Of a stretch of 64,000 bases of DNA, positions 1 to 64,000 are shown piece by piece. The notes beneath the pieces are model-generated. The model was not told the DNA's origin. It worked only from the letters and a program-made list of their open reading frames with translations, and did no database searches. Every line of letters starts with the position of its first letter. The first letter of the stretch is position 1. The translations under genes and the position numbers were made by a program. Source of the DNA: Gloeocapsa sp. PCC 7428 (GTDB lineage: Bacteria > Cyanobacteriota > Cyanobacteriia > Cyanobacteriales > Chroococcidiopsidaceae); NCBI RefSeq assembly GCF_000317555.1, contig NC_019745.1, forward strand, positions 4,526,001-4,590,000, written 5' to 3'.

Positions 1-250
1 TCATTTCTGGTGCGCCACCAGTCAGATCGACAATTTCAATCTCAGGAAAATTTTGAATAACTTGAATGAGTTGTTCGCAAACTTCGGGAGACAGTTCTTC
101 AGTACGTTTGGGTCCTGCTTCGACATGGCAATGCATACAAGCTAAGTTACAACGCTTACCCAAATTAATTTGTAGTACTTTGATTTTGCTTTTAGTTAAA
201 GTTGAGCAAAGCTTTGATTTGAAGGGTGTTACTGATAGAGTTTGTGTCAT
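1..250 (-). CDS. arsS: Arsenosugar biosynthesis radical SAM protein ArsS (N-terminal part, cut by window edge)
   Basis: The reverse strand from an ATG at 250 is open to the window edge and gives 83 residues. They contain the radical SAM cysteine motif CNLACMHC at about residues 35-42, followed by HVEAGP, and a later DLTGGAPEM. This cluster and its continuation are typical of ArsS, which adds the sugar precursor to dimethylated arsenic using S-adenosylmethionine and a 4Fe-4S cluster. The gene lies 115 bases downstream of arsM on the same strand, the usual cyanobacterial order. The C-terminal three quarters lie outside the window. Family assignment rests on the motif and on the neighbour. Confidence 0.85.
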   Translation of the reverse strand, partial: MTQTLSVTPFKSKLCSTLTKSKIKVLQINLGKRCNLACMHCHVEAGPKRTEELSPEVCEQLIQVIQNFPEIEIVDLTGGAPEM

Positions 251-279
251 GATTGTGTGAAAATATTATGGATAGCTTT

Positions 280-325
280 GCGACTGAAGTCGCAGCTTTA
301 TAGACTAAGCCCACCTCCGTGGGCT
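280..325. repeat. Double-hairpin REP-like element between arsM and arsS
   Basis: Two short perfect inverted repeats follow each other: GCGACT/AGTCGC (280-285 with 288-293) and AGCCCAC/GTGGGCT (308-314 with 319-325, loop CTCC). The wording (tgaagtcgc, cccac-cc-gtggg) resembles dispersed intergenic repeats common in filamentous and related cyanobacteria. It sits in the arsM-arsS spacer, where it could attenuate or stabilise the transcript. No T-run follows it, so it is not a clear terminator. Confidence 0.6.
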
Positions 326-365
326 AATTAAATTTTCTATAAAACTATGAAAATAGGTGTTGCAA

Positions 366-1334
366 TCAACAGCAACCACCACCGACGTAATGCCAAGTTG
401 ATTCGGTAATCATAACTTCTTGTTGTAGCAACGAGCCGAGTTTAGCTGCGGTTTTATCGCAGACAACGGCTGGTACTCCACGTTGTAAAATGTGACCGTT
501 AGCGTCATCAAAAAACTCTTCTTTGCCGCAATATATAGCGGTTTTACCGGTAAAAATACACGCTCCATCTTCGGGAATTGGTACTTTAAAAGCGACAGAA
601 TCGAGACTTTCTAAAAGTAAATTTGCTTCTAAATTGTAAGTGTCGCGATCTAACAATCGATAAGGACGACGCGCCCGAATTTCTACTTGACCAAAGCCAG
701 CATCAACGATTTTTTCAATATACTGTTCGTAAGTAAGTGCGCCTGATAAACACATTGCGCGTAATCGCTCGTCTTGTTGTAGATGTGTAGGAATAGGACG
801 AGTAGCGATCGGGTCACTCATTTGCAATCTTCCACCAGGTTTTAACACTCGAAATGCTTCTTTGAGTGCTTGCGAAAGGTCGTCTGGTGCAAAAATATTA
901 AATAAACAATTCTGGGCAACGACATCAACCGAAGCATCCGCAACGGGTAAACTAAAGGCATCACCTTCGCGAATCTCGACAAAGCTAGAATCAAACCAAG
1001 AGTTCTGTTGTGCAGCAATCTCTAAATTCCGCTTTGCAGCCAAACGCATTGCTGCAACAGGTTCTACTGCAATCACGCCACCAGGACGACGCGAGAAATA
1101 GGCAAACTGTAAAGCTTCTAAACCACCGCCTACACCAACATAAAGTACCGTTGGTTGATTGACGAGTTCAGCCGGATGAACTGTCGTTCCACAACCATAG
1201 TTCATTTCTTGCATTTGCGATGGAATCTTGAGTCCAGGAAATTGCAAAGGACTGCTTTGCACGCAACAAAGCCCAACTTCAGGAGTTTCGGCAACTTCAC
1301 TATAAAATTGCGCTGCGGTTTCTAAATAGCTCAT
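366..1334 (-). CDS. arsM: Arsenosugar biosynthesis arsenite methyltransferase ArsM
   Basis: This 322-residue class I SAM-dependent methyltransferase has the glycine-rich SAM loop VGVGGGLEAL near residue 67 and the acidic EPVAAM at the end of the next strand. The post-I region GDAFSLPVADASVDVV and the motif LKPGGRLQMSD follow. Cysteines suited to binding As(III) are present: a CC pair at about residues 23-24, a further Cys in NYGCGTT, and a GGGCC C-terminus. ArsM methylates arsenite stepwise to mono- and dimethyl forms in the cytoplasm. The start ATG at 1334 gives the family's usual N-terminus. It is followed on the same strand by arsS, so the pair probably makes arsenosugar. Confidence 0.88.
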   Translation of the reverse strand: MSYLETAAQFYSEVAETPEVGLCCVQSSPLQFPGLKIPSQMQEMNYGCGTTVHPAELVNQPTVLYVGVGGGLEALQFAYFSRRPGGVIAVEPVAAMRLAAKRNLEIAAQQNSWFDSSFVEIREGDAFSLPVADASVDVVAQNCLFNIFAPDDLSQALKEAFRVLKPGGRLQMSDPIATRPIPTHLQQDERLRAMCLSGALTYEQYIEKIVDAGFGQVEIRARRPYRLLDRDTYNLEANLLLESLDSVAFKVPIPEDGACIFTGKTAIYCGKEEFFDDANGHILQRGVPAVVCDKTAAKLGSLLQQEVMITESTWHYVGGGCC

Positions 1335-1457
1335 TCACTTTCAACTGTTCCAGCGTTTTAATTCTAGCGAGGACAGCAATCATGAAGTATATAGAAATGA
1401 TATAAAAGTAAATTGAATGAGGTCATGGGTAATCGGTCACAGCTATTCCAATGACCC

Positions 1458-1478
1458 ATTACCAGTTACCAATTACCA
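1458..1478. repeat. Heptanucleotide tandem repeat (STRR-like), 3 units
   Basis: Three 7-base units (ATTACCA, GTTACCA, ATTACCA) stand in tandem between arsM and the sugar permease. A related GGGTAAT lies in inverse sense at 1427-1433. Related heptads occur at 60623-60658. Short tandemly repeated heptanucleotides are a known feature of cyanobacterial intergenic DNA. Confidence 0.6.
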
Positions 1479-1487
1479 CTTATTTAC

Positions 1488-2390
1488 TTAATCTGACTCT
1501 TCACTCCAAGTCCGCAACTGTAAATAAACCAAGATGAGTGCAACTGCTAAAAGTACCGTAGCAGCAGCAGCAGCGTAACCAAAATCAAATTGCGCAAAAG
1601 CTTCTTGGTAAATATAGTAAACCAATAAATTAGTCGAATTTAAAGGACCTCCCCCTGTAACAACATAAACTTGCTCAAAACTTCGTAGCGTAAATATCGC
1701 GGTTGTGATCGTTGCAAATATCAGGGTTGGTCGCAATCCTGGTAGAGTGATATGCCAAAACTGTTGCCAAGCATTAGCGCCGTCAATTTCGGCGGCTTCA
1801 TAGCGACTCGGTGGAATTGCTTGTAATCCAGCCAGGAAGACGACCATATTGAAACCTAATTGCTTCCAGATGCTGAGTAAAATCAAAACGGGCATTGCCC
1901 AAGTAGTACTTCCTAGCCAAGGAATTGGTTCGATGCCAAAAGAACCTAAAAATGCATTTACAGGACCATTTGTTTGAAATAACCAACGAAATCCTAATCC
2001 TGCTGCGACTAAAGAGGTGATTGAGGGCAGAAAATACGCACTGCGAAAGAAATCTCGTAAGATAACAGCACGGTTTAAAAGTGCGGCTAGTCCTAAAGGA
2101 ATGATTAAACTAGGAATCACTGTGGCAATGGTGAAGTAAGCTGTATTTCCCAGAACTTGCCAAAAATCAGGATTGAGAATTAAGCGCAAGTAGTTTCTTA
2201 AACCAACCCAGCGAATCCCTGCTGAGGTAAAACTACCAGTGGTAAAACTGAGATAAAACAAATAGGCGATTGGGTATAGCAGAAATATTCCCAAAATAAT
2301 CGCTGCTGGGGCGAGAAAAACCCACGCCGCGATCGCATCATTATCCAACCACGATTTACTATATCGAGGAGTGTTTTTATTACCCCGCAT
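1488..2390 (-). CDS. Carbohydrate ABC transporter permease (MalF/UgpA type)
   Basis: This 300-residue protein has about six hydrophobic segments and the inner-membrane-permease EAA loop near residues 197-216 (EAAEIDGANAW followed by FWHITLPGLRP), which docks to the ATPase. The N-terminal segment with LAPAAIILGIFLLYPI is typical of the MalF/UgpA/GgtC branch of binding-protein-dependent sugar importers. No second permease, ATPase or binding protein adjoins it. Two sugar-binding lipoproteins lie about 59 kb away at 60755-63467, but a link is only possible. It starts at 2390, just 3 bases from the divergent purN start, so its promoter must lie inside purN or one of the two starts is wrong. Confidence 0.85.
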   Translation of the reverse strand: MRGNKNTPRYSKSWLDNDAIAAWVFLAPAAIILGIFLLYPIAYLFYLSFTTGSFTSAGIRWVGLRNYLRLILNPDFWQVLGNTAYFTIATVIPSLIIPLGLAALLNRAVILRDFFRSAYFLPSITSLVAAGLGFRWLFQTNGPVNAFLGSFGIEPIPWLGSTTWAMPVLILLSIWKQLGFNMVVFLAGLQAIPPSRYEAAEIDGANAWQQFWHITLPGLRPTLIFATITTAIFTLRSFEQVYVVTGGGPLNSTNLLVYYIYQEAFAQFDFGYAAAAATVLLAVALILVYLQLRTWSEESD

Positions 2391-2393
2391 TCG

Positions 2394-3062
2394 ATGTCCA
2401 GCAATTTAGATCGATTTAGCCTTGATTCTACTCTGAGTCTAGTTTCTCCCTCAGTATCACCACGCGACATAACACTAAAAGTTCCGCTAAAACTCGGAAT
2501 TCTCGCCTCTGGTAATGGTAGTAACTTTGCAGCCGTTGCGGATGCGATCGCGCAAGGAAAACTCAACGCTCAAATCCAAGTTCTGATTTACAATAACCCA
2601 GAAGCGAAAGCCGCAAAACGTGCCCTACAGCGAAACATCCCAGCAATTTTGTTAAACCACCGCGATTTTGCCTCTAGAGAAGACCTAGATGCGCAAATTG
2701 TCAAGACTTTACGCGAATATAATGTCGAATGGGTAATTATGGCAGGATGGATGCGTATTGTCACTCCAGTTTTGATCAATGCTTTCCCCAATCGAATCAT
2801 TAATATTCACCCTAGTTTGCTACCCAGCTTTAAAGGTGTCCGCGCCATTGAACAAGCATTAGCTGCAAAAGTGAAAATTACAGGCTGTACCGCCCACTTT
2901 GTCAGTCTCGAAGTAGATAGCGGTACGATTTTGGTTCAAGCCGCCGTGCCAGTCTTACCCGACGATACCCCAGAAACGCTTCACGCGCGGATTCAAGTTC
3001 AAGAACATCGAATTTTACCGCAGGCGATCGCCCTTGCAGCCTCCAGCATCAATAGTATTTGA
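2394..3062 (+). CDS. purN: Phosphoribosylglycinamide formyltransferase PurN
   Basis: GAR transformylase, which transfers formyl from 10-formyl-tetrahydrofolate to GAR in purine synthesis. The core begins at about residue 32 with LKLGILASGNGSNF. The catalytic elements follow: MAGWMRIV, then NIHPSLLPSFKG (Asn and His of the active site) and GCTAHFV, then the DSGTILVQ segment with the catalytic Asp. The 222-residue length is slightly above the bacterial norm because of a roughly 30-residue N-terminal extension, which is common in cyanobacteria. ATG 2394 is the only upstream ATG. It nearly abuts the divergent permease start, so a later non-ATG start near the core cannot be excluded. Confidence 0.92.
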   Translation: MSSNLDRFSLDSTLSLVSPSVSPRDITLKVPLKLGILASGNGSNFAAVADAIAQGKLNAQIQVLIYNNPEAKAAKRALQRNIPAILLNHRDFASREDLDAQIVKTLREYNVEWVIMAGWMRIVTPVLINAFPNRIINIHPSLLPSFKGVRAIEQALAAKVKITGCTAHFVSLEVDSGTILVQAAVPVLPDDTPETLHARIQVQEHRILPQAIALAASSINSI

Positions 3063-3154
3063 AAACTTGAAATTAAAATGATTTGTCATAACCAGAAAAA
3101 CCGATTAGATTACTCAGATTATCTGTTGATACGTAACCTTACTGTTGTCACGTA

Positions 3155-4084
3155 TTAACGCGCGTGCATCAAGTTTTCTTCAATCAGGGTGCGATTTATG
3201 AAAGCCGCAGCAGTTGCGCCACTGGTAACTGCTACAGTAATTTGCGAAAACAGAGTAGATGTATCACCAACAGCATAAACTCCAGCAACAGAGGTTTGTT
3301 GATCCTCAGCAACTTCTACAAGCTTATTTTCAGTCAACTCACATCCTAGCTTTGCGGCTAAGTCACTATGCTGTTGCAGTTGAGGGCGCAGGAAAATACC
3401 TCGACGTGGGATTGCTTCGCCGTTTGCTAACACAATCTCTGTCAGCAATCCATTCTTATGCTCAAGACGGGCGATTTTTTCTTCGCGCAGTTCAATTCCC
3501 CAGCTAACTAATCGTTGGCGCTGTGCATCACTTAATTCAGCAGAACCATCCGAACAAAGAATTAAATCGCGGCTCCAGCCTGTAAGCATTAATGCCATTT
3601 CAAATGCGGCTTCGCCTTTACCATAGATCGCTAGAGGTTGATCTCGAACTTCCCAACCATGACAATAGGGACAGTGAAAAATGCTGTTTCCCCAAAGTTC
3701 AGCAAATCCTTCAATTGCAGGTAAAATATCTTTTACGCCTGTAGCTAATAGTAGCTTTCGAGAAGTAAATTGAGCATCATTGTTGAGAGTAACTTGAAAT
3801 TGATTGCCTAAATTCCTAGCATCAATGACTTCTCCCATCTGAAACTTTACGCCATCATAAAGATGTAATTGCTCGCGTCCGATTTGCAACAGTTCTAAGG
3901 GCGCGATTCCATCGCGTGAGAAAAAACTATGCGCAGTATGAGACACGGCGTTGCGTGGTTTGCCAGCATCGATAATGAAAACACGTCTACGCGATCGCCC
4001 TAATACAAGAGCCGCGCTTAACCCTGCGGGACCTGCGCCAACGATAATAACATCAAAGTGATTTGCTGGTGATTGAGCATTCAT
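3155..4084 (-). CDS. Thioredoxin reductase-like NAD(P)/FAD-dependent oxidoreductase
   Basis: This 309-residue flavoprotein has the FAD-binding loop VGAGPAGLSAAL near residue 16, the redox-active pair in FHCPYCHGWE (CxxC, about residue 145), a GKGEAAFE NAD(P)-side glycine motif and the C-terminal FAD motif YAVGDTST. This is the two-domain thioredoxin reductase fold. The CPYCHGWE variant is typical of a branch of thioredoxin-reductase-like proteins whose partner is often unknown. Whether it reduces thioredoxin cannot be told from sequence. It lies downstream of an AraC-type regulator on the same strand with a 198-base spacer, so it probably has its own promoter. Confidence 0.8.
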   Translation of the reverse strand: MNAQSPANHFDVIIVGAGPAGLSAALVLGRSRRRVFIIDAGKPRNAVSHTAHSFFSRDGIAPLELLQIGREQLHLYDGVKFQMGEVIDARNLGNQFQVTLNNDAQFTSRKLLLATGVKDILPAIEGFAELWGNSIFHCPYCHGWEVRDQPLAIYGKGEAAFEMALMLTGWSRDLILCSDGSAELSDAQRQRLVSWGIELREEKIARLEHKNGLLTEIVLANGEAIPRRGIFLRPQLQQHSDLAAKLGCELTENKLVEVAEDQQTSVAGVYAVGDTSTLFSQITVAVTSGATAAAFINRTLIEENLMHAR

Positions 4085-4172
4085 AGCTTGTTTGAATGTT
4101 AATTTTGCTAATGTTCAGCGGGTAGCAGACTAAAGCTGCAACAATGATTCCGAGAGAGACAAGAACTTTTCG

Positions 4173-4193
4173 ACGAGACAGTCGTAGTCTCGT
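4173..4193. promoter_or_regulatory. Inverted repeat between the AraC gene and the thioredoxin-reductase-like gene
   Basis: ACGAGAC (4173-4179) and GTCTCGT (4187-4193) form a perfect 7-base inverted repeat with a 7-base loop. It is about 90 bases upstream of the flavoprotein start and 90 bases after the AraC stop. With no T-run it could be an operator or a weak transcript-end structure. The role is unproven. Confidence 0.3.
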
Positions 4194-4282
4194 TGTGTGC
4201 TAATTGCCATAACATCATGTTGTGACAGTTCTCAGAATATCGAGTGCATATCAATGTGGCTACAAACTTCTTGCCCAGTTTG

Positions 4283-5167
4283 TCAAAAACTTGCCCCTAT
4301 AGTTGTTCGATACACGCTAGGAGTGACTGTAGTCAATCGACGAAACGTAGCCGTAAAGTGACTCTGACTTGCAAATCCAAGTTGATAACTGATATCTGCA
4401 ATTGATAATTGTGTCTCGCTTAAGAGCTTCTTAGCCCTTTCAATTCTTTGAGAAAGTAAATATTGATGAGGAGAAAGACCCGTAGACTGTTTGAACGCTC
4501 GTGCAAAGCGATATTGACTCATCTGCACAACATTTGCAAGTTCGCTCAGTGTTACATTTTGTTCAAGCTGGTCGTCGATATAGGCAATTATGTGTTCTAG
4601 TTTCTGAATTGGAAGTTTAGCACTCGCATCTTCAAACGGAATACAAGTTGTTGAATAGTGCTTAATCAAATGATTTGCAAGAACATGAATTACTGATTCA
4701 ATATATAAAAGCCTTGGTACTCGCAGTTGAAATTCTCCACGCAAGTCTATTCCAAGCTGACGAACTAACGGATCTTGCGCTGCCCACTTCTCAACAATTT
4801 CAATCTTTTGATTGCCCAACTCATCAGCAATTTGCTCAAGTAAGATAGGTTCAAAATTAATAACTATCATTTCCTGTTTGCTTTCTAGCAGGGTTTCATG
4901 AGGTAAGTTTGCAGGTAGAATCGAAACGTGTCCGGCTTGAACGTGTTGTTGCTTGCGTTGACCTGTTGCAGTTTGCCAAGTTGCGTGAAATGAAGAGTTT
5001 GCAAGCGGAATAGAAATTTTGACATGAGGATCGGTGTGTTCTGGAAAATGATTTGGATTGCTACAGGCGTAGGAAACACCGCTACCATTCAAGCGTACCG
5101 TTTGCTCAAAAATCGGCTGTGGCGGATTTTCGCCAGGAATTTGACAAAGTAGGCTATCTGATTGCAT
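4283..5167 (-). CDS. AraC family transcriptional regulator
   Basis: This 294-residue regulator has a cupin-like N-terminal half (HTDPHVKISIPL; HVSILPANLPHETLL) and a C-terminal AraC-type double helix-turn-helix. The first helix pair lies in VTLSELANVVQMSQYRFARAF and the second in LSIADISYQLGFASQSHFT, followed by the signature FRRLTTVTPSVYR. It probably senses a small ligand through the N-terminal domain and acts on nearby genes. The flavoprotein just downstream and the ACT/PaiB genes upstream are the obvious candidates, which is inference from position. Confidence 0.85.
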   Translation of the reverse strand: MQSDSLLCQIPGENPPQPIFEQTVRLNGSGVSYACSNPNHFPEHTDPHVKISIPLANSSFHATWQTATGQRKQQHVQAGHVSILPANLPHETLLESKQEMIVINFEPILLEQIADELGNQKIEIVEKWAAQDPLVRQLGIDLRGEFQLRVPRLLYIESVIHVLANHLIKHYSTTCIPFEDASAKLPIQKLEHIIAYIDDQLEQNVTLSELANVVQMSQYRFARAFKQSTGLSPHQYLLSQRIERAKKLLSETQLSIADISYQLGFASQSHFTATFRRLTTVTPSVYRTTIGASF

Positions 5168-5222
5168 AAGCTTCGCAAGTTGGGTGCAAAAAATTAAGAT
5201 TAGCCTGCGGTAATGTAACTAA

Positions 5223-5621
5223 TTACGGTGTCGAGAACTCTTGCAACAGCCTCATGACTTTACACGCTCGTGCCGCTGGAATGAATAAGTGGTCGTGATA
5301 ATATGCTGAAACTAGGTTGACACTAATGCCATATTGTGCAAGTTTACTAGTAATCGTCGCTAGAAATCCTACAGCATCGAGGCTAGAGTGAACTGATAGT
5401 GTTACCATCCGAAAAACTGACGAATAAGAAATATCCGCAGCATCCGCGCGATCGCGCCTTACTATCAGTGTTAGTCCTTCATCTTCGCGAAATACACAGA
5501 TAGGCTCAAGTTTCAAATAACTATTATCGTGATGATTCACACTGCAAAAAACGTATTCTTCATCACGCAAAATCGGATTCATTGATCGGAGTAAAACTGC
5601 TAAATTCGTTTCACCTGACAT
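5223..5621 (-). CDS. ACT domain-containing protein
   Basis: A 132-residue protein with two ACT-like halves. The N-terminal part has LRSMNPILRDEEYVFCSV and the C-terminal part has FRMVTLSVHSSLDAVGFLATITSKLAQYGISVN, the typical ACT ligand-binding turn in which Val-Gly-Phe precedes a helix. Small stand-alone proteins of this type are thought to bind amino acids and regulate partners. Its stop is 55 bases past the AraC start, and it begins 17 bases after the stop of the PaiB-like gene, so PaiB and ACT are probably co-transcribed. Substrate unknown. Confidence 0.75.
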   Translation of the reverse strand: MSGETNLAVLLRSMNPILRDEEYVFCSVNHHDNSYLKLEPICVFREDEGLTLIVRRDRADAADISYSSVFRMVTLSVHSSLDAVGFLATITSKLAQYGISVNLVSAYYHDHLFIPAARACKVMRLLQEFSTP

Positions 5622-5638
5622 TAAAACAATATCTTTTA

Positions 5639-6268
5639 TTACTCATTTTTCTCGATGTTCTGTTTCATTTGTGTACCAATAGCACGAGTAGCTGCATCTG
5701 AACTCTTTAAAAGTTCCTTTGATACATTCTGCTGATCAGTTTGACTACGGTTTTGACTAAGTTTGTACTTACCCTCCAAGCGCGTCACTGTCATTTCAAA
5801 TCCTACAATGCCATTCATCATCCCTTCACGAAATCCATCGGATAAACCATGCCAATGTAATTTATATTCAGCTTCATAGGTATCGATCATGTCATTGATC
5901 ATTTTGTCCACTGATTGTGGTGTGTTATTGAACGTCATAATTTTGGGAATACCATACGCATGAACTGCAATATAGTTCCAAGTTGGTACGCTCTCGTGTT
6001 TTTCATACAAGGTAGGAGAAATGTAAGCGTGTGCTCCAGTAAAGATAGCTAGTGATTCTGCCGTATCAAAAGCTTGCCACTGCGGATTTTGCTTCGCAAG
6101 ATGACCGCTCAATTTAACAACATCTTCCTGCAATGTCACAACAAGCGGGATGTGAGAAGCGCACGGCACACCATCTACAATTGATACCAAAGTAGCGAAA
6201 CTATTGGTTCTCATAAAAGAAACCAGTTTATCTACATTGTCTTCTTGAAAAGCTGTTGGTCTGTACAT
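5639..6268 (-). CDS. FMN-binding negative transcriptional regulator, PaiB family
   Basis: A 209-residue split-barrel flavin-binding protein. It begins with MYRPTAFQEDN, then has SFATLVSIVDGVPCASHIPLV, HLAKQNPQW and VPTWNYIAVHAYG, all characteristic of the PaiB/FMN-binding family. Bacillus PaiB was described as a repressor of sporulation and protease genes, but many homologues are simply flavin-dependent oxidoreductase-like. It heads a probable two-gene unit with the ACT protein. Confidence 0.85.
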   Translation of the reverse strand: MYRPTAFQEDNVDKLVSFMRTNSFATLVSIVDGVPCASHIPLVVTLQEDVVKLSGHLAKQNPQWQAFDTAESLAIFTGAHAYISPTLYEKHESVPTWNYIAVHAYGIPKIMTFNNTPQSVDKMINDMIDTYEAEYKLHWHGLSDGFREGMMNGIVGFEMTVTRLEGKYKLSQNRSQTDQQNVSKELLKSSDAATRAIGTQMKQNIEKNE

Positions 6269-6490
6269 GGCGATCTAGATTTTTGTTAGTCTCTTGAAGA
6301 TGATAACGAGAGAATTTTTGAGTTGACTATAGCGGTTAGCAGATTCTTCTATTAGCCATTAGCTTCTTTAAAAGCTTGAACGCGCAATGCATTTAATAAG
6401 TATATTTGTTCTAACCTAAATACGTCTTGCTATAATTAACGGTATTGAGCAGCTAGGAACCTTTGTATTCACACCAACCAATCTATGCCA

Positions 6491-7618
6491 TCACTCCAAC
6501 GAAGTGTTAGATAGCGGATTTGACAGAACTTGCGTAGATTGGACGACACGTTCAATATGCTCAAAAACTTCATCCCTGACCCGAGCGCTAATTGCATAGT
6601 ACTGGAGTTTTGCCAAAAATGTGCCAAAGGAGAGTTCTGGACATAATGCACTTACTGATCTAACAAAAGAAACAAGATCAACAAAAATGACATTGACACC
6701 TCTTGTGAGCAAAGCAGTCTTTGCAACTTGCTCAAGCGATGCGATACACGCTCCATTTACTCCAATAACGAACGTAATTGATTTTAAGCCGTATTGACTT
6801 GCTTTGAACGCAGCATGATCAACATCCTGCTGACCGAACTGCTTATCTTTAACCTCAACTGCCACAAAAATTCGACCATTCTTCTTGATGTCGATATCTG
6901 CCACTTCATTCGAGGAAGCACCACTTTGATTAATCGGATGGACAATGATCTCAAAACCTTCAAACTGGTCAAAATATGTTGATAGGATAGTCCCTGTCAC
7001 AATTGCAGCAACCTGACCCTCAATTGACCTTGTAGCAAATGCAGTGACAAATTCAATAATTTTTAAGTGAGAGTCTGCTGAGTCGGCAAGTTGAGAAGGC
7101 TCAAATCGTGCAATTTGTCTTTTAATTGCATACTTCAAGGCAACACAAAGACTATTAAAAGCCTGCTCAGACGTTTTTATCTCGGACAGTACGTTATGCA
7201 GTATCAGTAGAAGTTCTCGATCCCTACCAGCCCTCACAGCATTTGATGGGGAGATTGTTGGAAAGCGGGCAGGCTTATTGAGAAATGGCTCGTTTGAACC
7301 TCCCAGCGAACGATTTAGTAATTTACGCTCAAGCGGTACCACCACTCGATGACATAAGCTACGGGCATCATATGCCCCTTCAACATCAGCACCTGCTTGA
7401 AGCGCAAGGGCATTGATCTTCTGGTTGGTTGCTTTTGCTAAAAGAGCAGTCACAAGAATGTATCTGAAAGTGAGATGTTTGCCTTCAATGATTGTTCTGA
7501 TCTCAATATCCCATCCTGTCGCTGGGGTTTTTCTAGACTCATCTTGTGCAATTGCGATCGCTTCTTGAAAAAGTTGCTTGGCGGCTGTTTGATCTACAGT
7601 TGGTTTTGAGAAGCTCAT
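6491..7618 (-). CDS. Type II restriction endonuclease, SacI family
   Basis: A 375-residue protein resembling the SacI restriction enzyme family, with the conserved block LALQAGADVEGAYDARSLCH at about residues 71-90. A PD-(D/E)xK nuclease core is visible: Asp241/Asp243 in VADIDI, then Glu255-Val-Lys257 in FVAVEVKDK. SacI itself cuts GAGCTC; whether this homologue has the same specificity is inference. The gene is only 2 bases downstream of the HTH controller-like gene and both diverge from the cytosine methylase, a classical restriction-modification layout. Apparently intact. Confidence 0.82.
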   Translation of the reverse strand: MSFSKPTVDQTAAKQLFQEAIAIAQDESRKTPATGWDIEIRTIIEGKHLTFRYILVTALLAKATNQKINALALQAGADVEGAYDARSLCHRVVVPLERKLLNRSLGGSNEPFLNKPARFPTISPSNAVRAGRDRELLLILHNVLSEIKTSEQAFNSLCVALKYAIKRQIARFEPSQLADSADSHLKIIEFVTAFATRSIEGQVAAIVTGTILSTYFDQFEGFEIIVHPINQSGASSNEVADIDIKKNGRIFVAVEVKDKQFGQQDVDHAAFKASQYGLKSITFVIGVNGACIASLEQVAKTALLTRGVNVIFVDLVSFVRSVSALCPELSFGTFLAKLQYYAISARVRDEVFEHIERVVQSTQVLSNPLSNTSLE

Positions 7619-7620
7619 GC

Positions 7621-7878
7621 TTAGTCTGAATTAGCAAACTGTGCAAAGAATTCAGCAGGATCAGTATCTGTAGCCCGAACCCATCTTAATGCTTCTAGAA
7701 TGTCGATTCGACGTTCCCGACGCTCGATCTTGGAAATGTCAGGTTGTGTCAAGCCGATTTCCTGAGCAATTGCTTTTTGAGAAAGTTTCGCTTTTTCTCT
7801 TAAGGCAACCAGCCCAGCAACGATCCTGTGATATTCGGGATCGTGAATACTTGAGATAGACTGCTTTTGACTTTCCAT
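7621..7878 (-). CDS. XRE-family HTH protein, probable controller (C) protein of the restriction-modification system
   Basis: An 85-residue single-domain helix-turn-helix protein. LSQKAIAQEIGLTQPDISKIE (residues about 32-52) is a canonical XRE DNA-binding unit, followed by RRERRIDILEALRW. C proteins of this size commonly sit directly upstream of the endonuclease gene and delay its expression until the host DNA is methylated. Here the spacing to the endonuclease start is 2 bases, and the methylase starts divergently 46 bases away. An inverted repeat overlapping the start is a candidate operator. Confidence 0.8.
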   Translation of the reverse strand: MESQKQSISSIHDPEYHRIVAGLVALREKAKLSQKAIAQEIGLTQPDISKIERRERRIDILEALRWVRATDTDPAEFFAQFANSD

Positions 7879-7910
7879 AATTCAGATATTGATTTGGAAA
7901 AGTAATTATG
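7876..7910. promoter_or_regulatory. Candidate operator in the C/methylase divergent promoter region
   Basis: CATAATT (7876-7882) and AATTATG (7904-7910) are perfect inverted copies separated by 21 bases and fill almost all the space between the divergent starts of the C gene (7878) and the methylase (7925). This is the expected place for a controller-protein site. It does not match a C-box consensus that I can recall. Confidence 0.4.
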
Positions 7911-7924
7911 CCAAAATCGCATAC

Positions 7925-9043
7925 ATGAATAACAAAATGGTTTTATCTGGGATCTCGCTTTTTTCCGGTGCAGGAGGTATGGATGTTGGATTCATCCGCG
8001 CAGGAGTCGATGTTGTTAGTGCCAATGACATCGACCGAGACGCTTGTCTTACGTATGAGGCAAATCATCCAGGAGGAATTATCAAGTGCAGTGATATTAA
8101 TGAATACTTGATTGACATACATCGATTCAAGGGAATTGATCTTGTTTTTGGTGGTCCGCCCTGCCAAGGCTTTTCTGTAGCTGGCAAAATGAACCCTAAT
8201 GATCCGCGTAACGAATTGTTATGGGTATTTATGAAGGCTGTGGAACTCACAAAGCCTCGGGCTTTTATATGTGAGAATGTTAAGGCGCTAGCAGTTTTTG
8301 ACAAGTGGTCTAAGATGCGCCAACGCCTTTTCAGTGTGACTAGTCAACTGGGATACTCCTATAAGTTAGTGGTACTCAACTCATCTGACTTTGGTGTACC
8401 ACAATCCCGAGAGCGAATGTTTTTGATTGGCTTTCGTGATATTAAAGATATTGGCAACTTAGAGACACACTTCGAGCAATATAAGAAGCAAGCTCCAAAG
8501 GTTAGAGATATTGTTTCACCTTTAGGTATAGCAGGTTCCGAGAACAATCAACGGATATGTAATGCAAAAGTTACTCTTGCTGCCAAGCCTGTAATGCGGC
8601 GTTCTCCTTATGCAGGAATGATGTTCAATGGTCAAGGAAGACCATTAAATCCCAATGGATACTCATGCGCTCTCCATGCCTCTATGGGGGGAAATAAAAC
8701 GCCAATCATTGATGAAGATCACTGCTATCTTGGTCATGAAAGTTGGGTTGAATGGTATCATTCTTACTTGATGAAAGGAGGAAAACCGCTCTCATTAAAT
8801 GCTGCACCTAAAAGACTTAGACGATTAACGATTGATGAAGCTCTAAGAATACAAACATTTCCATATGACTACCAGTTTATCGGTGGGCACAGTTCGATCT
8901 ACAGGCAAATTGGCAACGCTGTACCTTGCGACTTAGCACAAGTTGTTGCAGAAGTTGTTCGAGATTGTCTTGCAAAGGGTGAAGTAGTGACAGCATCAAC
9001 TGCTATGGAACGTAAATCCAAACAGTTGCAGCTAGCCATCTAA
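7925..9043 (+). CDS. DNA (cytosine-5-)-methyltransferase of the restriction-modification system
   Basis: Starting at ATG 7925 (the frame is open further to a TTG at 7889, but homologues start close to the first motif), the protein has 372 residues. It carries ordered m5C methylase motifs: I ISLFSGAGGMD, IV GGPPCQGFS with catalytic Cys80, VI ENVKAL, VIII PQSRERMF, a variable target-recognition region around NPNGYSCALHASMGG, and IX-X RRLTIDEALRIQTFP and YRQIGNAVP. It should protect the site cut by the neighbouring endonuclease. A second in-frame ATG at 7937 is also possible. All catalytic motifs are intact. Confidence 0.92.
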   Translation: MNNKMVLSGISLFSGAGGMDVGFIRAGVDVVSANDIDRDACLTYEANHPGGIIKCSDINEYLIDIHRFKGIDLVFGGPPCQGFSVAGKMNPNDPRNELLWVFMKAVELTKPRAFICENVKALAVFDKWSKMRQRLFSVTSQLGYSYKLVVLNSSDFGVPQSRERMFLIGFRDIKDIGNLETHFEQYKKQAPKVRDIVSPLGIAGSENNQRICNAKVTLAAKPVMRRSPYAGMMFNGQGRPLNPNGYSCALHASMGGNKTPIIDEDHCYLGHESWVEWYHSYLMKGGKPLSLNAAPKRLRRLTIDEALRIQTFPYDYQFIGGHSSIYRQIGNAVPCDLAQVVAEVVRDCLAKGEVVTASTAMERKSKQLQLAI

Positions 9044-9056
9044 ACCATCTTGCTTT

Positions 9057-9836
9057 TTAAAACTGACGGCGCGAGAAAATCAGAATTGCGATCGCTAACA
9101 ACAACCCTGTATACAACAAGCCATAACCTGCATTCGCGATGAGTGTGAGTGGATTTGGTAAAGCATCAGCACCATAAACAGCTAAATTCTTCAAATCTAA
9201 ACGCGATAAATCAGGTAAGAATAGGTACAATCCCTGAGTCATGCGCTGAATGTTGACACTTTCGCTCAGACGACCTAATGTCACTAAATCTTGAGTAAAG
9301 TTACCCATCAAGTAAATGCCAAAACTCAAGAGTGTTGCAAGCACCGAACTTGTAAAGACTCCAAATGCGATCGCAACTGCGGTAATGAGCGACAACTGCA
9401 AAAATAAAAATAGTGCTGCTAGAAGGATACTACCCAACGGATACGGAATATTCCCCAGTTGTAAAAAGGCAAGATAAATCGCTGTCATCGCTGCAATCAG
9501 TACGCCCAAAACTGCGGACAATCCCAAGTGTTTACCTGCAATAAATTCGCCACGACTAATCGGTTTAGCAATTAAAACTAATACAGTCCGTTTCTCAATT
9601 TCTTTATTGATTAACCCAGTGCCAACAAAGATCGCCACAATTAAGCCAAGTAGACTCATCGCTGCTAAACCAAGATCCAAGAAAATCTTATCTTCTGTCG
9701 TCGCAGCAAGTTGCGGTAATAACCAAATTGCCACCGCCAAAATTAGAGCATACAAGCCAATGATATAAAGAATGCGATCGCGTACCACTTCGCGAAATAC
9801 ATTTGTTGCTATCACCAAGATGCGACCGAAACTCAT
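9057..9836 (-). CDS. ABC-2 type transporter permease
   Basis: A 259-residue integral membrane protein with about six hydrophobic segments. It has the ABC-2/NosY-like N-terminus (RILVIATNVFREVVRDR) and the cytoplasmic loop INKEIEKRTVLVLIAKPISRGEFIAGK, which typifies ABC permeases paired with a separate ATPase. No ATPase gene adjoins it in the window. Its 3' end is 13 bases from the methylase stop, convergent. Substrate unknown. Confidence 0.8.
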   Translation of the reverse strand: MSFGRILVIATNVFREVVRDRILYIIGLYALILAVAIWLLPQLAATTEDKIFLDLGLAAMSLLGLIVAIFVGTGLINKEIEKRTVLVLIAKPISRGEFIAGKHLGLSAVLGVLIAAMTAIYLAFLQLGNIPYPLGSILLAALFLFLQLSLITAVAIAFGVFTSSVLATLLSFGIYLMGNFTQDLVTLGRLSESVNIQRMTQGLYLFLPDLSRLDLKNLAVYGADALPNPLTLIANAGYGLLYTGLLLAIAILIFSRRQF

Positions 9837-9994
9837 ACGACTAAGTGTTAAGTGTGATGAATTTTTGTATGAAAAAACGTTCTCTAACTGTTATACCCTC
9901 TAGCTATTCGCTTCTCACTACTCGCGCTCTCCTCCCTAGCAATCAACCGAGACGTCCGTTAAAATCTAAATCTGCATCAACATCGAAAAGAGCA

Positions 9995-11128
9995 ATGACA
10001 AGAAACGGCATTGGTATTCGCACAGCGCAACTACGTCCCCACAGGGCTGTAGGGCAAATTCACGTTTACGACGGTGCCGGAAAAGGAAAGTCCCAGGCGG
10101 CTTTAGGCGTCGTTTTACGTTCTATTGGATTAGGAATCAACACGCGTAGCGCCACCCGTGTTTTACTGCTGCGATTTCTCAAAGGACCAGGACGCGCCTA
10201 TGATGAGGATGGAGCAATTGAAGCTTTGCAACAAGGTTTTCCGCATTTAATCGATCAGGTACGTACAGGGAGAGCCGAATTTTTTGGCCCTGATGAAATT
10301 ATGCGGTTCGATCGTCAAGAAGCGCGACGCGGTTGGGATGTTGCCAAAGGTGCGATCGCTTCGGGTTTATATTCAGTAGTTGTGTTAGATGAACTTAACC
10401 CAGTCCTTGACTTAGGATTACTCCCAGTCGATGAAGTCGTGCAAACGCTGAAATCAAAGCCTGAGGAAGTTGAAATCATCGCTACAGGAAGAGGTGCGCC
10501 ACAACAACTTCTCGACATCGCCGATTTGCACTCGGAAATGAAACCGCACCACCACGCAACAGCCGCCGAACAAGGAATTTCGGGAATTGAAATCTATACG
10601 GGTGCAGGGAAAGGAAAATCGACAAGTGCTTTAGGTAAAGCATTGCAAGCGATCGGTAGAGGAATTAGTCAAGATAAATCCCACCGTGTCTTGATTATGC
10701 AATGGCTCAAGGGTGGCAGTGGCTACACCGAAGATGCCGCGATCGCAGCTTTACAACAATCCTACCCCGCCTTAGTCGATCATCAACGTTGTGGGCGCGA
10801 TGCAATTGTTTGGCGCGGTCAACAGCAAGAATTAGACTATGTAGAAGCTGAGCGAGGTTGGGAAATCGCCCGTACTGCGATCGCATCAGGTTTGTATAAA
10901 ACGATCATCCTCGACGAACTCAATCCTACGGTTGATTTAGAACTGTTACCAGTAGAACCAATTGTCCAAGCTTTACTGCGTAAACCTCGCGATACCGAAG
11001 TCATTATCACCGGTCGCTGTCACAATCCACCAGCCTATTTTGACTTAGCGAGTATCCACTCGGAAGTTTTTTGTCACAAACACTACGCAAACCAAGGAGT
11101 CGAACTCAAACAAGGCGTCGATTTTTAG
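9995..11128 (+). CDS. cobO: Cob(I)alamin/cobyrinic acid a,c-diamide adenosyltransferase (CobO type), duplicated domain
   Basis: The protein contains two CobO/BtuR-type P-loop domains in tandem. Domain 1 has Walker A YDGAGKGKSQ, then VVLDELNPVLDLGLL and ATGRGAPQQLLDIADL. Domain 2 has YTGAGKGKST, IILDELNPTVDLELL and ITGRCHNPP with HSEVFCHKHYANQGVELKQGVDF at the end. Such enzymes add the adenosyl group to corrinoids. The frame is open from 9845, but the first 50 residues look like non-coding sequence. ATG 9995 gives a sensible N-terminus and 377 residues. Whether both halves are active is not clear; domain 2 departs from the TGRGAP motif. Confidence 0.82.
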   Translation: MTRNGIGIRTAQLRPHRAVGQIHVYDGAGKGKSQAALGVVLRSIGLGINTRSATRVLLLRFLKGPGRAYDEDGAIEALQQGFPHLIDQVRTGRAEFFGPDEIMRFDRQEARRGWDVAKGAIASGLYSVVVLDELNPVLDLGLLPVDEVVQTLKSKPEEVEIIATGRGAPQQLLDIADLHSEMKPHHHATAAEQGISGIEIYTGAGKGKSTSALGKALQAIGRGISQDKSHRVLIMQWLKGGSGYTEDAAIAALQQSYPALVDHQRCGRDAIVWRGQQQELDYVEAERGWEIARTAIASGLYKTIILDELNPTVDLELLPVEPIVQALLRKPRDTEVIITGRCHNPPAYFDLASIHSEVFCHKHYANQGVELKQGVDF

Positions 11129-11155
11129 TATTCTAGAATACATCAAGGTGCAATA

Positions 11156-11263
11156 ATGGAAGATACTCAAGTCCTCGATCTCGTGGCAGGTGGGTTAGCA
11201 GTCGTGATTCTCATCGGCGGCTATTTAATGATGTTCACTGATATCTTGACAAAAAAGAAGTAA
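11156..11263 (+). CDS. Small single-span membrane protein, 35 residues
   Basis: A 35-codon frame with a good ribosome-binding site (AAGGTG 5 bases before the ATG), lying 27 bases after the CobO gene and 39 bases before the TIGR02587 membrane protein. It has an acidic start (MEDTQVLD), one hydrophobic helix (about residues 9-26) and a KKK C-terminus, so the lysines are probably cytoplasmic. The shape is like small subunits of photosynthetic or respiratory complexes, but I do not recognise any of the known Psb, Psa, Pet or Ndh peptides. Function unknown. Confidence 0.5.
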   Translation: MEDTQVLDLVAGGLAVVILIGGYLMMFTDILTKKK

Positions 11264-11302
11264 TGTGATATACACCAGCGCCTGCAACTGCAAGCACGAA
11301 CT

Positions 11303-12193
11303 ATGAATCGCCAAAATCAGCAACGATCGCTTGTGCGATCGCTTCAAGAATACCTGCGGGGAATTGCCGGAGGTCTACTATTCAGCTTACCCTTGCTTTA
11401 CACAATGGAAGTTTGGTGGACTGGATTTATTGCGCATCCTTTACGCCTACTGATTTATGTCCTGGCTACTTTTAGCTTGTTACTCGGTTACAATCGCTAC
11501 GGTGGTTTGCGGCGTTCAGCAGGTCCGTTAGAAGTTGCCATTGATTCGGTCGAAGAGATGGGACTAGGATTAATCATTGCCGCAATATTTCTCTGGCTCT
11601 TAGGGCGAATCACTGCGGATATGTCTGTTGATGAAATCGCTGGTCAAATTATCGTGGAAGCGATGACGGTGGCGATCGGTGTTTCTGTTGGTACGGCACA
11701 GTTAGGCGGTGGTGAAGGCGATCAGCAAACAGATAGTGGCATGAAAAGTAACTCACCGCACGACGATCCCGATCCCACACCTTTTTTGACAGAAAACAAC
11801 GGTGATTTTGGAGGACAACTGACGATCGCGTTGTGTGGTGCAGTGTTATTTGCTGCAAATGTCGCCCCTACCGAAGAAATTATTCAAATCGCAGTAGAAA
11901 GTAATTCTTGGAGACTCGTGGGCTTTGCGCTTGTCTCTATGCTCTTAGGGGCAATGATTCTGTTTTATAGTAACTTCACCGGCACGCAGCGATTCTCTAA
12001 AAAACGCGGCTTTGTTAATGTTATTTATGGCACAGTTGTGACCTATGCGATCGCCTTAGTTGCTTCCGCTGCAATTTTGTGGTTTTTCGGGCGCTTTGAC
12101 GGTATGTCACTCATGACGTGCTTAGCCCAAACCGTTGTTTTAGGACTTGCCGCAACGCTCGGTGCTTCGGCAGGAAGACTATTACTACAATGA
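11303..12193 (+). CDS. TIGR02587 family (DUF2391) integral membrane protein
   Basis: A 296-residue protein with about seven or eight hydrophobic segments and a soluble middle loop (around residues 133-160, acidic and polar). Recognisable landmarks are LPLLYTMEVWWTGF near the N-terminus, DSVEEMGLGLI and NVAPTEEIIQIA. This is the TIGR02587/DUF2391 family, function unknown. It is followed by TIGR02588 with a 4-base ATGA overlap, the usual partner order, so the two are translationally coupled and probably act together in the membrane. Confidence 0.85.
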   Translation: MNRQNQQRSLVRSLQEYLRGIAGGLLFSLPLLYTMEVWWTGFIAHPLRLLIYVLATFSLLLGYNRYGGLRRSAGPLEVAIDSVEEMGLGLIIAAIFLWLLGRITADMSVDEIAGQIIVEAMTVAIGVSVGTAQLGGGEGDQQTDSGMKSNSPHDDPDPTPFLTENNGDFGGQLTIALCGAVLFAANVAPTEEIIQIAVESNSWRLVGFALVSMLLGAMILFYSNFTGTQRFSKKRGFVNVIYGTVVTYAIALVASAAILWFFGRFDGMSLMTCLAQTVVLGLAATLGASAGRLLLQ

Positions 12194-12576
12194 AACAATT
12201 AGAAAAAAACTGGCTAGAGTGGATTGTGTTTGCGATTAGTCTTGTACTCGTCGTTGGTACGTTGGGATATTTGGTTTACGACGGGGCAAATACAGGTTCC
12301 TCGCCCCCCAGCTTTGAATTTCAACTTGGGCAACCGCAGCCGCAGCAAAATTACTTTGTCGTGCCAGTATCTGTAACTAATCAAGGTGACGAAACGGCTG
12401 AAGGCGTACTTGTCGAAGTTGTCTTAGAAAGCAATGGTACCGAACAAGAAACCGCAGAATTTGAAATTGCCTTTTTACCGCGACAATCTACCCGTGAAGG
12501 CTGGGTAACATTTAAAACCGATCCGCGTACTGTAGATCAGATGTCAGCACGCGTCATGGGTTTTGAAAAACCTTAA
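12190..12576 (+). CDS. TIGR02588 family protein
   Basis: A 128-residue protein with one N-terminal membrane anchor (LEWIVFAISLVLVVGTLGYLVY) and an external beta-rich domain (FVVPVSVTNQGDETAEGV, then LPRQSTREGWVTF). The start ATG at 12190 overlaps the TIGR02587 stop by four bases; the longer open frame from 12118 lies inside that gene and is not needed. The pairing with TIGR02587 is the family's standing context. Function unknown. Confidence 0.85.
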   Translation: MKQLEKNWLEWIVFAISLVLVVGTLGYLVYDGANTGSSPPSFEFQLGQPQPQQNYFVVPVSVTNQGDETAEGVLVEVVLESNGTEQETAEFEIAFLPRQSTREGWVTFKTDPRTVDQMSARVMGFEKP

Positions 12577-12771
12577 TAAGGATGCAAAAGAAGTAGCTGA
12601 TTGCTAGCTTGTAGCCTTCAACTCGGAACCTTCTTTTTCGCTTTCCAGTCTGAATAGATAACAGTGTTTGATACTAATTCGCTACTTGAGTGCATCAAAT
12701 CATACAGAGAAATGATGGCAATTTTGAAGTACGCGAAAAAGTGATTTCCTTCTTAAAGGAGAACGTTTGAT

Positions 12772-13467
12772 ATGAATCGTGTTAATTCTTGGCACTCTGG
12801 AACAGCTGGAGTTATGGCGCTTGCAGTTGCAGCAAGTACTATAACCCCCCTCATTTTATCAACTCCTGCATCAGCGCAACTTTTTCCTCGGCAACCGTAT
12901 CCTTCGAGAACCTATCCTTCAACGAATTATCCGTCTTCTACACAAGTTACAATTCCCGTAGGTACTTCGATTCCCGCGCGGTACGATGAGGCAGAACGCA
13001 TCATTGTTACTCCTACGGAAACGATGTCTTTAACGCTCACGGTAGCAACGAATATTATCAACCGTAGTGGTACTGTATTGATACCAGCAGGAAGTCAAAT
13101 TGTCGGTCAAATTCAACCGGTTTACGGTGGTTCGCAGTTTGTAGCAAGAGAACTTGTCATGCCGAATAACCGACGACAAAGCATTAATGCTAGTTCAAGA
13201 GTATTCAGTCAAACGCAGGAAATTACGCGTGGGTCTAACACAGGTTCGATCTTGAAAGGTGCAGCCGTTGGTGCAGCAGCAGCCGCCGCTGTCGCAGCAA
13301 TTACAGGCGATCGCGCGATCGCCACCGAAGAAGTTCTAGGTGGTGCTGGATTAGGTGCATTAGGCGGAGTTTTACTCGGTCGCAGACGTGCTGAGGTTGT
13401 TGTCATCAACCCAACGACAGATCTGAATCTAACGCTTAACTCAAATCTACCGTTATCTACCTACTAA
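12772..13467 (+). CDS. Secreted TrbI/VirB10-like beta-barrel domain protein
   Basis: A 231-residue protein with a signal peptide ending near ASAQ (about residue 35). A short proline/serine/tyrosine-rich linker follows (PYPSRTYPSTNYPSS). The conserved domain has VTIPVGTSIPARYDEAE, then NRSGTVLIPAGSQIVGQIQP and FVARELVMPN, typical of the VirB10/TrbI fold used by cyanobacterial homologues outside any type IV secretion cluster. The C-terminal part has an alanine-rich hydrophobic stretch and a glycine-rich segment (GGAGLGALGGVLLGRRR). No conjugation genes are nearby, so a conjugation role is not supported. AAAGGAG precedes the ATG. Confidence 0.7.
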   Translation: MNRVNSWHSGTAGVMALAVAASTITPLILSTPASAQLFPRQPYPSRTYPSTNYPSSTQVTIPVGTSIPARYDEAERIIVTPTETMSLTLTVATNIINRSGTVLIPAGSQIVGQIQPVYGGSQFVARELVMPNNRRQSINASSRVFSQTQEITRGSNTGSILKGAAVGAAAAAAVAAITGDRAIATEEVLGGAGLGALGGVLLGRRRAEVVVINPTTDLNLTLNSNLPLSTY

Positions 13468-13543
13468 ACGCAAAAGTTAACCTCTCAATTGGGCATACAC
13501 TAAAAAGCGGGTAGCTATTAGCAATGCTACGGTAGAGGGACTG

Positions 13544-14119
13544 ATGTCACAAGTAGACGAAATTCTAACGTTTTGGTTTGGACAACCAAATACAGCAGAG
13601 TATGGTAAACAGCGCGCGTTTTGGTTTACGAAAAGCGCTGAGTTTGACCGCGAAGTGCGCGAACGATTTTTGAGTGACTACGAACAAGCTGCGGCGCATC
13701 AATTAGACGCTTGGCAAGAAGCGCCCCGCAGTTGCTTAGCATTAATTTTACTCTTGGATCAGATGCCGCGTAATATCTTTCGCGGAACTCCTCAAGCTTT
13801 TGCGACAGACGCCGCTGCACTCGCTGCTGCACAGCACGCAGTTGCGCAAGGTTTTGACCGCGAACTTTTAAACGTACAGCGCTGGTTTATCTATTTACCG
13901 TTTGAACACAGCGAAAATCTTGAGCATCAACGCCAGTGTGTTGAGTTGTTCGCATCGTTAAAAGACGATCCTGAAAGTGCTTCTGCAATCGACTATGCTC
14001 AGCGTCATCTAGCAGTGATCGAACGCTTTGGGCGCTTTCCCCACCGCAACAAAATTCTCAATCGCGAATCTACCCCAGAAGAAATAGAATTCCTCAAACA
14101 ACCAGGTTCGTCATTTTGA
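13544..14119 (+). CDS. DUF924 family protein
   Basis: A 191-residue soluble helical protein with the family's landmarks: ILTFWFGQP at the start, LALILLLDQMPRNIFRGTPQAFATD in the middle, and FIYLPFEHSENLEHQRQCVELF and FGRFPHRNKILNRESTPEE near the end. DUF924 proteins have a TPR-like fold and no assigned activity. GAGGG lies before the ATG. Its 3' end is convergent with the TPR gene, 15 bases apart. Confidence 0.9.
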   Translation: MSQVDEILTFWFGQPNTAEYGKQRAFWFTKSAEFDREVRERFLSDYEQAAAHQLDAWQEAPRSCLALILLLDQMPRNIFRGTPQAFATDAAALAAAQHAVAQGFDRELLNVQRWFIYLPFEHSENLEHQRQCVELFASLKDDPESASAIDYAQRHLAVIERFGRFPHRNKILNRESTPEEIEFLKQPGSSF

Positions 14120-14134
14120 GGGGTGAGGCTTCTT

Positions 14135-15019
14135 CTACTGCGGAATCACTTGAATTTGCGCTGGCTGTGAAGGTGGCTCTTGTAAAGCGGCTTGAATTCG
14201 CGGTGAAGCCAGTAACTTTTGCGTATCAGCAATTAAGCGATCGCCCCATAATTGCTCGCGTAAAAATTCTACATCACCGTAGCGTTGGTCAATGCGTAAT
14301 GCGGCTTCGCCCATGGCGATCGCACGTTGCTGATCGCCTCTAGTATAAAGTGCAACTGCCATTGCGAGTTGTGGTTCGGCTGCTTGTTTGTCAATATTCA
14401 GTGCGGCTTGCCAATGTTTCAGCGCTGAGTTAATATCGCCTTGCTCGTATTTTATTAAACCAATATTGTTGATTGCAGGCCAGAATTTTTTATCAGCTGC
14501 GGTTGCTTTATTATATTGCTCGATCGCTTGGGGAAATTGTCTGAGCTTGTAGTAAGCATTACCGAGGTCAAATAATCCTTCGGGATCGTTGGGTTTTAAC
14601 CTCAAGCCAGCTTGCAGGGTATCGACAGCAGCTTGGTATTTTCCTTGCTGAAAATGCGCTGAACCCAAAGCAAACATAATCGACGCATTTTTCGGATCGA
14701 GGACTCTCGCTTGGTCTAATGCCGCGATCGCTTCATTGTAGCGATTTGTTTGTAGATACAAACCACCTAGCAAAAACCATGATTGATAGCTTCGTGGCGC
14801 TAATTGCGTTGCTAATCGCGCTCTTGGCAAAGCTTGTTCGTATTGTTGAAATTGTGCGAGTTGCGCTGCTTCCTGTGCTAGTCTTAATCCTTGTTGCTCT
14901 AAAGCAGCTGAATTTAGTTGGGGTGCGCGAGGAATGAGTGCCTGTCCCAATGCGGGTTGAGCAACACCCAGTAAACTACAGACAATCAAGAATTTTATCC
15001 AGAACTTGTGATTCGGCAC
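14135..15019 (-). CDS. Secreted TPR repeat protein
   Basis: A 294-residue protein with an N-terminal signal peptide (IKFLIVCSLLGVAQPALGQA) and about five tetratricopeptide repeats, e.g. SWFLLGGLYLQTNRYNEAI, IMFALGSAHFQQGKYQAAV and GLFDLGNAYYKLRQFPQAI. It starts with GTG at 15019, supported by GAGG eight bases upstream. TPR arrays mediate protein-protein contacts; the periplasmic partner is unknown. The N-terminal QEAAQLAQFQQYEQALPRA suggests a partial extra repeat. Confidence 0.85.
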   Translation of the reverse strand: MPNHKFWIKFLIVCSLLGVAQPALGQALIPRAPQLNSAALEQQGLRLAQEAAQLAQFQQYEQALPRARLATQLAPRSYQSWFLLGGLYLQTNRYNEAIAALDQARVLDPKNASIMFALGSAHFQQGKYQAAVDTLQAGLRLKPNDPEGLFDLGNAYYKLRQFPQAIEQYNKATAADKKFWPAINNIGLIKYEQGDINSALKHWQAALNIDKQAAEPQLAMAVALYTRGDQQRAIAMGEAALRIDQRYGDVEFLREQLWGDRLIADTQKLLASPRIQAALQEPPSQPAQIQVIPQ

Positions 15020-15088
15020 AGTACAGCCTCAAACAATAATCTACAGAATCTTCAGCTAGCTTAAACTATTCGCAGGTAAATATGTAGG

Positions 15089-15116
15089 GGTCAGAGATCA
15101 GAGGTCGGAGGTCAGG
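15089..15116. repeat. Heptanucleotide tandem repeat (STRR-like), 4 units
   Basis: Four 7-base units in tandem: GGTCAGA, GATCAGA, GGTCGGA and GGTCAGG. The same family appears in inverse orientation at 20344-20366. It lies in the divergent spacer between the TPR gene and the LCP gene. Confidence 0.65.
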
Positions 15117-15261
15117 GAAAGAAATTGTTCAAATTATAAATGAGGGTTAACTTACTCCTCACTCCTATTTAAGTTCATCTTTTGTGATGAAAATCTCTAC
15201 TTGTCTTTCACAGCTTAGATTAACATAACGTGTAAAGTGCGGTATTAAGAGGACGATTATT

Positions 15262-16653
15262 GTGGTAAAGGGAGTAGAAACGCACATTAGGGCAATCCAG
15301 CCTGTTGCAGCCCAAGCAAAAAGGCAAGCAATCGGTGCTAAACAGCATCTTCTGCTTGTGCTGTGGGCGATGCGTAAACGAAATCCCCTATTGTTTTGGG
15401 GAGCTATTGTTTCAATGTCTATGGTTTGTGGAGCGAGTGTAGCGCTATTGACTCCAATATGGCCAAATAGTAATACGTTACAAGACAAACAATTTGTTGG
15501 ACAAGGTTTTATCAAGCGGCGATCGCCTGTAGATTTTTGGGCTGACGCCTCGCAATATCAGATTTCTCGTCCAGTCAATATCTTGATTATGGGGATCGAT
15601 CCTCCCATAAATACGGGGAATAATGCATCGGGAGTTTTTGCTGGTGCGAGCGATACAATGCTGCTTGTGCGGTTAGACCCCACAAATCAATCGATGAAAG
15701 TTCTCTTTATTCCCAAAGATAGCCAAGTTGTTATTCCAGAAATTGGTTTGGAAAAAATATCGCTTGCTAATGTTGAGGGAGGTCCAGCTTTAGCCGCAAG
15801 AGTCGTTAGTCGCACTTTAAATAATGTCCCGATTGACCGCTACGTTCGGATTACGACAAATGCTTTACAAGAATTAATCGATTCTTTGGGTGGGGTAGAA
15901 GTTTTTGTTCCCCAACAAATGTCTTATACCGATGCAACGCAAAAACTAGAGATTAACTTAGCCGCAGGATGGCAAACTCTGGATGGCGATCAAGCACAAA
16001 AATTTGCTCGCTTTCGCGATTCAAACGTTGGTGATTTAGAACGGTTGCAGCGACAGCAAATATTACTCAAAGCAATTCGCGATCGCCTCACTAGCCCTAC
16101 GGTTTTACCGATCTTGCCTCAACTTGCCCGTACGATCCAAAGTTATGTTGATACCAATCTGAGCTTAATCGAAATGCTGGCGATCATTAACTTCGGAATT
16201 ACTATCGAACCGCAGAATTTTCAGATGGTGTTAGTTCCTGGTAATCTGAGTCCGCTGAGTTTAGACCCTAGTAGCTACTGGCTGGATGGCGTTGGAATTA
16301 ACCGCGTGATGAGCGACTATTTTGATGTCCAGCCGCTGGGTGGAGTCCAAACATCCCGCAGGCGATCGCTGACGTCGCTCAAAATTGCCGTTCAAAATGC
16401 ATCTGGCGATCCGAAGTTGAGCGATCGCGTCACGCAATATTTGCGATCGCGTGGTTTTGCAAGAGTCTATACTGTTTCTGATTGGCTCGACTCGCAGCGT
16501 CAAACCGAAATTATTGCGCAGCAGGGTAACTTAACCGCAGCAACCGATCTTCAACAAATTCTAGGATTAGGAGTTGTAGAACCAACGGCGACTGGCGATC
16601 TTGATTCACACTTAACAATTCGTATCGGTCAAGACTGGAAGCAACAGCCGTAA
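15262..16653 (+). CDS. LytR-CpsA-Psr (LCP) family protein with C-terminal LytR_C domain
   Basis: This 463-residue protein has a cytoplasmic N-terminus, one membrane span (PLLFWGAIVSMSMVCGASVALL, about residues 42-63) and an extracytoplasmic LCP domain. In order: NILIMGIDPP, GASDTMLLVRLDP, VLFIPKDSQV, NVEGGPALAARVV, IDSLGGVEVFVP, KFARFRDSNVGDLERLQRQQ. LCP enzymes transfer polyprenyl-pyrophosphate-linked glycans onto the wall. The Arg and Asp residues that handle the pyrophosphate are visible. A LytR_C domain starts around residue 372 (SLKIAVQNASG). The GTG start at 15262 is preceded by AGAGGA at suitable spacing. Confidence 0.88.
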   Translation: MVKGVETHIRAIQPVAAQAKRQAIGAKQHLLLVLWAMRKRNPLLFWGAIVSMSMVCGASVALLTPIWPNSNTLQDKQFVGQGFIKRRSPVDFWADASQYQISRPVNILIMGIDPPINTGNNASGVFAGASDTMLLVRLDPTNQSMKVLFIPKDSQVVIPEIGLEKISLANVEGGPALAARVVSRTLNNVPIDRYVRITTNALQELIDSLGGVEVFVPQQMSYTDATQKLEINLAAGWQTLDGDQAQKFARFRDSNVGDLERLQRQQILLKAIRDRLTSPTVLPILPQLARTIQSYVDTNLSLIEMLAIINFGITIEPQNFQMVLVPGNLSPLSLDPSSYWLDGVGINRVMSDYFDVQPLGGVQTSRRRSLTSLKIAVQNASGDPKLSDRVTQYLRSRGFARVYTVSDWLDSQRQTEIIAQQGNLTAATDLQQILGLGVVEPTATGDLDSHLTIRIGQDWKQQP

Positions 16654-16820
16654 GCTGCTGAATGTCGTACTAAAAGTTCAGTGTTTAAAACATAAATTAT
16701 CTAGTGCTACTTCTCAATTAATGTAGTGTTGAGTAGCTATGGTCATGTGTTTTTCTAACACAATTCTTGGTTGAATCATTAAGAATTTGGAGAATATCAT
16801 AGCCTGAGCGAGTCATAAAT

Positions 16821-17723
16821 CTACAATCTATTCTCGCCCCAACCAAAGTCAGTCCCTAGATATTGATATAACCTCTGGTTATGCGGTTCAAAATAATCTA
16901 GCAATTTTCTTCTTACATTTTTGTCGATTCCACTAAACTCTAACCGACCAGAGTTTATTGCTTTCTTTCTTGTCGTTACATATATTTTTTCATACCGTTT
17001 TAGCTCGTAATAAGGTAGCTCTAGAAAATCTATAACTTTATTATAAATCTCCGATGGGTTTTCTTCTAAATCTTCTGTTTTTAAGATTAACATTTGCTCT
17101 TTTTTGAAAAATCTAAACCAATTCTTAAGTTGATCGATGTAGATGCCTCGAAGTAAGTAAGAATAATAACCATATTTTTTCTTACTTGTATATGTTTCAT
17201 CGTGCATTATTTTTTCTAGTTCACCTTCTAATCTTTCTGCTTCTTTTTCTATTGCTTCTTCAAAAGATAAAGATTCTTTTCCAAGCCTTAATTGGTGCCT
17301 ATAGTGCGAGTATGCTCTGTCAATAGGATTTCTGAGAATTGCTATTAACTTGACATCTGGTAAAAGTTTAGCAACTCTTTTTGGAGCATGAGGATAAAGC
17401 ATATAATAAGGGCTTGCTTCCCCTGTGATAATTTTACTTGAGGAATAGTTTCCCAGAATAGAATTTGTACATAAAGGGAAATGACTGCGATACCACTCAA
17501 GACCTTTATAGTAATTCAAGTCAAAATAGTGAACCTCTTTTCGGAACGCAGAGATGATATTTGGATGTTCAGTTAAATAAGTATATAATGCAGTTGTGGC
17601 ACATTTCATGCCACCAATAATTATAAAATTAGGTAAAGTTCTAAATGAGTTAGAAGCAAGGTTGGCTGTAAAGAATAAATTTGTTGAATGATTTTGAATA
17701 TTCCTTTTTATTTGTTTTAACAT
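16821..17723 (-). CDS. Sulfotransferase family protein
   Basis: A 300-residue P-loop-like sulfotransferase. The PAPS 5'-phosphosulfate loop is FIIIGGMKCATTALYTYL, and the 3'-phosphate motif is LIAILRNPIDRAYSHYRH. These features suit transfer of sulfate to a carbohydrate or lipid acceptor. The chosen start ATG 17723 has AGGAAA upstream; an upstream in-frame TTG at 17741 is less likely. The gene is clearly richer in A+T than its neighbours and has many Lys codons, which suggests horizontal acquisition. Acceptor unknown. Confidence 0.82.
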   Translation of the reverse strand: MLKQIKRNIQNHSTNLFFTANLASNSFRTLPNFIIIGGMKCATTALYTYLTEHPNIISAFRKEVHYFDLNYYKGLEWYRSHFPLCTNSILGNYSSSKIITGEASPYYMLYPHAPKRVAKLLPDVKLIAILRNPIDRAYSHYRHQLRLGKESLSFEEAIEKEAERLEGELEKIMHDETYTSKKKYGYYSYLLRGIYIDQLKNWFRFFKKEQMLILKTEDLEENPSEIYNKVIDFLELPYYELKRYEKIYVTTRKKAINSGRLEFSGIDKNVRRKLLDYFEPHNQRLYQYLGTDFGWGENRL

Positions 17724-17741
17724 ACTAGTTTCCTGAATCAA

Positions 17742-18030
17742 TAAGAAAGTTTTGATATGAGTACAGTAAGTAATTTTGAAGTCAATAAAAGAAGATTTTT
17801 TTAAAACTTTGAATAGATAAATATGACAATGCGAACTTACAATAATATGTATAATTAGAATTATTGCGTAAGTTAAGTAATACGTTAAGAGATATAGATA
17901 GTTATGTCGATACAGATTTGTTCAGAAACAATTATGATTTTTTAGAAAAAACTACTGAATAAATTAAAGACAAGTTTGCACAGGAAAAATTCAAGCACAC
18001 CTTTGTGCTTTGTGTGATATGCAAAAATAA
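17742..18030. other. AT-rich intergenic stretch beside the sulfotransferase gene
   Basis: No gene, RNA or clear signal seen. Base composition matches the AT-rich sulfotransferase gene, so the acquired segment may extend to about 18000. Confidence 0.5.
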
Positions 18031-18684
18031 TTAAATCCAAGCGGCGGCTTCTTCCCAACCTAAACCTTTGCGGGCGATCGCTGGCTCATTTTCTGTAAAA
18101 TCTAAAATTGTGGACACTTGGTATCCAAGTTCAGAACCGTCATCGACAATGACATCAACTAACTTGTCTAAACGGTCAAACAACTCGACTTTAGAAATGT
18201 TTGCTTCGCTTTGTGAAGATGAGTGCCCGTTTTCATCTTGAGGTAAGTGCGCTGATGTTGAAATAATCGGATTTTCTAAAGCATTCAACAGCGCTTGCGA
18301 CACGGCGTGATCGGGTACGCGAATTCCGGTTGTTTTCCGTTTGGGATGCTGTACCAACCGTGGAACTAATTTAGTCGCTGGTAGTAGAAAAGTATAAGGT
18401 CCAGGAATCAAGTGTCGCATAATACGATAAGCGGTGTCGCTGACTCTGGCATACGTTGCGACGTTAGACAACGACGGACACAAAAATGTGAGTGGCTTAT
18501 CATTTGATAGTTGCTTGATTTGTCGTACGCGTTGGACTGCTGACTTTGAATTCAAATCACAGCCGATCGCATAAACTGTATCCGTAGGGTAGAGCATTAC
18601 GGCTCCATCACGGAGCGTACTAATAATCTGCTCAACTGTACGCAGTTGCGGAGTATCAGGATGAATTGTATAAGTTTTAGCCAT
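18031..18684 (-). CDS. Sua5/YciO/YrdC family protein (L-threonylcarbamoyladenylate synthase type)
   Basis: A 217-residue protein of the YrdC fold. It has GAVMLYPTDTVYAIGCD near residue 28, KPLTFLCPSLSNVATYARVS, and FLLPATKLVPRLVQHPKRKTTGIRVPDH, and then ISTSAHLPQ. In the TsaC/Sua5 branch this enzyme makes threonylcarbamoyl-AMP for tRNA t6A; the YciO branch is close and less well understood. The sequence looks nearer to YciO-type proteins (KRKTTGIRVPDH), so a direct t6A role is not certain. The start is ATG 18684; the frame continues to a TTG at 18702. Confidence 0.8.
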   Translation of the reverse strand: MAKTYTIHPDTPQLRTVEQIISTLRDGAVMLYPTDTVYAIGCDLNSKSAVQRVRQIKQLSNDKPLTFLCPSLSNVATYARVSDTAYRIMRHLIPGPYTFLLPATKLVPRLVQHPKRKTTGIRVPDHAVSQALLNALENPIISTSAHLPQDENGHSSSQSEANISKVELFDRLDKLVDVIVDDGSELGYQVSTILDFTENEPAIARKGLGWEEAAAWI

Positions 18685-18832
18685 GACTTTACTAGAGGTC
18701 AAGATTCAAGGGTTAAAGAACAGAAGTTTTGTAAGAAGCATCGCTGAGATGCGATTTTAATCAGCAGCTTTGAATTTTTGTCTCTAGCTTTAGCTTTTTA
18801 CTCCTTGCCACTTTCCTAAAATTTTTGACACT

Positions 18833-20062
18833 ATGACAAAACTAGCGTATTTAGAGTGTCCTACGGGTATTGCAGGAGATATGTGTTTAGGAGCACTCGT
18901 TGATGTTGGTGTTCCCTTGGAGTATTTAACAGAACAACTCCAGAAATTAAGTATCGCCCAAGAGTATGAGTTAAGCACCGAACTCGTCCACCGCAATGGG
19001 CAACTAGCGACCAAAGTCCATGTAGATTTGTTAGGGGAACATCACCACGATCAACACGCACACCATCATGGACGACATCTACCAGAGATTGAGCAGCTAA
19101 TTACTCAAGCACAACTACCATTACGGGCGCAGCAGTGGAGTTTGGCAGTATTTCGCCAACTCGCAGTCGCAGAAGGCGCAGTACACGGAATTCCACCAGA
19201 GAAAGTACACTTTCATGAAGTTGGTGCGGTTGATGCAATTGTTGATATCGTCGGTACTTGCTTAGGACTAGATTGGTTAGAAATTGACAAATTATACTGT
19301 TCAGCGCTGCCTACAGGAGGTGGTACAGTCAAAGCCGCACACGGACGATTACCAGTACCTGTACCAGCAGTATTGAAGTTATGGCAGATGCGCAATTGTC
19401 CAGTTTATAGTAACGGCATCGAACGCGAATTAGTTACGCCAACTGGGGCGGCGATCGCCACAACGTTGGCTATTGATTTTGGCGCACCACCGACAATGAC
19501 GCTACAAAAAATTGGTTTAGGTGCAGGGTCAATTGATCTACCGATTCCGAATATTCTAAGGCTGTGGTTGGGTGAGGCAAGAGGTCAGCGAGAGGTTAAC
19601 TTTAGTGATACAAGTTCTTGTACAGAGACGATTGCGGTACTAGAAACGCAAATTGATGACCTCAATCCACAGGCGATCGGGTATATTTTTGACGCTTTAT
19701 TTGCCGCTGGTGCTGTAGATGTTTTTACACAGCCGATCGGAATGAAAAAATCGCGTCCTGGAATTCTGCTTAGTGTTATCTGCCCTCGCGAACGCGTGTG
19801 TCATTGCGAAACTATCTTATTTCAAGAGACAACAACTTTGGGAATTCGTCATTCGCTGCAACAACGTACTATTCTGCCACGCGAAATTCAACAGGTAGAG
19901 ACTAAATATGGCTCAGTGCGAGTTAAAATTGCCCGAATTGGAGAAAAGATTGTTAACGTTCAACCAGAATATGAAGACTGCGCGCAACTTGCTAAAGAGC
20001 ATCAAATTGCATGGCGCGAAATTCATCGTCAAGCACTACACAGTTGGTATTCAAATGCATAA
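18833..20062 (+). CDS. larC: Nickel pincer cofactor biosynthesis protein LarC
   Basis: A 409-residue LarC, which inserts nickel into the bisthiocarboxylated pyridinium mononucleotide (the lactate racemase cofactor). It begins [21 protein letters not shown] and has [18 protein letters not shown] and [22 protein letters not shown]. An internal His-rich run ([15 protein letters not shown], about residues 67-81) could hold nickel. The C-terminal ferredoxin-like domain has [15 protein letters not shown] and [11 protein letters not shown]. It is a single open frame, unlike the larC of Lactiplantibacillus, which needs a frameshift. larB, larE and larA are not in the window. Confidence 0.92.
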
Positions 20063-20080
20063 AACTTGATTTTAAGCCTT

Positions 20081-20141
20081 TTGACCGCGGAATGCGCTGA
20101 ACGCTTTTTCTCGGAGTTCAACTCCGGTGTACCGTTCACTT
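20081..20141. repeat. Dispersed repeat copy A, with a 30-base extra hairpin segment
   Basis: TTGACCGCGGAATGCG (20081-20096) and GTGTACCGTTCACTT (20127-20141) match, with one mismatch, a contiguous element in opposite orientation at 30591-30621. Between them copy A has 30 extra bases (20097-20126) that end in a perfect 7+1+7 hairpin, CGGAGTT C AACTCCG (20112-20126). It lies just after larC. Confidence 0.65.
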
Positions 20142-20343
20142 CCTTTGGGGCTACCTAAACAAAGTTTTGAACTTTGAGTTAAAACTTCTTCAAATCAATT
20201 TACAATTTAACATGATAAGCGGTTGCGCGGAGCGCAGCACTATAGGCGATCGCATTTATAGCAGTCTCGTTGGGGTAGTTGGGACATCGAACACGCTAAG
20301 TTGACAGTTGACAAAGTTTTCCCACATTCTCTTCGCTGTCAAC

Positions 20344-20366
20344 TGATCTCTGACCTCTGACCTCTG
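20344..20366. repeat. Heptanucleotide tandem repeat (STRR-like), about 3 units
   Basis: TGATCTC, TGACCTC, TGACCTC, then TG: three tandem 7-mers that are the reverse complement of the family at 15089-15116. The rest of the 458-base spacer 20063-20520 holds copy A of a dispersed repeat, a GCGCGGAGCGC-type hairpin and a terminator, and no gene. Confidence 0.65.
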
Positions 20367-20403
20367 CTATACATCAGAGGTGTCTCGCGTTCTGTTGCCA
20401 ACA

Positions 20404-20452
20404 ATAAAAAAAGTCAGGCGTTTGGTGTAGATTAAATCCAAACTTCCTGACT
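20404..20452 (-). terminator. Intrinsic terminator for the LEA-like lipoprotein gene
   Basis: Read on the minus strand, AGTCAGG (20452-20446) pairs with CCTGACT (20418-20412). An inner TTTGG/CCAAA pair lies within the loop, and a run of T (20411-20405) follows directly. It is about 70 bases after the stop at 20521, a textbook rho-independent terminator. Confidence 0.8.
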
Positions 20453-20520
20453 AAGTAAAGCGATTAAGGTTTGGGGATCTAAATTAAGCGGTTTTGCTGA
20501 ACCCTAATTCCTGACCTTTC

Positions 20521-21327
20521 CTACTCTACAGTTTCACCAACTTTATCGCCTGCTTTGTAGAGCGATCGCTGAGTTGCTTTGCCAGCTTGGTAAGCTTTAT
20601 CTTGAACGTAGTCGGAAGTATTGTCAGCAGCACGTTGTGCTTTATTAGCAACGTCTTGACCTGCGGATTTTACATTCTCAGCTGCGCGGTTAGTGCTACG
20701 GCTTACATCTTTAGCGGTTTCTTTAGCGCTTTCCTTGACGTTACCAGCAGCGCGTTTTGCATCACGAGTCACATCATCAGTTGCATCAAGAGTATTCTCT
20801 TTGATGTTTTCAGTACCACGCTTGGTTGCTTTGCCAAGTTCTGCGGCTGTACCTTGTGCTTTGTCTTGAGCAGCTTCGGTGCTACGCTGTACATTCTTAC
20901 CGAAGTCTTCTAAGTTCTCGCCTTTCTTGTCGAGAATGCGCTTGGTATTTCCGCCGAGATCGCCTGTTTGGTCAATAACATTTCGTTCGGCGTTCTCTTT
21001 TAAAGCAGCAGCGCGATCAGCCGCAGCTTTTTCTAAGCCTCTGGCTCTTGGATCGACATCGCTGAACTCATTCATCGACCCGCCTCGAAAAGAATTTGTC
21101 ACGGCTTCCTCTGGGACTTCTGGTCGAGGATTAGAGCTATTTTTTAGCTGAGTTGTAGACTCAGACTGCATCCCTGAAGGAACATCCTGTCTATCGCCCG
21201 ACAAACCTGGTGTGCGTGCCTGCACTGCGTTACAAGCTGTACTCACAAACAGCACAACGCCTGCTAGCAACGCCATTAATACTCTACTCAGTCGAATGTT
21301 TCTAATTGCAGTAATGATTTTGCTCAT
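20521..21327 (-). CDS. LEA-like lipoprotein with amphipathic Ala/Lys/Asp repeats
   Basis: A 268-residue protein. The N-terminus is a lipoprotein signal (RVLMALLAGVVLFVSTAC, lipobox Cys about residue 32). The C-terminal 160 residues are low-complexity and hydrophilic with an 11-residue-like periodicity (ATKRGTENIKENT, DAKRAAGNVKESA, STNRAAENVKSAG, KAQRAADNTSDYV), as in group 3 LEA and apolipoprotein-like proteins. Such helices form on drying. The signal region is closely similar to the adjacent gene at 21405, so the pair arose by duplication or shares a leader. A GGAG ribosome site precedes the ATG. A role in desiccation or envelope stability is inferred only. Confidence 0.75.
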   Translation of the reverse strand: MSKIITAIRNIRLSRVLMALLAGVVLFVSTACNAVQARTPGLSGDRQDVPSGMQSESTTQLKNSSNPRPEVPEEAVTNSFRGGSMNEFSDVDPRARGLEKAAADRAAALKENAERNVIDQTGDLGGNTKRILDKKGENLEDFGKNVQRSTEAAQDKAQGTAAELGKATKRGTENIKENTLDATDDVTRDAKRAAGNVKESAKETAKDVSRSTNRAAENVKSAGQDVANKAQRAADNTSDYVQDKAYQAGKATQRSLYKAGDKVGETVE

Positions 21328-21404
21328 ACTGATACTCCATGCGGTTTTGTTTGAGTGAAAAGCTAACTAAATGTCCTAAAATTTCATTTGTCAGTCGTTT
21401 GTAG

Positions 21405-21968
21405 TTACTTACGTCTGAGTGCGGGGTTGCTTGTTGCTTCTGGTCTTCGACTTGCTTCGTCTGCTTTCTCACCAACGAACTCAGACGCCTCGCCAAACGC
21501 TTCTTGTACCTTCTCTAACCGCTTCTCTACTCGCTTTCCTAAGTCGGCTTCACGCTGGATTAATCCACCAGAAGTAGGCTGCTTGAAGTCTTCAGCCGTT
21601 TTAATTGGAAGTTGCGCCTCTTTTTCCATTCTACCTTCTGGTGTTTCTGCACCAGGATAAAGAATTTCGGAGTCGTTAGCCGCGATTAGTTGCGAATTTG
21701 AAGGCAAGCTTGCTTGATCTCGCCCTGTTTTAGCAGTTGTCTTGTTGACTTTAGGATCTGCGGACATATTATAGTTAGTGTAGGCGTCTCCACCTCCCTT
21801 GTAGGGATTATTAGCGCCGCCAGCTTGAACCGCAGGATTATCTGGGTTTGCACCTCTAGCGTCACCAGGGTTACACGCAGTACTAAACACGAGCAAGATT
21901 CCAGCTAAAAAAACTGTAAGAATTTGGCGTAGTCTTAGTTTTTTGATAGTACCTACTAACTTATTCAC
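21405..21968 (-). CDS. DUF6658 family lipoprotein
   Basis: A 187-residue secreted protein with a lipoprotein leader (LRLRQILTVFLAGILLVFSTAC) and a polar, disordered-looking mature part that ends in a Lys/Glu-rich helix (READLGKRVEKRLEKVQEAFGEA). The leader matches that of the following gene (20521-21327), which lies 77 bases downstream on the same strand. AGGAGG stands before the ATG. The family is cyanobacterial and has no assigned function. Confidence 0.75.
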   Translation of the reverse strand: MNKLVGTIKKLRLRQILTVFLAGILLVFSTACNPGDARGANPDNPAVQAGGANNPYKGGGDAYTNYNMSADPKVNKTTAKTGRDQASLPSNSQLIAANDSEILYPGAETPEGRMEKEAQLPIKTAEDFKQPTSGGLIQREADLGKRVEKRLEKVQEAFGEASEFVGEKADEASRRPEATSNPALRRK

Positions 21969-22404
21969 AGAGTCCTCCTTTTGTCTTTAAGCAACCCAAA
22001 TCCAAGGGTTAACATTTTTTTAACTGTCGCAATGGGTTTTCATAACCATTTTTGAATACCCATTACGCTGTAATCAACACACTAGATATACAGCAAAATG
22101 GGCAGCTTTATGAGATTCGATAGTTAATTTTAACCACTGATTGATGATGGTAAAAAACAATCGGCGATCGCTGCCTCTAGCAAAGGTCACATTATTAATG
22201 AAATTAAATCCTGCTGTTATCTAACTGTAGAGAGATTCGTTTTGCTATACATTTCTCTGTGTTAAGAGTTGTTGAGCAAAAGCAACATTACTTGTATTAT
22301 TTGAAGCAGCGCTAGCTATAGGCAAACAATTATTGGATTATGCGTGTAACCGAATGTATAAACTGACTGCTACAAAAAAGAATTCTAGTCGTAGGAGGTA
22401 GCAA
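21969..22404. other. Intergenic region upstream of two divergent genes
   Basis: About 430 AT-rich bases between the DUF6658 start and the UPF0104-type gene. It presumably holds both promoters. I see no hairpin, repeat or small gene with a credible ribosome site except the AGGAGG at 22393-22398 belonging to the next gene. Confidence 0.5.
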
Positions 22405-22419
22405 ATTCTTAAGTCATTA

Positions 22420-23358
22420 GTGCGATTTTGGGTATACCTAAAACCATACAGTCGATGGTTCATTGTTGGGATAACGCTATTCTTTTTACTGCAAGCTTTA
22501 ATCCGTCATTGGCAAGAAGTTACTACACTCCAAATTAATTCTAGAGGATGGGCAACTTTAGCTGGTGCTTGGTGCGTCACTTTTCTTGCACACATTTGGT
22601 CGGGGTGGGTCTGGACTTGGATTTTAGGAGAACTCAATCAACAAGTCAATAACTATCAATTTGTTCGGGTTTACTTAAAAACTAATATTGCCAAGTACTT
22701 GCCTGGTAACATTTGGCATTATTATGGTCGGATTACTGCTGCAAAAGATGCTGGTATTGCTACTAGTATAGCAACTTTAAGTGTATTACTAGAGCCGCTC
22801 CTCATGGCAGCAGCTGCTTTAATAATAGTTTTGTTAGGTATTTTCTTTGAAGTAACAAATCACCGCTTTCTATTGATATTATTATCCCTGCTGGGTTTAG
22901 CTACTATTCTAGTCGGGATTCATCCCTGGTTTTTAAGTAGAGCAATTCGCTTGTTAGGAAAATTAAAGTTAAAGAAAAATTCCAAGCAGCAAATAGATTC
23001 TAATAGCTATATAGTAATACGCTATCCTCTAAATCCGCTACTAGGAGAAATGGGTTTTGTTTTGCTACGCGGTAGTGGGTTTTTGCTAACTTTACTAGCG
23101 TTCGATTCGTTGGAGTTAGCACAATTACCTTTATTATTAGGGACTTTTAGCTTAGCATGGCTACTGGGTTTGGTTATTCCAGGAGCACCTGGAGGATTGG
23201 GAGTATTTGAAGCAACGGCGATCGCACTTTTGCAACACCGCTTGTCTCCTGGTATTGTCATCGGGGCGATCGCGTTTTATCGGTTAGTGAGTATTCTTGC
23301 TGAAACTGCTGCTGCTGCGCTTGCTTGGTTAGATGAACGTCGCCTAAATTTTAATTAA
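22420..23358 (+). CDS. UPF0104 / lysylphosphatidylglycerol synthase-type membrane protein
   Basis: A 312-residue protein with about eight hydrophobic segments. Family landmarks are the N-terminal ALIRHWQEV, then VYLKTNIAKYLPGNIWHYYGR, and the C-terminal GLVIPGAPGGLGVFEATAIALL with FYRLVSILAE. These fit the UPF0104 family related to the membrane part of MprF/AglD, often linked to lipid or polyprenol-glycan flipping. GTG 22420 is the first standard start, but the strong AGGAGG lies 21 bases away and only 6 bases from an in-frame ATT at 22405, so the true start may be ATT. Its end overlaps the convergent next gene by 8 bases. Confidence 0.82.
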   Translation: MRFWVYLKPYSRWFIVGITLFFLLQALIRHWQEVTTLQINSRGWATLAGAWCVTFLAHIWSGWVWTWILGELNQQVNNYQFVRVYLKTNIAKYLPGNIWHYYGRITAAKDAGIATSIATLSVLLEPLLMAAAALIIVLLGIFFEVTNHRFLLILLSLLGLATILVGIHPWFLSRAIRLLGKLKLKKNSKQQIDSNSYIVIRYPLNPLLGEMGFVLLRGSGFLLTLLAFDSLELAQLPLLLGTFSLAWLLGLVIPGAPGGLGVFEATAIALLQHRLSPGIVIGAIAFYRLVSILAETAAAALAWLDERRLNFN

Positions 23359-24574
23359 GTTTTACCGGAACATTATCTATATAAATCGCACACATCACGT
23401 TAAAGATATCAAGGAAAGTAGTCATTTTACTTCTCTCAGTTTCAGAAAAATTCTCATAATATCTGATTAATTCAGCTATACAAGTTTCGAGATGAATGCG
23501 GCAACCTTTGCAAATTAATAAAACTTTGATTAATACCATCACTAAGGTTAATGGTGTCCCTTGTGAAATTAAAGTAATAAACATTGGAGATGGCTCATGA
23601 TGATTTTCGGTTGTCAAATACTCAATAACTTTATTACAAGTTCTCAAAATTAAAGCGTCGGTGATTTCTTTATCATTATAATTAGCATTTAATGCTGCTA
23701 GCTTTTTTGATAGATTGATACTGGATGCATTTCCTATTTCACTACTATTGCTCGAATGAAGTAAAAATTTTTCTAATCGTTCTTTAAATTGGTAGTAGTT
23801 AATATTTTTTGTTTGTTTGATAAAAAGATTTGCTGTGTTGGTATAGCTAGCTGGATCGCGCTTGGCTACAATTAACTTAATTAAGCGCAATACTTCATCG
23901 GGTAAATTGGTGGGATTTTTATGTTTTTCTGTTTTAGGAGATTGCGCAGAAGCCATATACATTGCTAAGTCAAACTTAAATTGATATTTCAGTTTACTTG
24001 CTTCATATTTTGCAGCTTCCCGTTGTTCTATTGGTTTTCTTGTATCATTAGATTGAGCTATTAATACGTGGGATTTATAACTATTATTCCAATGAGGTTT
24101 CCCGTGTTGACATTTGTCAGCAAATGCTTTAACTTCTGCGTAACTCGCACTGCTTACAAAATTCTTCACCCAAACTCTAAGAATGCTTTGAGCAGGTAGA
24201 GTTGAATGCTGGCTATCAGGAATATTTTCGAGAACCGCAATCAATTGTTGAATATATTGTGTTCTCTTTGTGATTTTCCAATTATTAAGTAAAATGAAAC
24301 AGCAGCGTTTGATTGTATTATGAAATTCATCTTCATTGTTACTCACGATCACTTCTTGCAATGCTTGAAGATGATCTACATTAGTTGTTTGTGGAAGACA
24401 AATAAATAAATCGATGAACTGTTGTAAAACTACCTCTGCTGGAAGATTTTTGACGCTTTCTAGCAAAAACCTATAAATAGTCTCTTGGGATTGCGTAAGA
24501 CTACGGAGCGGTTTATCTGACTGGACAACCGTATGACTAGATTTAGAACCTGCTGGCTGTGAAGAATTCAACAT
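23351..24574 (-). CDS. Unrecognised helical protein
   Basis: A 407-residue, mainly alpha-helical soluble protein with no signal peptide or clear motif. The N-terminal 35 residues are polar and likely disordered. Two Cys-rich spots occur: KRCCFILLNN (about residue 130) and LLICKGCRIHLETC near the C-terminus. The latter sits in a hydrophobic helix-rich end and could bind metal, but there is no standard finger. A+T content is high, yet codon use is coherent over the whole length, so it is probably a real gene. It is convergent to, and overlaps, the UPF0104-type gene. Confidence 0.6.
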   Translation of the reverse strand: MLNSSQPAGSKSSHTVVQSDKPLRSLTQSQETIYRFLLESVKNLPAEVVLQQFIDLFICLPQTTNVDHLQALQEVIVSNNEDEFHNTIKRCCFILLNNWKITKRTQYIQQLIAVLENIPDSQHSTLPAQSILRVWVKNFVSSASYAEVKAFADKCQHGKPHWNNSYKSHVLIAQSNDTRKPIEQREAAKYEASKLKYQFKFDLAMYMASAQSPKTEKHKNPTNLPDEVLRLIKLIVAKRDPASYTNTANLFIKQTKNINYYQFKERLEKFLLHSSNSSEIGNASSINLSKKLAALNANYNDKEITDALILRTCNKVIEYLTTENHHEPSPMFITLISQGTPLTLVMVLIKVLLICKGCRIHLETCIAELIRYYENFSETERSKMTTFLDIFNVMCAIYIDNVPVKLN

Positions 24575-24593
24575 ACACTTTTTAAAGGTAAGA

Positions 24594-24616
24594 AACCTCC
24601 TTTACCTGAGGAGGTT
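24594..24616. promoter_or_regulatory. Hairpin in the leader of the unrecognised helical-protein gene
   Basis: AACCTCC (24594-24600) and GGAGGTT (24610-24616) form a perfect 7-base stem with a 9-base loop. On the minus strand the stem contains a GGAGG sequence about 20 bases before the ATG at 24574, so folding could hide a ribosome-binding site. Speculative. Confidence 0.35.
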
Positions 24617-25506
24617 GTATATTTACGTGTATTAGAAATAGCACGACAAAGATGAGAGGCTTTGATGCATAATTTAAACAAAACGTAATTGAGAATATGG
24701 CACATATACATCAATAGTTCATCAGTAAATCTAACGATCTAAAGCCTTGATTCACTTCTTAGTAGTCATTTGCACTGCATCCATATTTTCAATACTTTAA
24801 CAACATAAAATATCTTTTGATACTACGTCAATTAAGCAGTTGCTTAGCTTGATTTCACACGCCTGCATTTTGCTGAAGCGATCGCTTGATGTAACAAACA
24901 CTTTAGAACAGAACTTAAGCTCTTAAAGCGGTAGTAGTGACAATCGATGGCTGAGACTGTCAAAAACAATACGCTCAGCGCAAATCAGCGGTTCTTAGCA
25001 GCGATGACTATTGCCTACAGCTTTTTCCTTGGATGCACCACAATGCGGCAATGGGTATTTGAAGAACGCTGATTAAGTATAGCTCTTGTAAGAGATCTTA
25101 CAAAGTGATTTTTTATTATTTAGTACAGGTGAGCTTAGTTTTATCTAAGAAAAAGTCGGACATTTTCAATAAGATATTGATGAATTACAAAACAAGAAAT
25201 TTCAATGGTAGATTCAGACAAATCTAGATAAGCAATTTCATGTATCGTTAAGTTCAAAACATAAATAGGATAGCGTTTGTAGAACTCTTTTTTATAGGTA
25301 GAGGTCGCCTTTAAGAAAAGCTGCTCTTGTCTTGCTACCGCTACTCTATCCTTTGAAATAGCAGGAATACTTTAGGGCTGCGTAGATATACTGACCTTTG
25401 CGGAGCGTTGATCTTACCTTAATTCTATAGCAGCTAATTTTGATTTTTCTCTGATGATTTGCCAACGGTATCTTTGCTACCTTTACCTCTATGTAATGAT
25501 TTGAGA
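24617..25506. other. Long AT-rich intergenic stretch (about 890 bases)
   Basis: No confident gene. A 41-codon frame at 24947-25072 (+) encodes LAAMTIAYSFFLGCTTMRQW and ends EER; it could be the tail of a lost membrane protein or transposase, but has no ribosome site. Isolated GCGATCGC and short A-tracts occur. Nothing else seen. Confidence 0.4.
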
Positions 25507-25890
25507 TTAATTACGCCACATATCAAACTTATCTTCTGAACATCCGTTGATATAAGCATTAAATACCCAACCATTCAGCCGTTTAAAGCTTTCGTTAGGA
25601 GGGTATCCATAGACTCTTGCCACAATCATTACCCAATTGCCCTTCCGCTGTGTTGCTCTTACACCATCACCTCGATTAAGTTGAGTAATGACTTGATGCT
25701 GATTGCCAGGACCACTGCGGATATTGACATTATTGCCAGTAATAAATGAACATACGCTATTATTCTGTATCTTTACATCGTAGCTGGGCTTTTGAGATTG
25801 TTGCGCCCAAGCACTACCCATTAACAATAAGCTCGATGCTGAAGTTAATATAATAGAGATAGCAACTTTATATAAGTTAAGAATTTTCAT
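25507..25890 (-). CDS. Secreted bacterial SH3-domain protein
   Basis: A 127-residue protein from ATG 25890, chosen because it gives a clean signal peptide (MKILNLYKVAISII, then SAWAQ). The mature part holds a bacterial SH3 domain: GNNVNIRSGPGNQHQVITQLNRGD, RKGNWVMIVA and LNGWVFNAYING. SH3b domains usually bind peptidoglycan peptides in the periplasm. The frame runs further upstream to 25956 but those residues are not signal-like and overlap a separate decayed gene. Confidence 0.8.
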   Translation of the reverse strand: MKILNLYKVAISIILTSASSLLLMGSAWAQQSQKPSYDVKIQNNSVCSFITGNNVNIRSGPGNQHQVITQLNRGDGVRATQRKGNWVMIVARVYGYPPNESFKRLNGWVFNAYINGCSEDKFDMWRN

Positions 25891-25949
25891 AATTGGAAAT
25901 TTTTGTGGTATGGTGCTGAGGATTGTCAATGCTACTTGATAGATATTAA

Positions 25950-26151
25950 TTACCACGAGTTAGTTAAATATATACTTTGGCTTTCATCCACAGCTTCACC
26001 TACATCTATATAATATTCTTTCTTCTTCATCCTCAATTTCAACTGCGTTTACGGCTGCAACGACATCTATAAGATTATTGATAGCTTCAGTATCAGGAAT
26101 ATCTGCTGATTCTCTAAAGAATAAATGATGTTCTAGTGTAGATTTGAGCAT
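25950..26151 (-). pseudogene. Small acidic protein gene with an apparent one-base frameshift
   Basis: From ATG 26151 a frame encodes 51 residues (MLKSTLEHHLFF, then TEAINNLIDVVAAVNAVEIEDEEE) and ends in TGA at 25996. Right after the run of GAA codons, near 26020, the +1 frame continues as EYYIDVGEAVDESQSIYLTNSW to a TAA at 25950-25952. Removing one A in GAAGAAGAAAGAA would join both into a smooth acidic protein of about 66 residues. This looks like a real small gene with a slipped mono- or trinucleotide run, or a sequencing error. No family recognised. Confidence 0.45.
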
Positions 26152-26516
26152 TTATCAATTAGTTGCAAGAGTATTTTTAGCTGAAGGCGAAGAGACTAGA
26201 GGTTTATAGGGTAAAAGCATGATAGTCAAAATCCTCTCCAACTTCACGCAGTACAATGAGGGCAACAATCATTTGATTAGAGAAAATCGTAATAAGTTTG
26301 TAAATCCTAGAAATCAATTTATCCTTAGTGATGAGAAGAGGGCGATCGCACTTGCGTGTTACTACTTACAGCGAAGAAATATAATGTAATTCTCGATTGT
26401 GTTTGCAAAAACTTTATGGAAGTTAACTAATAAGAAATAATCTTTGGAGAAATATGTTTAGTATAGAGTGCTTTTATTAGTAAGAATTGTTAGTTGTTTC
26501 ATATGGAGCGTATAGT

Positions 26517-27380
26517 TTGAGCAAACGTCAGCAGCGAAGAAAAAATAGATCAAACTCTATATTCATCCAAGTTTTCTTATCTTTATGCTTGTTAATTAGT
26601 TTAGTTTTCTACTCATGGTTGGTTGAGCCAAACTGGATTGATGTTAACCACTTGCAATTAACTATACCGCATCTAGCAGCCGAATTTGAGCAATATCGGA
26701 TTGTGCAAATCAGTGATATCCACACAGATAAATGGACGAATGAAGAGCGTTTAAGCCGTATTTTCCGCTTAGTCAATTCTCAACAACCAGACCTAATAGC
26801 AATTACTGGAGACTTTGTTACAGCTAAGCAACAGATATTTCTCCCCAAGCTAGCGGCGACCATCGGTCAACTCGCACCTAAAGATCAAACTGTGGCAGTT
26901 TTGGGTAATCACGATCATTGGGTAGACTCGCAAGCAGTTAAGCAACTTCTTTCACAAGCTGGTATCATCAACCTCGATAATACTGTTTACACATTGCAGC
27001 GCGGCACTGCTAGATTGCATATTGCTGGGGTAGACGATATTTTAGTGGGTAAAGACCGCTTAGATCTAGTGCTGAAGCAGTTAAACGACGATGGTGCAGC
27101 AATTTTGTTGGCACACGAGCCTGATTTTGCGGCATCATCTGCTGCGACGAAGCGGTTTGATTTGCAGCTTTCAGGACATTCACACGCCGGTCAAATCCGT
27201 CTACCTTTACTCAAGCCATTTTTTCTACCGCCGTTGAGTCAGAAGTATTATACTGGACGTTACCAAGTAGGAGAAATGATCTTGTATACTAATCGGGGAA
27301 TAGGCACAAGTTTACTGCCTTTGAGATTTAACGCCCGCCCAGAGATTACTGTGTTTACCTTACAAAAATTGGATAATTGA
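26517..27380 (+). CDS. Membrane-anchored metallophosphoesterase (YkuE-like)
   Basis: A protein of about 287 residues with one N-terminal span (FIQVFLSLCLLISLVFYSWLV) and a calcineurin-like phosphoesterase domain outside or at the membrane. The five metal motifs are in order: QISDIHTD, ITGDFV, VLGNHDHW, LLAHEPDF and LSGHSHAGQ. All metal ligands are present. The start is uncertain: the frame opens earlier with TTG 26487, but TTG 26517 has a GGAG eight bases upstream and gives MSKRQQRRKN. Homologues dephosphorylate lipid or other phosphoesters. Confidence 0.85.
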   Translation: MSKRQQRRKNRSNSIFIQVFLSLCLLISLVFYSWLVEPNWIDVNHLQLTIPHLAAEFEQYRIVQISDIHTDKWTNEERLSRIFRLVNSQQPDLIAITGDFVTAKQQIFLPKLAATIGQLAPKDQTVAVLGNHDHWVDSQAVKQLLSQAGIINLDNTVYTLQRGTARLHIAGVDDILVGKDRLDLVLKQLNDDGAAILLAHEPDFAASSAATKRFDLQLSGHSHAGQIRLPLLKPFFLPPLSQKYYTGRYQVGEMILYTNRGIGTSLLPLRFNARPEITVFTLQKLDN

Positions 27381-27774
27381 TAGAACGAATGATGAAGTAG
27401 TTTCGTTAGAGCACAGAAGTAATAGTGAATCAGAAAATGCACGATTCGACACTTTACATGAGGGTAGAACAAGCCGAAAAGTGTGGCAAGGTTCATAGTG
27501 AAGCTAACAGCTTGAGAGGATTTAGCTCACAACGGGATTAGCTCATAATACTCATGTGAGTGTCATTCGTACTGCTACCCAGCAAGTTCAGGTGGTAGAC
27601 ATTTGTTTAATAGATAGCACCGATTGGTATTAAGCTACTAGGTTCAGAATGGTCAGAAGCAAAGCTGCTGAGCTATATAGAAGCTCATAATGATTTGCCT
27701 GACCGCTTATGCGGTCGTCGCAGGCGCTGCCGTTGCACGTAAGAATTGCCAAATAAACAGTTACGGGATATTCG
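27381..27774. other. Intergenic region between the phosphoesterase and ureohydrolase genes
   Basis: About 390 bases with no credible gene. A compact segment around 27700-27740 (cttatgcggtcgtcg, caggcgctgccg) is GC-rich and may be part of a dispersed repeat. No terminator with a T-run was seen. Confidence 0.4.
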
Positions 27775-28755
27775 TCAATACTTGTGAGTTGATGGATTCA
27801 GCTTTGGGCTAAGTGCTAGCAGGTTAATCAACTCGTAAGTTACCGTAGCTGCTGCCAGTGAAGTCAACTCTGCGCGATCGTAGGCAGGAGCCACTTCAAC
27901 AACATCAGCAGAAATCACCGAAAGTCCCGCAAGTCCGCGTAGTACGCCTAACAGTTCGCGGCTTGTCATGCCAGCTATTTCAGGTGTGCCTGTACCTGGG
28001 GCATGAGCAGGATCGAGGACATCAATATCAATCGATAAATAGAGGGGACGATCGCCAACGCGATCGCGAATTCGCTCAACGACGCCTGAAATACCGATCG
28101 TTTCAAACTCATCGCAATGCACAATGCGAAAACCTAGTTCAGCATCTTTGCTTAAATCATTGCGGCTGTAAAGTGGACCGCGAATGCCAACATGCATCGA
28201 TGCTGTATCTAAAAATAGCCCTGCTTCAGCTGCGCGGCGAAAAGGCGTACCATGTGTGTAAGGTGCACCAAAGTAAGTATCCCAAGTATCGAGATGCGCG
28301 TCAAAATGGACGAGTGCTACAGGTCCGTAGCGGTGATTGATTGCTTTGAGTAATGGATAGGCGATCGTATGATCTCCACCTAAGCTGACGATCGCACCAA
28401 CTTGCTCTAACAGTGCAGTTGCAGCCGTCTCAATTTGTTGTATGGCATCATTAATGTTGTATGGATTGCAAGCAATATCTCCCGCATCTGCCACTTGTTG
28501 AACCATAAACGGCTCAACATCATAAACAGGATGATACTGCGTTCGCAGATTTCTGGACGCTTGGCGAATTGCGTGCGGCCCAAATCGAGCACCAGGACGA
28601 AAGCTAGTGCCTGCATCAAAAGGAATTCCGACGATCGCTACATCGCAATGCGGAACATCGCGAAGTTCGGGTAATCGCGCAAACGTCGAAGCACCAGCAT
28701 AGCGAGGCAAGATAGTACCGCTGATCGGTTGAATCGGAGTAAAATCAGGTTGCAT
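27775..28755 (-). CDS. Agmatinase-family ureohydrolase (agmatinase or related guanidino hydrolase)
   Basis: A 326-residue arginase-fold enzyme. All metal ligands are visible: GGDHTIAYP, then FDAHLDTWD, then LSIDIDVLDPAHAPGTGTPE. N-terminal GIPFDAGTSFRPGARFGPHAIR is typical of agmatinases. Members hydrolyse agmatine, guanidinobutyrate, guanidine or similar compounds to urea plus an amine. Some cyanobacterial homologues are nickel-dependent guanidine hydrolases, so the substrate is open. It follows the creatininase-family gene on the same strand (gap 73 bases), so the two probably form an operon acting on a guanidino or amide compound. Confidence 0.85.
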   Translation of the reverse strand: MQPDFTPIQPISGTILPRYAGASTFARLPELRDVPHCDVAIVGIPFDAGTSFRPGARFGPHAIRQASRNLRTQYHPVYDVEPFMVQQVADAGDIACNPYNINDAIQQIETAATALLEQVGAIVSLGGDHTIAYPLLKAINHRYGPVALVHFDAHLDTWDTYFGAPYTHGTPFRRAAEAGLFLDTASMHVGIRGPLYSRNDLSKDAELGFRIVHCDEFETIGISGVVERIRDRVGDRPLYLSIDIDVLDPAHAPGTGTPEIAGMTSRELLGVLRGLAGLSVISADVVEVAPAYDRAELTSLAAATVTYELINLLALSPKLNPSTHKY

Positions 28756-28828
28756 GAGAGAGGTCAGGTTTCAGAGTTAAAACAGAAAAATCCCCGTTGC
28801 AGGGGCAGTGCCATGCCTATCTTGCTCA

Positions 28829-29629
28829 TCAGCGTGATGCAATTCCATTGACAGCAAATTGTTTAGCACCAAATTCATGTTTGATCGCAACTGCAATGCC
28901 AGTAGCGATGTGGTCTGCCATGCGTTTCCCTTTCTGGGCACTCGCAGATTTTGCAGATGAAAGAACGCCTGATGAATCAACCCAATCTGAACGTTGGGGA
29001 AAGACATCATAATTTGGAAATTCGTGAGGCGGCACATCAGGAATGCGATCGAGGCGCACTAAGTTTGCATGGTAATGTGCCATTAACGACGTTTCAATTA
29101 CAGCCGCGTGTTCGAGTGCAAAACCTGGAAAACCGTCAGGAAATACCTGGTCTAATATATTACTCGTGAGGAAATCCCAATACTCTAGCCGCATGACACG
29201 TAAAGCGGAAGAACTGCCAACATCGCGTACTGCTAGCTCAATTCCTTCAGTGAGAAACCATTGATTTTCATAGTGTCCATTAACTAGGACAATTTGAGTT
29301 GCACCTTGGCGCGCGAGTTCGCGCACTACATCGCGAGTCAATTGGCTTAAGCTATTGCCATCTAAGCTAGTGGTTCCAGGGAAGCACTGTCCGCCACCGG
29401 ATTTCGGTTGAGATTTGTAGCCGTAGCTGAATGTTGGTGCAACGATGCCATCAATCTGTTCAGCTACGCTCTGCGCAACAGATGTACTCAGCAATGCATC
29501 AGTTCCTAACGGCAAATGCGGACCATGCTGTTCTAACGCGCCGCAAGGGATAAGAATAATTGCGTTTTCCTCTTGAAGACGCTGTTGATATTCAATCCAA
29601 CTCAATGAACCCATCATTAGTGGATGCAT
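28829..29629 (-). CDS. Creatininase-family amidohydrolase
   Basis: A protein of about 266 residues of the creatininase fold. It has IPCGALEQHGPHLPLGTDALLS (metal ligands Glu, His and Asp) near residue 27, then KSGGGQCFPGTTSLDGN and ATQIVLVNGHYENQ (further His and Glu ligands), and FALEHAAVIETSLMAHY. The family cleaves small cyclic or linear amides such as creatinine and formamides. ATG 29629 is chosen; the frame continues to a TTG at 29659 with less family-like residues. It heads a likely two-gene operon with the ureohydrolase. Confidence 0.85.
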   Translation of the reverse strand: MHPLMMGSLSWIEYQQRLQEENAIILIPCGALEQHGPHLPLGTDALLSTSVAQSVAEQIDGIVAPTFSYGYKSQPKSGGGQCFPGTTSLDGNSLSQLTRDVVRELARQGATQIVLVNGHYENQWFLTEGIELAVRDVGSSSALRVMRLEYWDFLTSNILDQVFPDGFPGFALEHAAVIETSLMAHYHANLVRLDRIPDVPPHEFPNYDVFPQRSDWVDSSGVLSSAKSASAQKGKRMADHIATGIAVAIKHEFGAKQFAVNGIASR

Positions 29630-29962
29630 TTCACACGAAGTCCTTAAATCATGACTCAATCTTCAACGGCATTGAACAAGCGACTACACGTGCTCATCGA
29701 AGTAGTATCGAGTTATGTCTGCATTGCAGATTGATGCCGTCTCATTCAGAATAGGCGCACTCAATTCCTAAAATATGTAGTCCTTGATACTTAATTAAAT
29801 TTATTTTGCTAAATACATAATTTTTTCGCGATTAAGCATCGATAAATAGTAACTGAATTTCTTGTTTTAACTAATTAAGTAAACTTGCGTATACATAATT
29901 GCGATATTCTTAAAATAGAAAAACTTTGAATATATATTCAGATTTCTTGACTTTTCAAAACT
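29630..29962. other. AT-rich regulatory spacer upstream of the creatininase/ureohydrolase operon
   Basis: About 330 very AT-rich bases between the creatininase start and the Lrp stop. It presumably holds the operon promoter. No gene or strong hairpin seen. It is a natural site for the Lrp-type regulator encoded next to it. Confidence 0.4.
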
Positions 29963-30442
29963 CTAGCTAAGCACATACTTGTACTCTGCCTTCAGTAATT
30001 TCATGACAACTTGCGACTCATAACGGATAATGCCTGGAATTTGGTGTAACTTGGCATAAAAAGCCAACATTTCGCTATGTGCGCCAAAACTGACATCAAT
30101 CACGATGTTGTGATGTCCAGCAGTTACAGCGACGAACTGAACTTCTTCGATCTCAACGAGTGCTGTAGCGACGGCATCTATTTGACTGTTCTCGACAAAA
30201 AGCTGAACAATCACGATGTGCGGTGTACCGAGATGCTCTGGATTGGGAGAAGCATGAATTTTGACAATTTTAGATTGCAGAAGACGTTGCACTCGATAAC
30301 GCGCCGTAGCTTCTGGGAGATTCAGTTTTTTAGCTACGTCGGTAAAAGACATTCGTCCATCAACTTTTAGTAACCCGATAATTTCGCGGTCAAGATTGTC
30401 TAGCATTATTGGTGCGCCGATGCCTATATGCGGTTGATTCAT
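29963..30442 (-). CDS. Lrp/AsnC family transcriptional regulator
   Basis: A protein of about 159 residues. The N-terminal HTH is LDREIIGLLKVDGRMSFTDVAKKLNLPEATARYRVQRL, followed by the RAM/AsnC effector domain with FVAVTAGHHNIVIDVSF and GIIRYESQVVMKLLK. Such regulators form octamers or dimers and usually sense amino acids. The ATG at 30442 is used; 30406 would also start at LDNLDREI. It lies between the leftward hydrolase operon and the rightward oxygenase/ABC operon and is the best candidate to control both, by position only. Confidence 0.85.
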   Translation of the reverse strand: MNQPHIGIGAPIMLDNLDREIIGLLKVDGRMSFTDVAKKLNLPEATARYRVQRLLQSKIVKIHASPNPEHLGTPHIVIVQLFVENSQIDAVATALVEIEEVQFVAVTAGHHNIVIDVSFGAHSEMLAFYAKLHQIPGIIRYESQVVMKLLKAEYKYVLS

Positions 30443-30590
30443 GGTGTTTCTCAAAAAAGCACAATTATTAGCCAATAAGTTACTATTTCAGCAAGATTGT
30501 AACTAGTAATTGCTATTGTATTACAAAGCACTTTTTAAAATTACTATTTTCTTTAACGTAGAACACAAGCTTTAAGCTGTTAACGTTTTC

Positions 30591-30621
30591 AAGTGAACAG
30601 TACACCGCATTCCGCGGTCAA
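30591..30621. repeat. Dispersed repeat copy B (contiguous form)
   Basis: The 31 bases are the reverse complement of the two outer parts of copy A at 20081-20141, with one mismatch, joined without the 30-base insert. It lies in the spacer upstream of the Rieske gene. A further stretch (30640-30650, gtcgcttcgct) is also repeat-like. Confidence 0.6.
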
Positions 30622-30723
30622 ACTCATAGCTACAACTCGAAGTCGCTTCGCTGCAACAAGTTTAGGAGCGTCACTTCGCTGAAAAACTACAGCTATCCAA
30701 ATGAGACATCTAGGACATAATCA

Positions 30724-31713
30724 ATGCTGAGTGATACTCCAATTGACGATCCCATTTTGCATAATGCGTGGCACGTCGTTGCGCTAGCAGATGATGTTAA
30801 AGTCAATCAACCCTTGCAAGTTCATCTCCTTGGGAATGCGATCGCACTTTGGCGAACTGACGAAAAAATCATTGCTTGTCAAGATCGCTGTCCGCATCGA
30901 GGTGTATCACTGTCAATGGGTTGGGTCGATGGCAACAAGGCGATCGTTTGTCCTTACCACGCAATGTCATTTGATGCGGATGGGCGCTGTACCCGCATTC
31001 CAGCAGATTTGAAAATTACCTGTTTTCCACAAACTGCCAATATTCGCACCTATCAGGTTAAAGAGAAATACGGCTTTGTTTGGGTAGCTTTAGGCGAACC
31101 TGAGCAAAATATCCCCACGTTTGCAGAGTGGGAACAAAGAAACGCGATCGCATTTCAGTGTGGACCTTACTTTATTAATGCTAGTGCGCCCCGTGTTGTC
31201 GAAAACTTTGTTGATATTGCGCACTTTCCCTTCACGCATCGCGGTTTACTCGGCGATCCTGAGTTTCCAGAAGTTCCAAATTACACGTTAGCTGTTGATG
31301 CAGACGGAATCAGCGCTAGCGACATTCACTTTCATCAGCCTAATCCCGAAGGAACTGGAGAAGCTAAATCGGTTTCTTACGTTTATAAAATTGTGCGCCC
31401 CTTAATAGCTTGTTTTCGCAAAGGCGATGATATAAGGTATTTCTCCATTTTCTTGACTGTGACACCAGTTGCAGAAACGCGAAGCATTGCGTGGTTGGGT
31501 GTTGTGAGAAACTACGCACCAGAAACATCAAACGACGAATTGCGCCGCTTTCAAGATGAAGTCATGGCGCAGGATATACCGATGGTAGAGTCACAGCGTC
31601 CGCAGAAACTGCCACTCAATTTACAACAAGAATTTCATTTTCCCTGTGACAAAATGTCGATTGCTTACCGCAAGTGGTTGAAGCAAATCAATCTTCAATT
31701 TGGCACTTGCTAG
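30724..31713 (+). CDS. Rieske non-heme iron oxygenase (vanillate demethylase / pheophorbide oxygenase type)
   Basis: A 329-residue oxygenase component. The Rieske 2Fe-2S motif is CPHRG (Cys56, His58) with CPYHAMSFD (Cys76, His79). The mononuclear iron site is ENFVDIAHFPFTH (Asp164, His167, His172). This single-component alpha type covers N-, O- and ring-oxidising enzymes that need a separate ferredoxin-reductase, which is not nearby. It starts the operon that continues with the ABC importer (42 bases to the binding protein), so the imported compound may be its substrate. That is inference. Confidence 0.85.
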   Translation: MLSDTPIDDPILHNAWHVVALADDVKVNQPLQVHLLGNAIALWRTDEKIIACQDRCPHRGVSLSMGWVDGNKAIVCPYHAMSFDADGRCTRIPADLKITCFPQTANIRTYQVKEKYGFVWVALGEPEQNIPTFAEWEQRNAIAFQCGPYFINASAPRVVENFVDIAHFPFTHRGLLGDPEFPEVPNYTLAVDADGISASDIHFHQPNPEGTGEAKSVSYVYKIVRPLIACFRKGDDIRYFSIFLTVTPVAETRSIAWLGVVRNYAPETSNDELRRFQDEVMAQDIPMVESQRPQKLPLNLQQEFHFPCDKMSIAYRKWLKQINLQFGTC

Positions 31714-31754
31714 CCAACACTTTATAAACTTTTACGCTTGGCTGAGAATTTGCG

Positions 31755-32627
31755 ATGAATTATAGAATTCGACGATCGAACTACTGGCTGCGACTTGGTA
31801 TTTTAGTTGCGATCGCACTTTTCACTTGCACGATCGCGGTTGCTTGTTCGCCTTCATCAAGTCAAGTTTCTGGAGAATCGCAAGAAATCACTGTTGCGAC
31901 CGAAGATGATTATCCTCCATACGATTTTCTGCAAAATGGCAAACACGTCGGTTACAACCAAGAACTTTTAGAGTTAGTCACAAGAGATGCACCTTTTACA
32001 GTCAAACAAGAAGTCTTACCATTTCAAGGAATTTTAACTGGAATTGCTGCTAATAGATACGATGCGACAAATGCGGCGATCGCCATATTAGAAGAACGTC
32101 TAACGGCTGTTGATTTTACAATGCCTATCACCGATATTACAAATTACCTGATCAAACGACGTGGAGACTCGATCAACTCAGTCGCTGACTTAGCAGGTAA
32201 AACAGTCGGTGTACAACAAGGTAGCATTACTGCCAAGATTATCGCCGAAGTGGTAAATCCTCAACTCAAAGCACAAGGAAAAGCGTCAGCAAGAACAACT
32301 GAATATGGAGCATTTGCTGAAGCTTATCAAGACTTAGAAAATAAACGAGTCGATGCTGTCCTCAATAATTTGGTTGCAATCACTCAAGTGATTAAAGCCA
32401 AACCAAACGTTTTTGAGGTAGTACAAGAACCCATAGGCGATAAAGTTTATGCAGCATGGGCAGTTAAAAAAGGCAGAGAAGATATCCTGAAAGTTTTCAA
32501 TGACGGACTAGCTAAAGCAAAAGCAGATGGCACGCTAAAACAATTACAACAGAAATGGCTCGGTGTTTCTTTTGATTTACCCAATGAACCTAGACTTCCT
32601 GGAGATCAACCGATCCCTACTTCGTAA
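31755..32627 (+). CDS. ABC transporter substrate-binding lipoprotein, polar amino-acid type
   Basis: A 290-residue periplasmic binding protein (SBP family 3) with a lipoprotein-like leader (ALFTCTIAVACSPSSS). The binding-site start is VATEDDYPPYDFLQNGKHVGYNQEL, and then GILTGIAANRYDATNAAIAI, TMPITDITNYLIKRRGD and LAGKTVGVQQGSITAK. Sequences of this kind bind amino acids or related compounds. The two permeases and ATPase follow downstream, making a complete importer. Ligand unknown; given its neighbours a guanidino amino acid is conceivable. Confidence 0.85.
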   Translation: MNYRIRRSNYWLRLGILVAIALFTCTIAVACSPSSSQVSGESQEITVATEDDYPPYDFLQNGKHVGYNQELLELVTRDAPFTVKQEVLPFQGILTGIAANRYDATNAAIAILEERLTAVDFTMPITDITNYLIKRRGDSINSVADLAGKTVGVQQGSITAKIIAEVVNPQLKAQGKASARTTEYGAFAEAYQDLENKRVDAVLNNLVAITQVIKAKPNVFEVVQEPIGDKVYAAWAVKKGREDILKVFNDGLAKAKADGTLKQLQQKWLGVSFDLPNEPRLPGDQPIPTS

Positions 32628-32785
32628 TTTTGTCTTGAAGCTAAACCCTTCTTTACTCTTTTCCCTGCGTTCTCTGTGCTACGGACACTTAAGGGGCTGT
32701 CGGCACGCGATAGCGCAGTGTCCTCCTCTGTGGTGCGTTGAAAAACATAAAATTCAGCAAAATAATTCTAAAGAAGGTGAAGAAA

Positions 32786-33427
32786 TTGGGAGATTTAGAG
32801 TACTTATTCTATGGGTTGTTGATTACTTGCGTCACTTCTTTACTGGGCGTTATTATTGGAATTCCTCTAGGCTTGGCTGTCGCTTTAGGCAGAGTCAAAA
32901 AAATTCCCCTTATTAGTCAAGTATTCACATTATATGTTAGTTTTATTCGTAGTTTGCCGCTTGTTCTTCTGGTTCTTTGGCTTTATTTTGGCGTACCATT
33001 TTTAGGTATCAATTTAGATGCTTTTGTGGCAGGTAGCATTGCCCTAGCGATCAATCATTCAGCCTTTATCAGTGAGATTTGGCGCTCTGCAATTCTTAAT
33101 TTTCCAGTCGAACAAATTGAAGCGGCAAAAGCTTTTGGATTGACTCAAAATCAAACATTTATCCGCATCATTTTACCACAAGTGTGGCGTATGAGTTTGC
33201 CCGCGATCGCTAATGAAATTACATTCATTATCAAAGCGAGTCCTGCGGTAGGCGTAATTGGAATTAATGATTTGACTCGCCGTGCAAGTCAGCTTGCTGC
33301 CAGTAATTTTCAACCTCTAACAATGACAGCGATCGCAATGCTGTTTTACATCCTTTTATTATTTGGCTTTACTCGTTTAACTCGCACAATTGATTATCGA
33401 ATGCATCAGAGGTATGAGTTAATATGA
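32786..33427 (+). CDS. Amino-acid-type ABC permease 1 (HisQM family)
   Basis: About 213 residues and four to five hydrophobic spans, starting MGDLEYLFYGLLITCV. The EAA-like permease signature is QIEAAKAFGLTQNQTFIRIILPQ. The frame opens at 32738 but the first standard start with a good ribosome site is TTG 32786 (AAGGTGA, 5 bases before). It overlaps permease 2 by 4 bases (ATGA). The spacer to the binding protein (32628-32785) holds a GC-rich structured segment around 32690-32730. Confidence 0.82.
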   Translation: MGDLEYLFYGLLITCVTSLLGVIIGIPLGLAVALGRVKKIPLISQVFTLYVSFIRSLPLVLLVLWLYFGVPFLGINLDAFVAGSIALAINHSAFISEIWRSAILNFPVEQIEAAKAFGLTQNQTFIRIILPQVWRMSLPAIANEITFIIKASPAVGVIGINDLTRRASQLAASNFQPLTMTAIAMLFYILLLFGFTRLTRTIDYRMHQRYELI

Positions 33428-34083
33428 GCATTCAATTTGATGTCATTTTTGAGAATTTCCCTAAGTTTCTTGAAGGATTATGGAATACAATTTGGCTTTG
33501 CACCGCTGGTATGGCTTTGTCATTATTGCTTGGTATTTTGCTATTAATTCCGCTGATTTCGCCTTCCCGAATTGCCCGTAGTTCAGTGCAAAGCTTTGTT
33601 GATGCGGCAAGAGCAGTTCCTTTCTTAATGCTGGCATATGTTATTTACTATGGGCTACCTTCATTAGGATTAACTTTAGATAGTTGGACGACTGCTGTTG
33701 TCACAATTGTTGTCTATAATACGGCTTACATTGCCGAAATTTTACGCTCAGCTTGGGCAAATTTACCATTTGGACAAATTGAAGCAGGACGTGCCTATGG
33801 CTTTACAGGTTGGCAACTACTAAGACGAATTATTTTGCCACAAGTTATGTTGTCATCTGTACCTGTATTAGGTAATCAATTCATTCAAATTATTAAAGAT
33901 TCTGCGTTTCTCTCAATCATCACAATTCAAGAATTAACATTTGTCGCACGTTCCATTCAATCTACTTATTATGTACCGTTTGAGTCATTTTTTGTTGCGG
34001 CATTACTGTATTGGCTTTTATGTCTAACTGTTGAATTAGGTGTTAGTAGAGTTGAAACCCTCAGGAGCATTTATGCTAGATAA
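33424..34083 (+). CDS. Amino-acid-type ABC permease 2 (HisQM family)
   Basis: A 219-residue membrane protein with about five hydrophobic spans. The coupling-helix signature is [24 protein letters not shown]. The start overlaps the stop of permease 1 in ATGA, and its end overlaps the ATPase start by 11 bases, so translation of the three is coupled. It forms the second half of the heterodimeric channel. Confidence 0.85.
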
Positions 34084-34861
34084 CCGAGTAGAAATACAGA
34101 CAATACCTGCGGTGGAATTGCTGCATTTGCGTAAAAGTTTTGGTCAGCTTGAGGTATTACACGATATTAATTTAAGGATTCTACCACGAGAAACCATTTG
34201 TTTGTTGGGTCCTAGCGGATCGGGAAAATCGACTTTGCTGCGTTGCATTAACTGGTTAGAAACTCCTAACTCTGGAGAGATTTTTATTCATGGTACGCAG
34301 ATGGGGCGCAAAATGAGTCGAGGTAAAGATTCTTTGATGACCGAAACAGAACTCGCGAGAATGCGATCGCGTGTCAGCATGGTTTTTCAACATTTTAACC
34401 TTTGGCCGCACATGACTGTATTGGAAAATATTACTGAAGCCCCGATTCACGTTCAAAAGCGTCCTAAAGCTGAAGCGATCGCACAAGCTGAACAATTGCT
34501 CATCAAAGTTGGGCTACTCGACAAAAAGCATACTTATCCAGCGCGCCTATCAGGTGGACAAAAGCAGCGAGTAGCGATTGCGCGGGCGCTAGCCATGAAA
34601 TCTGAAGTCATTTTATTCGATGAACCCACAAGTGCGCTCGATCCTGAGTTGGTTGGTGAAGTTCTTTCTGTCATGAAAACTCTTGCGCAAGAAGGAATGA
34701 CAATGATCATCGCTACGCATGAAATGCAGTTTGCGAAAGAAGTTGCGGATCGCATCGTGTTTATGGATGCAGGAAGAATTGTCGAAACAGCCGAGCCACA
34801 CAGTTTCTTTAACCAGCCTAAAACTGCTCGAACTAAACAATTTTTAGAGCGATTTTCCTAG
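34073..34861 (+). CDS. Amino-acid-type ABC transporter ATPase (GlnQ/HisP type)
   Basis: A protein of about 262 residues from ATG 34073 (AGGAG seven bases upstream). Walker A is [11 protein letters not shown]-loop [10 protein letters not shown], signature [16 protein letters not shown], Walker [14 protein letters not shown], and H-loop [10 protein letters not shown]. The insertion [21 protein letters not shown] between Walker A and Q-loop is somewhat longer than usual for GlnQ. It completes the importer operon. The open frame before 34073 lies within the permease gene. Confidence 0.9.
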
Positions 34862-34887
34862 CATTTTGTTTACACGGGGACAGATGA

Positions 34888-35283
34888 CTAACGCATAATT
34901 GGACTGCCATGATGCTGAATTAAATACCATTCTTGTGCCATCTTTTGAAAGATATTCGTTGCAAGCGATGATGCTTTTACTTTTCTACCTCGATTCGACT
35001 GCAAGACAATTTCTCGGACGACGACATAAGCGATCGCTTGGTCAACTTCTACTTTAATAATTTCCGTTTCAATTTCTAAAAAATCAGTATGGCGAAAGAT
35101 AGATTCCCAAGAGGATCGAATATTCTCCCATCCAATTAGGACATTTCCACCTGGATGAACGCACAAACTAGTTGCCCCCTGCCACCACAAACGGTTCATG
35201 CTGGCGATTTCTCGATTAGAAAAAGCACGATAAAAGGCTTCGTTAACCGCTAAAATTGCTTCTTTATCAGATGAATCAGTCAT
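34888..35283 (-). CDS. SnoaL-like / nuclear transport factor 2-fold protein
   Basis: A 131-residue NTF2-like cone fold protein: ILAVNEAFYRAFSNREIASMNRLWW, then CVHPGGNVLIGWENIRSSWESIF, and SSLATNIFQKMAQEWYLIQHHGSP. Members include small isomerases and ligand-binding proteins, with no fixed activity. It is the last gene of a leftward group PAD - DOPA-dioxygenase-like - SnoaL-like with gaps of 65 and 29 bases, and it ends 26 bases from the ABC ATPase, convergent. Confidence 0.8.
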   Translation of the reverse strand: MTDSSDKEAILAVNEAFYRAFSNREIASMNRLWWQGATSLCVHPGGNVLIGWENIRSSWESIFRHTDFLEIETEIIKVEVDQAIAYVVVREIVLQSNRGRKVKASSLATNIFQKMAQEWYLIQHHGSPIMR

Positions 35284-35312
35284 AAAATAATTTGATAAAA
35301 AGTTATCACAAA

Positions 35313-35654
35313 TTAAAGCACATCAAGTTTTAAATTTTGTGGTTCTCCCATCCACGACGCATAATCAGTATGGTCTTTTAAATCGTTTCCAGTTAAAGGG
35401 TGAATGAGAATTGTTAACCCATTTCGATTGAGCGCTAACCATGATAGTAAATCTGTATACTGACTACGATTAAAAGCAAGCTGACAACTCCAACTCGGAT
35501 GTGGTCCAACTTGCTTATGGTGCATCCGACCAACAGTTACTTGAAATAGTTCACCTGCTGCTTCACACAAAGCTTGGGCTTGTCCAACAGTTGATTCGTC
35601 GAAGTACACGTGGGCGTGATAACCCTTAATTAAACTGAGGTCTTGAAATTCCAT
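35313..35654 (-). CDS. DOPA 4,5-dioxygenase family protein
   Basis: A 113-residue protein of the small DOPA-4,5-dioxygenase family: GYHAHVYFDESTVGQAQAL near the start, GRMHHKQVGPHPSWSCQLAF in the middle (His residues for metal), and LTILIHPLTGNDLKDHTDYASWMG near the end. Fungal members cleave L-DOPA to make betalain precursors; bacterial members are largely uncharacterised. Its position beside PAD suggests co-transcription, but no functional link is known. Confidence 0.85.
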   Translation of the reverse strand: MEFQDLSLIKGYHAHVYFDESTVGQAQALCEAAGELFQVTVGRMHHKQVGPHPSWSCQLAFNRSQYTDLLSWLALNRNGLTILIHPLTGNDLKDHTDYASWMGEPQNLKLDVL

Positions 35655-35719
35655 CGTCCATTGTAAGATTACTGTATTTAGAAATGAGTTAAGCGATAGC
35701 CAGCTAAGGCAATGTATCT

Positions 35720-37774
35720 TTAACCCTGTAGTGAGGAATGGTTGAAAAATTTTGGTTCAATCTCCCACCATTTTTGACCAAAAGGTTGTCGGCTAGTATT
35801 AGTACCGCAATGAATTTCTCCTCCTCCTCGAAAATAAGGGTCCCAATCATCAATAAAGTGACAAACTAAACCCAAAGGTTCTAAAACTGCTCGAACATCA
35901 GCTTCAAATTGACATTGAGTATTGATCTGAGGTCCAAATGGTCTAGGAATAGCAAGATGCTGATTGAGAACAATCATATTAACCATGTTAGGGAAAAAAG
36001 TTTCCGCTCGTCCATCTCCATCATCTTGAAACAAAGCTGGTATGTCGATAATATCTTCTTCACCTAAACCTAATTCGTGTTTTAAAGCCTCGCGATTCCA
36101 ATTAATATATTCTTGAAAGCGTTCGTTTTCACGAGTCAATTCTTCGTTATCAAGAACATCTGTCACACTAATATCAGCAGGTTTTTTATAAAGCTGTTTG
36201 CCTTGTCGCAATAATACCTGAGAATGTCCTTCGTTTTCTAAGCGTTGGAGAATGCTATAACACTTGTCTGGACTTGCGAGAAGGAGCTTAAAACCCTTAG
36301 AATTAGGAGCAGGAACAAACGTCATAAATTCATCGATATGCCCCACACTCAGCCAATCAGAGAAGATTTCAAACGGGGCTTGAATTTTTTGTGCAAAAAA
36401 GAAGTCTCGTAAAACTTTTAACTTGCGGCGCGGGTCTTTGATGATGTCTTGGCGCGTTCCGCCAAATATCAAACGCCCAAAAGGATAATCAATTCCTTTG
36501 ACGGTGACTGGTGGAGAAACTTCTAAATTTCCAAAAGAATCTAATTTTGTGGCTGAATAGCGGCTTTTACGAATCACATACCCAAAATCACTTCCTAGCA
36601 ATTTGCGTTTGGCAAAGCGATCGAGTCCGCGATCGCGTGGCGAATCAAGTACTACGTGAATGCATTTTCCTGGTGCTTGAGTATAGCCTATTTCAATTTC
36701 ATCGCGCATCCAAGGATCGTCTTTATGAAATTCAAAAGGAACAGGATCTAATTGCGCATTGGCTTTGCCTACAACTTTTCTCAGTTCCTCTATAAATTCT
36801 TCGTTTTTTTCCTTCGATAAACGAGATACAAACACAGTAATTGGTGATAAAGTATTAGGAGTCATTATCCAAGGAGCAACGCGAAAAACTACGCGATCGC
36901 TGTAGATTGTTTCTCCATCTTTTGTAAGATTTAAATTAATATTGACCAAACCATCAAAATCTACATCAGGATAACTTAATCCCTTCACACCTAGGAGAAT
37001 ATCATGGTCGGTTTCTCTAATTTTTGCCTTTGCTCTCTTGGCTCCAATTAACTCACAATAACCTTGATCTAGTTCATCATAAATGCAAATGCGCCTAGCA
37101 ATATTTTGATCTACCGATAAATTAACTTTGCACCCATCAGGAAGCGTTTTCACCCCCACTCTGCGAACAATGATAAAGCTCAATTCTTTTAAATTTGGTA
37201 GTCTTTGAATATGTTTTTTCTCATCATATTGACTGCAAGAATGAACAAGGTCGCGATCGGTATTAACAACTAAAATCGCACCGTGACCATTAACTCCCCA
37301 TTTCCAATCTCCTTTATTAGGATTATTTTCTTCAACAATTCCATCGCGATCCGCATCTACATCTAGACAAATCCGCAGACAAGTTAGCTTCAGTTGAATT
37401 TTACTCAGTTGATGACCATTCTGATCGTGGAAAACTATTTGTAGCGAACGATCATTGAGGCGATCGCTAAAGGTTCTTGCTAGCAGGATAATCTTTGGAA
37501 GCTGCTTGATCGAAACTGAGGTTTGTGTATCAACGAGTTGATTTATATTCGAGTAAATTTCAATTTCTCCCTGCACTTTGAAGCTAATACTTGCATCCTC
37601 AGAAGGCGCAATATGTTCTAAGGAGATTTGCGCTGGTTGACCAACAACTAAAATATCTTCATATTCTCTACTTTCTTTTTGAGAACGTGAATAAACTTTA
37701 GCAGATGTTTCAATCTGTAATATTTCTCTCATAACTGACTTGTTTATATCGCTTTTAATAGAGATTCTCAGCAC
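35720..37774 (-). CDS. Protein-arginine deiminase (PAD), full-length three-domain form
   Basis: A 684-residue protein strikingly like vertebrate PADs, calcium-dependent enzymes that convert peptidyl-arginine to citrulline. The N-terminal beta domain is followed by the second Ig-like domain (DVDADRDGI, WKWGVNGHGAILVVNTDRD, RVAPWIMTPNT). The catalytic domain has WMRDEIEIGY with Asp358, SDWLSVGHIDEF with His479 and Asp481, and EIHCGTN with Cys656; these match Asp350, His471, Asp473 and Cys645 of human PAD4. Substrate arginines in DSPRDRGL are kept. One calcium ligand position (Gln349 of PAD4) is Arg here. GTG 37774 opens the frame; ATG 37732 is an equally good start. No signal peptide is seen. 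Confidence 0.9.
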   Translation of the reverse strand: MLRISIKSDINKSVMREILQIETSAKVYSRSQKESREYEDILVVGQPAQISLEHIAPSEDASISFKVQGEIEIYSNINQLVDTQTSVSIKQLPKIILLARTFSDRLNDRSLQIVFHDQNGHQLSKIQLKLTCLRICLDVDADRDGIVEENNPNKGDWKWGVNGHGAILVVNTDRDLVHSCSQYDEKKHIQRLPNLKELSFIIVRRVGVKTLPDGCKVNLSVDQNIARRICIYDELDQGYCELIGAKRAKAKIRETDHDILLGVKGLSYPDVDFDGLVNINLNLTKDGETIYSDRVVFRVAPWIMTPNTLSPITVFVSRLSKEKNEEFIEELRKVVGKANAQLDPVPFEFHKDDPWMRDEIEIGYTQAPGKCIHVVLDSPRDRGLDRFAKRKLLGSDFGYVIRKSRYSATKLDSFGNLEVSPPVTVKGIDYPFGRLIFGGTRQDIIKDPRRKLKVLRDFFFAQKIQAPFEIFSDWLSVGHIDEFMTFVPAPNSKGFKLLLASPDKCYSILQRLENEGHSQVLLRQGKQLYKKPADISVTDVLDNEELTRENERFQEYINWNREALKHELGLGEEDIIDIPALFQDDGDGRAETFFPNMVNMIVLNQHLAIPRPFGPQINTQCQFEADVRAVLEPLGLVCHFIDDWDPYFRGGGEIHCGTNTSRQPFGQKWWEIEPKFFNHSSLQG

Positions 37775-37876
37775 TGAATTTCTAATCTCACTGTACCAAG
37801 GTCTTTGAGCTTGGTATCAAAATGGCGTTTAATCGAATTGAATTGAGAGGCATTGACCGCGTGACTGAATTCGTCG

Positions 37877-40800
37877 ATGCGCTACAAATTAACGCTAACT
37901 TGGTTTTGCTTAATCTTGTCAATTTATACAAGAGGTTTATCATTAATCCTTAGTGACTCACGCATTGCCAACAGCTTTTTCACTGCATCTGCTATGAATG
38001 AAACTGCCCTCAATCGATTTTGGGAATTATTGGGATGGGTGCTAGCGCTCAAATTTGAAGCCTTTGAACAAATTAACATCCTGCCGTATGGCTCGACAGT
38101 TGCGTTCGTCGTTGTTCTAGCTGCTAGCTTATCTCAAGTCGTTGCTCAGAGCGTTGTTCTATTCGTCAATCGGGTTACACCCATTCGCTTTGTATTTACG
38201 CTGCTGATTGGAGCAGTTTTATTTGCATTTGGCTACTTCTTCCTAGTTTTGAGTACTTGGTTAATTAGCTTTGCTCCATTTACCGTTGAAGCTCGTTTTG
38301 AGGTGGTAGCACGCACTTTAGGATTTAGTTACGCACCGCTCATCTTTAGTGTTTTTGGAGCGATGCCTTACTTAGGAGAACCGATTCTATCAGTGTTATC
38401 GCTGTGGCAGTTGTTGGCAATGGTTGTTGGCTTTGCCGCCGCTAGCAATACGACTGTATGGCAGGCATTTGGAACTGTCGCGTTGGGATGGTTTACGCTG
38501 TGGGTGATGCAACGCACGATTGGTCAGCCGATCGCCCAGTTTGGTTATTGGATTGCTTGCCAAGTAGCGGGTGTAGAACTCGTCACTAAGCGCGAACGGC
38601 TTCCAGCGATTTTACAAAAGCGATTGCGTGCTTTTGCGACGAATTTAACGGTAATGAACAGATTCGACGCAACAGCTGTCACATCTTTTCAGATAGAAGC
38701 ACAAACCACTTCTGTAAAGAAGCGATCGCAATACTCCACATCAAATTTTCCAAGTAATGCAGCCGTTTCAGCCCAGGCTGATGCCATCGATCGCGATCGC
38801 CGTTTTCAGTTGAGTAAAATTGTCCGACAACTCCCCAGTCTCGTCGGACTCACTGGCGTTACTTTTGCAGCGATCGTTCTTCTCTCACCGATTCGTTACT
38901 GGTGGTTCGCCTGGTATGGTAATTTGGGCGGGATCTTTAAACTAGCCTTCGATTTAGTATGGATTGGCATAATTGCCTTTGTCGCCGCTGCGATTTTAGC
39001 TCCCTTAGAGGCGCTTGGCTGGTGGGCGGGTTGGTATGGCGATCGCGTCAACACTACGTCTGCGACAACCGAAAAACCGCAATCTATCCCACAACACATC
39101 TCGCGTTATGTCGTTTATCTCGATGGTATCGGTCAATCTACATTTGACTATTTACCAGATATTCAAGCGTTTCTCGACTCTTTAGCACCAGTTTTACCAA
39201 AAGACGTGCTGCTCATTAAAGGCATTATGCCCTACTCAGTCCGCAATAACCCACTGACAGGCAACCGTCCTCTAGCATTCTTTTGGCGCTTGGCTGACTC
39301 ATTTAGACTCAAAAATCCTGCAAGTTTGTTTGGTTATTTAGTCAATCTCCGCAATGTCTTGGTTGTCGCGGTGTCTGCTGACAAACGCTATGGACCAATC
39401 TACAATCTGGGAATTGCCAAGGTTATTTATCAAGCGCTCATCCGACATGGCTACCAATCTGATAGCGATGTTCCAATTACGCTGATTGGTTTTAGCGGCG
39501 GTGGCCAAATGGCAGCAGGAGCCGCCCCATTTTTACGACAGGTATTAACTGCCCCGATTGAGGTAATCTCGCTTGGAGGAGTTATTAGTGGCAATATTAA
39601 CATCTTAAAACTAGAGCATCTCTATCATTTGGTAGGTGACAAAGATTTCGTTGAGCGTATGGGTCTGATGTTTCCCAAACGTTGGGCGATCTTCTTCTTG
39701 TCTTACTGGAATCGTGCCAAACGCCTGGGGAAAGTGAATCGAATTTCGCTTGGTCCGGTCGGTCATCAACTCCCAGGAGGATTAATGGACCCCGAACAGT
39801 TTCTCCCCGACGGTCGCAGTTACTTGCAACAAACGATCGATTGGGTCGTAGAAATTTTACTAGGCACTGCTGCGATAGAAGATCGAGCAACTCCTCGCCA
39901 AGCCAGTAATTATGAACGGTATCGGCAAGCCGCTTTCAATCAACCTCAGTTTTATCCACTCGATCAGTCGGTGTCACAAGAATACTACCACCCAATTGCA
40001 CCCTGGATGGGAAGATTGATTTTGCCTGCTAAAGAGCAACGGCAAACGATTAAAGGCGTCTTGTTTGAAGTGCATCATGCACCCGCCGATTTTCAGCAGC
40101 TTGTTGGACAAGTTACAATCTTGCGCTGGAGCGACACGCCACAAGTGCGATCGTATGTCAAAGCAGTAACGAAAGACGTGCATTTCAGCGCTCAAGCCGA
40201 GTACAGCAGTCAACAAGGCAACATTCACCCAACGCGAATTAATCACTGGCGACTTGTCGATCCCTTAGAATCGCTAGCCGGTTCGCATCCCGTTGATGAT
40301 GTTGTCGTGATGTTGCAAGAACCCATTGCCGTGCAACTCCTCCCTGATATACGTCAATCTGCGCATGAGGCAAGTATCTCTGCATACGCGTTGTCTATTT
40401 CTCGCGACCCCGTTCAAATTACAGGACGCTACTACGGCTTGGTAAAATTTATACAACTTGTAGAAGCCGACAGTGATTTGTTTCGCGTAGTTCACTTTAA
40501 TCGGACTTCAAAGCAATTTGATGGAGCAGAAGAAATTGTCAAAATGCCTTCTGTAGTAGCCAATCGCAATGATACTTACCCATCTACTAACAAAGACATT
40601 GAAAAATCTCCCCTGAATGAAACTGGATGGTACATCTATGGTGCGCCGGATGCGTCAGGGGTGTTTGTCGTACAAGCATTAGCCCCTCGCGTTCTGTTTC
40701 AGGTCGAACCAAAGCGGAGAATTGAAGGCAAAGCAGTCAAAAAATATCTCAAAAAAGAGGTTTGGGGCAATTTGACGGCGCAAAAAGGTAAAATTAGCAC

Positions 40801-41683
40801 TGCATTACTCGGTAGCAATACTAACAATGCAGCTTGGCACGAAGGTAAGCGGGCGCTACTCATTCACGTTTATGGCGGAATTGGTGGTCAGAAAACAGAA
40901 CCTAAGGCGAAAGGTCCAGTTTACTTTGGTCATTTTGCTTATGGAATTGCCGAAGTAGTGCGCGAACCGCTAACTGATGAATTGCGATTTGAAATTGTCT
41001 ATCATCAAATTTATACGCATAATACTGATGGATTAATTGCAGGTAGCTTGCATTGGTCGCGTTACATGGGCGATCGCTCTTTTGGTTGGATGGGATTGCG
41101 TCCTGTTTGCGATACCCTTGTCGAACTCGATGGATTTACTGGTGATTATGAAACTACTGATGGTCAGAAGCGATCGCCTTTGGATCAAGTCGTTTATCAG
41201 CTAGAAATTATGGCGGCTCGCTATCGTATTGGTGATGGGACAGGCGGCACTTTTGTGGGACCAGCTAATAACTGCACCCAAGACGCCAATCAAGCTTTAT
41301 ATGCTGCACTGAGGCAAATAGCTCAAGCGATTCGTTCTCACCCAAACGTTGAGGAGTGGAAAAAACAAAATCCCGAACAGTTGCACAGACTAGAGCAGCT
41401 AGAACAGTTGGGTCTTGATTTGAAACGTTTGCTCTTACCCTGGGGGACAGCACGCGCCGACTGGAAAAATCAGGCGGAGGTACTAGGTAGCACACTAGAA
41501 GATAACCCAGTGCAAAACTTAATCCGTAGTTTAATTAGTTGGCGCACCATCTTACCTCGTTTGACCAGCGATGAGGTGACTCAAGCTTTTCTCAGACAGG
41601 GTGGTTCAGCGTGGGTGTTACGAACTAATCAAATTGGTGGAGTAGATCCGGATATCGAGCCTGTAGCTCCGATAACACTGTAG
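37877..41683 (+). CDS. Large membrane protein with alpha/beta-hydrolase-like domain
   Basis: A 1268-residue protein. Residues 1-240 and 320-380 hold about eight hydrophobic segments. A hydrolase-like domain follows: YVVYLDGIGQSTFDYLPD, then IMPYSVRNNP, VSADKRYGPIYNLGIAKVIY, and the nucleophile elbow GFSGGGQ with Ser540. The C-terminal 550 residues are soluble and contain YHQIYTHNTDGLIAG, SFGWMGLRPV and GTFVGPANNCTQDANQAL, a block I believe is shared by cyanobacterial proteins labelled Abi/CAAX-protease-like, though I cannot confirm it. The start could instead be the ATG at 37994. The gene at 43855 is a shorter relative of the hydrolase part. Confidence 0.65.
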   Translation: MRYKLTLTWFCLILSIYTRGLSLILSDSRIANSFFTASAMNETALNRFWELLGWVLALKFEAFEQINILPYGSTVAFVVVLAASLSQVVAQSVVLFVNRVTPIRFVFTLLIGAVLFAFGYFFLVLSTWLISFAPFTVEARFEVVARTLGFSYAPLIFSVFGAMPYLGEPILSVLSLWQLLAMVVGFAAASNTTVWQAFGTVALGWFTLWVMQRTIGQPIAQFGYWIACQVAGVELVTKRERLPAILQKRLRAFATNLTVMNRFDATAVTSFQIEAQTTSVKKRSQYSTSNFPSNAAVSAQADAIDRDRRFQLSKIVRQLPSLVGLTGVTFAAIVLLSPIRYWWFAWYGNLGGIFKLAFDLVWIGIIAFVAAAILAPLEALGWWAGWYGDRVNTTSATTEKPQSIPQHISRYVVYLDGIGQSTFDYLPDIQAFLDSLAPVLPKDVLLIKGIMPYSVRNNPLTGNRPLAFFWRLADSFRLKNPASLFGYLVNLRNVLVVAVSADKRYGPIYNLGIAKVIYQALIRHGYQSDSDVPITLIGFSGGGQMAAGAAPFLRQVLTAPIEVISLGGVISGNINILKLEHLYHLVGDKDFVERMGLMFPKRWAIFFLSYWNRAKRLGKVNRISLGPVGHQLPGGLMDPEQFLPDGRSYLQQTIDWVVEILLGTAAIEDRATPRQASNYERYRQAAFNQPQFYPLDQSVSQEYYHPIAPWMGRLILPAKEQRQTIKGVLFEVHHAPADFQQLVGQVTILRWSDTPQVRSYVKAVTKDVHFSAQAEYSSQQGNIHPTRINHWRLVDPLESLAGSHPVDDVVVMLQEPIAVQLLPDIRQSAHEASISAYALSISRDPVQITGRYYGLVKFIQLVEADSDLFRVVHFNRTSKQFDGAEEIVKMPSVVANRNDTYPSTNKDIEKSPLNETGWYIYGAPDASGVFVVQALAPRVLFQVEPKRRIEGKAVKKYLKKEVWGNLTAQKGKISTALLGSNTNNAAWHEGKRALLIHVYGGIGGQKTEPKAKGPVYFGHFAYGIAEVVREPLTDELRFEIVYHQIYTHNTDGLIAGSLHWSRYMGDRSFGWMGLRPVCDTLVELDGFTGDYETTDGQKRSPLDQVVYQLEIMAARYRIGDGTGGTFVGPANNCTQDANQALYAALRQIAQAIRSHPNVEEWKKQNPEQLHRLEQLEQLGLDLKRLLLPWGTARADWKNQAEVLGSTLEDNPVQNLIRSLISWRTILPRLTSDEVTQAFLRQGGSAWVLRTNQIGGVDPDIEPVAPITL

Positions 41684-41717
41684 TTAAATTTGTAACGCAA
41701 CACATAGGCGATCTTGA

Positions 41718-42290
41718 CTAATCATCCAACCAGCTAAATAATCCTAGTGCAATGACACTGCCAACAAAGTGAGCACCAATCAAATTAACGTTTGCCAATA
41801 CGACAAAAATATCCAACGGACGAATAGAATTTATTGAGGTATAAGCTGCTACTCCTTGAGGTAGTGCTAGAGCTTTCGCCGCTACGGTAGCGATCGTCAC
41901 TTCAGATGCTAAAAAAGCTAACAATAGACCAATCAAACTGACAATTAATCCAGTGTTTAATAATTGAAGTACTTCCTCCTTTTTTGGATGTAATTCTCGA
42001 TTAGGTGACTGTAAAGTTCTGTCTAAACGCCGATAACGAAAAGACAAATAGAGCCTAAAGCACAACACTAAAATGCCAGTAATCCCTAAAAAGACGCCAA
42101 ACGCCATGACTGGATTTGTTGTTGCTTGGACAGTAGTATTACGGCTAAATATAGCCAACAATAAAGCCAAGCTAGAAACAGTACCTAGCCCTAACTGCAC
42201 CCAGAAGCTAACGCGCCTAACTACGCGGAAAGTAGCTGCAAATCGTTGTTTAGTCGGTGCAGGTAAGTAGAAATTCAAGTTATTTGACAT
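41718..42290 (-). CDS. DUF3611 family membrane protein
   Basis: A 190-residue cyanobacterial protein with four or five hydrophobic segments. It has the N-terminal RVVRRVSFWVQLGLGTVSSLALL, the loop FRYRRLDRTL, and the C-terminal LDIFVVLANVNLIGAHFVGSVIALGLFSWL. Family function unknown; plant homologues are found in chloroplasts. It ends 34 bases from the large hydrolase gene, convergent. Confidence 0.85.
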   Translation of the reverse strand: MSNNLNFYLPAPTKQRFAATFRVVRRVSFWVQLGLGTVSSLALLLAIFSRNTTVQATTNPVMAFGVFLGITGILVLCFRLYLSFRYRRLDRTLQSPNRELHPKKEEVLQLLNTGLIVSLIGLLLAFLASEVTIATVAAKALALPQGVAAYTSINSIRPLDIFVVLANVNLIGAHFVGSVIALGLFSWLDD

Positions 42291-42815
42291 GGCGTTCTTC
42301 TTAAACTTAATAAACTATCTTTTGATTAGATTTTATAAATATATGTTTTATTAACGGCTACTACAGTGCATCCTGTTTAGGTATCAAACATTAACCCAAG
42401 CCAAACTAATCCTTAGAAGGATGTAGCGAATAAATGTGTTCTACTATGTGTAGTAGTCAATTTAGGCGAGTCAACCATAAATAACATGGTTCTTCACAGA
42501 CTGAGCGCGCTGATCGCCATTGGGCTTAAGATCAGTTCGGTCACAGTGTCAGCCTAGCCTAGTTCAGACAAGTTCGATCAGGGTGGTTCAGGCGTGAGGT
42601 CACTAGAAGAACGTCGTAGGGGCAAGAAGTTCCCGAACTCGATGATACCAACATGGTAAGTTAAAGGTAGAGTGTCTAATTGCAATCGGTAAGGGGGAAT
42701 GCATTAACACCCACGCTACGCTCGAAAATCCAAAGATGTTTTCACCCAAACGCTAGCAAAGATGAGCAAAAATCTACTAGCTAAAGGGGCTTAAATTAAA
42801 CAGAAGGAGATTTGA
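42291..42815. other. Structured intergenic region (about 520 bases)
   Basis: Between divergent DUF3611 and HdeD-like genes. The part 42500-42690 is richer in G+C than its surroundings and has GATCAG/CTGATC-like and GTTCGATCAG segments. A frame there (DQGGSGVRSLEERRRGKK to a TGG TAA) has no start and may be a gene remnant. A small RNA or a lost mobile element is possible; I cannot decide. Confidence 0.35.
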
Positions 42816-43367
42816 ATGAGAACTACAGATCCTGAAGTGAGTGATAAAGAACGCACTGGTGGCTCAGGACTCGGTATCGTAGTTGGGATCTTATTAGTCA
42901 TTATCGGGCTAGCCGCTATTGCTCGACCTGTTTATGCAACCATTGCTTCGACAATCGCATTTGGCTGGATTTTTATTTTCGCTGGAATTGCTCAGTTTAT
43001 CTATGCTTTTGGATCGCGAGGAGCAGGTCAGTTTGTCTGGAAATTACTGCTGAGTATCTTCTATTTTGTGGCTGGGCTTGTTGTTTTAACTAATATCCTT
43101 TCAGGAGCGATCGCCCTAACACTCATACTCGGAATTACGATCTTTGTTCAAGGTGCGTTGCAAGTTTTTATTGCCTTTGATTTGCGTCCTGCTCGCAACT
43201 GGGGTTGGGTTTTATTCAGTGGAATTTTAGGAATTATACTAGGTATCCTTATTTGGTCTGAATGGCCGTTCAACGCAGATTGGATACTCGGACTTTTTGT
43301 TGGAATTACTCTTTTATTTAATGGTATCTGGATGATTATCTTATCTTCATTGCAGCGCGCTACTTAG
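42816..43367 (+). CDS. HdeD family acid-resistance-type membrane protein
   Basis: A 183-residue protein with six predicted spans arranged as repeated helical hairpins: GIVVGILLVIIGLAAIARP, ASTIAFGWIFIFAGIAQFIYAF, LLLSIFYFVAGLVVLTN, and ILGIILGILIW. This matches HdeD, a membrane protein linked to acid resistance at high cell density in Escherichia coli. AAGGAG precedes the ATG. A role in acid stress here is not shown. Confidence 0.82.
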   Translation: MRTTDPEVSDKERTGGSGLGIVVGILLVIIGLAAIARPVYATIASTIAFGWIFIFAGIAQFIYAFGSRGAGQFVWKLLLSIFYFVAGLVVLTNILSGAIALTLILGITIFVQGALQVFIAFDLRPARNWGWVLFSGILGIILGILIWSEWPFNADWILGLFVGITLLFNGIWMIILSSLQRAT

Positions 43368-43446
43368 TCTTGATATAGAATTCCGTTGCAGGTGGTATGT
43401 TTTGTACACAGAAAAACGTTCACAGTTGTATCCCAGGAGTGGATAA

Positions 43447-43809
43447 ATGCTTGGATTTTTAATTTCTGTCGTCGTCATTGCGATTAGTTTATTAATTATC
43501 TCAAAACTACCTTTGGGTGTTGATGTTGATAATCCTTGGGTTGCTTTAATTGCTGGGGCGATTATTGGTGCATTTAATGGTATTTGGGGTTTGTTTCCTG
43601 GCTGGTTTAGAACGGCGAATGCTCTTTTAAGTCTAGGGTTGATTCCCTTAATCGGTAGTATTATTGTATTTGGTCTAGCAGCGTGGTTGGTTGAGGGATT
43701 TCGCTTGCGATGGGGAATTGGCAGTGCAATTTTAGGAGCGATCGCTCTTAGCATTGTTAACTCAATTCTCTTTTTCATTCTGCGCCAGACAGGCTTGGTT
43801 GCAATTTAA
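43447..43809 (+). CDS. Phage holin family-like membrane protein (four spans)
   Basis: A 120-residue protein of four hydrophobic helices. It begins MLGFLISVVVIAISLLIISK; then come VDVDNPWVALIAGAIIGAFNG, NALLSLGLIPLIGSIIVFGLAAWLVEGFRLRWG and SIVNSILFFIL. It fits the widespread four-TMS holin-like family (Phage_holin_4_2), which is generally chromosomal and not a phage lysis gene. It lies 80 bases after the HdeD-like gene. Confidence 0.75.
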   Translation: MLGFLISVVVIAISLLIISKLPLGVDVDNPWVALIAGAIIGAFNGIWGLFPGWFRTANALLSLGLIPLIGSIIVFGLAAWLVEGFRLRWGIGSAILGAIALSIVNSILFFILRQTGLVAI

Positions 43810-43854
43810 TTGATCGAAAATCCTGCTTTTCATTCAAGCATAAATACTCGCTGT

Positions 43855-44886
43855 TCATTTTTCAGCGATTTTCTGAACTGGGCATTGCGAAGTTAGAGGT
43901 TGGTTGATAGACCAGATCGGCAGTTGGTCAACTTGCTCAATAGTCTGCTTAACGTAAGGTATGCCATTGGGTGAAATGGCGTTGCCAAAATAGCCTTCGG
44001 CTCCAGTGTGTTCGTAAGAACCGATAATGCAAACAGTATAGCGCCCTTGCCGTCGGGCTTGATTCACTGGAGAACCTACTGTCCAACTCCAGCGTGCAGG
44101 AAAGATGATGCGGCTAAGATCGGCAACCCAGTCGCGATCGCCTTGCAAATGATAAACACGATCTGCGTCGTTAAATCCGGCTCTGCCTTCAAATGTACCG
44201 CCGATCGACACTACCGTTAAGCGGGCATTGATCCATTCATTTAGGTGTGCCGTCGCCCCCAAAGCAACTTGAGTTCCACCACTTGTACTGATCAAAATTA
44301 AGTTAATTGGTCGATCAGATTGAGCGATCGGATGTGCAACATTCATGCGCTCGACAATCGTATGAGCAATACTTAAGTTGTAAACTGGACCATAACGCTC
44401 GTCAGCGGAAATTGCAAACCGCCATAAATTGCGAACTTGAACTAAAACATTACGCAGTATTCCATCGCTTTCTTTTGAGGCTTCCCACAACGGAGTTAAG
44501 AGCTCTTGACTGCCGAGGTCTCGGTTAATGACTGAATAAGGAAACACATCTCGTACAACAACACACTGAGGATGGCGTTCTGCAAGCTGATAAATAAAAT
44601 ACTTTTCACCAGGCGTGATCTCTTCAGGGGAAAAGTTTCCAACACCAGGCAAAAACACAATATAGCAATTGATAGCTGAGGTGGGATCAATAGCAGCTTG
44701 ACGCCTTAGAACTTCAGGCGTTTCTTCTTCCAAGCCTAAACTCTCAGCGGTTTGGTTAAGCCACCAGACTATTGTACTCAGCGGTGCCAGCATCCCCCAA
44801 AGCATCAAGAGTCCAACCATCAAAAGGATAAGCCTAAACGTTGTCCCACTTAATGTATGAATTATACGGCTGATCCACTGCGGCAT
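43855..44886 (-). CDS. Membrane-anchored alpha/beta-hydrolase-like protein
   Basis: A 343-residue protein with an N-terminal span (TFRLILLMVGLLMLWGML) and a hydrolase-like domain: IVFLPGVGNFSPEE, VVRDVFPYSVINRDL, AISADERYGPVYNLSIAHTI, and LILISTSGGTQVALGA with probable nucleophile Ser202. It shares the PYSV..NR, SAD.RYGP.YNL and SGG.Q pattern with the 1268-residue protein at 37877, so the two are paralogues. In this copy the Gly before the nucleophile is Ser (STSGG rather than GFSGG). Substrate unknown. Confidence 0.7.
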   Translation of the reverse strand: MPQWISRIIHTLSGTTFRLILLMVGLLMLWGMLAPLSTIVWWLNQTAESLGLEEETPEVLRRQAAIDPTSAINCYIVFLPGVGNFSPEEITPGEKYFIYQLAERHPQCVVVRDVFPYSVINRDLGSQELLTPLWEASKESDGILRNVLVQVRNLWRFAISADERYGPVYNLSIAHTIVERMNVAHPIAQSDRPINLILISTSGGTQVALGATAHLNEWINARLTVVSIGGTFEGRAGFNDADRVYHLQGDRDWVADLSRIIFPARWSWTVGSPVNQARRQGRYTVCIIGSYEHTGAEGYFGNAISPNGIPYVKQTIEQVDQLPIWSINQPLTSQCPVQKIAEK

Positions 44887-45317
44887 TTGAGAATTGCTGT
44901 GTCAGTTGTTGAGGTTACAATTTCTTGAGGTTGAGAGCAGCGATTTTGTTTGTTGAAAGCAGGATTTCTCACCCAACCTCAATATTGCTGGTACTCGCGA
45001 CGTAGTTGCTCAAATATAGCAGAGGTCTCTGCGCTTTGATGTTGTCAATCCGCAGGTCTCGTTTTTCCCTACAATCTGTTGCCCAATTGAAAAGAAATGC
45101 CTCATAGTTCATTTTTACATATTTTCAATCCGCACATCGCACAGCACCTTGTAGCAAATTTGATAGTAAAGCAGAGGTCAGAGTTACAAGCAAGCTATGT
45201 CATAGAATTGAGCTTCTACTTCTTTTGTATCTTCACCAGAAATTATACCGATCGCAACAGGCTGTCATTCAAGAAAGTGTTTCATGATTGGTAATGCTGT
45301 TGTTACCGCTTCTAATT
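44887..45317. other. Intergenic region between the hydrolase-like and MGS/DAGK genes
   Basis: About 430 bases with no gene I can support. An open frame at 45097-45294 has no ribosome site and unlikely composition. The promoter of the downstream gene must lie here. Confidence 0.4.
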
Positions 45318-46586
45318 ATGGCTAACACGATCGCACTTATTGCTCATGACAGTCGCAAAGAAGACATTGTACAGTTTGCATTAGCTCATGCGCCTATTTT
45401 GTCGCGCTACCACCTGATTGCTACCGCGAAGACAAGCGAACAGATTCAAACTGCAACCGGATTATTTGTAGAGCAGAAATTAACAGGTTCTCGCGGTGGA
45501 GTGATTCAGATTGCGGCTGAGGTTGCTAGTGGTAATGTTCTAGCAGTCATTTTTCTAGTCGATCCGCTTATTTCTCGCTCCCAACCGCATCGAGATGCCT
45601 TATTGCATCTTTGTCATATTCATAACGTTGCCGTAGCAACGAATCTAGCAACTGCCGAGGCGATCGCAACTCAACTTGCCAAAACACGCGTTGCACACCT
45701 TATTTTCAATCCCGTGTCAGGTCAGCGCGATGCCCAACAAGATTTATTATTGATTCGGGAATTACTAGAGCCTCACCTCAGTTTGAGAATTCATCAAACA
45801 ACACCAGAGGTGAATCCAACACAACTGGCTCACGCCGCGATCGCAAATCATGCCGATTTAGTTATTGCAGCTGGTGGGGATGGAACTGTTTCCGCTGTTG
45901 CGGGTGCTTTAATTGGCACGGCAATTCCGTTGGGTATTATTCCCAGAGGTACAGCAAATGCCTTTGCCGTTGCGTTGGGTATTCCTGGATTGTTATCTGT
46001 GCGCAATGCTTGCCAGATTATTCTTGCCGAACACGCTCAGACGGTAGATGCTGCCTACTGTAATGGTTTTCCTATGATTTTGTTAGCAGGCATCGGTTAC
46101 GAAGCAAATGTCGTGGAAGCTGCTAATCGCGAGTTAAAAGATCAATGGGGTACGCTTGCCTATCTTATGGCAGGTTGGCAATCGATTGATGAGCAGGAAA
46201 CCTTTGAAACGGAAATTGAGGCTGAGGAAAATACCTACAAATTTGAAGCGGGTGCAATTACAATTGCGAATGCTGCTCCGCCCACATCGATCCTCGCGCA
46301 AGGCGCAGGGCAAGTGATCGTAGATGATGGACTTCTTGATGTCACGATCGCCACCGCAGAAAACAAACTTCATGCAGTGACAACTATGCTTCGACTGTTA
46401 GGAGCCGCAATTACAAAAACTGAGGTAAATCAACAGAACGTCATTCATGGTCGCACTCGTCGGTTAAAAGTGACGACAAATCCGCCGCAGAAAGTGGTAG
46501 TAGATGGTGAAATCATTGGTACCACCCCAGTCGAGGTAGAGTGTATTCCTCGCGGTCTAACGGTATTCGTTGCAAAATCTTCTTGA
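45318..46586 (+). CDS. Methylglyoxal-synthase-like domain fused to diacylglycerol/lipid kinase
   Basis: A protein of about 422 residues. Residues 1-120 form an MgsA-like domain (IALIAHDSRK, ATGLFVEQKLTGSRGG, VDPLISRSQPH, VAVATNLATAEAI). Residues 125-422 are a DAGK-type kinase: IFNPVSGQRDAQ, LVIAAGGDGTVSAVAGAL, GIIPRGTANAFAVALG. In the MgsA part His10-Asp11 and Asp82 are kept, but the residue equal to the catalytic Asp71 of Escherichia coli MgsA is Val62, so methylglyoxal formation is doubtful. The kinase core looks intact. ATG 45318 starts at the family N-terminus; ATG 45294 is also in frame. Confidence 0.8.
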   Translation: MANTIALIAHDSRKEDIVQFALAHAPILSRYHLIATAKTSEQIQTATGLFVEQKLTGSRGGVIQIAAEVASGNVLAVIFLVDPLISRSQPHRDALLHLCHIHNVAVATNLATAEAIATQLAKTRVAHLIFNPVSGQRDAQQDLLLIRELLEPHLSLRIHQTTPEVNPTQLAHAAIANHADLVIAAGGDGTVSAVAGALIGTAIPLGIIPRGTANAFAVALGIPGLLSVRNACQIILAEHAQTVDAAYCNGFPMILLAGIGYEANVVEAANRELKDQWGTLAYLMAGWQSIDEQETFETEIEAEENTYKFEAGAITIANAAPPTSILAQGAGQVIVDDGLLDVTIATAENKLHAVTTMLRLLGAAITKTEVNQQNVIHGRTRRLKVTTNPPQKVVVDGEIIGTTPVEVECIPRGLTVFVAKSS

Positions 46587-46631
46587 GCTTCGTTAAGCAG
46601 AAAACAGATGAAAAACATCCATAATCTAAAT

Positions 46632-47078
46632 TTACGCTAATTGAAAACTAGCACAATACTTGGTAAGAAATTCCAGGAAAACTTGAACTCGTGGCGAGAG
46701 ATGACGTTGATGGGTGAATACCGCTTGAACGATTAAACCGGAGGGGAGTTGTTCGGGAAATAGTGCAATTAACTGCTGTGTCTTAATTTCCTCTCGCACT
46801 TGAAAACCCAGTAGACGAGTGATACCGAGTCCTGCTAAGGCAGCATTTTTCAATGCTCCACCATTATCAGAATTAAACGAACCACTCACACGAACAGTTT
46901 GCCACACACCATCGATTAGGAATTCCCAAGAAAGTCGTTGTCCATTGAAGAGATAGCGTAAACAGTTATGCTGAATCAAATCTACTGGAGTTGCAGGCAT
47001 ACCATACGTTTTGAGATAGCTGGGTGCTGTGCAAAGCACAAGAAGGCTACAGGCTAATTTTGCCTTCTCATAGATGGA
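46632..47078 (-). pseudogene. LysR-type regulator, C-terminal effector-domain fragment (gene split by an insertion)
   Basis: The frame from 47078, after a TGA at 47081, encodes KLACSLLVLCTAPSYL and then LIQHNCLRYLFNGQRLSWEF, NGGALKNAALAGLGITRLLGF and a normal LysR C-terminus (LSPRVQVFLEFLTKY). It lacks the HTH domain and about 50 linker residues. The HTH half lies colinear on the same strand at 49365-49673. The two halves are parts of one ancestral gene split by about 2.3 kb of foreign DNA with some loss at the junction. As it stands the fragment can hardly act as a regulator. Confidence 0.8.
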
Positions 47079-47196
47079 TCAACAATTAGCCTTCGGTGCA
47101 GGATTGTATGATATTCATTTAATTTGAACCTCAATAGCGCCACAACAACAACAAAAACTCCCAAGTTCAGCCAAGAATCAGGTTTTTGCATTAAAG

Positions 47197-47215
47197 TATC
47201 ACACTAAGTGTGATA
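47197..47215. promoter_or_regulatory. Perfect palindromic operator of the toxin-antitoxin pair
   Basis: TATCACACT A AGTGTGATA is a perfect 9+1+9 inverted repeat. It lies 33 bases before the toxin start, just after a TTGCAT (47186-47191) that can serve as -35, so a bound HTH antitoxin would block the promoter. The expected role is autorepression by the antitoxin or the toxin-antitoxin complex. Confidence 0.75.
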
Positions 47216-47247
47216 GTATCAAACAGGAATCTAGTAGAGAGCCTAGT

Positions 47248-47622
47248 TTGCGCGTCTTTAAGAACTCATGGTTTCAACGCTTTGCTAAGAAGGAGGGAAT
47301 AACTGATGAAGTGCTGTTAGAGGCAGTTACCAGAGCAGAGCAAGGATTGATAGATGCTGATCTAGGTGGTGGAGTTATAAAACAGCGCATCGCAAAACAA
47401 GGGAAAGGTAAGTCTAGCGGATATAGAAGCATAATTATCTTTAAAAAAGGAGACAAAGCTTTTTTTGTTTTCGGTTTCCCTAAAAATCAGCGACAGAATA
47501 TCTCGGAAGAAGAACTTGCAGCTTTTAAAAAACTCGCTAAAGAGGTTTTCAAATTATCAGATGAACTTATTGTAGCAGCAATAGCTAATGGTACTTGGAT
47601 AGAGGTGTCAATAGATGAGTAA
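47248..47622 (+). CDS. RelE-like toxin of a type II toxin-antitoxin system
   Basis: A 124-residue protein of the RelE-like PF06296-type family: MRVFKNSWFQRFAKKEGITDEVL at the start, then GLIDADLGGGVIKQRIAKQGKGKSSGYRSIIIFKKGDKAFFVFGFPKNQR, and the C-terminal ELIVAAIANGTWIEV. Homologues start with the same MRVFK, which supports the TTG start at 47248. RelE-type toxins cut mRNA on the ribosome. It overlaps the antitoxin by 8 bases and follows the palindromic operator. The unit lies in foreign DNA inside the broken LysR gene. Confidence 0.82.
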   Translation: MRVFKNSWFQRFAKKEGITDEVLLEAVTRAEQGLIDADLGGGVIKQRIAKQGKGKSSGYRSIIIFKKGDKAFFVFGFPKNQRQNISEEELAAFKKLAKEVFKLSDELIVAAIANGTWIEVSIDE

Positions 47623-47965
47623 GAAATTTAAGATTAAGAATAATAAAAGTAGTAAAAGATACCGTAGTGAAGCTTTTGCAGCTATTCATGAAACTGCACA
47701 AGGTTTGTACGAAGTTGGCGCAATAGATAAGCAAACAATGAGAGAGTTTGATGAAAGCTGTCTTACTCCTATTGAAGAAATTAGTCCAGAACGCATTAAA
47801 GAGATTAGAGAACGCGAGAATGTGTCACAACCAGTATTTGCAAGACATTTGAATGTCTCTAAAAACCTTGTTTCTGATTGGGAGAGAGGAGTAAAAAAAC
47901 CTGGAGGCCCTGCACTAAAACTTCTTAATCTTGTTGAAAAAAAAGGATTAAATGCAATTTCTTAA
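47615..47965 (+). CDS. HTH-type antitoxin (NadS/HigA-like) of the toxin-antitoxin pair
   Basis: A 116-residue protein with a basic, probably flexible N-terminus and an XRE/Cro HTH at residues about 64-100 (ERIKEIRERENVSQPVFARHLNVSKNLVSDWERGVKKPGG). This order, toxin first and HTH antitoxin second with overlap, is usual for HigBA/NadS-like systems. It should bind the palindrome at 47197-47215 and neutralise the toxin. Apparently intact. Confidence 0.82.
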   Translation: MSKKFKIKNNKSSKRYRSEAFAAIHETAQGLYEVGAIDKQTMREFDESCLTPIEEISPERIKEIRERENVSQPVFARHLNVSKNLVSDWERGVKKPGGPALKLLNLVEKKGLNAIS

Positions 47966-48005
47966 GCAATAGATAATTAACTACAAAAAAATGCCCAAAA
48001 TTTAG

Positions 48006-48289
48006 GATAGACGCGGACGACTTTTTCGTGCCTTGAAGCGTAACCCAAGGAAGCCGCTATTTGGCGGAGAGGATATTAAATATTATTCCCGCGATCGCGT
48101 AACTAAAGGTAAAAGCGATCCAATGGTTGTATCGTGCTTTTTCGTCGTACTAACCTTGATTTTGTCAACCAAGCTTGCACGGAAATCCTTGAGGTACTTG
48201 TCGTCAAAAATGATAAATTTACCGATGCTCTAGACTACAAAAAAGTGATACAAAATTTGATAAATAACTACCCGTATTTCAAGTCGTAA
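48006..48289 (+). pseudogene. Decayed gene remnant, family not recognised
   Basis: A coherent stretch begins after a TAG with DRRGRLFRALKRNPRKPLF and GGEDIKYYS in one frame and continues, after a frame change near 48110-48125, as IVLFRRTNLDFVNQAC, EILEVLVVKNDKFTDALDY and VIQNLINNYPYFKS to TAA 48287-48289. Amino-acid composition in the second frame looks protein-like. There is no start and no ribosome site. It is a remnant within the foreign segment. I do not recognise it. Confidence 0.4.
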
Positions 48290-48611
48290 TGAAAAGTTCA
48301 CGATTGTATAATTATTTAGTACAATTGCAATAAATATTTAGCTTTTTAGAGTTATTTTATTGAACCAAATATACCATAACGAGATGTTCAATATCTATGC
48401 TTTTAATGATAATTATAGAGTTTTTGATTAATTACAAAATAAGTGACAGATGATAGCAAAAATAATATTTTGACCAACTATAGCTATAGTAAAAAAAGAG
48501 GAAATGCTACTATGGTTCTCAAAAATTAATATTAGAGAGAAACGAATTTAAGATTTAATTATGAGAGTTAAGCTATAAAAAAATAACCGATTAAACCAAC
48601 TATTTCTTATT
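48290..48611. other. Very AT-rich spacer in the foreign segment
   Basis: About 320 bases, strongly A+T-rich, with no gene or signal I can support. Composition is unlike the flanking cyanobacterial genes. Confidence 0.5.
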
Positions 48612-49151
48612 ATGAAAAAATGCTTTGAATACTGAATTAATAAGTTAAAAACTAAAGTCGAGGAGGAAAAGCAATTAGAGCAACTAGCTACCACAAATGG
48701 TAGGAAATATAATGCAAATCAAACTGAATATGTTACTTGCCCTTATTGTGTTAACGTATTCAAAATAATACCTTCTGAATTAAAAAAACCTGAGCTTAAG
48801 TGCCATACTTGCAATGAATATATTTATGACCAAACTAAGCACGATCAACTCAAGAGAAAAAAGAATAAGAATGAAACAATAGGCGGTGCTATTATCGCAG
48901 CTTTCTTATTGTCATTTATTTTTGGTATGTGTTCAAACAATAGCGAACCCGTAACTACTACAACACAGCCTCAAGTAGAGACTTATACAGCGCCCGATGG
49001 TACAACTTGGAGCAAGGGAAAAATTGGTGAAATAGATCGTGTAACCATAGAAAACGGTGCAGATACAATTGATGTGCTGACAGCGCCAGGCGGTAAATCT
49101 TGTTATGTTACTTCAAAAAATGGTGTAGTAACCAATATGAATTGCAACTAA
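48612..49151 (+). pseudogene. Zinc-ribbon membrane protein gene with in-frame TGA near its start
   Basis: From ATG 48612 the frame reads MKKCFEY, then TGA at 48633-48635, then INKLKTKVEEEKQLEQL and on without a break to TAA at 49149-49151. It has a four-Cys zinc ribbon (TCPYC and KCHTC), a basic stretch (KRKKNKN), one membrane span (IGGAIIAAFLLSFIFGMC) and an outer domain (TYTAPDGTTWSKGKIGE, then APGGKSCYVTSKNGVV). If TGA were TGG (Trp) it would be a 179-residue protein. A start after the TGA would need a non-standard codon. A recently broken gene is most likely. Confidence 0.6.
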
Positions 49152-49184
49152 TTCAAATATCTATCTTTGTTCCTAGTGAATACC

Positions 49185-49216
49185 CTCCTCATCACGTCCT
49201 AAGGCGTGGTGAGGAG
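49185..49216. terminator. Long hairpin after the zinc-ribbon gene
   Basis: CTCCTCATCACG (49185-49196) pairs with CGTGGTGAGGAG (49205-49216), a 12-base stem with one G-T pair and an 8-base loop, 33 bases after the zinc-ribbon gene stop. There is no T-run, so termination strength is uncertain. Confidence 0.5.
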
Positions 49217-49364
49217 TAAACAAACCTGGATTGCTATTGTATTGGTCAATCAGAAATAACATTGTAGCAACCGAAGCTTAGAGTATTGTCCAAGCATCAT
49301 AACCTATGAAAATACCTTTAATTTTTAACTTTAGTATCCTTAGCTTCTTAGCAGAAACTAATTT

Positions 49365-49673
49365 TTACTGAATTCGTGAATTCAGCTTACCGCGTGGCTT
49401 TCCACCGGAAATGACTAAATCATTTGCTTCATTGAGTTCTCGCAGCAAACGCGATACACGCTCGTAATAGGCGGTTCCCTCTACTGTTAAATTGAGCGAT
49501 CGCGTTGTTCGTTGCAATAATCGTACTCCTAGGCGATCTTCTAGTTTTGCAACTCGTTTACTAATTGCAGAAGGAGTTGTGTTGAGCGATCGCGCGGCTG
49601 CGCTGAAACTATGACACTCGACACTTTCCACAAAGGCGATTAATTCTGGCAGTTGGTTAAAAACATTCAGCAT
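49365..49673 (-). pseudogene. LysR-type regulator, N-terminal DNA-binding half (gene split by an insertion)
   Basis: A 102-residue frame starting MLNVFNQLPELIAFVESV, with the LysR HTH FSAAARSLNTTPSAISKRVAKLEDRLGVRLLQRTTR and the linker helix to GGKPRGKL. Homology then stops and the frame ends NSRIQ-stop, inside a palindrome at 49368-49385. The matching effector half lies at 46632-47078. It sits divergent to the SDR-like gene at 49771, the classical LysR arrangement. As a free HTH half it might still bind DNA, perhaps without control by ligand. Confidence 0.8.
49368..49385. repeat. Perfect palindrome at the LysR/foreign DNA junction
   Basis: CTGAATTC GT GAATTCAG, 8+2+8 bases, lies exactly where the LysR N-terminal homology ends. 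It could mark the insertion boundary or be chance. No matching copy was seen at the other junction near 47080. Confidence 0.5.
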
Positions 49674-49711
49674 TTGTTCTTTTTCAGCACAGATGTTTTG
49701 CCAATATCAAG

Positions 49712-49726
49712 TCTTCGGTTCTAAGA
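49712..49726. promoter_or_regulatory. Candidate LysR-type binding site
   Basis: TCTTCGGTTCTAAGA, a 4-7-4 inverted repeat with two T-N11-A spacings, lies between the divergent LysR half-gene (start 49673) and the SDR-like gene (start 49771). T-N11-A sites in this position are typical of LysR regulators. Confidence 0.4.
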
Positions 49727-49770
49727 CAGCAAAGCTTAACTTAAAAGAATAAATTAATAGAGGACAAACA

Positions 49771-50481
49771 ATGAGTCAAAAGGTTGCGATCGTAACAGCC
49801 GCCAGTCGCGGTATTGGTGCAGGTTGTGCGCGCGAGTTGGCGGCACAGGGATATGCAGTTTCACTGTTGGCGCGATCGCCGAGTATTCATGATTTGGCGC
49901 AGGAACTCGGCGGAATTGCCATGCAAGGATCGATGTCAAATCTACAGGATTTAGAACAGTTGGTGCAAACCACGTTAAATCAATTTGGGCGGATTGATGC
50001 TGTAGTGAATAGCTTTGGCGATCCACCTCGATTGGATTTATTAGAAATTTCCGACGAGATGTGGTTAGAGAACTTTGAGATGTTGTTTTTGAGCGTGGTG
50101 CGGTTAGCACGATTTGTTACAGAACCGATGCGTCAACAAGGAGGCGGGGCGATCGTCAATATTTCTGCGTGTGATTCGCAAGAGCCAGACTTGGGAACTC
50201 CCTTTAGTGGTACGCTCCGAGCAGCAATGGAAGGCTTTACGAAGCTTTATGCTAAGCGGTATCGCAGCGATCGCATTCGCATGAACTCAGTAGCTCCATT
50301 TTTTGTAGCGGACAACCTCGAAGAACTTGCAGGCTGGAATGTCCCTCACGATCTCATGTGGAGTCGTCCAGCTACTTATGCTGAACTTGCGAAAGTTGTC
50401 GCTTTTCTCATTTGTGATGATGCCAAGTTTATTAGTGGCACAACATTGAAAGTTGATGAAGCGCGATCAGCGGCGATTTGA
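49771..50481 (+). CDS. SDR family protein lacking the catalytic Tyr-x3-Lys
   Basis: A 236-residue Rossmann protein with a normal cofactor loop VTAASRGIGAG, then DAVVNSFG (in place of NNAG), IVNISACDS, and the C-terminal RIRMNSVAPFFV. At the usual Tyr-x3-Lys position it reads PFSGTLRAAMEGF: Phe145 and Leu149 replace Tyr and Lys. It could bind NAD(P) but probably does not catalyse normal dehydrogenation. AGAGG precedes the ATG. It lies divergent to the broken LysR gene and is followed by the MATE gene (110 bases). Confidence 0.82.
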   Translation: MSQKVAIVTAASRGIGAGCARELAAQGYAVSLLARSPSIHDLAQELGGIAMQGSMSNLQDLEQLVQTTLNQFGRIDAVVNSFGDPPRLDLLEISDEMWLENFEMLFLSVVRLARFVTEPMRQQGGGAIVNISACDSQEPDLGTPFSGTLRAAMEGFTKLYAKRYRSDRIRMNSVAPFFVADNLEELAGWNVPHDLMWSRPATYAELAKVVAFLICDDAKFISGTTLKVDEARSAAI

Positions 50482-50591
50482 TGACAACAAATTACCCGCA
50501 AGATTTTGACAAAACAGCAAAAAACAGAAAGATTTCACACTACTTGTTTTTCTAAAGTAACGGTGTAGCAAGTCTTCCAGGGAATTTCACA

Positions 50592-51962
50592 ATGACTGTT
50601 ATGCAGATGCCAAAGCATATTCATACTGAAGTGCGCGAGTTTCTAAAGTTAGCGATTCCCCTTGCTAGCGCTCAAGTTGCCCAATCTGCTACAGGCTTTG
50701 CAGATACCGTGATGATGGGCAGAATGGGAGCCGAAGTATTAGCCGCAGGGGGACTTGCAGCACTTATCTTTCTCTCGATTATGACCACGGCGAGTGGCGT
50801 TGTGATGGGCGTAAGCCCACTCATTGCCGAAGCCTTTGGGGCAGGGAAAAAAACGCGCATCGAGCAAGTAGCCCGTCAAGGGCTGTGGTTAGCGCTGTTG
50901 GTTGCACTACCGTTGATGATCTTTACTGCACATCTTGATACCTGGCTCAGCTATAGCGGGCAGACGGCAAAAAATGTACAACTTGTCAATACCTATTTAG
51001 ATATTATGCTGTGGGGTTTATTTCCCGCAGTAGGATTTGCGGCGCTACGTGCTACAGTTTCCGCGCTTTCGCAGGCGCGTCCAGTGATGATGATTGTGGT
51101 GACTGGAACGACTTTTAATATTATCGGGAATTATGTCTTAGGATTTGGTAAATTTGGTTTTCCTCGAATGGGGCTTGCTGGATTGGGAGTCGCGAGTGTC
51201 ATAGCGCTATGGGGAATGTTCTTTGCATTAGCACTGTATGTCTTTAAAAATCAAAATTTGAGGAAATATCGCATTTTTCAAGAACTTCACCGCGTGAGAT
51301 TACGTATTCTCTGGGAATTAACTTGGGTAGGCGTACCCATTGGATTATTTTCTGGTTTAGAAATCGGATTTTTTCTGGTGGTTACTTTCTGGATGGGAAC
51401 ATTAGGCACAGAAGTATTAGCAGCACATCAGGTTGTCTTTCAAACGATCGTTGTCGTGTTTATGGTGCCATTGGGAATCTCTTACGCAACCACAGTGCGC
51501 GTTGGGCAATGGTTAGGGCGGCGATCGCGCATCGGTATCCAGCAAGCTGCTTGGGTAAGTATGGGTATGACGACAGTCTTCATGGTGGGTGTTTCAATCG
51601 CCTTTTTGTTGTTTCCAAAACAGATCGTTGGCATTTATCTCGATGTTCAAAATCCAGAAAATGCCGCAATTGTTGCCATTGCTTTACCGCTACTCATTAT
51701 TGCGGCGATCGCCCAAGTCTTAGATGGTTTTCAAAAGGCGGTGTACGGTTCGTTACAAGGACTTCAAGATACGCAAATTCCGATGTTGCTCAATGTCCTG
51801 GGCTATTGGGGTATTGGTTTGTCGGTGGGTTATGGACTCGGCTTTTGGTTCAACTTGGGCAGTATTGGATTGTGGATTGGACAATCGGTTGCGATCGCAA
51901 CTGTTGCAGGATTATTCACCTGGCGATTTCATAAACTAATCGCACGCCAAACGTTGAATTAG
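50592..51962 (+). CDS. MATE family efflux transporter
   Basis: A 456-residue protein with about twelve hydrophobic segments in two similar halves. Landmarks: FLKLAIPLASAQVAQSATGFADTVMMGRMG near the start, GVSPLIAEAFGAGKKTRIEQV, and in the second half EVLAAHQVVFQTIVVVFMVPLGIS. MATE pumps export cationic or other organic compounds in exchange for protons or sodium. It follows the SDR-like gene and is followed at 25 bases by an epimerase-like gene, so the three may be one operon formerly under LysR control. Confidence 0.9.
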   Translation: MTVMQMPKHIHTEVREFLKLAIPLASAQVAQSATGFADTVMMGRMGAEVLAAGGLAALIFLSIMTTASGVVMGVSPLIAEAFGAGKKTRIEQVARQGLWLALLVALPLMIFTAHLDTWLSYSGQTAKNVQLVNTYLDIMLWGLFPAVGFAALRATVSALSQARPVMMIVVTGTTFNIIGNYVLGFGKFGFPRMGLAGLGVASVIALWGMFFALALYVFKNQNLRKYRIFQELHRVRLRILWELTWVGVPIGLFSGLEIGFFLVVTFWMGTLGTEVLAAHQVVFQTIVVVFMVPLGISYATTVRVGQWLGRRSRIGIQQAAWVSMGMTTVFMVGVSIAFLLFPKQIVGIYLDVQNPENAAIVAIALPLLIIAAIAQVLDGFQKAVYGSLQGLQDTQIPMLLNVLGYWGIGLSVGYGLGFWFNLGSIGLWIGQSVAIATVAGLFTWRFHKLIARQTLN

Positions 51963-51987
51963 TAGAAATACAGTAGGAGAATTCACG

Positions 51988-52887
51988 ATGAATGTATTTC
52001 TAACTGGTGCTACAGGCTACATAGGGAGTGTTGTTGCCGAAAAACTCCAAGCCGCAGGACATACCGTTGTGGGATTAGCAAGAAACGAAACGACTGCCGA
52101 AAAACTCGCAAAGCGAAATATCAAGCCTTTTATCGGCGATTTACAACATCCAGAATCACTCGTAACTGCTGCAAAACAAACTGATGGCGTGATTCATACC
52201 GCATTCATTCATGATTTTGATGATTGGGCTGGCGCAGTGCAAACCGATTGTCGAGTCATCGCCGCCTTCACTCAGGGTTTAGCAGGTTCAGGTAAACCTT
52301 TGATTGCCACGTCTGATACTAGCGTACTCGGTGACACAGGTGCAGAAATTGCCGATGAAAACTATGCAATTGCCACAAACTTCTTTCTCGCAGAACGCGC
52401 CAAAGCTGAAGCCGCAGTCATCAACGCTAGCAAGCAGAATATTCGCGGTGTTGTCTTGCGTCTACCACTTTACATTTACGGGCGTGACGGTGGTACGAGT
52501 TACATTCCAATGCGCGTACAAGAAGCACAAGAAAGTGGCGTTGCTTACTATATTGCACCAGGCGAACATCAAGTCTCTGCGGTCGATGTTGATGATGTTG
52601 CCCAATTGTATGTCCTAGCTTTAGAAAAAGCACCTGCGGGTTCAATTTATCACGCAGCGACCGAATCAGGAATTTCCGAAAAAGCGATCGCTCAAAGAAT
52701 CGGCGATGTTGTCGGTTGCCAAGTTAAAGGAATTTCTTTAGAACAAGCAACTCAACATTGGGGACGTGGAATTGCGGCTTTCTTCTCAATTAATAATCAA
52801 ACATCGGCAGATAAAGCAATACAACTCGGTTGGCAACCACAAGCCAGATTTTCTTTATTAGAGGATATTACACGTCGTCAGCCGTAG
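51988..52887 (+). CDS. Atypical NAD(P)-dependent epimerase/SDR protein
   Basis: A 299-residue extended SDR-like protein with the cofactor loop FLTGATGYIGSVVAEKL, LARNETTAEKL, IGDLQHPESL, and VVLRLPLYIYGRDGG in the C-terminal half. The usual Tyr-x3-Lys is not seen; the equivalent region reads FFLAERAKAEA, as in several atypical SDRs of the NmrA/quinone-reductase side. AGGAG lies upstream. Function is not predictable beyond a possible NAD(P)-dependent reductase. Confidence 0.8.
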   Translation: MNVFLTGATGYIGSVVAEKLQAAGHTVVGLARNETTAEKLAKRNIKPFIGDLQHPESLVTAAKQTDGVIHTAFIHDFDDWAGAVQTDCRVIAAFTQGLAGSGKPLIATSDTSVLGDTGAEIADENYAIATNFFLAERAKAEAAVINASKQNIRGVVLRLPLYIYGRDGGTSYIPMRVQEAQESGVAYYIAPGEHQVSAVDVDDVAQLYVLALEKAPAGSIYHAATESGISEKAIAQRIGDVVGCQVKGISLEQATQHWGRGIAAFFSINNQTSADKAIQLGWQPQARFSLLEDITRRQP

Positions 52888-52954
52888 CTCAATCGCAATC
52901 TGAACAAAGGCATTTAGTACCCTTTGAACTTTGACTGATAGAGGAAAAATTGTC

Positions 52955-53236
52955 ATGTCACCAAATCAACAATTCATTTATCAATCCCAACAACAAGACG
53001 AAAAAGTCATTCCCATACACCATCATCAGCATTTTGACAATACAAAATCTAAAAGTAAGATTGACCGCGAATTGCTTGTCAGTTGGTTATTTCTCATCGG
53101 TTCTATTATGTTTACATTCGATGCCATTTTAGAGAACGTTAAAGGCATTTCCTTTTCATCGCTTTTGCACATTTCAGCAAGCATTTTGTTCACCGTTGGT
53201 TCTGTACTTTTTATTCCAAGCAATCAGCCGAAGTAA
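52955..53236 (+). CDS. Small YrhK-like membrane protein
   Basis: A protein of about 93 residues from ATG 52955 (AGAGG upstream). The N-terminus is polar with an HHHQH run; then two hydrophobic segments follow: SWLFLIGSIMFTFDAILE and LLHISASILFTVGSVLFI. This two-span pattern with GSIMF and GSVLF resembles the YrhK domain of unknown function, with moderate certainty. It is just upstream of the DUF4079 gene, on the same strand. Confidence 0.6.
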   Translation: MSPNQQFIYQSQQQDEKVIPIHHHQHFDNTKSKSKIDRELLVSWLFLIGSIMFTFDAILENVKGISFSSLLHISASILFTVGSVLFIPSNQPK

Positions 53237-53247
53237 GGAGATAAGCA

Positions 53248-53727
53248 ATGGAAGCAACGAATACCGGTAATTTCCTCAGTCTTAGCTTTCTCATACAGTT
53301 GGTTCATCCTGTATTGATGCTTGGCTTGTTTGCTTACTTGCTTTATACTGCGTATCTTGGCTTTCAAGTTCGCCGCACTCGCAATGCTCACGGTGATAGC
53401 AAAAAAGAATTAATCAAAGGTAAATATTCACTGCGACATTATCAATCAGGCGCGATCGCGCTGGCGATAATGGTAACTGGTGCCGTCGGAGGTATTATTA
53501 TTACCTACTTAAGCGCGGGTGAAATTCCTGTTAATTCTCATTTATTTGTTGGATTAGGAATGACAGCGTTAATTGCAATTTCTGCGGCATTGGCTCCTGT
53601 GATGCAGCGTGGTCATCACTGGGCGCGATATCTTCACATTGGCATTAATCTTTGTCTTTTAGCATTCTTTAGTTGGCAATTACTTACAGGTTTACAAATT
53701 GTGCAAGAACTTTTGACAAGTTCATAA
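53248..53727 (+). CDS. DUF4079 family membrane protein
   Basis: A 159-residue protein with four hydrophobic segments (FLIQLVHPVLMLGLFAYLLYT; AIALAIMVTGAVGGIIITYL; LFVGLGMTALIAISAALAP; HIGINLCLLAFFSWQLLTG). The conserved HxxL and RHYQSGAIAL and HHWARYLHIGIN patterns match cyanobacterial DUF4079, related to cytochrome b561-like four-helix proteins. Possible heme-binding His residues exist but are not proven. AAGGAG precedes the ATG; the gene is 11 bases after the YrhK-like gene. Confidence 0.82.
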   Translation: MEATNTGNFLSLSFLIQLVHPVLMLGLFAYLLYTAYLGFQVRRTRNAHGDSKKELIKGKYSLRHYQSGAIALAIMVTGAVGGIIITYLSAGEIPVNSHLFVGLGMTALIAISAALAPVMQRGHHWARYLHIGINLCLLAFFSWQLLTGLQIVQELLTSS

Positions 53728-53752
53728 AAAAGGACAGGCGATGAACCTGTCC
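53725..53752 (-). terminator. Intrinsic terminator after petA
   Basis: On the minus strand GGACAGG (53752-53746) pairs with CCTGTCC (53738-53732) across a 7-base loop and is followed at once by TTTTTT (53731-53726). It is 24 bases downstream of the petA stop. The stem can also act for the convergent DUF4079 gene, but the T-run favours petA. Confidence 0.85.
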
Positions 53753-53775
53753 CAAAGAATTTAAAAAAGTCAAGT

Positions 53776-54759
53776 TTAGAAATTCATTTCCGCTGCTTGT
53801 ACTTTCTCGACTTGCTTCTTCTTCAGTACTAGCAAGACTTGACACAACATAATTGCGGCTAAGAATGCCATTAACCATTGAATTCTTGCTGAACTTTGGA
53901 GAACGATTTCGCCGTCGTCTTGACCAAATCCACCAACGTTCGGGTTATCGGTTAAAGCATCACCAGCAGCAACTGTTTGCCCTTCTGAAACAAGCAGTTT
54001 TGGTCCTAGGGGAATTGTCTCAACAACCGTTTCACCCGCATCAGTATTAATGGTGACTTGGTACTGAGTTGTCCCATTTTCATCGGTAGTTTGGTCAATT
54101 TTGGTAATTGTACCGGCGGCAGAGGCATTATAAACCGAATTATTGCTTTTCTCACCCGTAGGGTAAACCTGACCTCGTCCGCGATTACCACCTACATGAA
54201 CCGGATATTTACCAAAGTGGATATTTTTGTCTGTTCTCGGATCGGGGGACAGTACAGGGAAAACGATTTCTTGATACTGTTCGCCTGGTAAAGGTCCAAC
54301 AATAACGATGTTTTCTTTCTCTTCGCTATAGGGCTGGAAGTAAAGATCGCCGACTTTTTCTTTCATCTCCTCTGAAATACGTTCAGGAGGGGCAATCTTA
54401 AAGCCTTCCGGCAACATTAATACAGCACCTACATTTAATCCGCCTAAGGAACCATCGCTGAGTACCTGCTGCGTATTGGTATCATAAGGAATTTTCACAA
54501 CTGCTTCAAATACCGTATCGGGAAGCACCGATTGCGGAATTTCGACTTCGGTGGGTTTAGCAGCAAGGTGACAGTTGGCACAGACAATTCTCCCTGTAGG
54601 TTCGCGCGGAGTTTCAGGATAGGTTTGTTGTGCCCAAAAAGGATAAGCAGCCGCCGCCTGGGGTAACGCCAGGTCGCTCGCGAGAAAGAAACTAACAGTA
54701 GCGATCGCTATAATTACCGTATTGACAATCGCTTTTGTTGATAACAAAGCTTTTTTCAT
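53776..54759 (-). CDS. petA: Apocytochrome f (cytochrome b6f complex)
   Basis: A 327-residue cytochrome f precursor. After a signal sequence ([26 protein letters not shown]) the mature N-terminal Tyr, an axial heme ligand, is followed by the heme motif VCANCH (CxxCH) and [24 protein letters not shown] basic patch and a C-terminal membrane anchor ([24 protein letters not shown]) complete the protein. It carries electrons from the Rieske protein to plastocyanin or cytochrome c6. Downstream of petC on the same strand (gap 74 bases), the standard petCA operon. Confidence 0.98.
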
Positions 54760-54833
54760 CAGTAACCAAACACTTATGTGTGACGAAGGTCAAATGTAAG
54801 GGCAAAAGACTAAGGGCTAGTCACTTGATTATC

Positions 54834-55373
54834 TTAAGTCCACCAAGGTGGTTCACCCGTCCGAAAATCAGTTTCCGTCCAGGGAGTGATGGAAATTTTA
54901 TCGTCTTCTGTACTCACGTGTACGAGTGCTAACGATAAAGGTGCGGGACCTCGGACAACTTTGCCGGTTTCATCGTACTGCGAGCCATGACACGGACACT
55001 TAAACTTGTTTTCGGCAGCGTTCCAAGGAACCACACAACCGAGGTGAGTACATACCGCGTTCATACCGTAATCGCCAATCGCTTCTTTGCTTTCGACGAC
55101 GATATAAGTCGGATCGCCTTTGAGTCCTTGCGCGAGGACGCGATCGCCTGGATTGTGCGTTTCTAAAAAGTTACTGACGCTAATATCATTGCCCAATGCG
55201 TCTTTGGCTTTGACACCACCACCAGCACCACCACTGCTCGGCGGAATAAAGAATTTCACTACCGGATACAATGCTCCTAGAGCGGTTCCGGTAATCGTAC
55301 CAAAGGTGAGCAAGTTCATGAATTGACGACGCCCCATATCGGGTACGTCCATGGATTTAGACATTTGAGCCAT
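54834..55373 (-). CDS. petC: Rieske iron-sulfur protein of the cytochrome b6f complex
   Basis: A 179-residue protein with a twin-arginine-type N-terminus ([12 protein letters not shown]) that stays as a membrane anchor. The 2Fe-2S motifs are [11 protein letters not shown] and [12 protein letters not shown] (two Cys and two His, plus the disulfide pair). C-terminal RTGEPPWW is typical of cyanobacterial PetC. It moves electrons from plastoquinol to cytochrome f. The twin arginines fit Tat export; tatC lies about 900 bases away. Confidence 0.98.
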
Positions 55374-55603
55374 AATTTCTGCTCTTTGCTTGTATCTTTG
55401 TTAACAACGCTGAGATTTGCTCCCAGAACCTCACTTATCCTCTGTTGGAGTCGGTCTACCACGACTCACAACAACTTTCAAATCCCTCTTTTAAGAGTGT
55501 TTCCAGCCTTTTTCAGAGGATCATTACATTTCTTTATATTGGTATCATACCTGAGTTACGCAGCTTTACTTTATAACGAAATGTAAAAGGCAATTGCAAC
55601 GAA

Positions 55604-55918
55604 ATGACAGGAAAGGAGTTACGCCAGATATTGTTAAATAAGTGGGGGCGATCTTACGACGTCCAGCTACGCCGCGTCCAGGGCAAAGTTTTTCTTCAGG
55701 TGATGTGGAAGTACTTAGAGCAAGCGTCTTTTCCGCTTACTGAAGCAGAATATCAAGAACACTTAGATGCGATCGCTAATTATCTTCACGCCTTGGGTGG
55801 AACGCAGCAAGTACAGCAATTTATTGCCCAAACCCGCGAACGTCCCCGACTCGGTAAAGCTGTGAGTATTCCTCTCGATTTAGACTTCGGCGAACGTGCT
55901 TCGGAGTGGTTGATCTAG
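55604..55918 (+). CDS. DUF3067 family protein
   Basis: A 104-residue soluble protein: MTGKELRQILLNKWGRSYDVQLRR, then KVFLQVMWKYLEQASFPL and YQEHLDAIANYLHALGGTQQVQ. DUF3067 occurs in cyanobacteria and plastids, often beside petC as here, where it is divergent (230-base spacer). A role in photosynthetic electron-transport assembly is suggested only by context. Confidence 0.88.
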   Translation: MTGKELRQILLNKWGRSYDVQLRRVQGKVFLQVMWKYLEQASFPLTEAEYQEHLDAIANYLHALGGTQQVQQFIAQTRERPRLGKAVSIPLDLDFGERASEWLI

Positions 55919-55945
55919 TCAGGGGTCAGGAGGCTTGGGAAAGAC

Positions 55946-56278
55946 TTACAAAATTCTGTTGCCCAGGGGAACGTCGCGATCGGGTTTAATGAGGACAACT
56001 TCTTCATTATCGAGAACGACACCTAAAACTAAGACTTCGGACATAAAATCCGCAACTTGGCGCGGAGGAAAGTTGGTAACGGCGAGAATCTGCTTACCTG
56101 TCAACTCTTCGTGGCGATACTTCGTAATTTGCGCACTCGATTTTTTAATTCCTAACGCGCCAAAATCGATCCACAGTTTATATGCTGGTTTTCTTGCTTT
56201 GGGAAAATCTTCAACTTTAACAACCTTACCAACGCGAATTTCTACTTTCTCAAAATCGCTGTACGTAATTTCTGTCAT
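55946..56278 (-). CDS. CsaA-like tRNA-binding domain protein
   Basis: A 110-residue OB-fold protein of the EMAP/CsaA type: [33 protein letters not shown], then [39 protein letters not shown]. It is the family of CsaA, proposed as an export-related chaperone, and of tRNA-binding domains. Its start overlaps the tatC stop by four bases, which suits a link to protein export, though the exact role is unproven. Confidence 0.85.
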
Positions 56279-57096
56279 TTACCGATTAATTTAACCGCAG
56301 CAATTCCACCAAAGTAAAGTCCTAATACAGCACCCGCCAAAAGGCTTTGTGTTAAAGGATCAGTTGAAGGTGTTAAGACTGCACCCAAGACAACTCCACC
56401 AAGAATGACATAGCGCCAACCCGCCAGCATTTGTTTAGAAGAAACAATTCCCAAAGCCCCAAGCAGCAGTTGAATAACGGGAATCTGAAAAGCTAAACCT
56501 GTGCTAAACAATAGCAGTAGCACAAACTCAAAGTAGCGGTCGATCGACCACAGTTGTTCGACGACATCAGCACCATAATTAATAAAAAACTTTAACGCAG
56601 CCGGAATCAAGGCTAGATAAGCAAACACCAATCCAGCAGCAAATAACACGGTTGAACCTAAAACGATTGGTGCGACTAAGCGGCGTTCGCGGCGTGTTAG
56701 CCCTGGTAAGATAAACTGAATAATTTGGTAAAGGATAAACGGGCTAGCTAAGAGCAAACCACTATAGCCTGCGACTTTGAGCGAAACAAAAAAGTACTCT
56801 CCTGGCGCTAGCTGTAGAAACTTTACTCCTTGAGCAGGAACTTCGAGTAACTGAACGATCGGTTTAACTGCGATAAAACAGCCGACAACACCTATCACTA
56901 CCGCAATCAAGGAATAAAAAATTCGCTGTCGCAACTCTTCCAAGTGATCGAACAGCGACATTTCTACTTCGCCAGGTAACTCATTTAAGTAGTTATTTTC
57001 CCAATCCTGGTTGCTATTGTCAGTCTTGGTTTCTTGTTCCAAGTCAGTCGTTGGATCGGGCATTGTTGCACTATCTAAATCTGAGGGCGGCGTCAT
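56275..57096 (-). CDS. tatC: Sec-independent protein translocase TatC
   Basis: A 273-residue TatC with an acidic, polar N-terminal extension of about 40 residues. The core starts [17 protein letters not shown] and has six spans, with the conserved [21 protein letters not shown], and ALKFFINYG, and the C-terminal [29 protein letters not shown]. TatC recognises twin-arginine signals and exports folded proteins such as PetC. It overlaps csaA by four bases. Confidence 0.95.
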
Positions 57097-57205
57097 GAGT
57101 TAGCTTTATTGCAAGATCTGCGATCTATTTTATCTGGTAGACAAGAGTTCGCAGCTAAAAGCCTGCAATATTATGCCCTAAAAAGTCTAACCTCTGACTC
57201 CTCAA

Positions 57206-57655
57206 TTACGGTGTTACGGTCAACTCGGCTTCCAAAAAGGTATCGCCGTAACTTGCAAAAATATTGCCCCTGGAAGTTGTTGATTGCCTGTAAGTAAAGA
57301 TACTAAATGTTTGACTCGTTTTGCCTTGGGGAACGATGACACAATAACCAGGGTTAGCACCGTAAAAATTGCTACCTACAAGTACTACAGCACCACCAGT
57401 AGGTGCAGGTGCTGACAGGGTGACTTCGCCTTCCGGTTGACGGCGACCTTCGATGACTGAGGGACTAATCTTAAGTGATACTAAATTTAGACCTGCAACC
57501 GATGATTGGAAAATACATTCCTCGCCTTTCGCTTTGGCTATAGGTGTTGTACTTGGCAAAAACGAGATAACACCGAAGGTGACTAAAGTAGGCAAGGCGA
57601 TCGCACTACCGCACCGCACTATTGACAAAAATCCAAACGGATGCTTTTGAAACAT
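57206..57655 (-). CDS. Secreted Ig-like domain protein
   Basis: A 149-residue protein from ATG 57655 (frame open to TTG 57667). A signal peptide (GSAIALPTLVTFGVISFLP) is followed by one beta-rich module: LKISPSVIEGRRQPEGEVTLS, APAPTGGAVVLVGS, VIVPQGKTSQTFSIFT and a final EAELTVTP. This is the Ig-like repeat found in many bacterial surface and adhesion proteins, here as a single copy with an extra Cys pair. Function unknown. Confidence 0.7.
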   Translation of the reverse strand: MFQKHPFGFLSIVRCGSAIALPTLVTFGVISFLPSTTPIAKAKGEECIFQSSVAGLNLVSLKISPSVIEGRRQPEGEVTLSAPAPTGGAVVLVGSNFYGANPGYCVIVPQGKTSQTFSIFTYRQSTTSRGNIFASYGDTFLEAELTVTP

Positions 57656-57841
57656 TATGCCATCCAATAAGAATATTAAGTGTAAAAGTAACTCGGTCGA
57701 GTTTTACAACTAAAAATCGATGTGTTATGGCAAGTAGATTTACTTATGGATTGTAAAACTTTAGACAGAAAAATCACTCAGTATTTACTTTAATGCAAGT
57801 CAACGCTGGCGAATGCAAATAATTGTATAGACGAGTACAAT

Positions 57842-60025
57842 TTACTGTGGTGGTTGCGGTAGAGAAGACGTTTGACGCTTTGTGTAGCTTGCGACTAACT
57901 GAGCTACTTCGGGGTTATACAGTCGTAAATAGTTCCAATAGTTACCAAATACCTGTCGAACGTAGCCTCTAGTTTCTTCAAAAGGAATCGCTTCGACAAA
58001 TTCATCAGGATCTCTGGTGTTGAGCGTTCTCAACCATCGGGAAACATTTCCTGGACCTGCATTGTAACTGGCGATCGCCAGCATCGAATTATTATCGTAC
58101 TGTTCGTGCGTGTGATCCAAGTACCACGTACCCAAGCGCATATTATCTTGAGGATTCTCTTTGTTATACTCCTTCAAGTCAATCTTCTGCGCGATCCATT
58201 CTCCCGTACTCGGCATCACTTGCATTAGCCCCACAGCGCCCGCAACCGAACGAATTTTTGGTTCAAAGCGCGACTCTTGGCGAATGAGTGCTGTTACCAA
58301 AAAAGGATTGAGTTGACGCTTTTGCGACCAAGTCGTAATTTCCTCAAAGAAGGGAAATGGATAACGCGCTTGCCAATACGTTAACTCTTGTCGCAGTGCT
58401 TGATACTCAGTTTGATCTTGAGGAGATTCGCGGTCTTCTAGCGTTGAAACTAAATTAATGCCTTTCAAATGCTGCCCGATCGCCGTTCGTAGCAATCCAT
58501 CAGTAAACTGTTCGGCTACAGTCGGTTGATGATAATTTTGAAATTCTGCGCGCCACAGCGCCCAGGCATCGGTATCTTGTCCTAATTGATAGAGTTCTTT
58601 TAACGTATCTGATCCTGCGGGTAAAACTGCGCGTTGTGGAGGTGTAATCTCAAAATTGAGTTGGCGGACAGTGTTAAAGTTACCAACATCTAGCCCTAGC
58701 ATCGTTGCCGATCGCCAAGCATAATACGATTGCGGAAATTGACTTAAGACATATTCAAATGCCGCTTTCGCTTCTTGTTGTCTTTCTAGTTGCTGCGCCC
58801 ATTTACCAACCCAAAATCCAGCGCGAGGAGCCAAAATATTTTTCGGATTACTTGTAGGAATTGGCTGCGCCCATTGCCATGCTCCTCGGTAGTCTTTATT
58901 CGCAGCCTTTTGGAGTGCCATTCTCCAGCGGTACTCAACCGCAGCATCAGAATCACCGTACTTGTTTAATAGCAATTGTCGCGTTTGCGCAGCAGATGTT
59001 TTATTTCCCAAGTTATCGAGAATTGCTGCTTTTTGCGCTAAGGCTTCGCCGGCGTGTTGAGGAAATTGGTTGACAACCTGATCGAGGTATGATATTTTCT
59101 GGTTATTATCTTGGGTAATTTGTGCCAAGTTTAGCAACGCTGTACCGCTTTCAGATGCAGTGGAAAACTCGCGGATAAGTTGTTGATAAGCAGCGATCGC
59201 TTCAGGACGTTTATTACTTAATTGCAGACTTCGACCAATGCGATAGACGTTTAACGCTGTACGTGGTGCTTGTTGATAAGCTGTTGCAGCTTTTGAGTAA
59301 ACTTGGTTTTCCCAGTAGGCGATCGCGATCGCTTCCCAATCTTGCGGCTGTAATTGTTCTGAATAGTTACTAACAAGTCGATCTAATACTGCAACAACGC
59401 CTGGCTGTTCATAACCATATCTCGCAAGCAGTAGGATCAACTGTGGTTGATTCGGATTTTGTTGTAGTAACAAGCGGGCGATTTCTAGCGTGCGGGGATG
59501 CGAAGGAAACTGCGCGATCGCCCGCAGCCAATACTGCGGTGTTGTTTTTCCTAATGCATACAATGCTTCAACGGCAACCGGATGCGAAGGATATCGTTCC
59601 AGTAATTCTTGATACGTTGCTTGTGCGTTCGTGGTATCACCCAAAATTTCGTAAGCTTGGGCGCGTTTGGCGAGAATTGGTGCAGCGAGTACAGGGTAAC
59701 TTTGGTCTAAACCCTCGAGAAGTTGTAGCGCTTGTTCGGCTTGCTGAATTTGCAGATAGTCATTTGCTAACACATAGCGGGCGCGATCGCGATCTGGCGA
59801 GGGGGGTAACTGGGCGATCGCACTGAGTTGTACCATTCGCGCTGTAGGCGACAGCGGTACTAATGGCAGAACCGACGATTTTGGATGATCGATCGCGTGC
59901 AATGAGTTGTCTTGTGGTGACTGCAACCAATCGTTATTTGTGGCTATCACTGCTACCCCAACCAGCACAGCACATAATCCTGCACCCGCAGCTAAGGGGA
60001 CTCGATTTTTCCATCGTTCTAACAT
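57842..60025 (-). CDS. Soluble lytic murein transglycosylase-like protein with TPR region
   Basis: A 727-residue protein with an N-terminal membrane or signal segment (LAAGAGLCAVLVGVAVIATN), a long helical region with TPR-like repeats (e.g. LLERYPSHPVAVEALYALGKT) and a C-terminal SLT domain. The domain has ALIRQESRFEPKIRSVAGAVGLMQVMPST with the catalytic Glu, then NMRLGTWYLD and AIASYNAGPGNVSRW. It cleaves peptidoglycan to anhydro-muropeptides in the periplasm. The architecture matches the Slt70 type. Confidence 0.9.
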   Translation of the reverse strand: MLERWKNRVPLAAGAGLCAVLVGVAVIATNNDWLQSPQDNSLHAIDHPKSSVLPLVPLSPTARMVQLSAIAQLPPSPDRDRARYVLANDYLQIQQAEQALQLLEGLDQSYPVLAAPILAKRAQAYEILGDTTNAQATYQELLERYPSHPVAVEALYALGKTTPQYWLRAIAQFPSHPRTLEIARLLLQQNPNQPQLILLLARYGYEQPGVVAVLDRLVSNYSEQLQPQDWEAIAIAYWENQVYSKAATAYQQAPRTALNVYRIGRSLQLSNKRPEAIAAYQQLIREFSTASESGTALLNLAQITQDNNQKISYLDQVVNQFPQHAGEALAQKAAILDNLGNKTSAAQTRQLLLNKYGDSDAAVEYRWRMALQKAANKDYRGAWQWAQPIPTSNPKNILAPRAGFWVGKWAQQLERQQEAKAAFEYVLSQFPQSYYAWRSATMLGLDVGNFNTVRQLNFEITPPQRAVLPAGSDTLKELYQLGQDTDAWALWRAEFQNYHQPTVAEQFTDGLLRTAIGQHLKGINLVSTLEDRESPQDQTEYQALRQELTYWQARYPFPFFEEITTWSQKRQLNPFLVTALIRQESRFEPKIRSVAGAVGLMQVMPSTGEWIAQKIDLKEYNKENPQDNMRLGTWYLDHTHEQYDNNSMLAIASYNAGPGNVSRWLRTLNTRDPDEFVEAIPFEETRGYVRQVFGNYWNYLRLYNPEVAQLVASYTKRQTSSLPQPPQ

Positions 60026-60107
60026 AATGGTTTCTAGAAGTCACGCCTGATTTCCAGAAACTGTAACATTACTCCTTGCTAACTGACAGCTGCTTTTGCA
60101 GTTAATT

Positions 60108-60497
60108 TTAAGGTAAAAACCGATCCAAAGCCGCTTTCAACTCTGCCATTTCTACTTCGATGTTTCCTTCTTGGGCGGCTCTTGTGATACACTCACTTAG
60201 GTGCGCGTCTAAAATCATGCGGGCAACTCGATCTAAGGCACCGCGTACCGCAGCAATTTGGACGAGGACTTCTGGACACGGGCGGCTTTCCTGTACCATA
60301 GTTTTCACACCGCGAATATGTCCTTCAATGCGCGATAAGCGATTGACAATGCTTCTAAGTGATTCCTCACTGTGGACATGAGGATGCGTTGACGAATCCC
60401 CAAAGCGATCGCCCACGTTGGAAGTATCGTGGCTGTGGGAATGTTCCTCCCTAGCGACAGGCAATTTATCTTCTGCTAATTGATGAGAACGATTCAT
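60108..60497 (-). CDS. CsoR/RcnR-family metal-sensing repressor, InrS-like
   Basis: A 129-residue regulator. The first 45 residues are polar and His-rich (HSHSHD, THPHVH). The core has IVNRLSRIEGHIRGVKTMVQE, then Cys74 in RPCPEVLVQ, and His99 and Cys103 in DAHLSEC, the C-H-C metal site of CsoR, RcnR and InrS. InrS of Synechocystis senses nickel and represses an exporter; the His-rich arm here would suit nickel or cobalt. No exporter gene adjoins it, so the target is unknown. Confidence 0.82.
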   Translation of the reverse strand: MNRSHQLAEDKLPVAREEHSHSHDTSNVGDRFGDSSTHPHVHSEESLRSIVNRLSRIEGHIRGVKTMVQESRPCPEVLVQIAAVRGALDRVARMILDAHLSECITRAAQEGNIEVEMAELKAALDRFLP

Positions 60498-60622
60498 AAG
60501 CGATCAACGCACATGAGGATAGATATAGATCCTAGCTTATCGTTGAGCAATTGCTAAAAATACCTATTGGAAATTTTAGATTTTAGGTTAGTGAATTGAA
60601 AAATGATTGCTGTTGTGTATCT

Positions 60623-60658
60623 AGGTAATTAGGTAATAGGTAATGGGTAATGGGTAAT
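60623..60658. repeat. Heptanucleotide tandem repeat (STRR-like), about 5 units
   Basis: AGGTAAT (60623-60629), then after one base AGGTAAT, AGGTAAT, GGGTAAT and GGGTAAT in tandem (60631-60658), with a degenerate unit after. It is the same family, inverse orientation, as 1458-1478. The 257-base spacer holds nothing else that I see. Confidence 0.7.
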
Positions 60659-60754
60659 TGGGAATAGAGTTAGTACTAAGTTGCATTAAGGATGGTTTAA
60701 AGTTATAGATAGTCAGATAGCTTTATAACAATTACCACGTAATACTGCAATAGA

Positions 60755-62011
60755 TTACTGCATTAATTCAATTTCTCGATTGGCAGTAGCTTGAGCTTTT
60801 TGCATGGCAATTTTGAGTGGTTGTTCGCCTAACATTGCACTAATAAATTGATTATTAAAATTATTCATAATCGTTGGTAAATTTTTACCAGCCTGCCATA
60901 CCGTAGCATATTCTGCACCTGCAATAAACGGTGCGTACAGAGGTTTTTGATCGTAACCAAGCTTTTGCGTGACAGATTTGCGCGTTGGTAACGCAACCCC
61001 TGTACGCGTCCATAGCGTCATTCCTTCTTTTCCAGTTAAGTAAGAAATCAATTGCCATGCTTCCGGTTTATGCTGTGACTTCTTATTCATAACATAAGCA
61101 ACAGTATACGCCATAGTGCCTTTTTTTCCGGCAATTGTTGGGACTTCGGCTGTTGCATATTCAAGCGCTGGAAACGTATCCTCTAAATAAGGAATCAACC
61201 ACGGTCCTTCAATCACCATTGCGGCTTTACCTTGACCAAAGATTTCGCCACCTGACGTTGTTCCAGCATCAGAAGGTTGAGCCGACGATCGCTCTTGACG
61301 ATATTGATCGATGATTAATTGTAAACCTTGCAGACTTTCTGGTGAAGCAAACGTAGCTTGTTCTAGTGTATTAATTAACTCACCACCAAAAGCTTTAATG
61401 ACAAAGTACAGTCGCGCAAGTTCTGGAATAATTCCAAACCCGTAACGGTCAATTCTGCTATCATTATTGCGGTCAACAGTAAGTTTTTTAGCGTATTCTC
61501 TTAATTGTTCCCAAGTTTGCGGTGGTTGCGACAAATCAGCTTCAGCAAAGGCTTGTTTATTGTAAAACAAAACAAGCGTGGAAAAATCTTTAGGAAAACC
61601 ATAAGTTTTGCCATTTTGTTGAAAAGCCGCAAGCAGTGAAGGTTGAAAATCTGCGATATCAAATTCCGGCGTGACGTAATCATCTAGTGGTTCTAAAACC
61701 CCAGGTTCAATCATTCCTGGTGCTTCAAAAGCATCAAGATAAAAAACATCTGCTGCGGTATCGCCAATCAAACGAGTTTTCAATACATCCATATACTGGT
61801 CAGCGATCGCATCGTATTTAACCTTAATTTTCGGATGCATCGCTTCAAACTCATTTAATACTTGTTGGAGAAGTTGTTTTTCCTGCAAATTACTCCATCC
61901 ACTAAGTGTTACAGTCACAACATCACTATTACCTTGCCTGGCAATACACCCAGTAGATATAATAATTCCGAATAAAAAAAGAAGAACAAAAGACCGAAAC
62001 CTTTTCAACAT
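60755..62011 (-). CDS. Sugar ABC transporter substrate-binding lipoprotein (1)
   Basis: A 418-residue SBP family 1 protein with a lipoprotein signal (LLFLFGIIISTGC). It has TVTLSGWSNLQEKQLLQQVLNEFEAMHPKIKV, then VFYLDAFEAPGMI, PKDFSTLVLFYNKQAF, and GKAAMVIEGPWLIPYLED. A loop VDRNNDSRIDRYG looks like a calcium-binding loop seen in this family. It likely binds an oligosaccharide. It is divergent from a second binding protein at 62154 and no permease adjoins it. Confidence 0.88.
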   Translation of the reverse strand: MLKRFRSFVLLFLFGIIISTGCIARQGNSDVVTVTLSGWSNLQEKQLLQQVLNEFEAMHPKIKVKYDAIADQYMDVLKTRLIGDTAADVFYLDAFEAPGMIEPGVLEPLDDYVTPEFDIADFQPSLLAAFQQNGKTYGFPKDFSTLVLFYNKQAFAEADLSQPPQTWEQLREYAKKLTVDRNNDSRIDRYGFGIIPELARLYFVIKAFGGELINTLEQATFASPESLQGLQLIIDQYRQERSSAQPSDAGTTSGGEIFGQGKAAMVIEGPWLIPYLEDTFPALEYATAEVPTIAGKKGTMAYTVAYVMNKKSQHKPEAWQLISYLTGKEGMTLWTRTGVALPTRKSVTQKLGYDQKPLYAPFIAGAEYATVWQAGKNLPTIMNNFNNQFISAMLGEQPLKIAMQKAQATANREIELMQ

Positions 62012-62153
62012 GAAGCGATTTTAACTTTAAATAATAGTATATTTTTATATTTCAAATTCTTTTGAAACCTTTTTGGTTGTGCCATTTTTAGTTTGTTTCA
62101 AAAATAATTAAATCTCTCTACAGTTACCATGTTAAATTTTAACCCTCAACAAA

Positions 62154-63467
62154 ATGATGCAGCCAGCCAAAAACGTATTTAAAAAGTTACATCAAATAGT
62201 AGTGATTATACTTATTGTGTCAGCAATATCAATATCAGGATGTCAAACACTACCAAACAATCAACAATCCAACGTAACTAAAATAACATTCTGGCATGGT
62301 GTCAATCCGCCATCAAATCGAGACGTATTACAAAAATTAATCGATCAATTTAATCAAGAGCATCAAGACATTCAAGTAGAATCACTTTACATAGGACAAG
62401 CTGAACAGCAACTACCCAAAATTTTGGCAGCAGTTGTCGGCAATGCACCACCAGATTTATTATGGTTCAACGCAACATTAACCGGTCAACTTGTAGAACT
62501 TGATGCAATTCGCCCCCTCGAAAACTGGTTAACAGCATCCCCTGTCAAAAATCAACTTGATCCAGCGTTATTTGAATCGATGGAGTATCAAGGACACATT
62601 TGGTCAGTTCCTTTTGGTACAAATAATTCAGGAGTATTTTATCGTCCAAGTTTATTTCAAGCTGCGGGAATTACAAAACTACCCGAAACTTGGGAAGAAT
62701 TGCGCCGAGTTGCGCGTCAGTTAACGCGCGATACCGATGGTGACAAGCGCATTGATCAACACGGGATATTTTTACCATTAGGTAAAGGCGAATTTGCCGT
62801 GTTTTTGTGGCTACCGTTTATGTGGAGTGCGGGTGGCGAGTTAGTCGCGGATACGCAACAAGCCGCAGCCGTCGATTTAGCTAACAATTCTGGCGCGATC
62901 GCCGCGTTACAATTCTGGCAAAATCTAATCGCAGATGGTTCCGCTGTGTTGTCGTTACCCGAACGTGGTTTTGAAACGGATGATTTTCTGGCGGGTAAAG
63001 TCGCTATGCAACTTACAGGACCTTGGACTTTAGGACAACTAAAAAGTACTGGCGTTGATTTTGGCGTGTTTCCGATTCCAGCAGACAAGCGCCGCGCTAC
63101 CGGAATTGGTGGTGAAAACTTATTCGTATTCAAATCCACACCCCAACGCGAACAAGCTGCACTAAAATTTACCGAGTTTGTCTTAAGCGAACAGTTTCAA
63201 ACGCAATGGGCGATCGGCACAGGTTACTTACCCGTCAACCTCAAAGCGCGAGAAAACGAGCAATACAAAGCGTTTGCTAAAGAACTACCAGCAGTGCAAG
63301 TCTTCTTAGATCAAGCACAATATGGGCGATCGCGTCCGATTTTTCCAGGGTACAGCCGCGTATCAGAAAACATCGGTCGAGCGTTAGAAGCCGTGTTATT
63401 ACGTAAGAGTTCACCTGCTGAGGCACTAAAAGCAGCCCAGCAGCGATTAAACTTAATTTTTCAGTAA
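62154..63467 (+). CDS. Sugar ABC transporter substrate-binding lipoprotein (2)
   Basis: A 437-residue SBP family 1 protein, a distant paralogue of the divergent gene at 60755. The lipoprotein signal is VIILIVSAISISGC. Then come KITFWHGVNPPSNRDVL, LIDQFNQEHQDIQVESLY and DLLWFNATLTGQLVELD, TRDTDGDKRIDQHG (calcium-like loop), and GKVAMQLTGPWTLGQLK. ATG 62154 and ATG 62157 both fit as start. It ends 6 bases from the glucokinase stop, convergent. The two paired binding proteins presumably serve a sugar importer encoded elsewhere. Confidence 0.88.
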   Translation: MMQPAKNVFKKLHQIVVIILIVSAISISGCQTLPNNQQSNVTKITFWHGVNPPSNRDVLQKLIDQFNQEHQDIQVESLYIGQAEQQLPKILAAVVGNAPPDLLWFNATLTGQLVELDAIRPLENWLTASPVKNQLDPALFESMEYQGHIWSVPFGTNNSGVFYRPSLFQAAGITKLPETWEELRRVARQLTRDTDGDKRIDQHGIFLPLGKGEFAVFLWLPFMWSAGGELVADTQQAAAVDLANNSGAIAALQFWQNLIADGSAVLSLPERGFETDDFLAGKVAMQLTGPWTLGQLKSTGVDFGVFPIPADKRRATGIGGENLFVFKSTPQREQAALKFTEFVLSEQFQTQWAIGTGYLPVNLKARENEQYKAFAKELPAVQVFLDQAQYGRSRPIFPGYSRVSENIGRALEAVLLRKSSPAEALKAAQQRLNLIFQ

Positions 63468-63473
63468 TTTTGT

Positions 63474-64000
63474 TTACAGTTTAGCCGCATACAAAGCCGC
63501 ACCAATTAATCCTACTTGCGGATTTAAAACAATATTGACTGGTACATCTTCTAAAATCGAGCGCATTCGTCCTTTACTAGAAAAAGCACGAAGAAAATTA
63601 CCTTCTTGAATGAGTGGTAAAATTTTAGGCGCAATTCCGCCTGCAATATAAAGTCCATTGTACGGTAAAAGCTTCAAAGCAAGATTCCCTGCTTCTGCGC
63701 CATAGGCTTCGACAAACATTCGTAACGTTTGTTCGCTGAGGCGATCGCGCCCTTCTAATGCAGCCGTTGAAATCGCTGCTGCTGGATCGACGCTTCTTTC
63801 ACTTCCTGCTTGTTTTTCCCAAATATTCACAATTTCAGCAATTTCAGGTGATTCCGTTGCATACGAGCGATCGCGCAAAAACTGATAAATTGCAATAATC
63901 CCTAAACCTGAAACAACCCTTTCAACTGAAACTCTTTGAATATCGTGTTTATCCAGCAGATACTTTAGCAGTAAAAATTCTAACTCAGAACGCGGTGCAA
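63474..64000 (-). CDS. glk: Glucokinase (C-terminal part, cut by window edge)
   Basis: The frame is open from the window edge to 63474 and gives about 175 residues. They contain PRSELEFLLLKYLLDKHDIQRVSVERVV and SGLGIIAIYQFLRDRS, then GRDRLSEQTLRMFVEAYGAEAGNLAL and GLYIAGGIAPKILPL, and the end VGLIGAALYAAKL. This is the group A glucokinase (Glk) of cyanobacteria, which phosphorylates glucose with ATP. The catalytic N-terminal half lies outside the window. The neighbouring sugar-binding proteins fit a sugar-uptake context. Confidence 0.9.
   Translation of the reverse strand, partial: APRSELEFLLLKYLLDKHDIQRVSVERVVSGLGIIAIYQFLRDRSYATESPEIAEIVNIWEKQAGSERSVDPAAAISTAALEGRDRLSEQTLRMFVEAYGAEAGNLALKLLPYNGLYIAGGIAPKILPLIQEGNFLRAFSSKGRMRSILEDVPVNIVLNPQVGLIGAALYAAKL

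Follow-up and report, generated by a model that had tools for sequence, protein, structure and literature searches.

Known PADs and their calcium control

Animal protein-arginine deiminases (PADs) and a close type of cyanobacterial PAD form one clade, for which a cyanobacteria-to-animal transfer has been proposed (PMC8826395). The same study found cyanoPADI, the Cyanothece sp. 8801 enzyme, to be active and to depend strictly on calcium. Its site analysis, which used six cyanobacterial species, gives calcium sites 1 and 3 as conserved and assigns sites 2 and 4 exclusively to the cyanobacterial/animal clade; the catalytic residues are given as conserved across all homologues, and calcium dependence is described both for animal PADs and for cyanoPADI, the one cyanobacterial PAD assayed (PMC8826395). 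For human PAD2, Ca1 and Ca6 are described as permanently bound; activation brings binding of Ca3-5, after which Ca2 opens the active site (PMC8599989). Human PAD4 is half-saturated at 0.28 mM calcium, compared with 100 nM calcium in a typical cell, and its Ca1 triple mutant Q349A/E353A/E411A is left with 0.1% of the wild-type catalytic efficiency (PMC5445078), which makes unconstrained drift at the Ca1 site unlikely.

Since cyanobacterial PADs have been published and one has been characterised biochemically, carrying such a gene is in itself nothing new. The family is known; the new element here is the anatomy of the calcium sites. The terms "Q350" and "calcium-independent" are absent from the main text of PMC8826395, and no description of the Arg-type clade presented below was found in the literature on cyanobacterial PADI, citrullination or calcium independence that was covered, most subscription papers lying outside this coverage.

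An intact PAD gene in Gloeocapsa sp. PCC 7428

Analysis of the window, a 64,000-nucleotide stretch of the Gloeocapsa sp. PCC 7428 genome (contig NC_019745.1), revealed an intact open reading frame on the minus strand (35720-37774) with 684 amino acids counted from an in-frame GTG. A sequence-only reading had placed the start at this GTG, which is likely wrong: the genes of relatives start at or near an internal ATG 42 bases downstream, and the likely start is therefore at 37732, giving 670 amino acids. Residues are numbered from this ATG.

35720..37732, minus strand: protein-arginine deiminase gene, ATG start, 670 aa (in-frame GTG upstream at 37774)
37382..37660, minus strand: degenerate PAD_N-like region, residues 25-117, below the Pfam cut-off
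36923..37375, minus strand: PAD_M middle domain (PF08527), residues 120-270, holding the Ca3-6 sites
35762..36907, minus strand: PAD catalytic domain (PF03068), residues 276-657
36701..36703, minus strand: catalytic Asp344 (Asp358 from GTG), PAD2 D351
36338..36340, minus strand: catalytic His465 (His479 from GTG), PAD2 H471
36332..36334, minus strand: catalytic Asp467 (Asp481 from GTG), PAD2 D473
35807..35809, minus strand: nucleophile Cys642 (Cys656 from GTG), PAD2 C647

The protein is full-length, and all four catalytic residues align with D351, H471, D473 and C647 of human PAD2, none being displaced. This confirms that the window gene is a real, intact member of the PAD family, as had been proposed. 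Two details of that proposal required correction. The motifs described as identical are so only for HCGTN; RVAPWIMTPN and SDWLSVGHIDEF in the window stand against RIAPWIMTPN and SDWLTVGHVDEF in PAD2. Of the architecture described as complete, the catalytic and middle domains gave very strong matches, to PF03068 (E 1.2e-158, profile covered nearly in full) and PF08527 (E 6.7e-46), but PAD_N gave only a sub-threshold match (E 0.22-0.23). PAD_N is annotated in animal PADs (PMC8826395). Among 17 aligned close PADs, the window included, 11 gave a PAD_N match at E<=1, the best at 2.8e-4.

All 27 sequence matches in the Protein Data Bank were named protein-arginine deiminases, led by PAD2 (E about 1e-159) and followed by PAD3, PAD4, PAD1 and PAD6. 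Human PAD2 is about 45% identical to the window protein over the aligned stretch. Human PAD2 and PAD4 share the PAD_M and PAD domains with it, and the window protein keeps the catalytic residues of PAD2; unlike it, both human enzymes have Gln at the Ca1 ligand and PAD2 has the full Ca3-5 set. CyanoPADI is, like the window protein, a cyanobacterial PAD of the clade shared with animal PADs; compared by description only, its calcium sites are reported as conserved, whereas the window protein has Arg at Ca1 and substitutions at Ca3-5 (PMC8826395). The AlphaFold2 model of the window protein was poor (mean pLDDT 56, with blocks of 21-44 around Arg343), its side-chain geometry being unreadable; a Foldseek search with this weak model gave alignments of 632-678 columns among the 50 matches listed. 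No other PAD was found in the genome, a 5.88-Mb assembly of five contigs of which the 5.43-Mb one carries the window; the family search used for this was positive in 0 of 14 control genomes. No excess of promoter or terminator signals was seen around the gene.

Distribution of close and distant PADs

At E<=0.001, PAD matches were obtained in 54 of the 243 genomes sampled from the order, in 27 of 388 of the class (a sample overlapping that of the order) and in 26 of 217 of the family of genome G229. The 54 PAD-bearing genomes of the order include 12 with the close type (at least 55% identity); the Ca1 position is Arg in eight of these (the G017 copy being broken) and Gln in four. Described earlier as rare and informative, the family has a published and partly characterised membership and a wider spread than these words suggest. 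An incidental look at the sampled genomes noticed none with two intact close-type copies; G118 had one close-type and one distant-type match.

In the trees, the window PAD grouped with human PAD2, the only animal sequence, and with the close cyanobacterial PADs against the distant bacterial PADs with 100/100 support, a value to be read with caution as long branches meet at this split. The window PAD belongs to the type proposed as donor of animal PADs (PMC8826395), as the sequence-only reading had stated. Human PAD2 took no supported position among the cyanobacterial sequences in either tree, and the question of which lineage gave animals their PADs is therefore left aside here. Searches of phages gave no PAD match, 119 stretches of viral contigs matched two PAD peptide patterns with no relative confirmed among them, and plasmids yielded four distant actinobacterial matches with 25-31% identity. 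A virus- or plasmid-borne origin of the window PAD is therefore unsupported.

The Gln-type close PADs (L007-L013, L015, L020, L031, L033, L119 and others) are about 54-70% identical to the window protein and have the same catalytic residues, but Gln350 is retained in them, and so are the Ca3-5 ligands apart from a few substitutions (D166N, D169A or E, D389N). The distant cyanobacterial PAD-like proteins (type B) are about 25-30% identical to the window protein. All four catalytic residues are present in 22 of 29, and E354 and E412 in all 22 of these; unlike in the window protein, the Ca2 ligands E352 and D370 are absent from 7 of 7 examined. The other seven (L041, L045, L046, L048, L063, L065 and L068) carry Ser or Asp in place of the nucleophilic Cys, and in five of them, L041 and L048 being the exceptions, the His or the first Asp is missing too. 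By their residues they are likely pseudoenzymes, and they recall human PAD6, labelled inactive by a PDB molecule name.

Replacement of the Ca1 ligand Gln by Arg

Calcium ligands were taken from lists for PAD4 (PMC5445078, Table 1; PMC13023937, legend), PAD2 numbering being that of PAD4 plus one; PAD2 numbering is used for ligands below. In the window protein, Glu354 and Glu412 of Ca1 and all Ca2 ligands (E352, D370, S371 and D374) are retained, and the third Ca1 ligand is replaced.

36704..36706, minus strand: Arg343 codon (CGC), replacing the Ca1 ligand Gln350 of PAD2 (Gln349 of PAD4)

Position 350 was compared in 40 deduplicated, unbroken close cyanobacterial PADs. Broken, partial or fragmentary sequences (L014, L019, L021, L032/L072, L110 and L127-L130), copies identical to others (L029, L030 and L055, identical to L009, L015 and L005) and 12 further duplicates were left out of this set; L014 and L019 were present in the first tree. 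Arg occupies the position in 23 sequences, the window included, and Gln in 17. Human PAD2 and PAD4 also have Gln there, as do 28 of the 29 distant PAD-like proteins, the exception being Lys in L063, one of those lacking the Cys. On the tree, Arg350 is a single change, and the fork of the Arg clade has 100/98 support, computed with the trait columns omitted (347 and 350 in the first tree; 21 ligand and neighbouring columns in the second). Seven distant sequences chosen from the 29, all catalytically intact in sequence, entered the ligand comparison and three of them the second tree.

All 23 Arg and all 17 Gln sequences keep the catalytic residues, E354, E412, E352, D370 and D or N at 374; S371 is retained in 23/23 Arg sequences. 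D123 and D127, which we take to be Ca6 ligands, are likewise retained in 23/23 Arg sequences. Of the Ca6 ligands named in PMC8826395, D125 and E131, the latter drifts too (kept in 12/23 Arg and 14/17 Gln sequences). Other states specific to the Arg clade are Gly 642 (mostly Arg in the Gln sequences), Ser 652 (Arg in the Gln sequences), Pro 337, Lys 443, Phe 451 and Ala 599, with further changes at 381 and 394. The losses of Arg at 652 and 642 lie near the catalytic Cys in sequence. PAD2 R347 leaves the active site upon activation (PMC8599989), and its replacement by Pro in the window was considered as the loss of a gate residue. This candidate was dropped: PAD4 has Gln there, and Pro347 is not specific to the Arg clade, occurring in Gln-type L009, L010, L012, L015, L119, L124 and L125, with Ile in Arg-type L113.

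Erosion of the Ca3-5 ligands in the Arg clade

Comparison of the middle-domain cluster with PAD2 revealed D169K, D177N, D180E and E253K in the window protein; N154, D156 and D166 are kept and Asp is present at 158. The calcium switch residue D389 is kept as Asp382.

36983..36985, minus strand: Lys250, replacing the Ca5 ligand Glu253 of PAD2 (by alignment)
37184..37195, minus strand: Asn180 and Glu183, replacing the Ca3/Ca4 ligands Asp177 and Asp180 of PAD2 (by alignment)
37217..37219, minus strand: Lys172 at the position of the Ca5 ligand Asp169 of PAD2 (indel-bearing loop, alignment less certain)

Retention in the two sets, followed by tree changes in the Arg clade vs the Gln sequences plus PAD2, was as follows.

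N154: 16/23 Arg, 17/17 Gln; 6 vs 0 changes
D156: 23/23 Arg, 17/17 Gln; 0 vs 0 changes
D166: 10/23 Arg, 15/17 Gln; 8 vs 1 changes
D169 (D or E): 5-10/23 Arg, 15/17 Gln; 13 vs 4 changes
D177: 14/23 Arg, 17/17 Gln; 5 vs 0 changes
D180: 19/23 Arg, 17/17 Gln; 4 vs 0 changes
E253: 9/23 Arg, 17/17 Gln; 5 vs 0 changes
D389: 18/23 Arg, 16/17 Gln; 3 vs 1 changes

Three more alignment settings gave the same counts except for D169, in the loop with indels. Asn, Glu and Gln are themselves able to coordinate calcium. At 253, K, R or Q replaced Glu in 14/23 Arg sequences (Lys in the window) and in 0/17 Gln sequences. The catalytic residues, E352, D370, S371, E354, E412, D123 and D127 showed no tree changes in either set. 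Approximate branch lengths were 3.59 for the Arg clade, 2.92 for the Gln sequences and 5.34 for these plus PAD2, and mean within-set identity was equal (72.3% and 72.6% for the Arg and Gln sets). Taken singly, D180 and D389 showed no significant difference between the sets (Fisher 0.12 and 0.22, relatedness ignored).

N154, D177, D180 and E253, fixed in the Gln set plus PAD2, underwent 20 changes inside the Arg clade, which is 20 of the 22 Arg-clade changes in the 31 D/E/N columns invariant in the Gln sequences plus PAD2. Among all 167 columns invariant in that set, the five Ca3-5 columns hold 20 changes (P about 3e-5 in random five-column draws; 0.002 when limited to middle-domain columns; both post hoc). 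Columns with at least two deviating Arg sequences made up 4/5 of the Ca3-5 columns vs 30/167 overall (P 0.004; 0.019 in the middle domain), and 2/3 vs 7/58 when agreement of the seven distant sequences was required as well (P 0.036; 0.067 in the middle domain). These tests were made after the erosion had been noticed, on an alignment sharing most sequences. Three added Arg sequences keep N154, D177 and E253, the sole new change being D180E in L113. N154 and E253 are kept in all 22 distant PAD-like proteins with four catalytic residues, D177 and D180 being D in 15 each; given this variation, most weight falls on the losses of N154 and E253.

In the basal Arg sequences L002, L107 and L109, every one of the eight Ca3-5 positions still carries D, E or N, which indicates that Gln was replaced by Arg first and that erosion came later; the branch of L016/L056/L058/L059 and L023 are down to 3/8. 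The Arg clade has a single origin, so there is only one instance behind this link between Arg and later erosion. The earlier suggestion of an altered calcium dependence, drawn from the Arg at a Ca1 ligand, gains weight here: the Arg marks out a whole clade, within which Ca3-5 ligands erode.

Selection and broken copies

In the catalytic domain, dN/dS was 0.086-0.191 in eight Arg pairs and 0.085-0.105 in three Gln pairs; over the whole gene it was 0.125-0.229 and 0.126-0.188, respectively. These low values, a sign of purifying selection, indicate that the intact Arg enzymes are maintained. Broken or fragmentary PAD copies occur in several cyanobacteria (L014, also L110; L032/L072/L082; L021, also L128; L129). 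Those of L032/L072 (in G017) and L014/L110 (with one in-frame stop) are of the Arg type; L021/L128 and L129 are fragments of unassigned Arg/Gln type. From these copies, the PAD gene seems to be dispensable at times.

Calcium control in the Arg clade

We see about an even chance that the window PAD is an active deiminase whose calcium control has been remodelled, reduced or lost, with the Arg possibly taking the place of Ca1. Activity, calcium requirement and the position of the Arg side chain are what we infer from the residues. Peptidyl-arginine would be converted to citrulline by the usual PAD chemistry, with Cys642 as nucleophile, His465 and the two Asp. In a first step, the Ca1 ligand Gln became Arg, its acidic partners Glu354 and Glu412 (Glu347 and Glu404 of the window protein) staying; the guanidinium may sit at the place of Ca1 as a tethered cation. 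With a fixed Arg adjoining catalytic Asp344 and both Ca1 glutamates invariant, the most plausible reading is that a built-in positive charge stands in for Ca1, from which a release of Ca3-5 would follow. In a second step, the Ca3-5 cluster, through which calcium is coupled to activation in human PADs, decayed, presumably freed from selection; the Ca2 and Ca6 sites are perhaps still in use. With Ca1 replaced and Ca3-5 decayed, the enzyme's calcium requirement should be below that of animal PADs or absent altogether. More tentatively, and in our view possible rather than probable, the whole Arg clade may have escaped the calcium switch, Arg substituting for the Ca1 ion and the regulatory cluster having decayed, with constitutive calcium-independent citrullination in bacteria as the outcome. 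Given the distance between the 0.28 mM needed by PAD4 and cellular calcium, such a calcium-free enzyme would be active where a switched one is silent. If so, the Arg lineage would separate the calcium sites needed for catalysis from those for control only, could supply a calcium-free citrullination tool, and would allow the origin of the enzyme to be told apart from that of the calcium switch.

It is rather unlikely that the window protein is an ordinary calcium-dependent PAD like cyanoPADI, in which the Arg swings away, the remaining ligands and backbone carbonyls bind the ion, and the Ca3-5 changes only weaken affinity. The nesting of the Arg clade among calcium-type PADs on the trees and the strict calcium dependence published for cyanoPADI, known here by description (PMC8826395), agree with such an enzyme, as do the retained E354, E412, Ca2 ligands, D123 and D127 and, in the window, D389, N154, D156 and D166. 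The reversed or neutralised charge at E253 and the reduction of some members to 3/8 Ca3-5 positions argue against it. A shift in substrate, by which changes at 350, 642 and 652 retuned the Arg clade and calcium-site erosion was a by-product, would fit the clade-specific changes elsewhere in the protein, but Trp348 and Arg373, the latter presumably a substrate-contacting residue, are invariant in 21/21 Arg sequences, and no conserved neighbour outside the window's family hints at a substrate; we regard this as improbable. Very improbable is a dying or inactive enzyme, with Ca1 destroyed by the Arg and the clade heading to loss. The nearly dead human Ca1 triple mutant (PMC5445078) and the broken Arg-type copies and fragments described above point that way. 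Against it, the catalytic residues are present in 23/23 intact Arg sequences (broken copies having been excluded beforehand) and catalytic-domain dN/dS is low; the Cys missing from 7/29 distant PAD-like proteins indicates that, in this family, a loss of function can be read from the sequence.

Gene neighbourhood

Two genes lie downstream of the PAD gene on the same strand, after gaps of 65 and 29 bases, respectively. Divergent from PAD, a 1268-residue open reading frame (37877-41683, plus strand) had no Pfam match at E<=0.001.

35313..35654, minus strand: DOPA 4,5-dioxygenase-family gene (PF08883), 113 aa, co-directional with PAD
34888..35283, minus strand: SnoaL_3 gene (PF13474), 131 aa, co-directional with PAD

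The trio has the same order in 5/5 PAD-bearing genomes of the window's family (one with a broken PAD) and is restricted to that family among 36 loci surveyed, the window included (PAD visible at 35). The relatedness of these genomes makes the trio weak evidence of a shared role, and the retention of both downstream genes beside a broken PAD argues against their strict dependence on PAD. A close dioxygenase homologue (86-91% identity in relatives) was present in those five genomes and in 0/14 other family genomes examined, four of which had a distant homologue (42-46% identity). No PAD match was obtained in these 14, G575 and the congener G085 among them; some are incomplete, and the absence from G085 is tentative, as only 53 bases of its contig follow the flanking match. 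A literature search for a RiPP-type substrate (lasso peptide, citrulline, peptide arginine deiminase) found none. A neighbour-based substrate claim was not built, the trio being family-bound and other sharing sparse: among the 30 largest gene clusters listed, none that the window shares extends to more than two loci beyond the family (L010; L015; L005, with L086 as its copy). The exception is a broad grouping of 10 loci, which includes an ABC-transporter ATPase.
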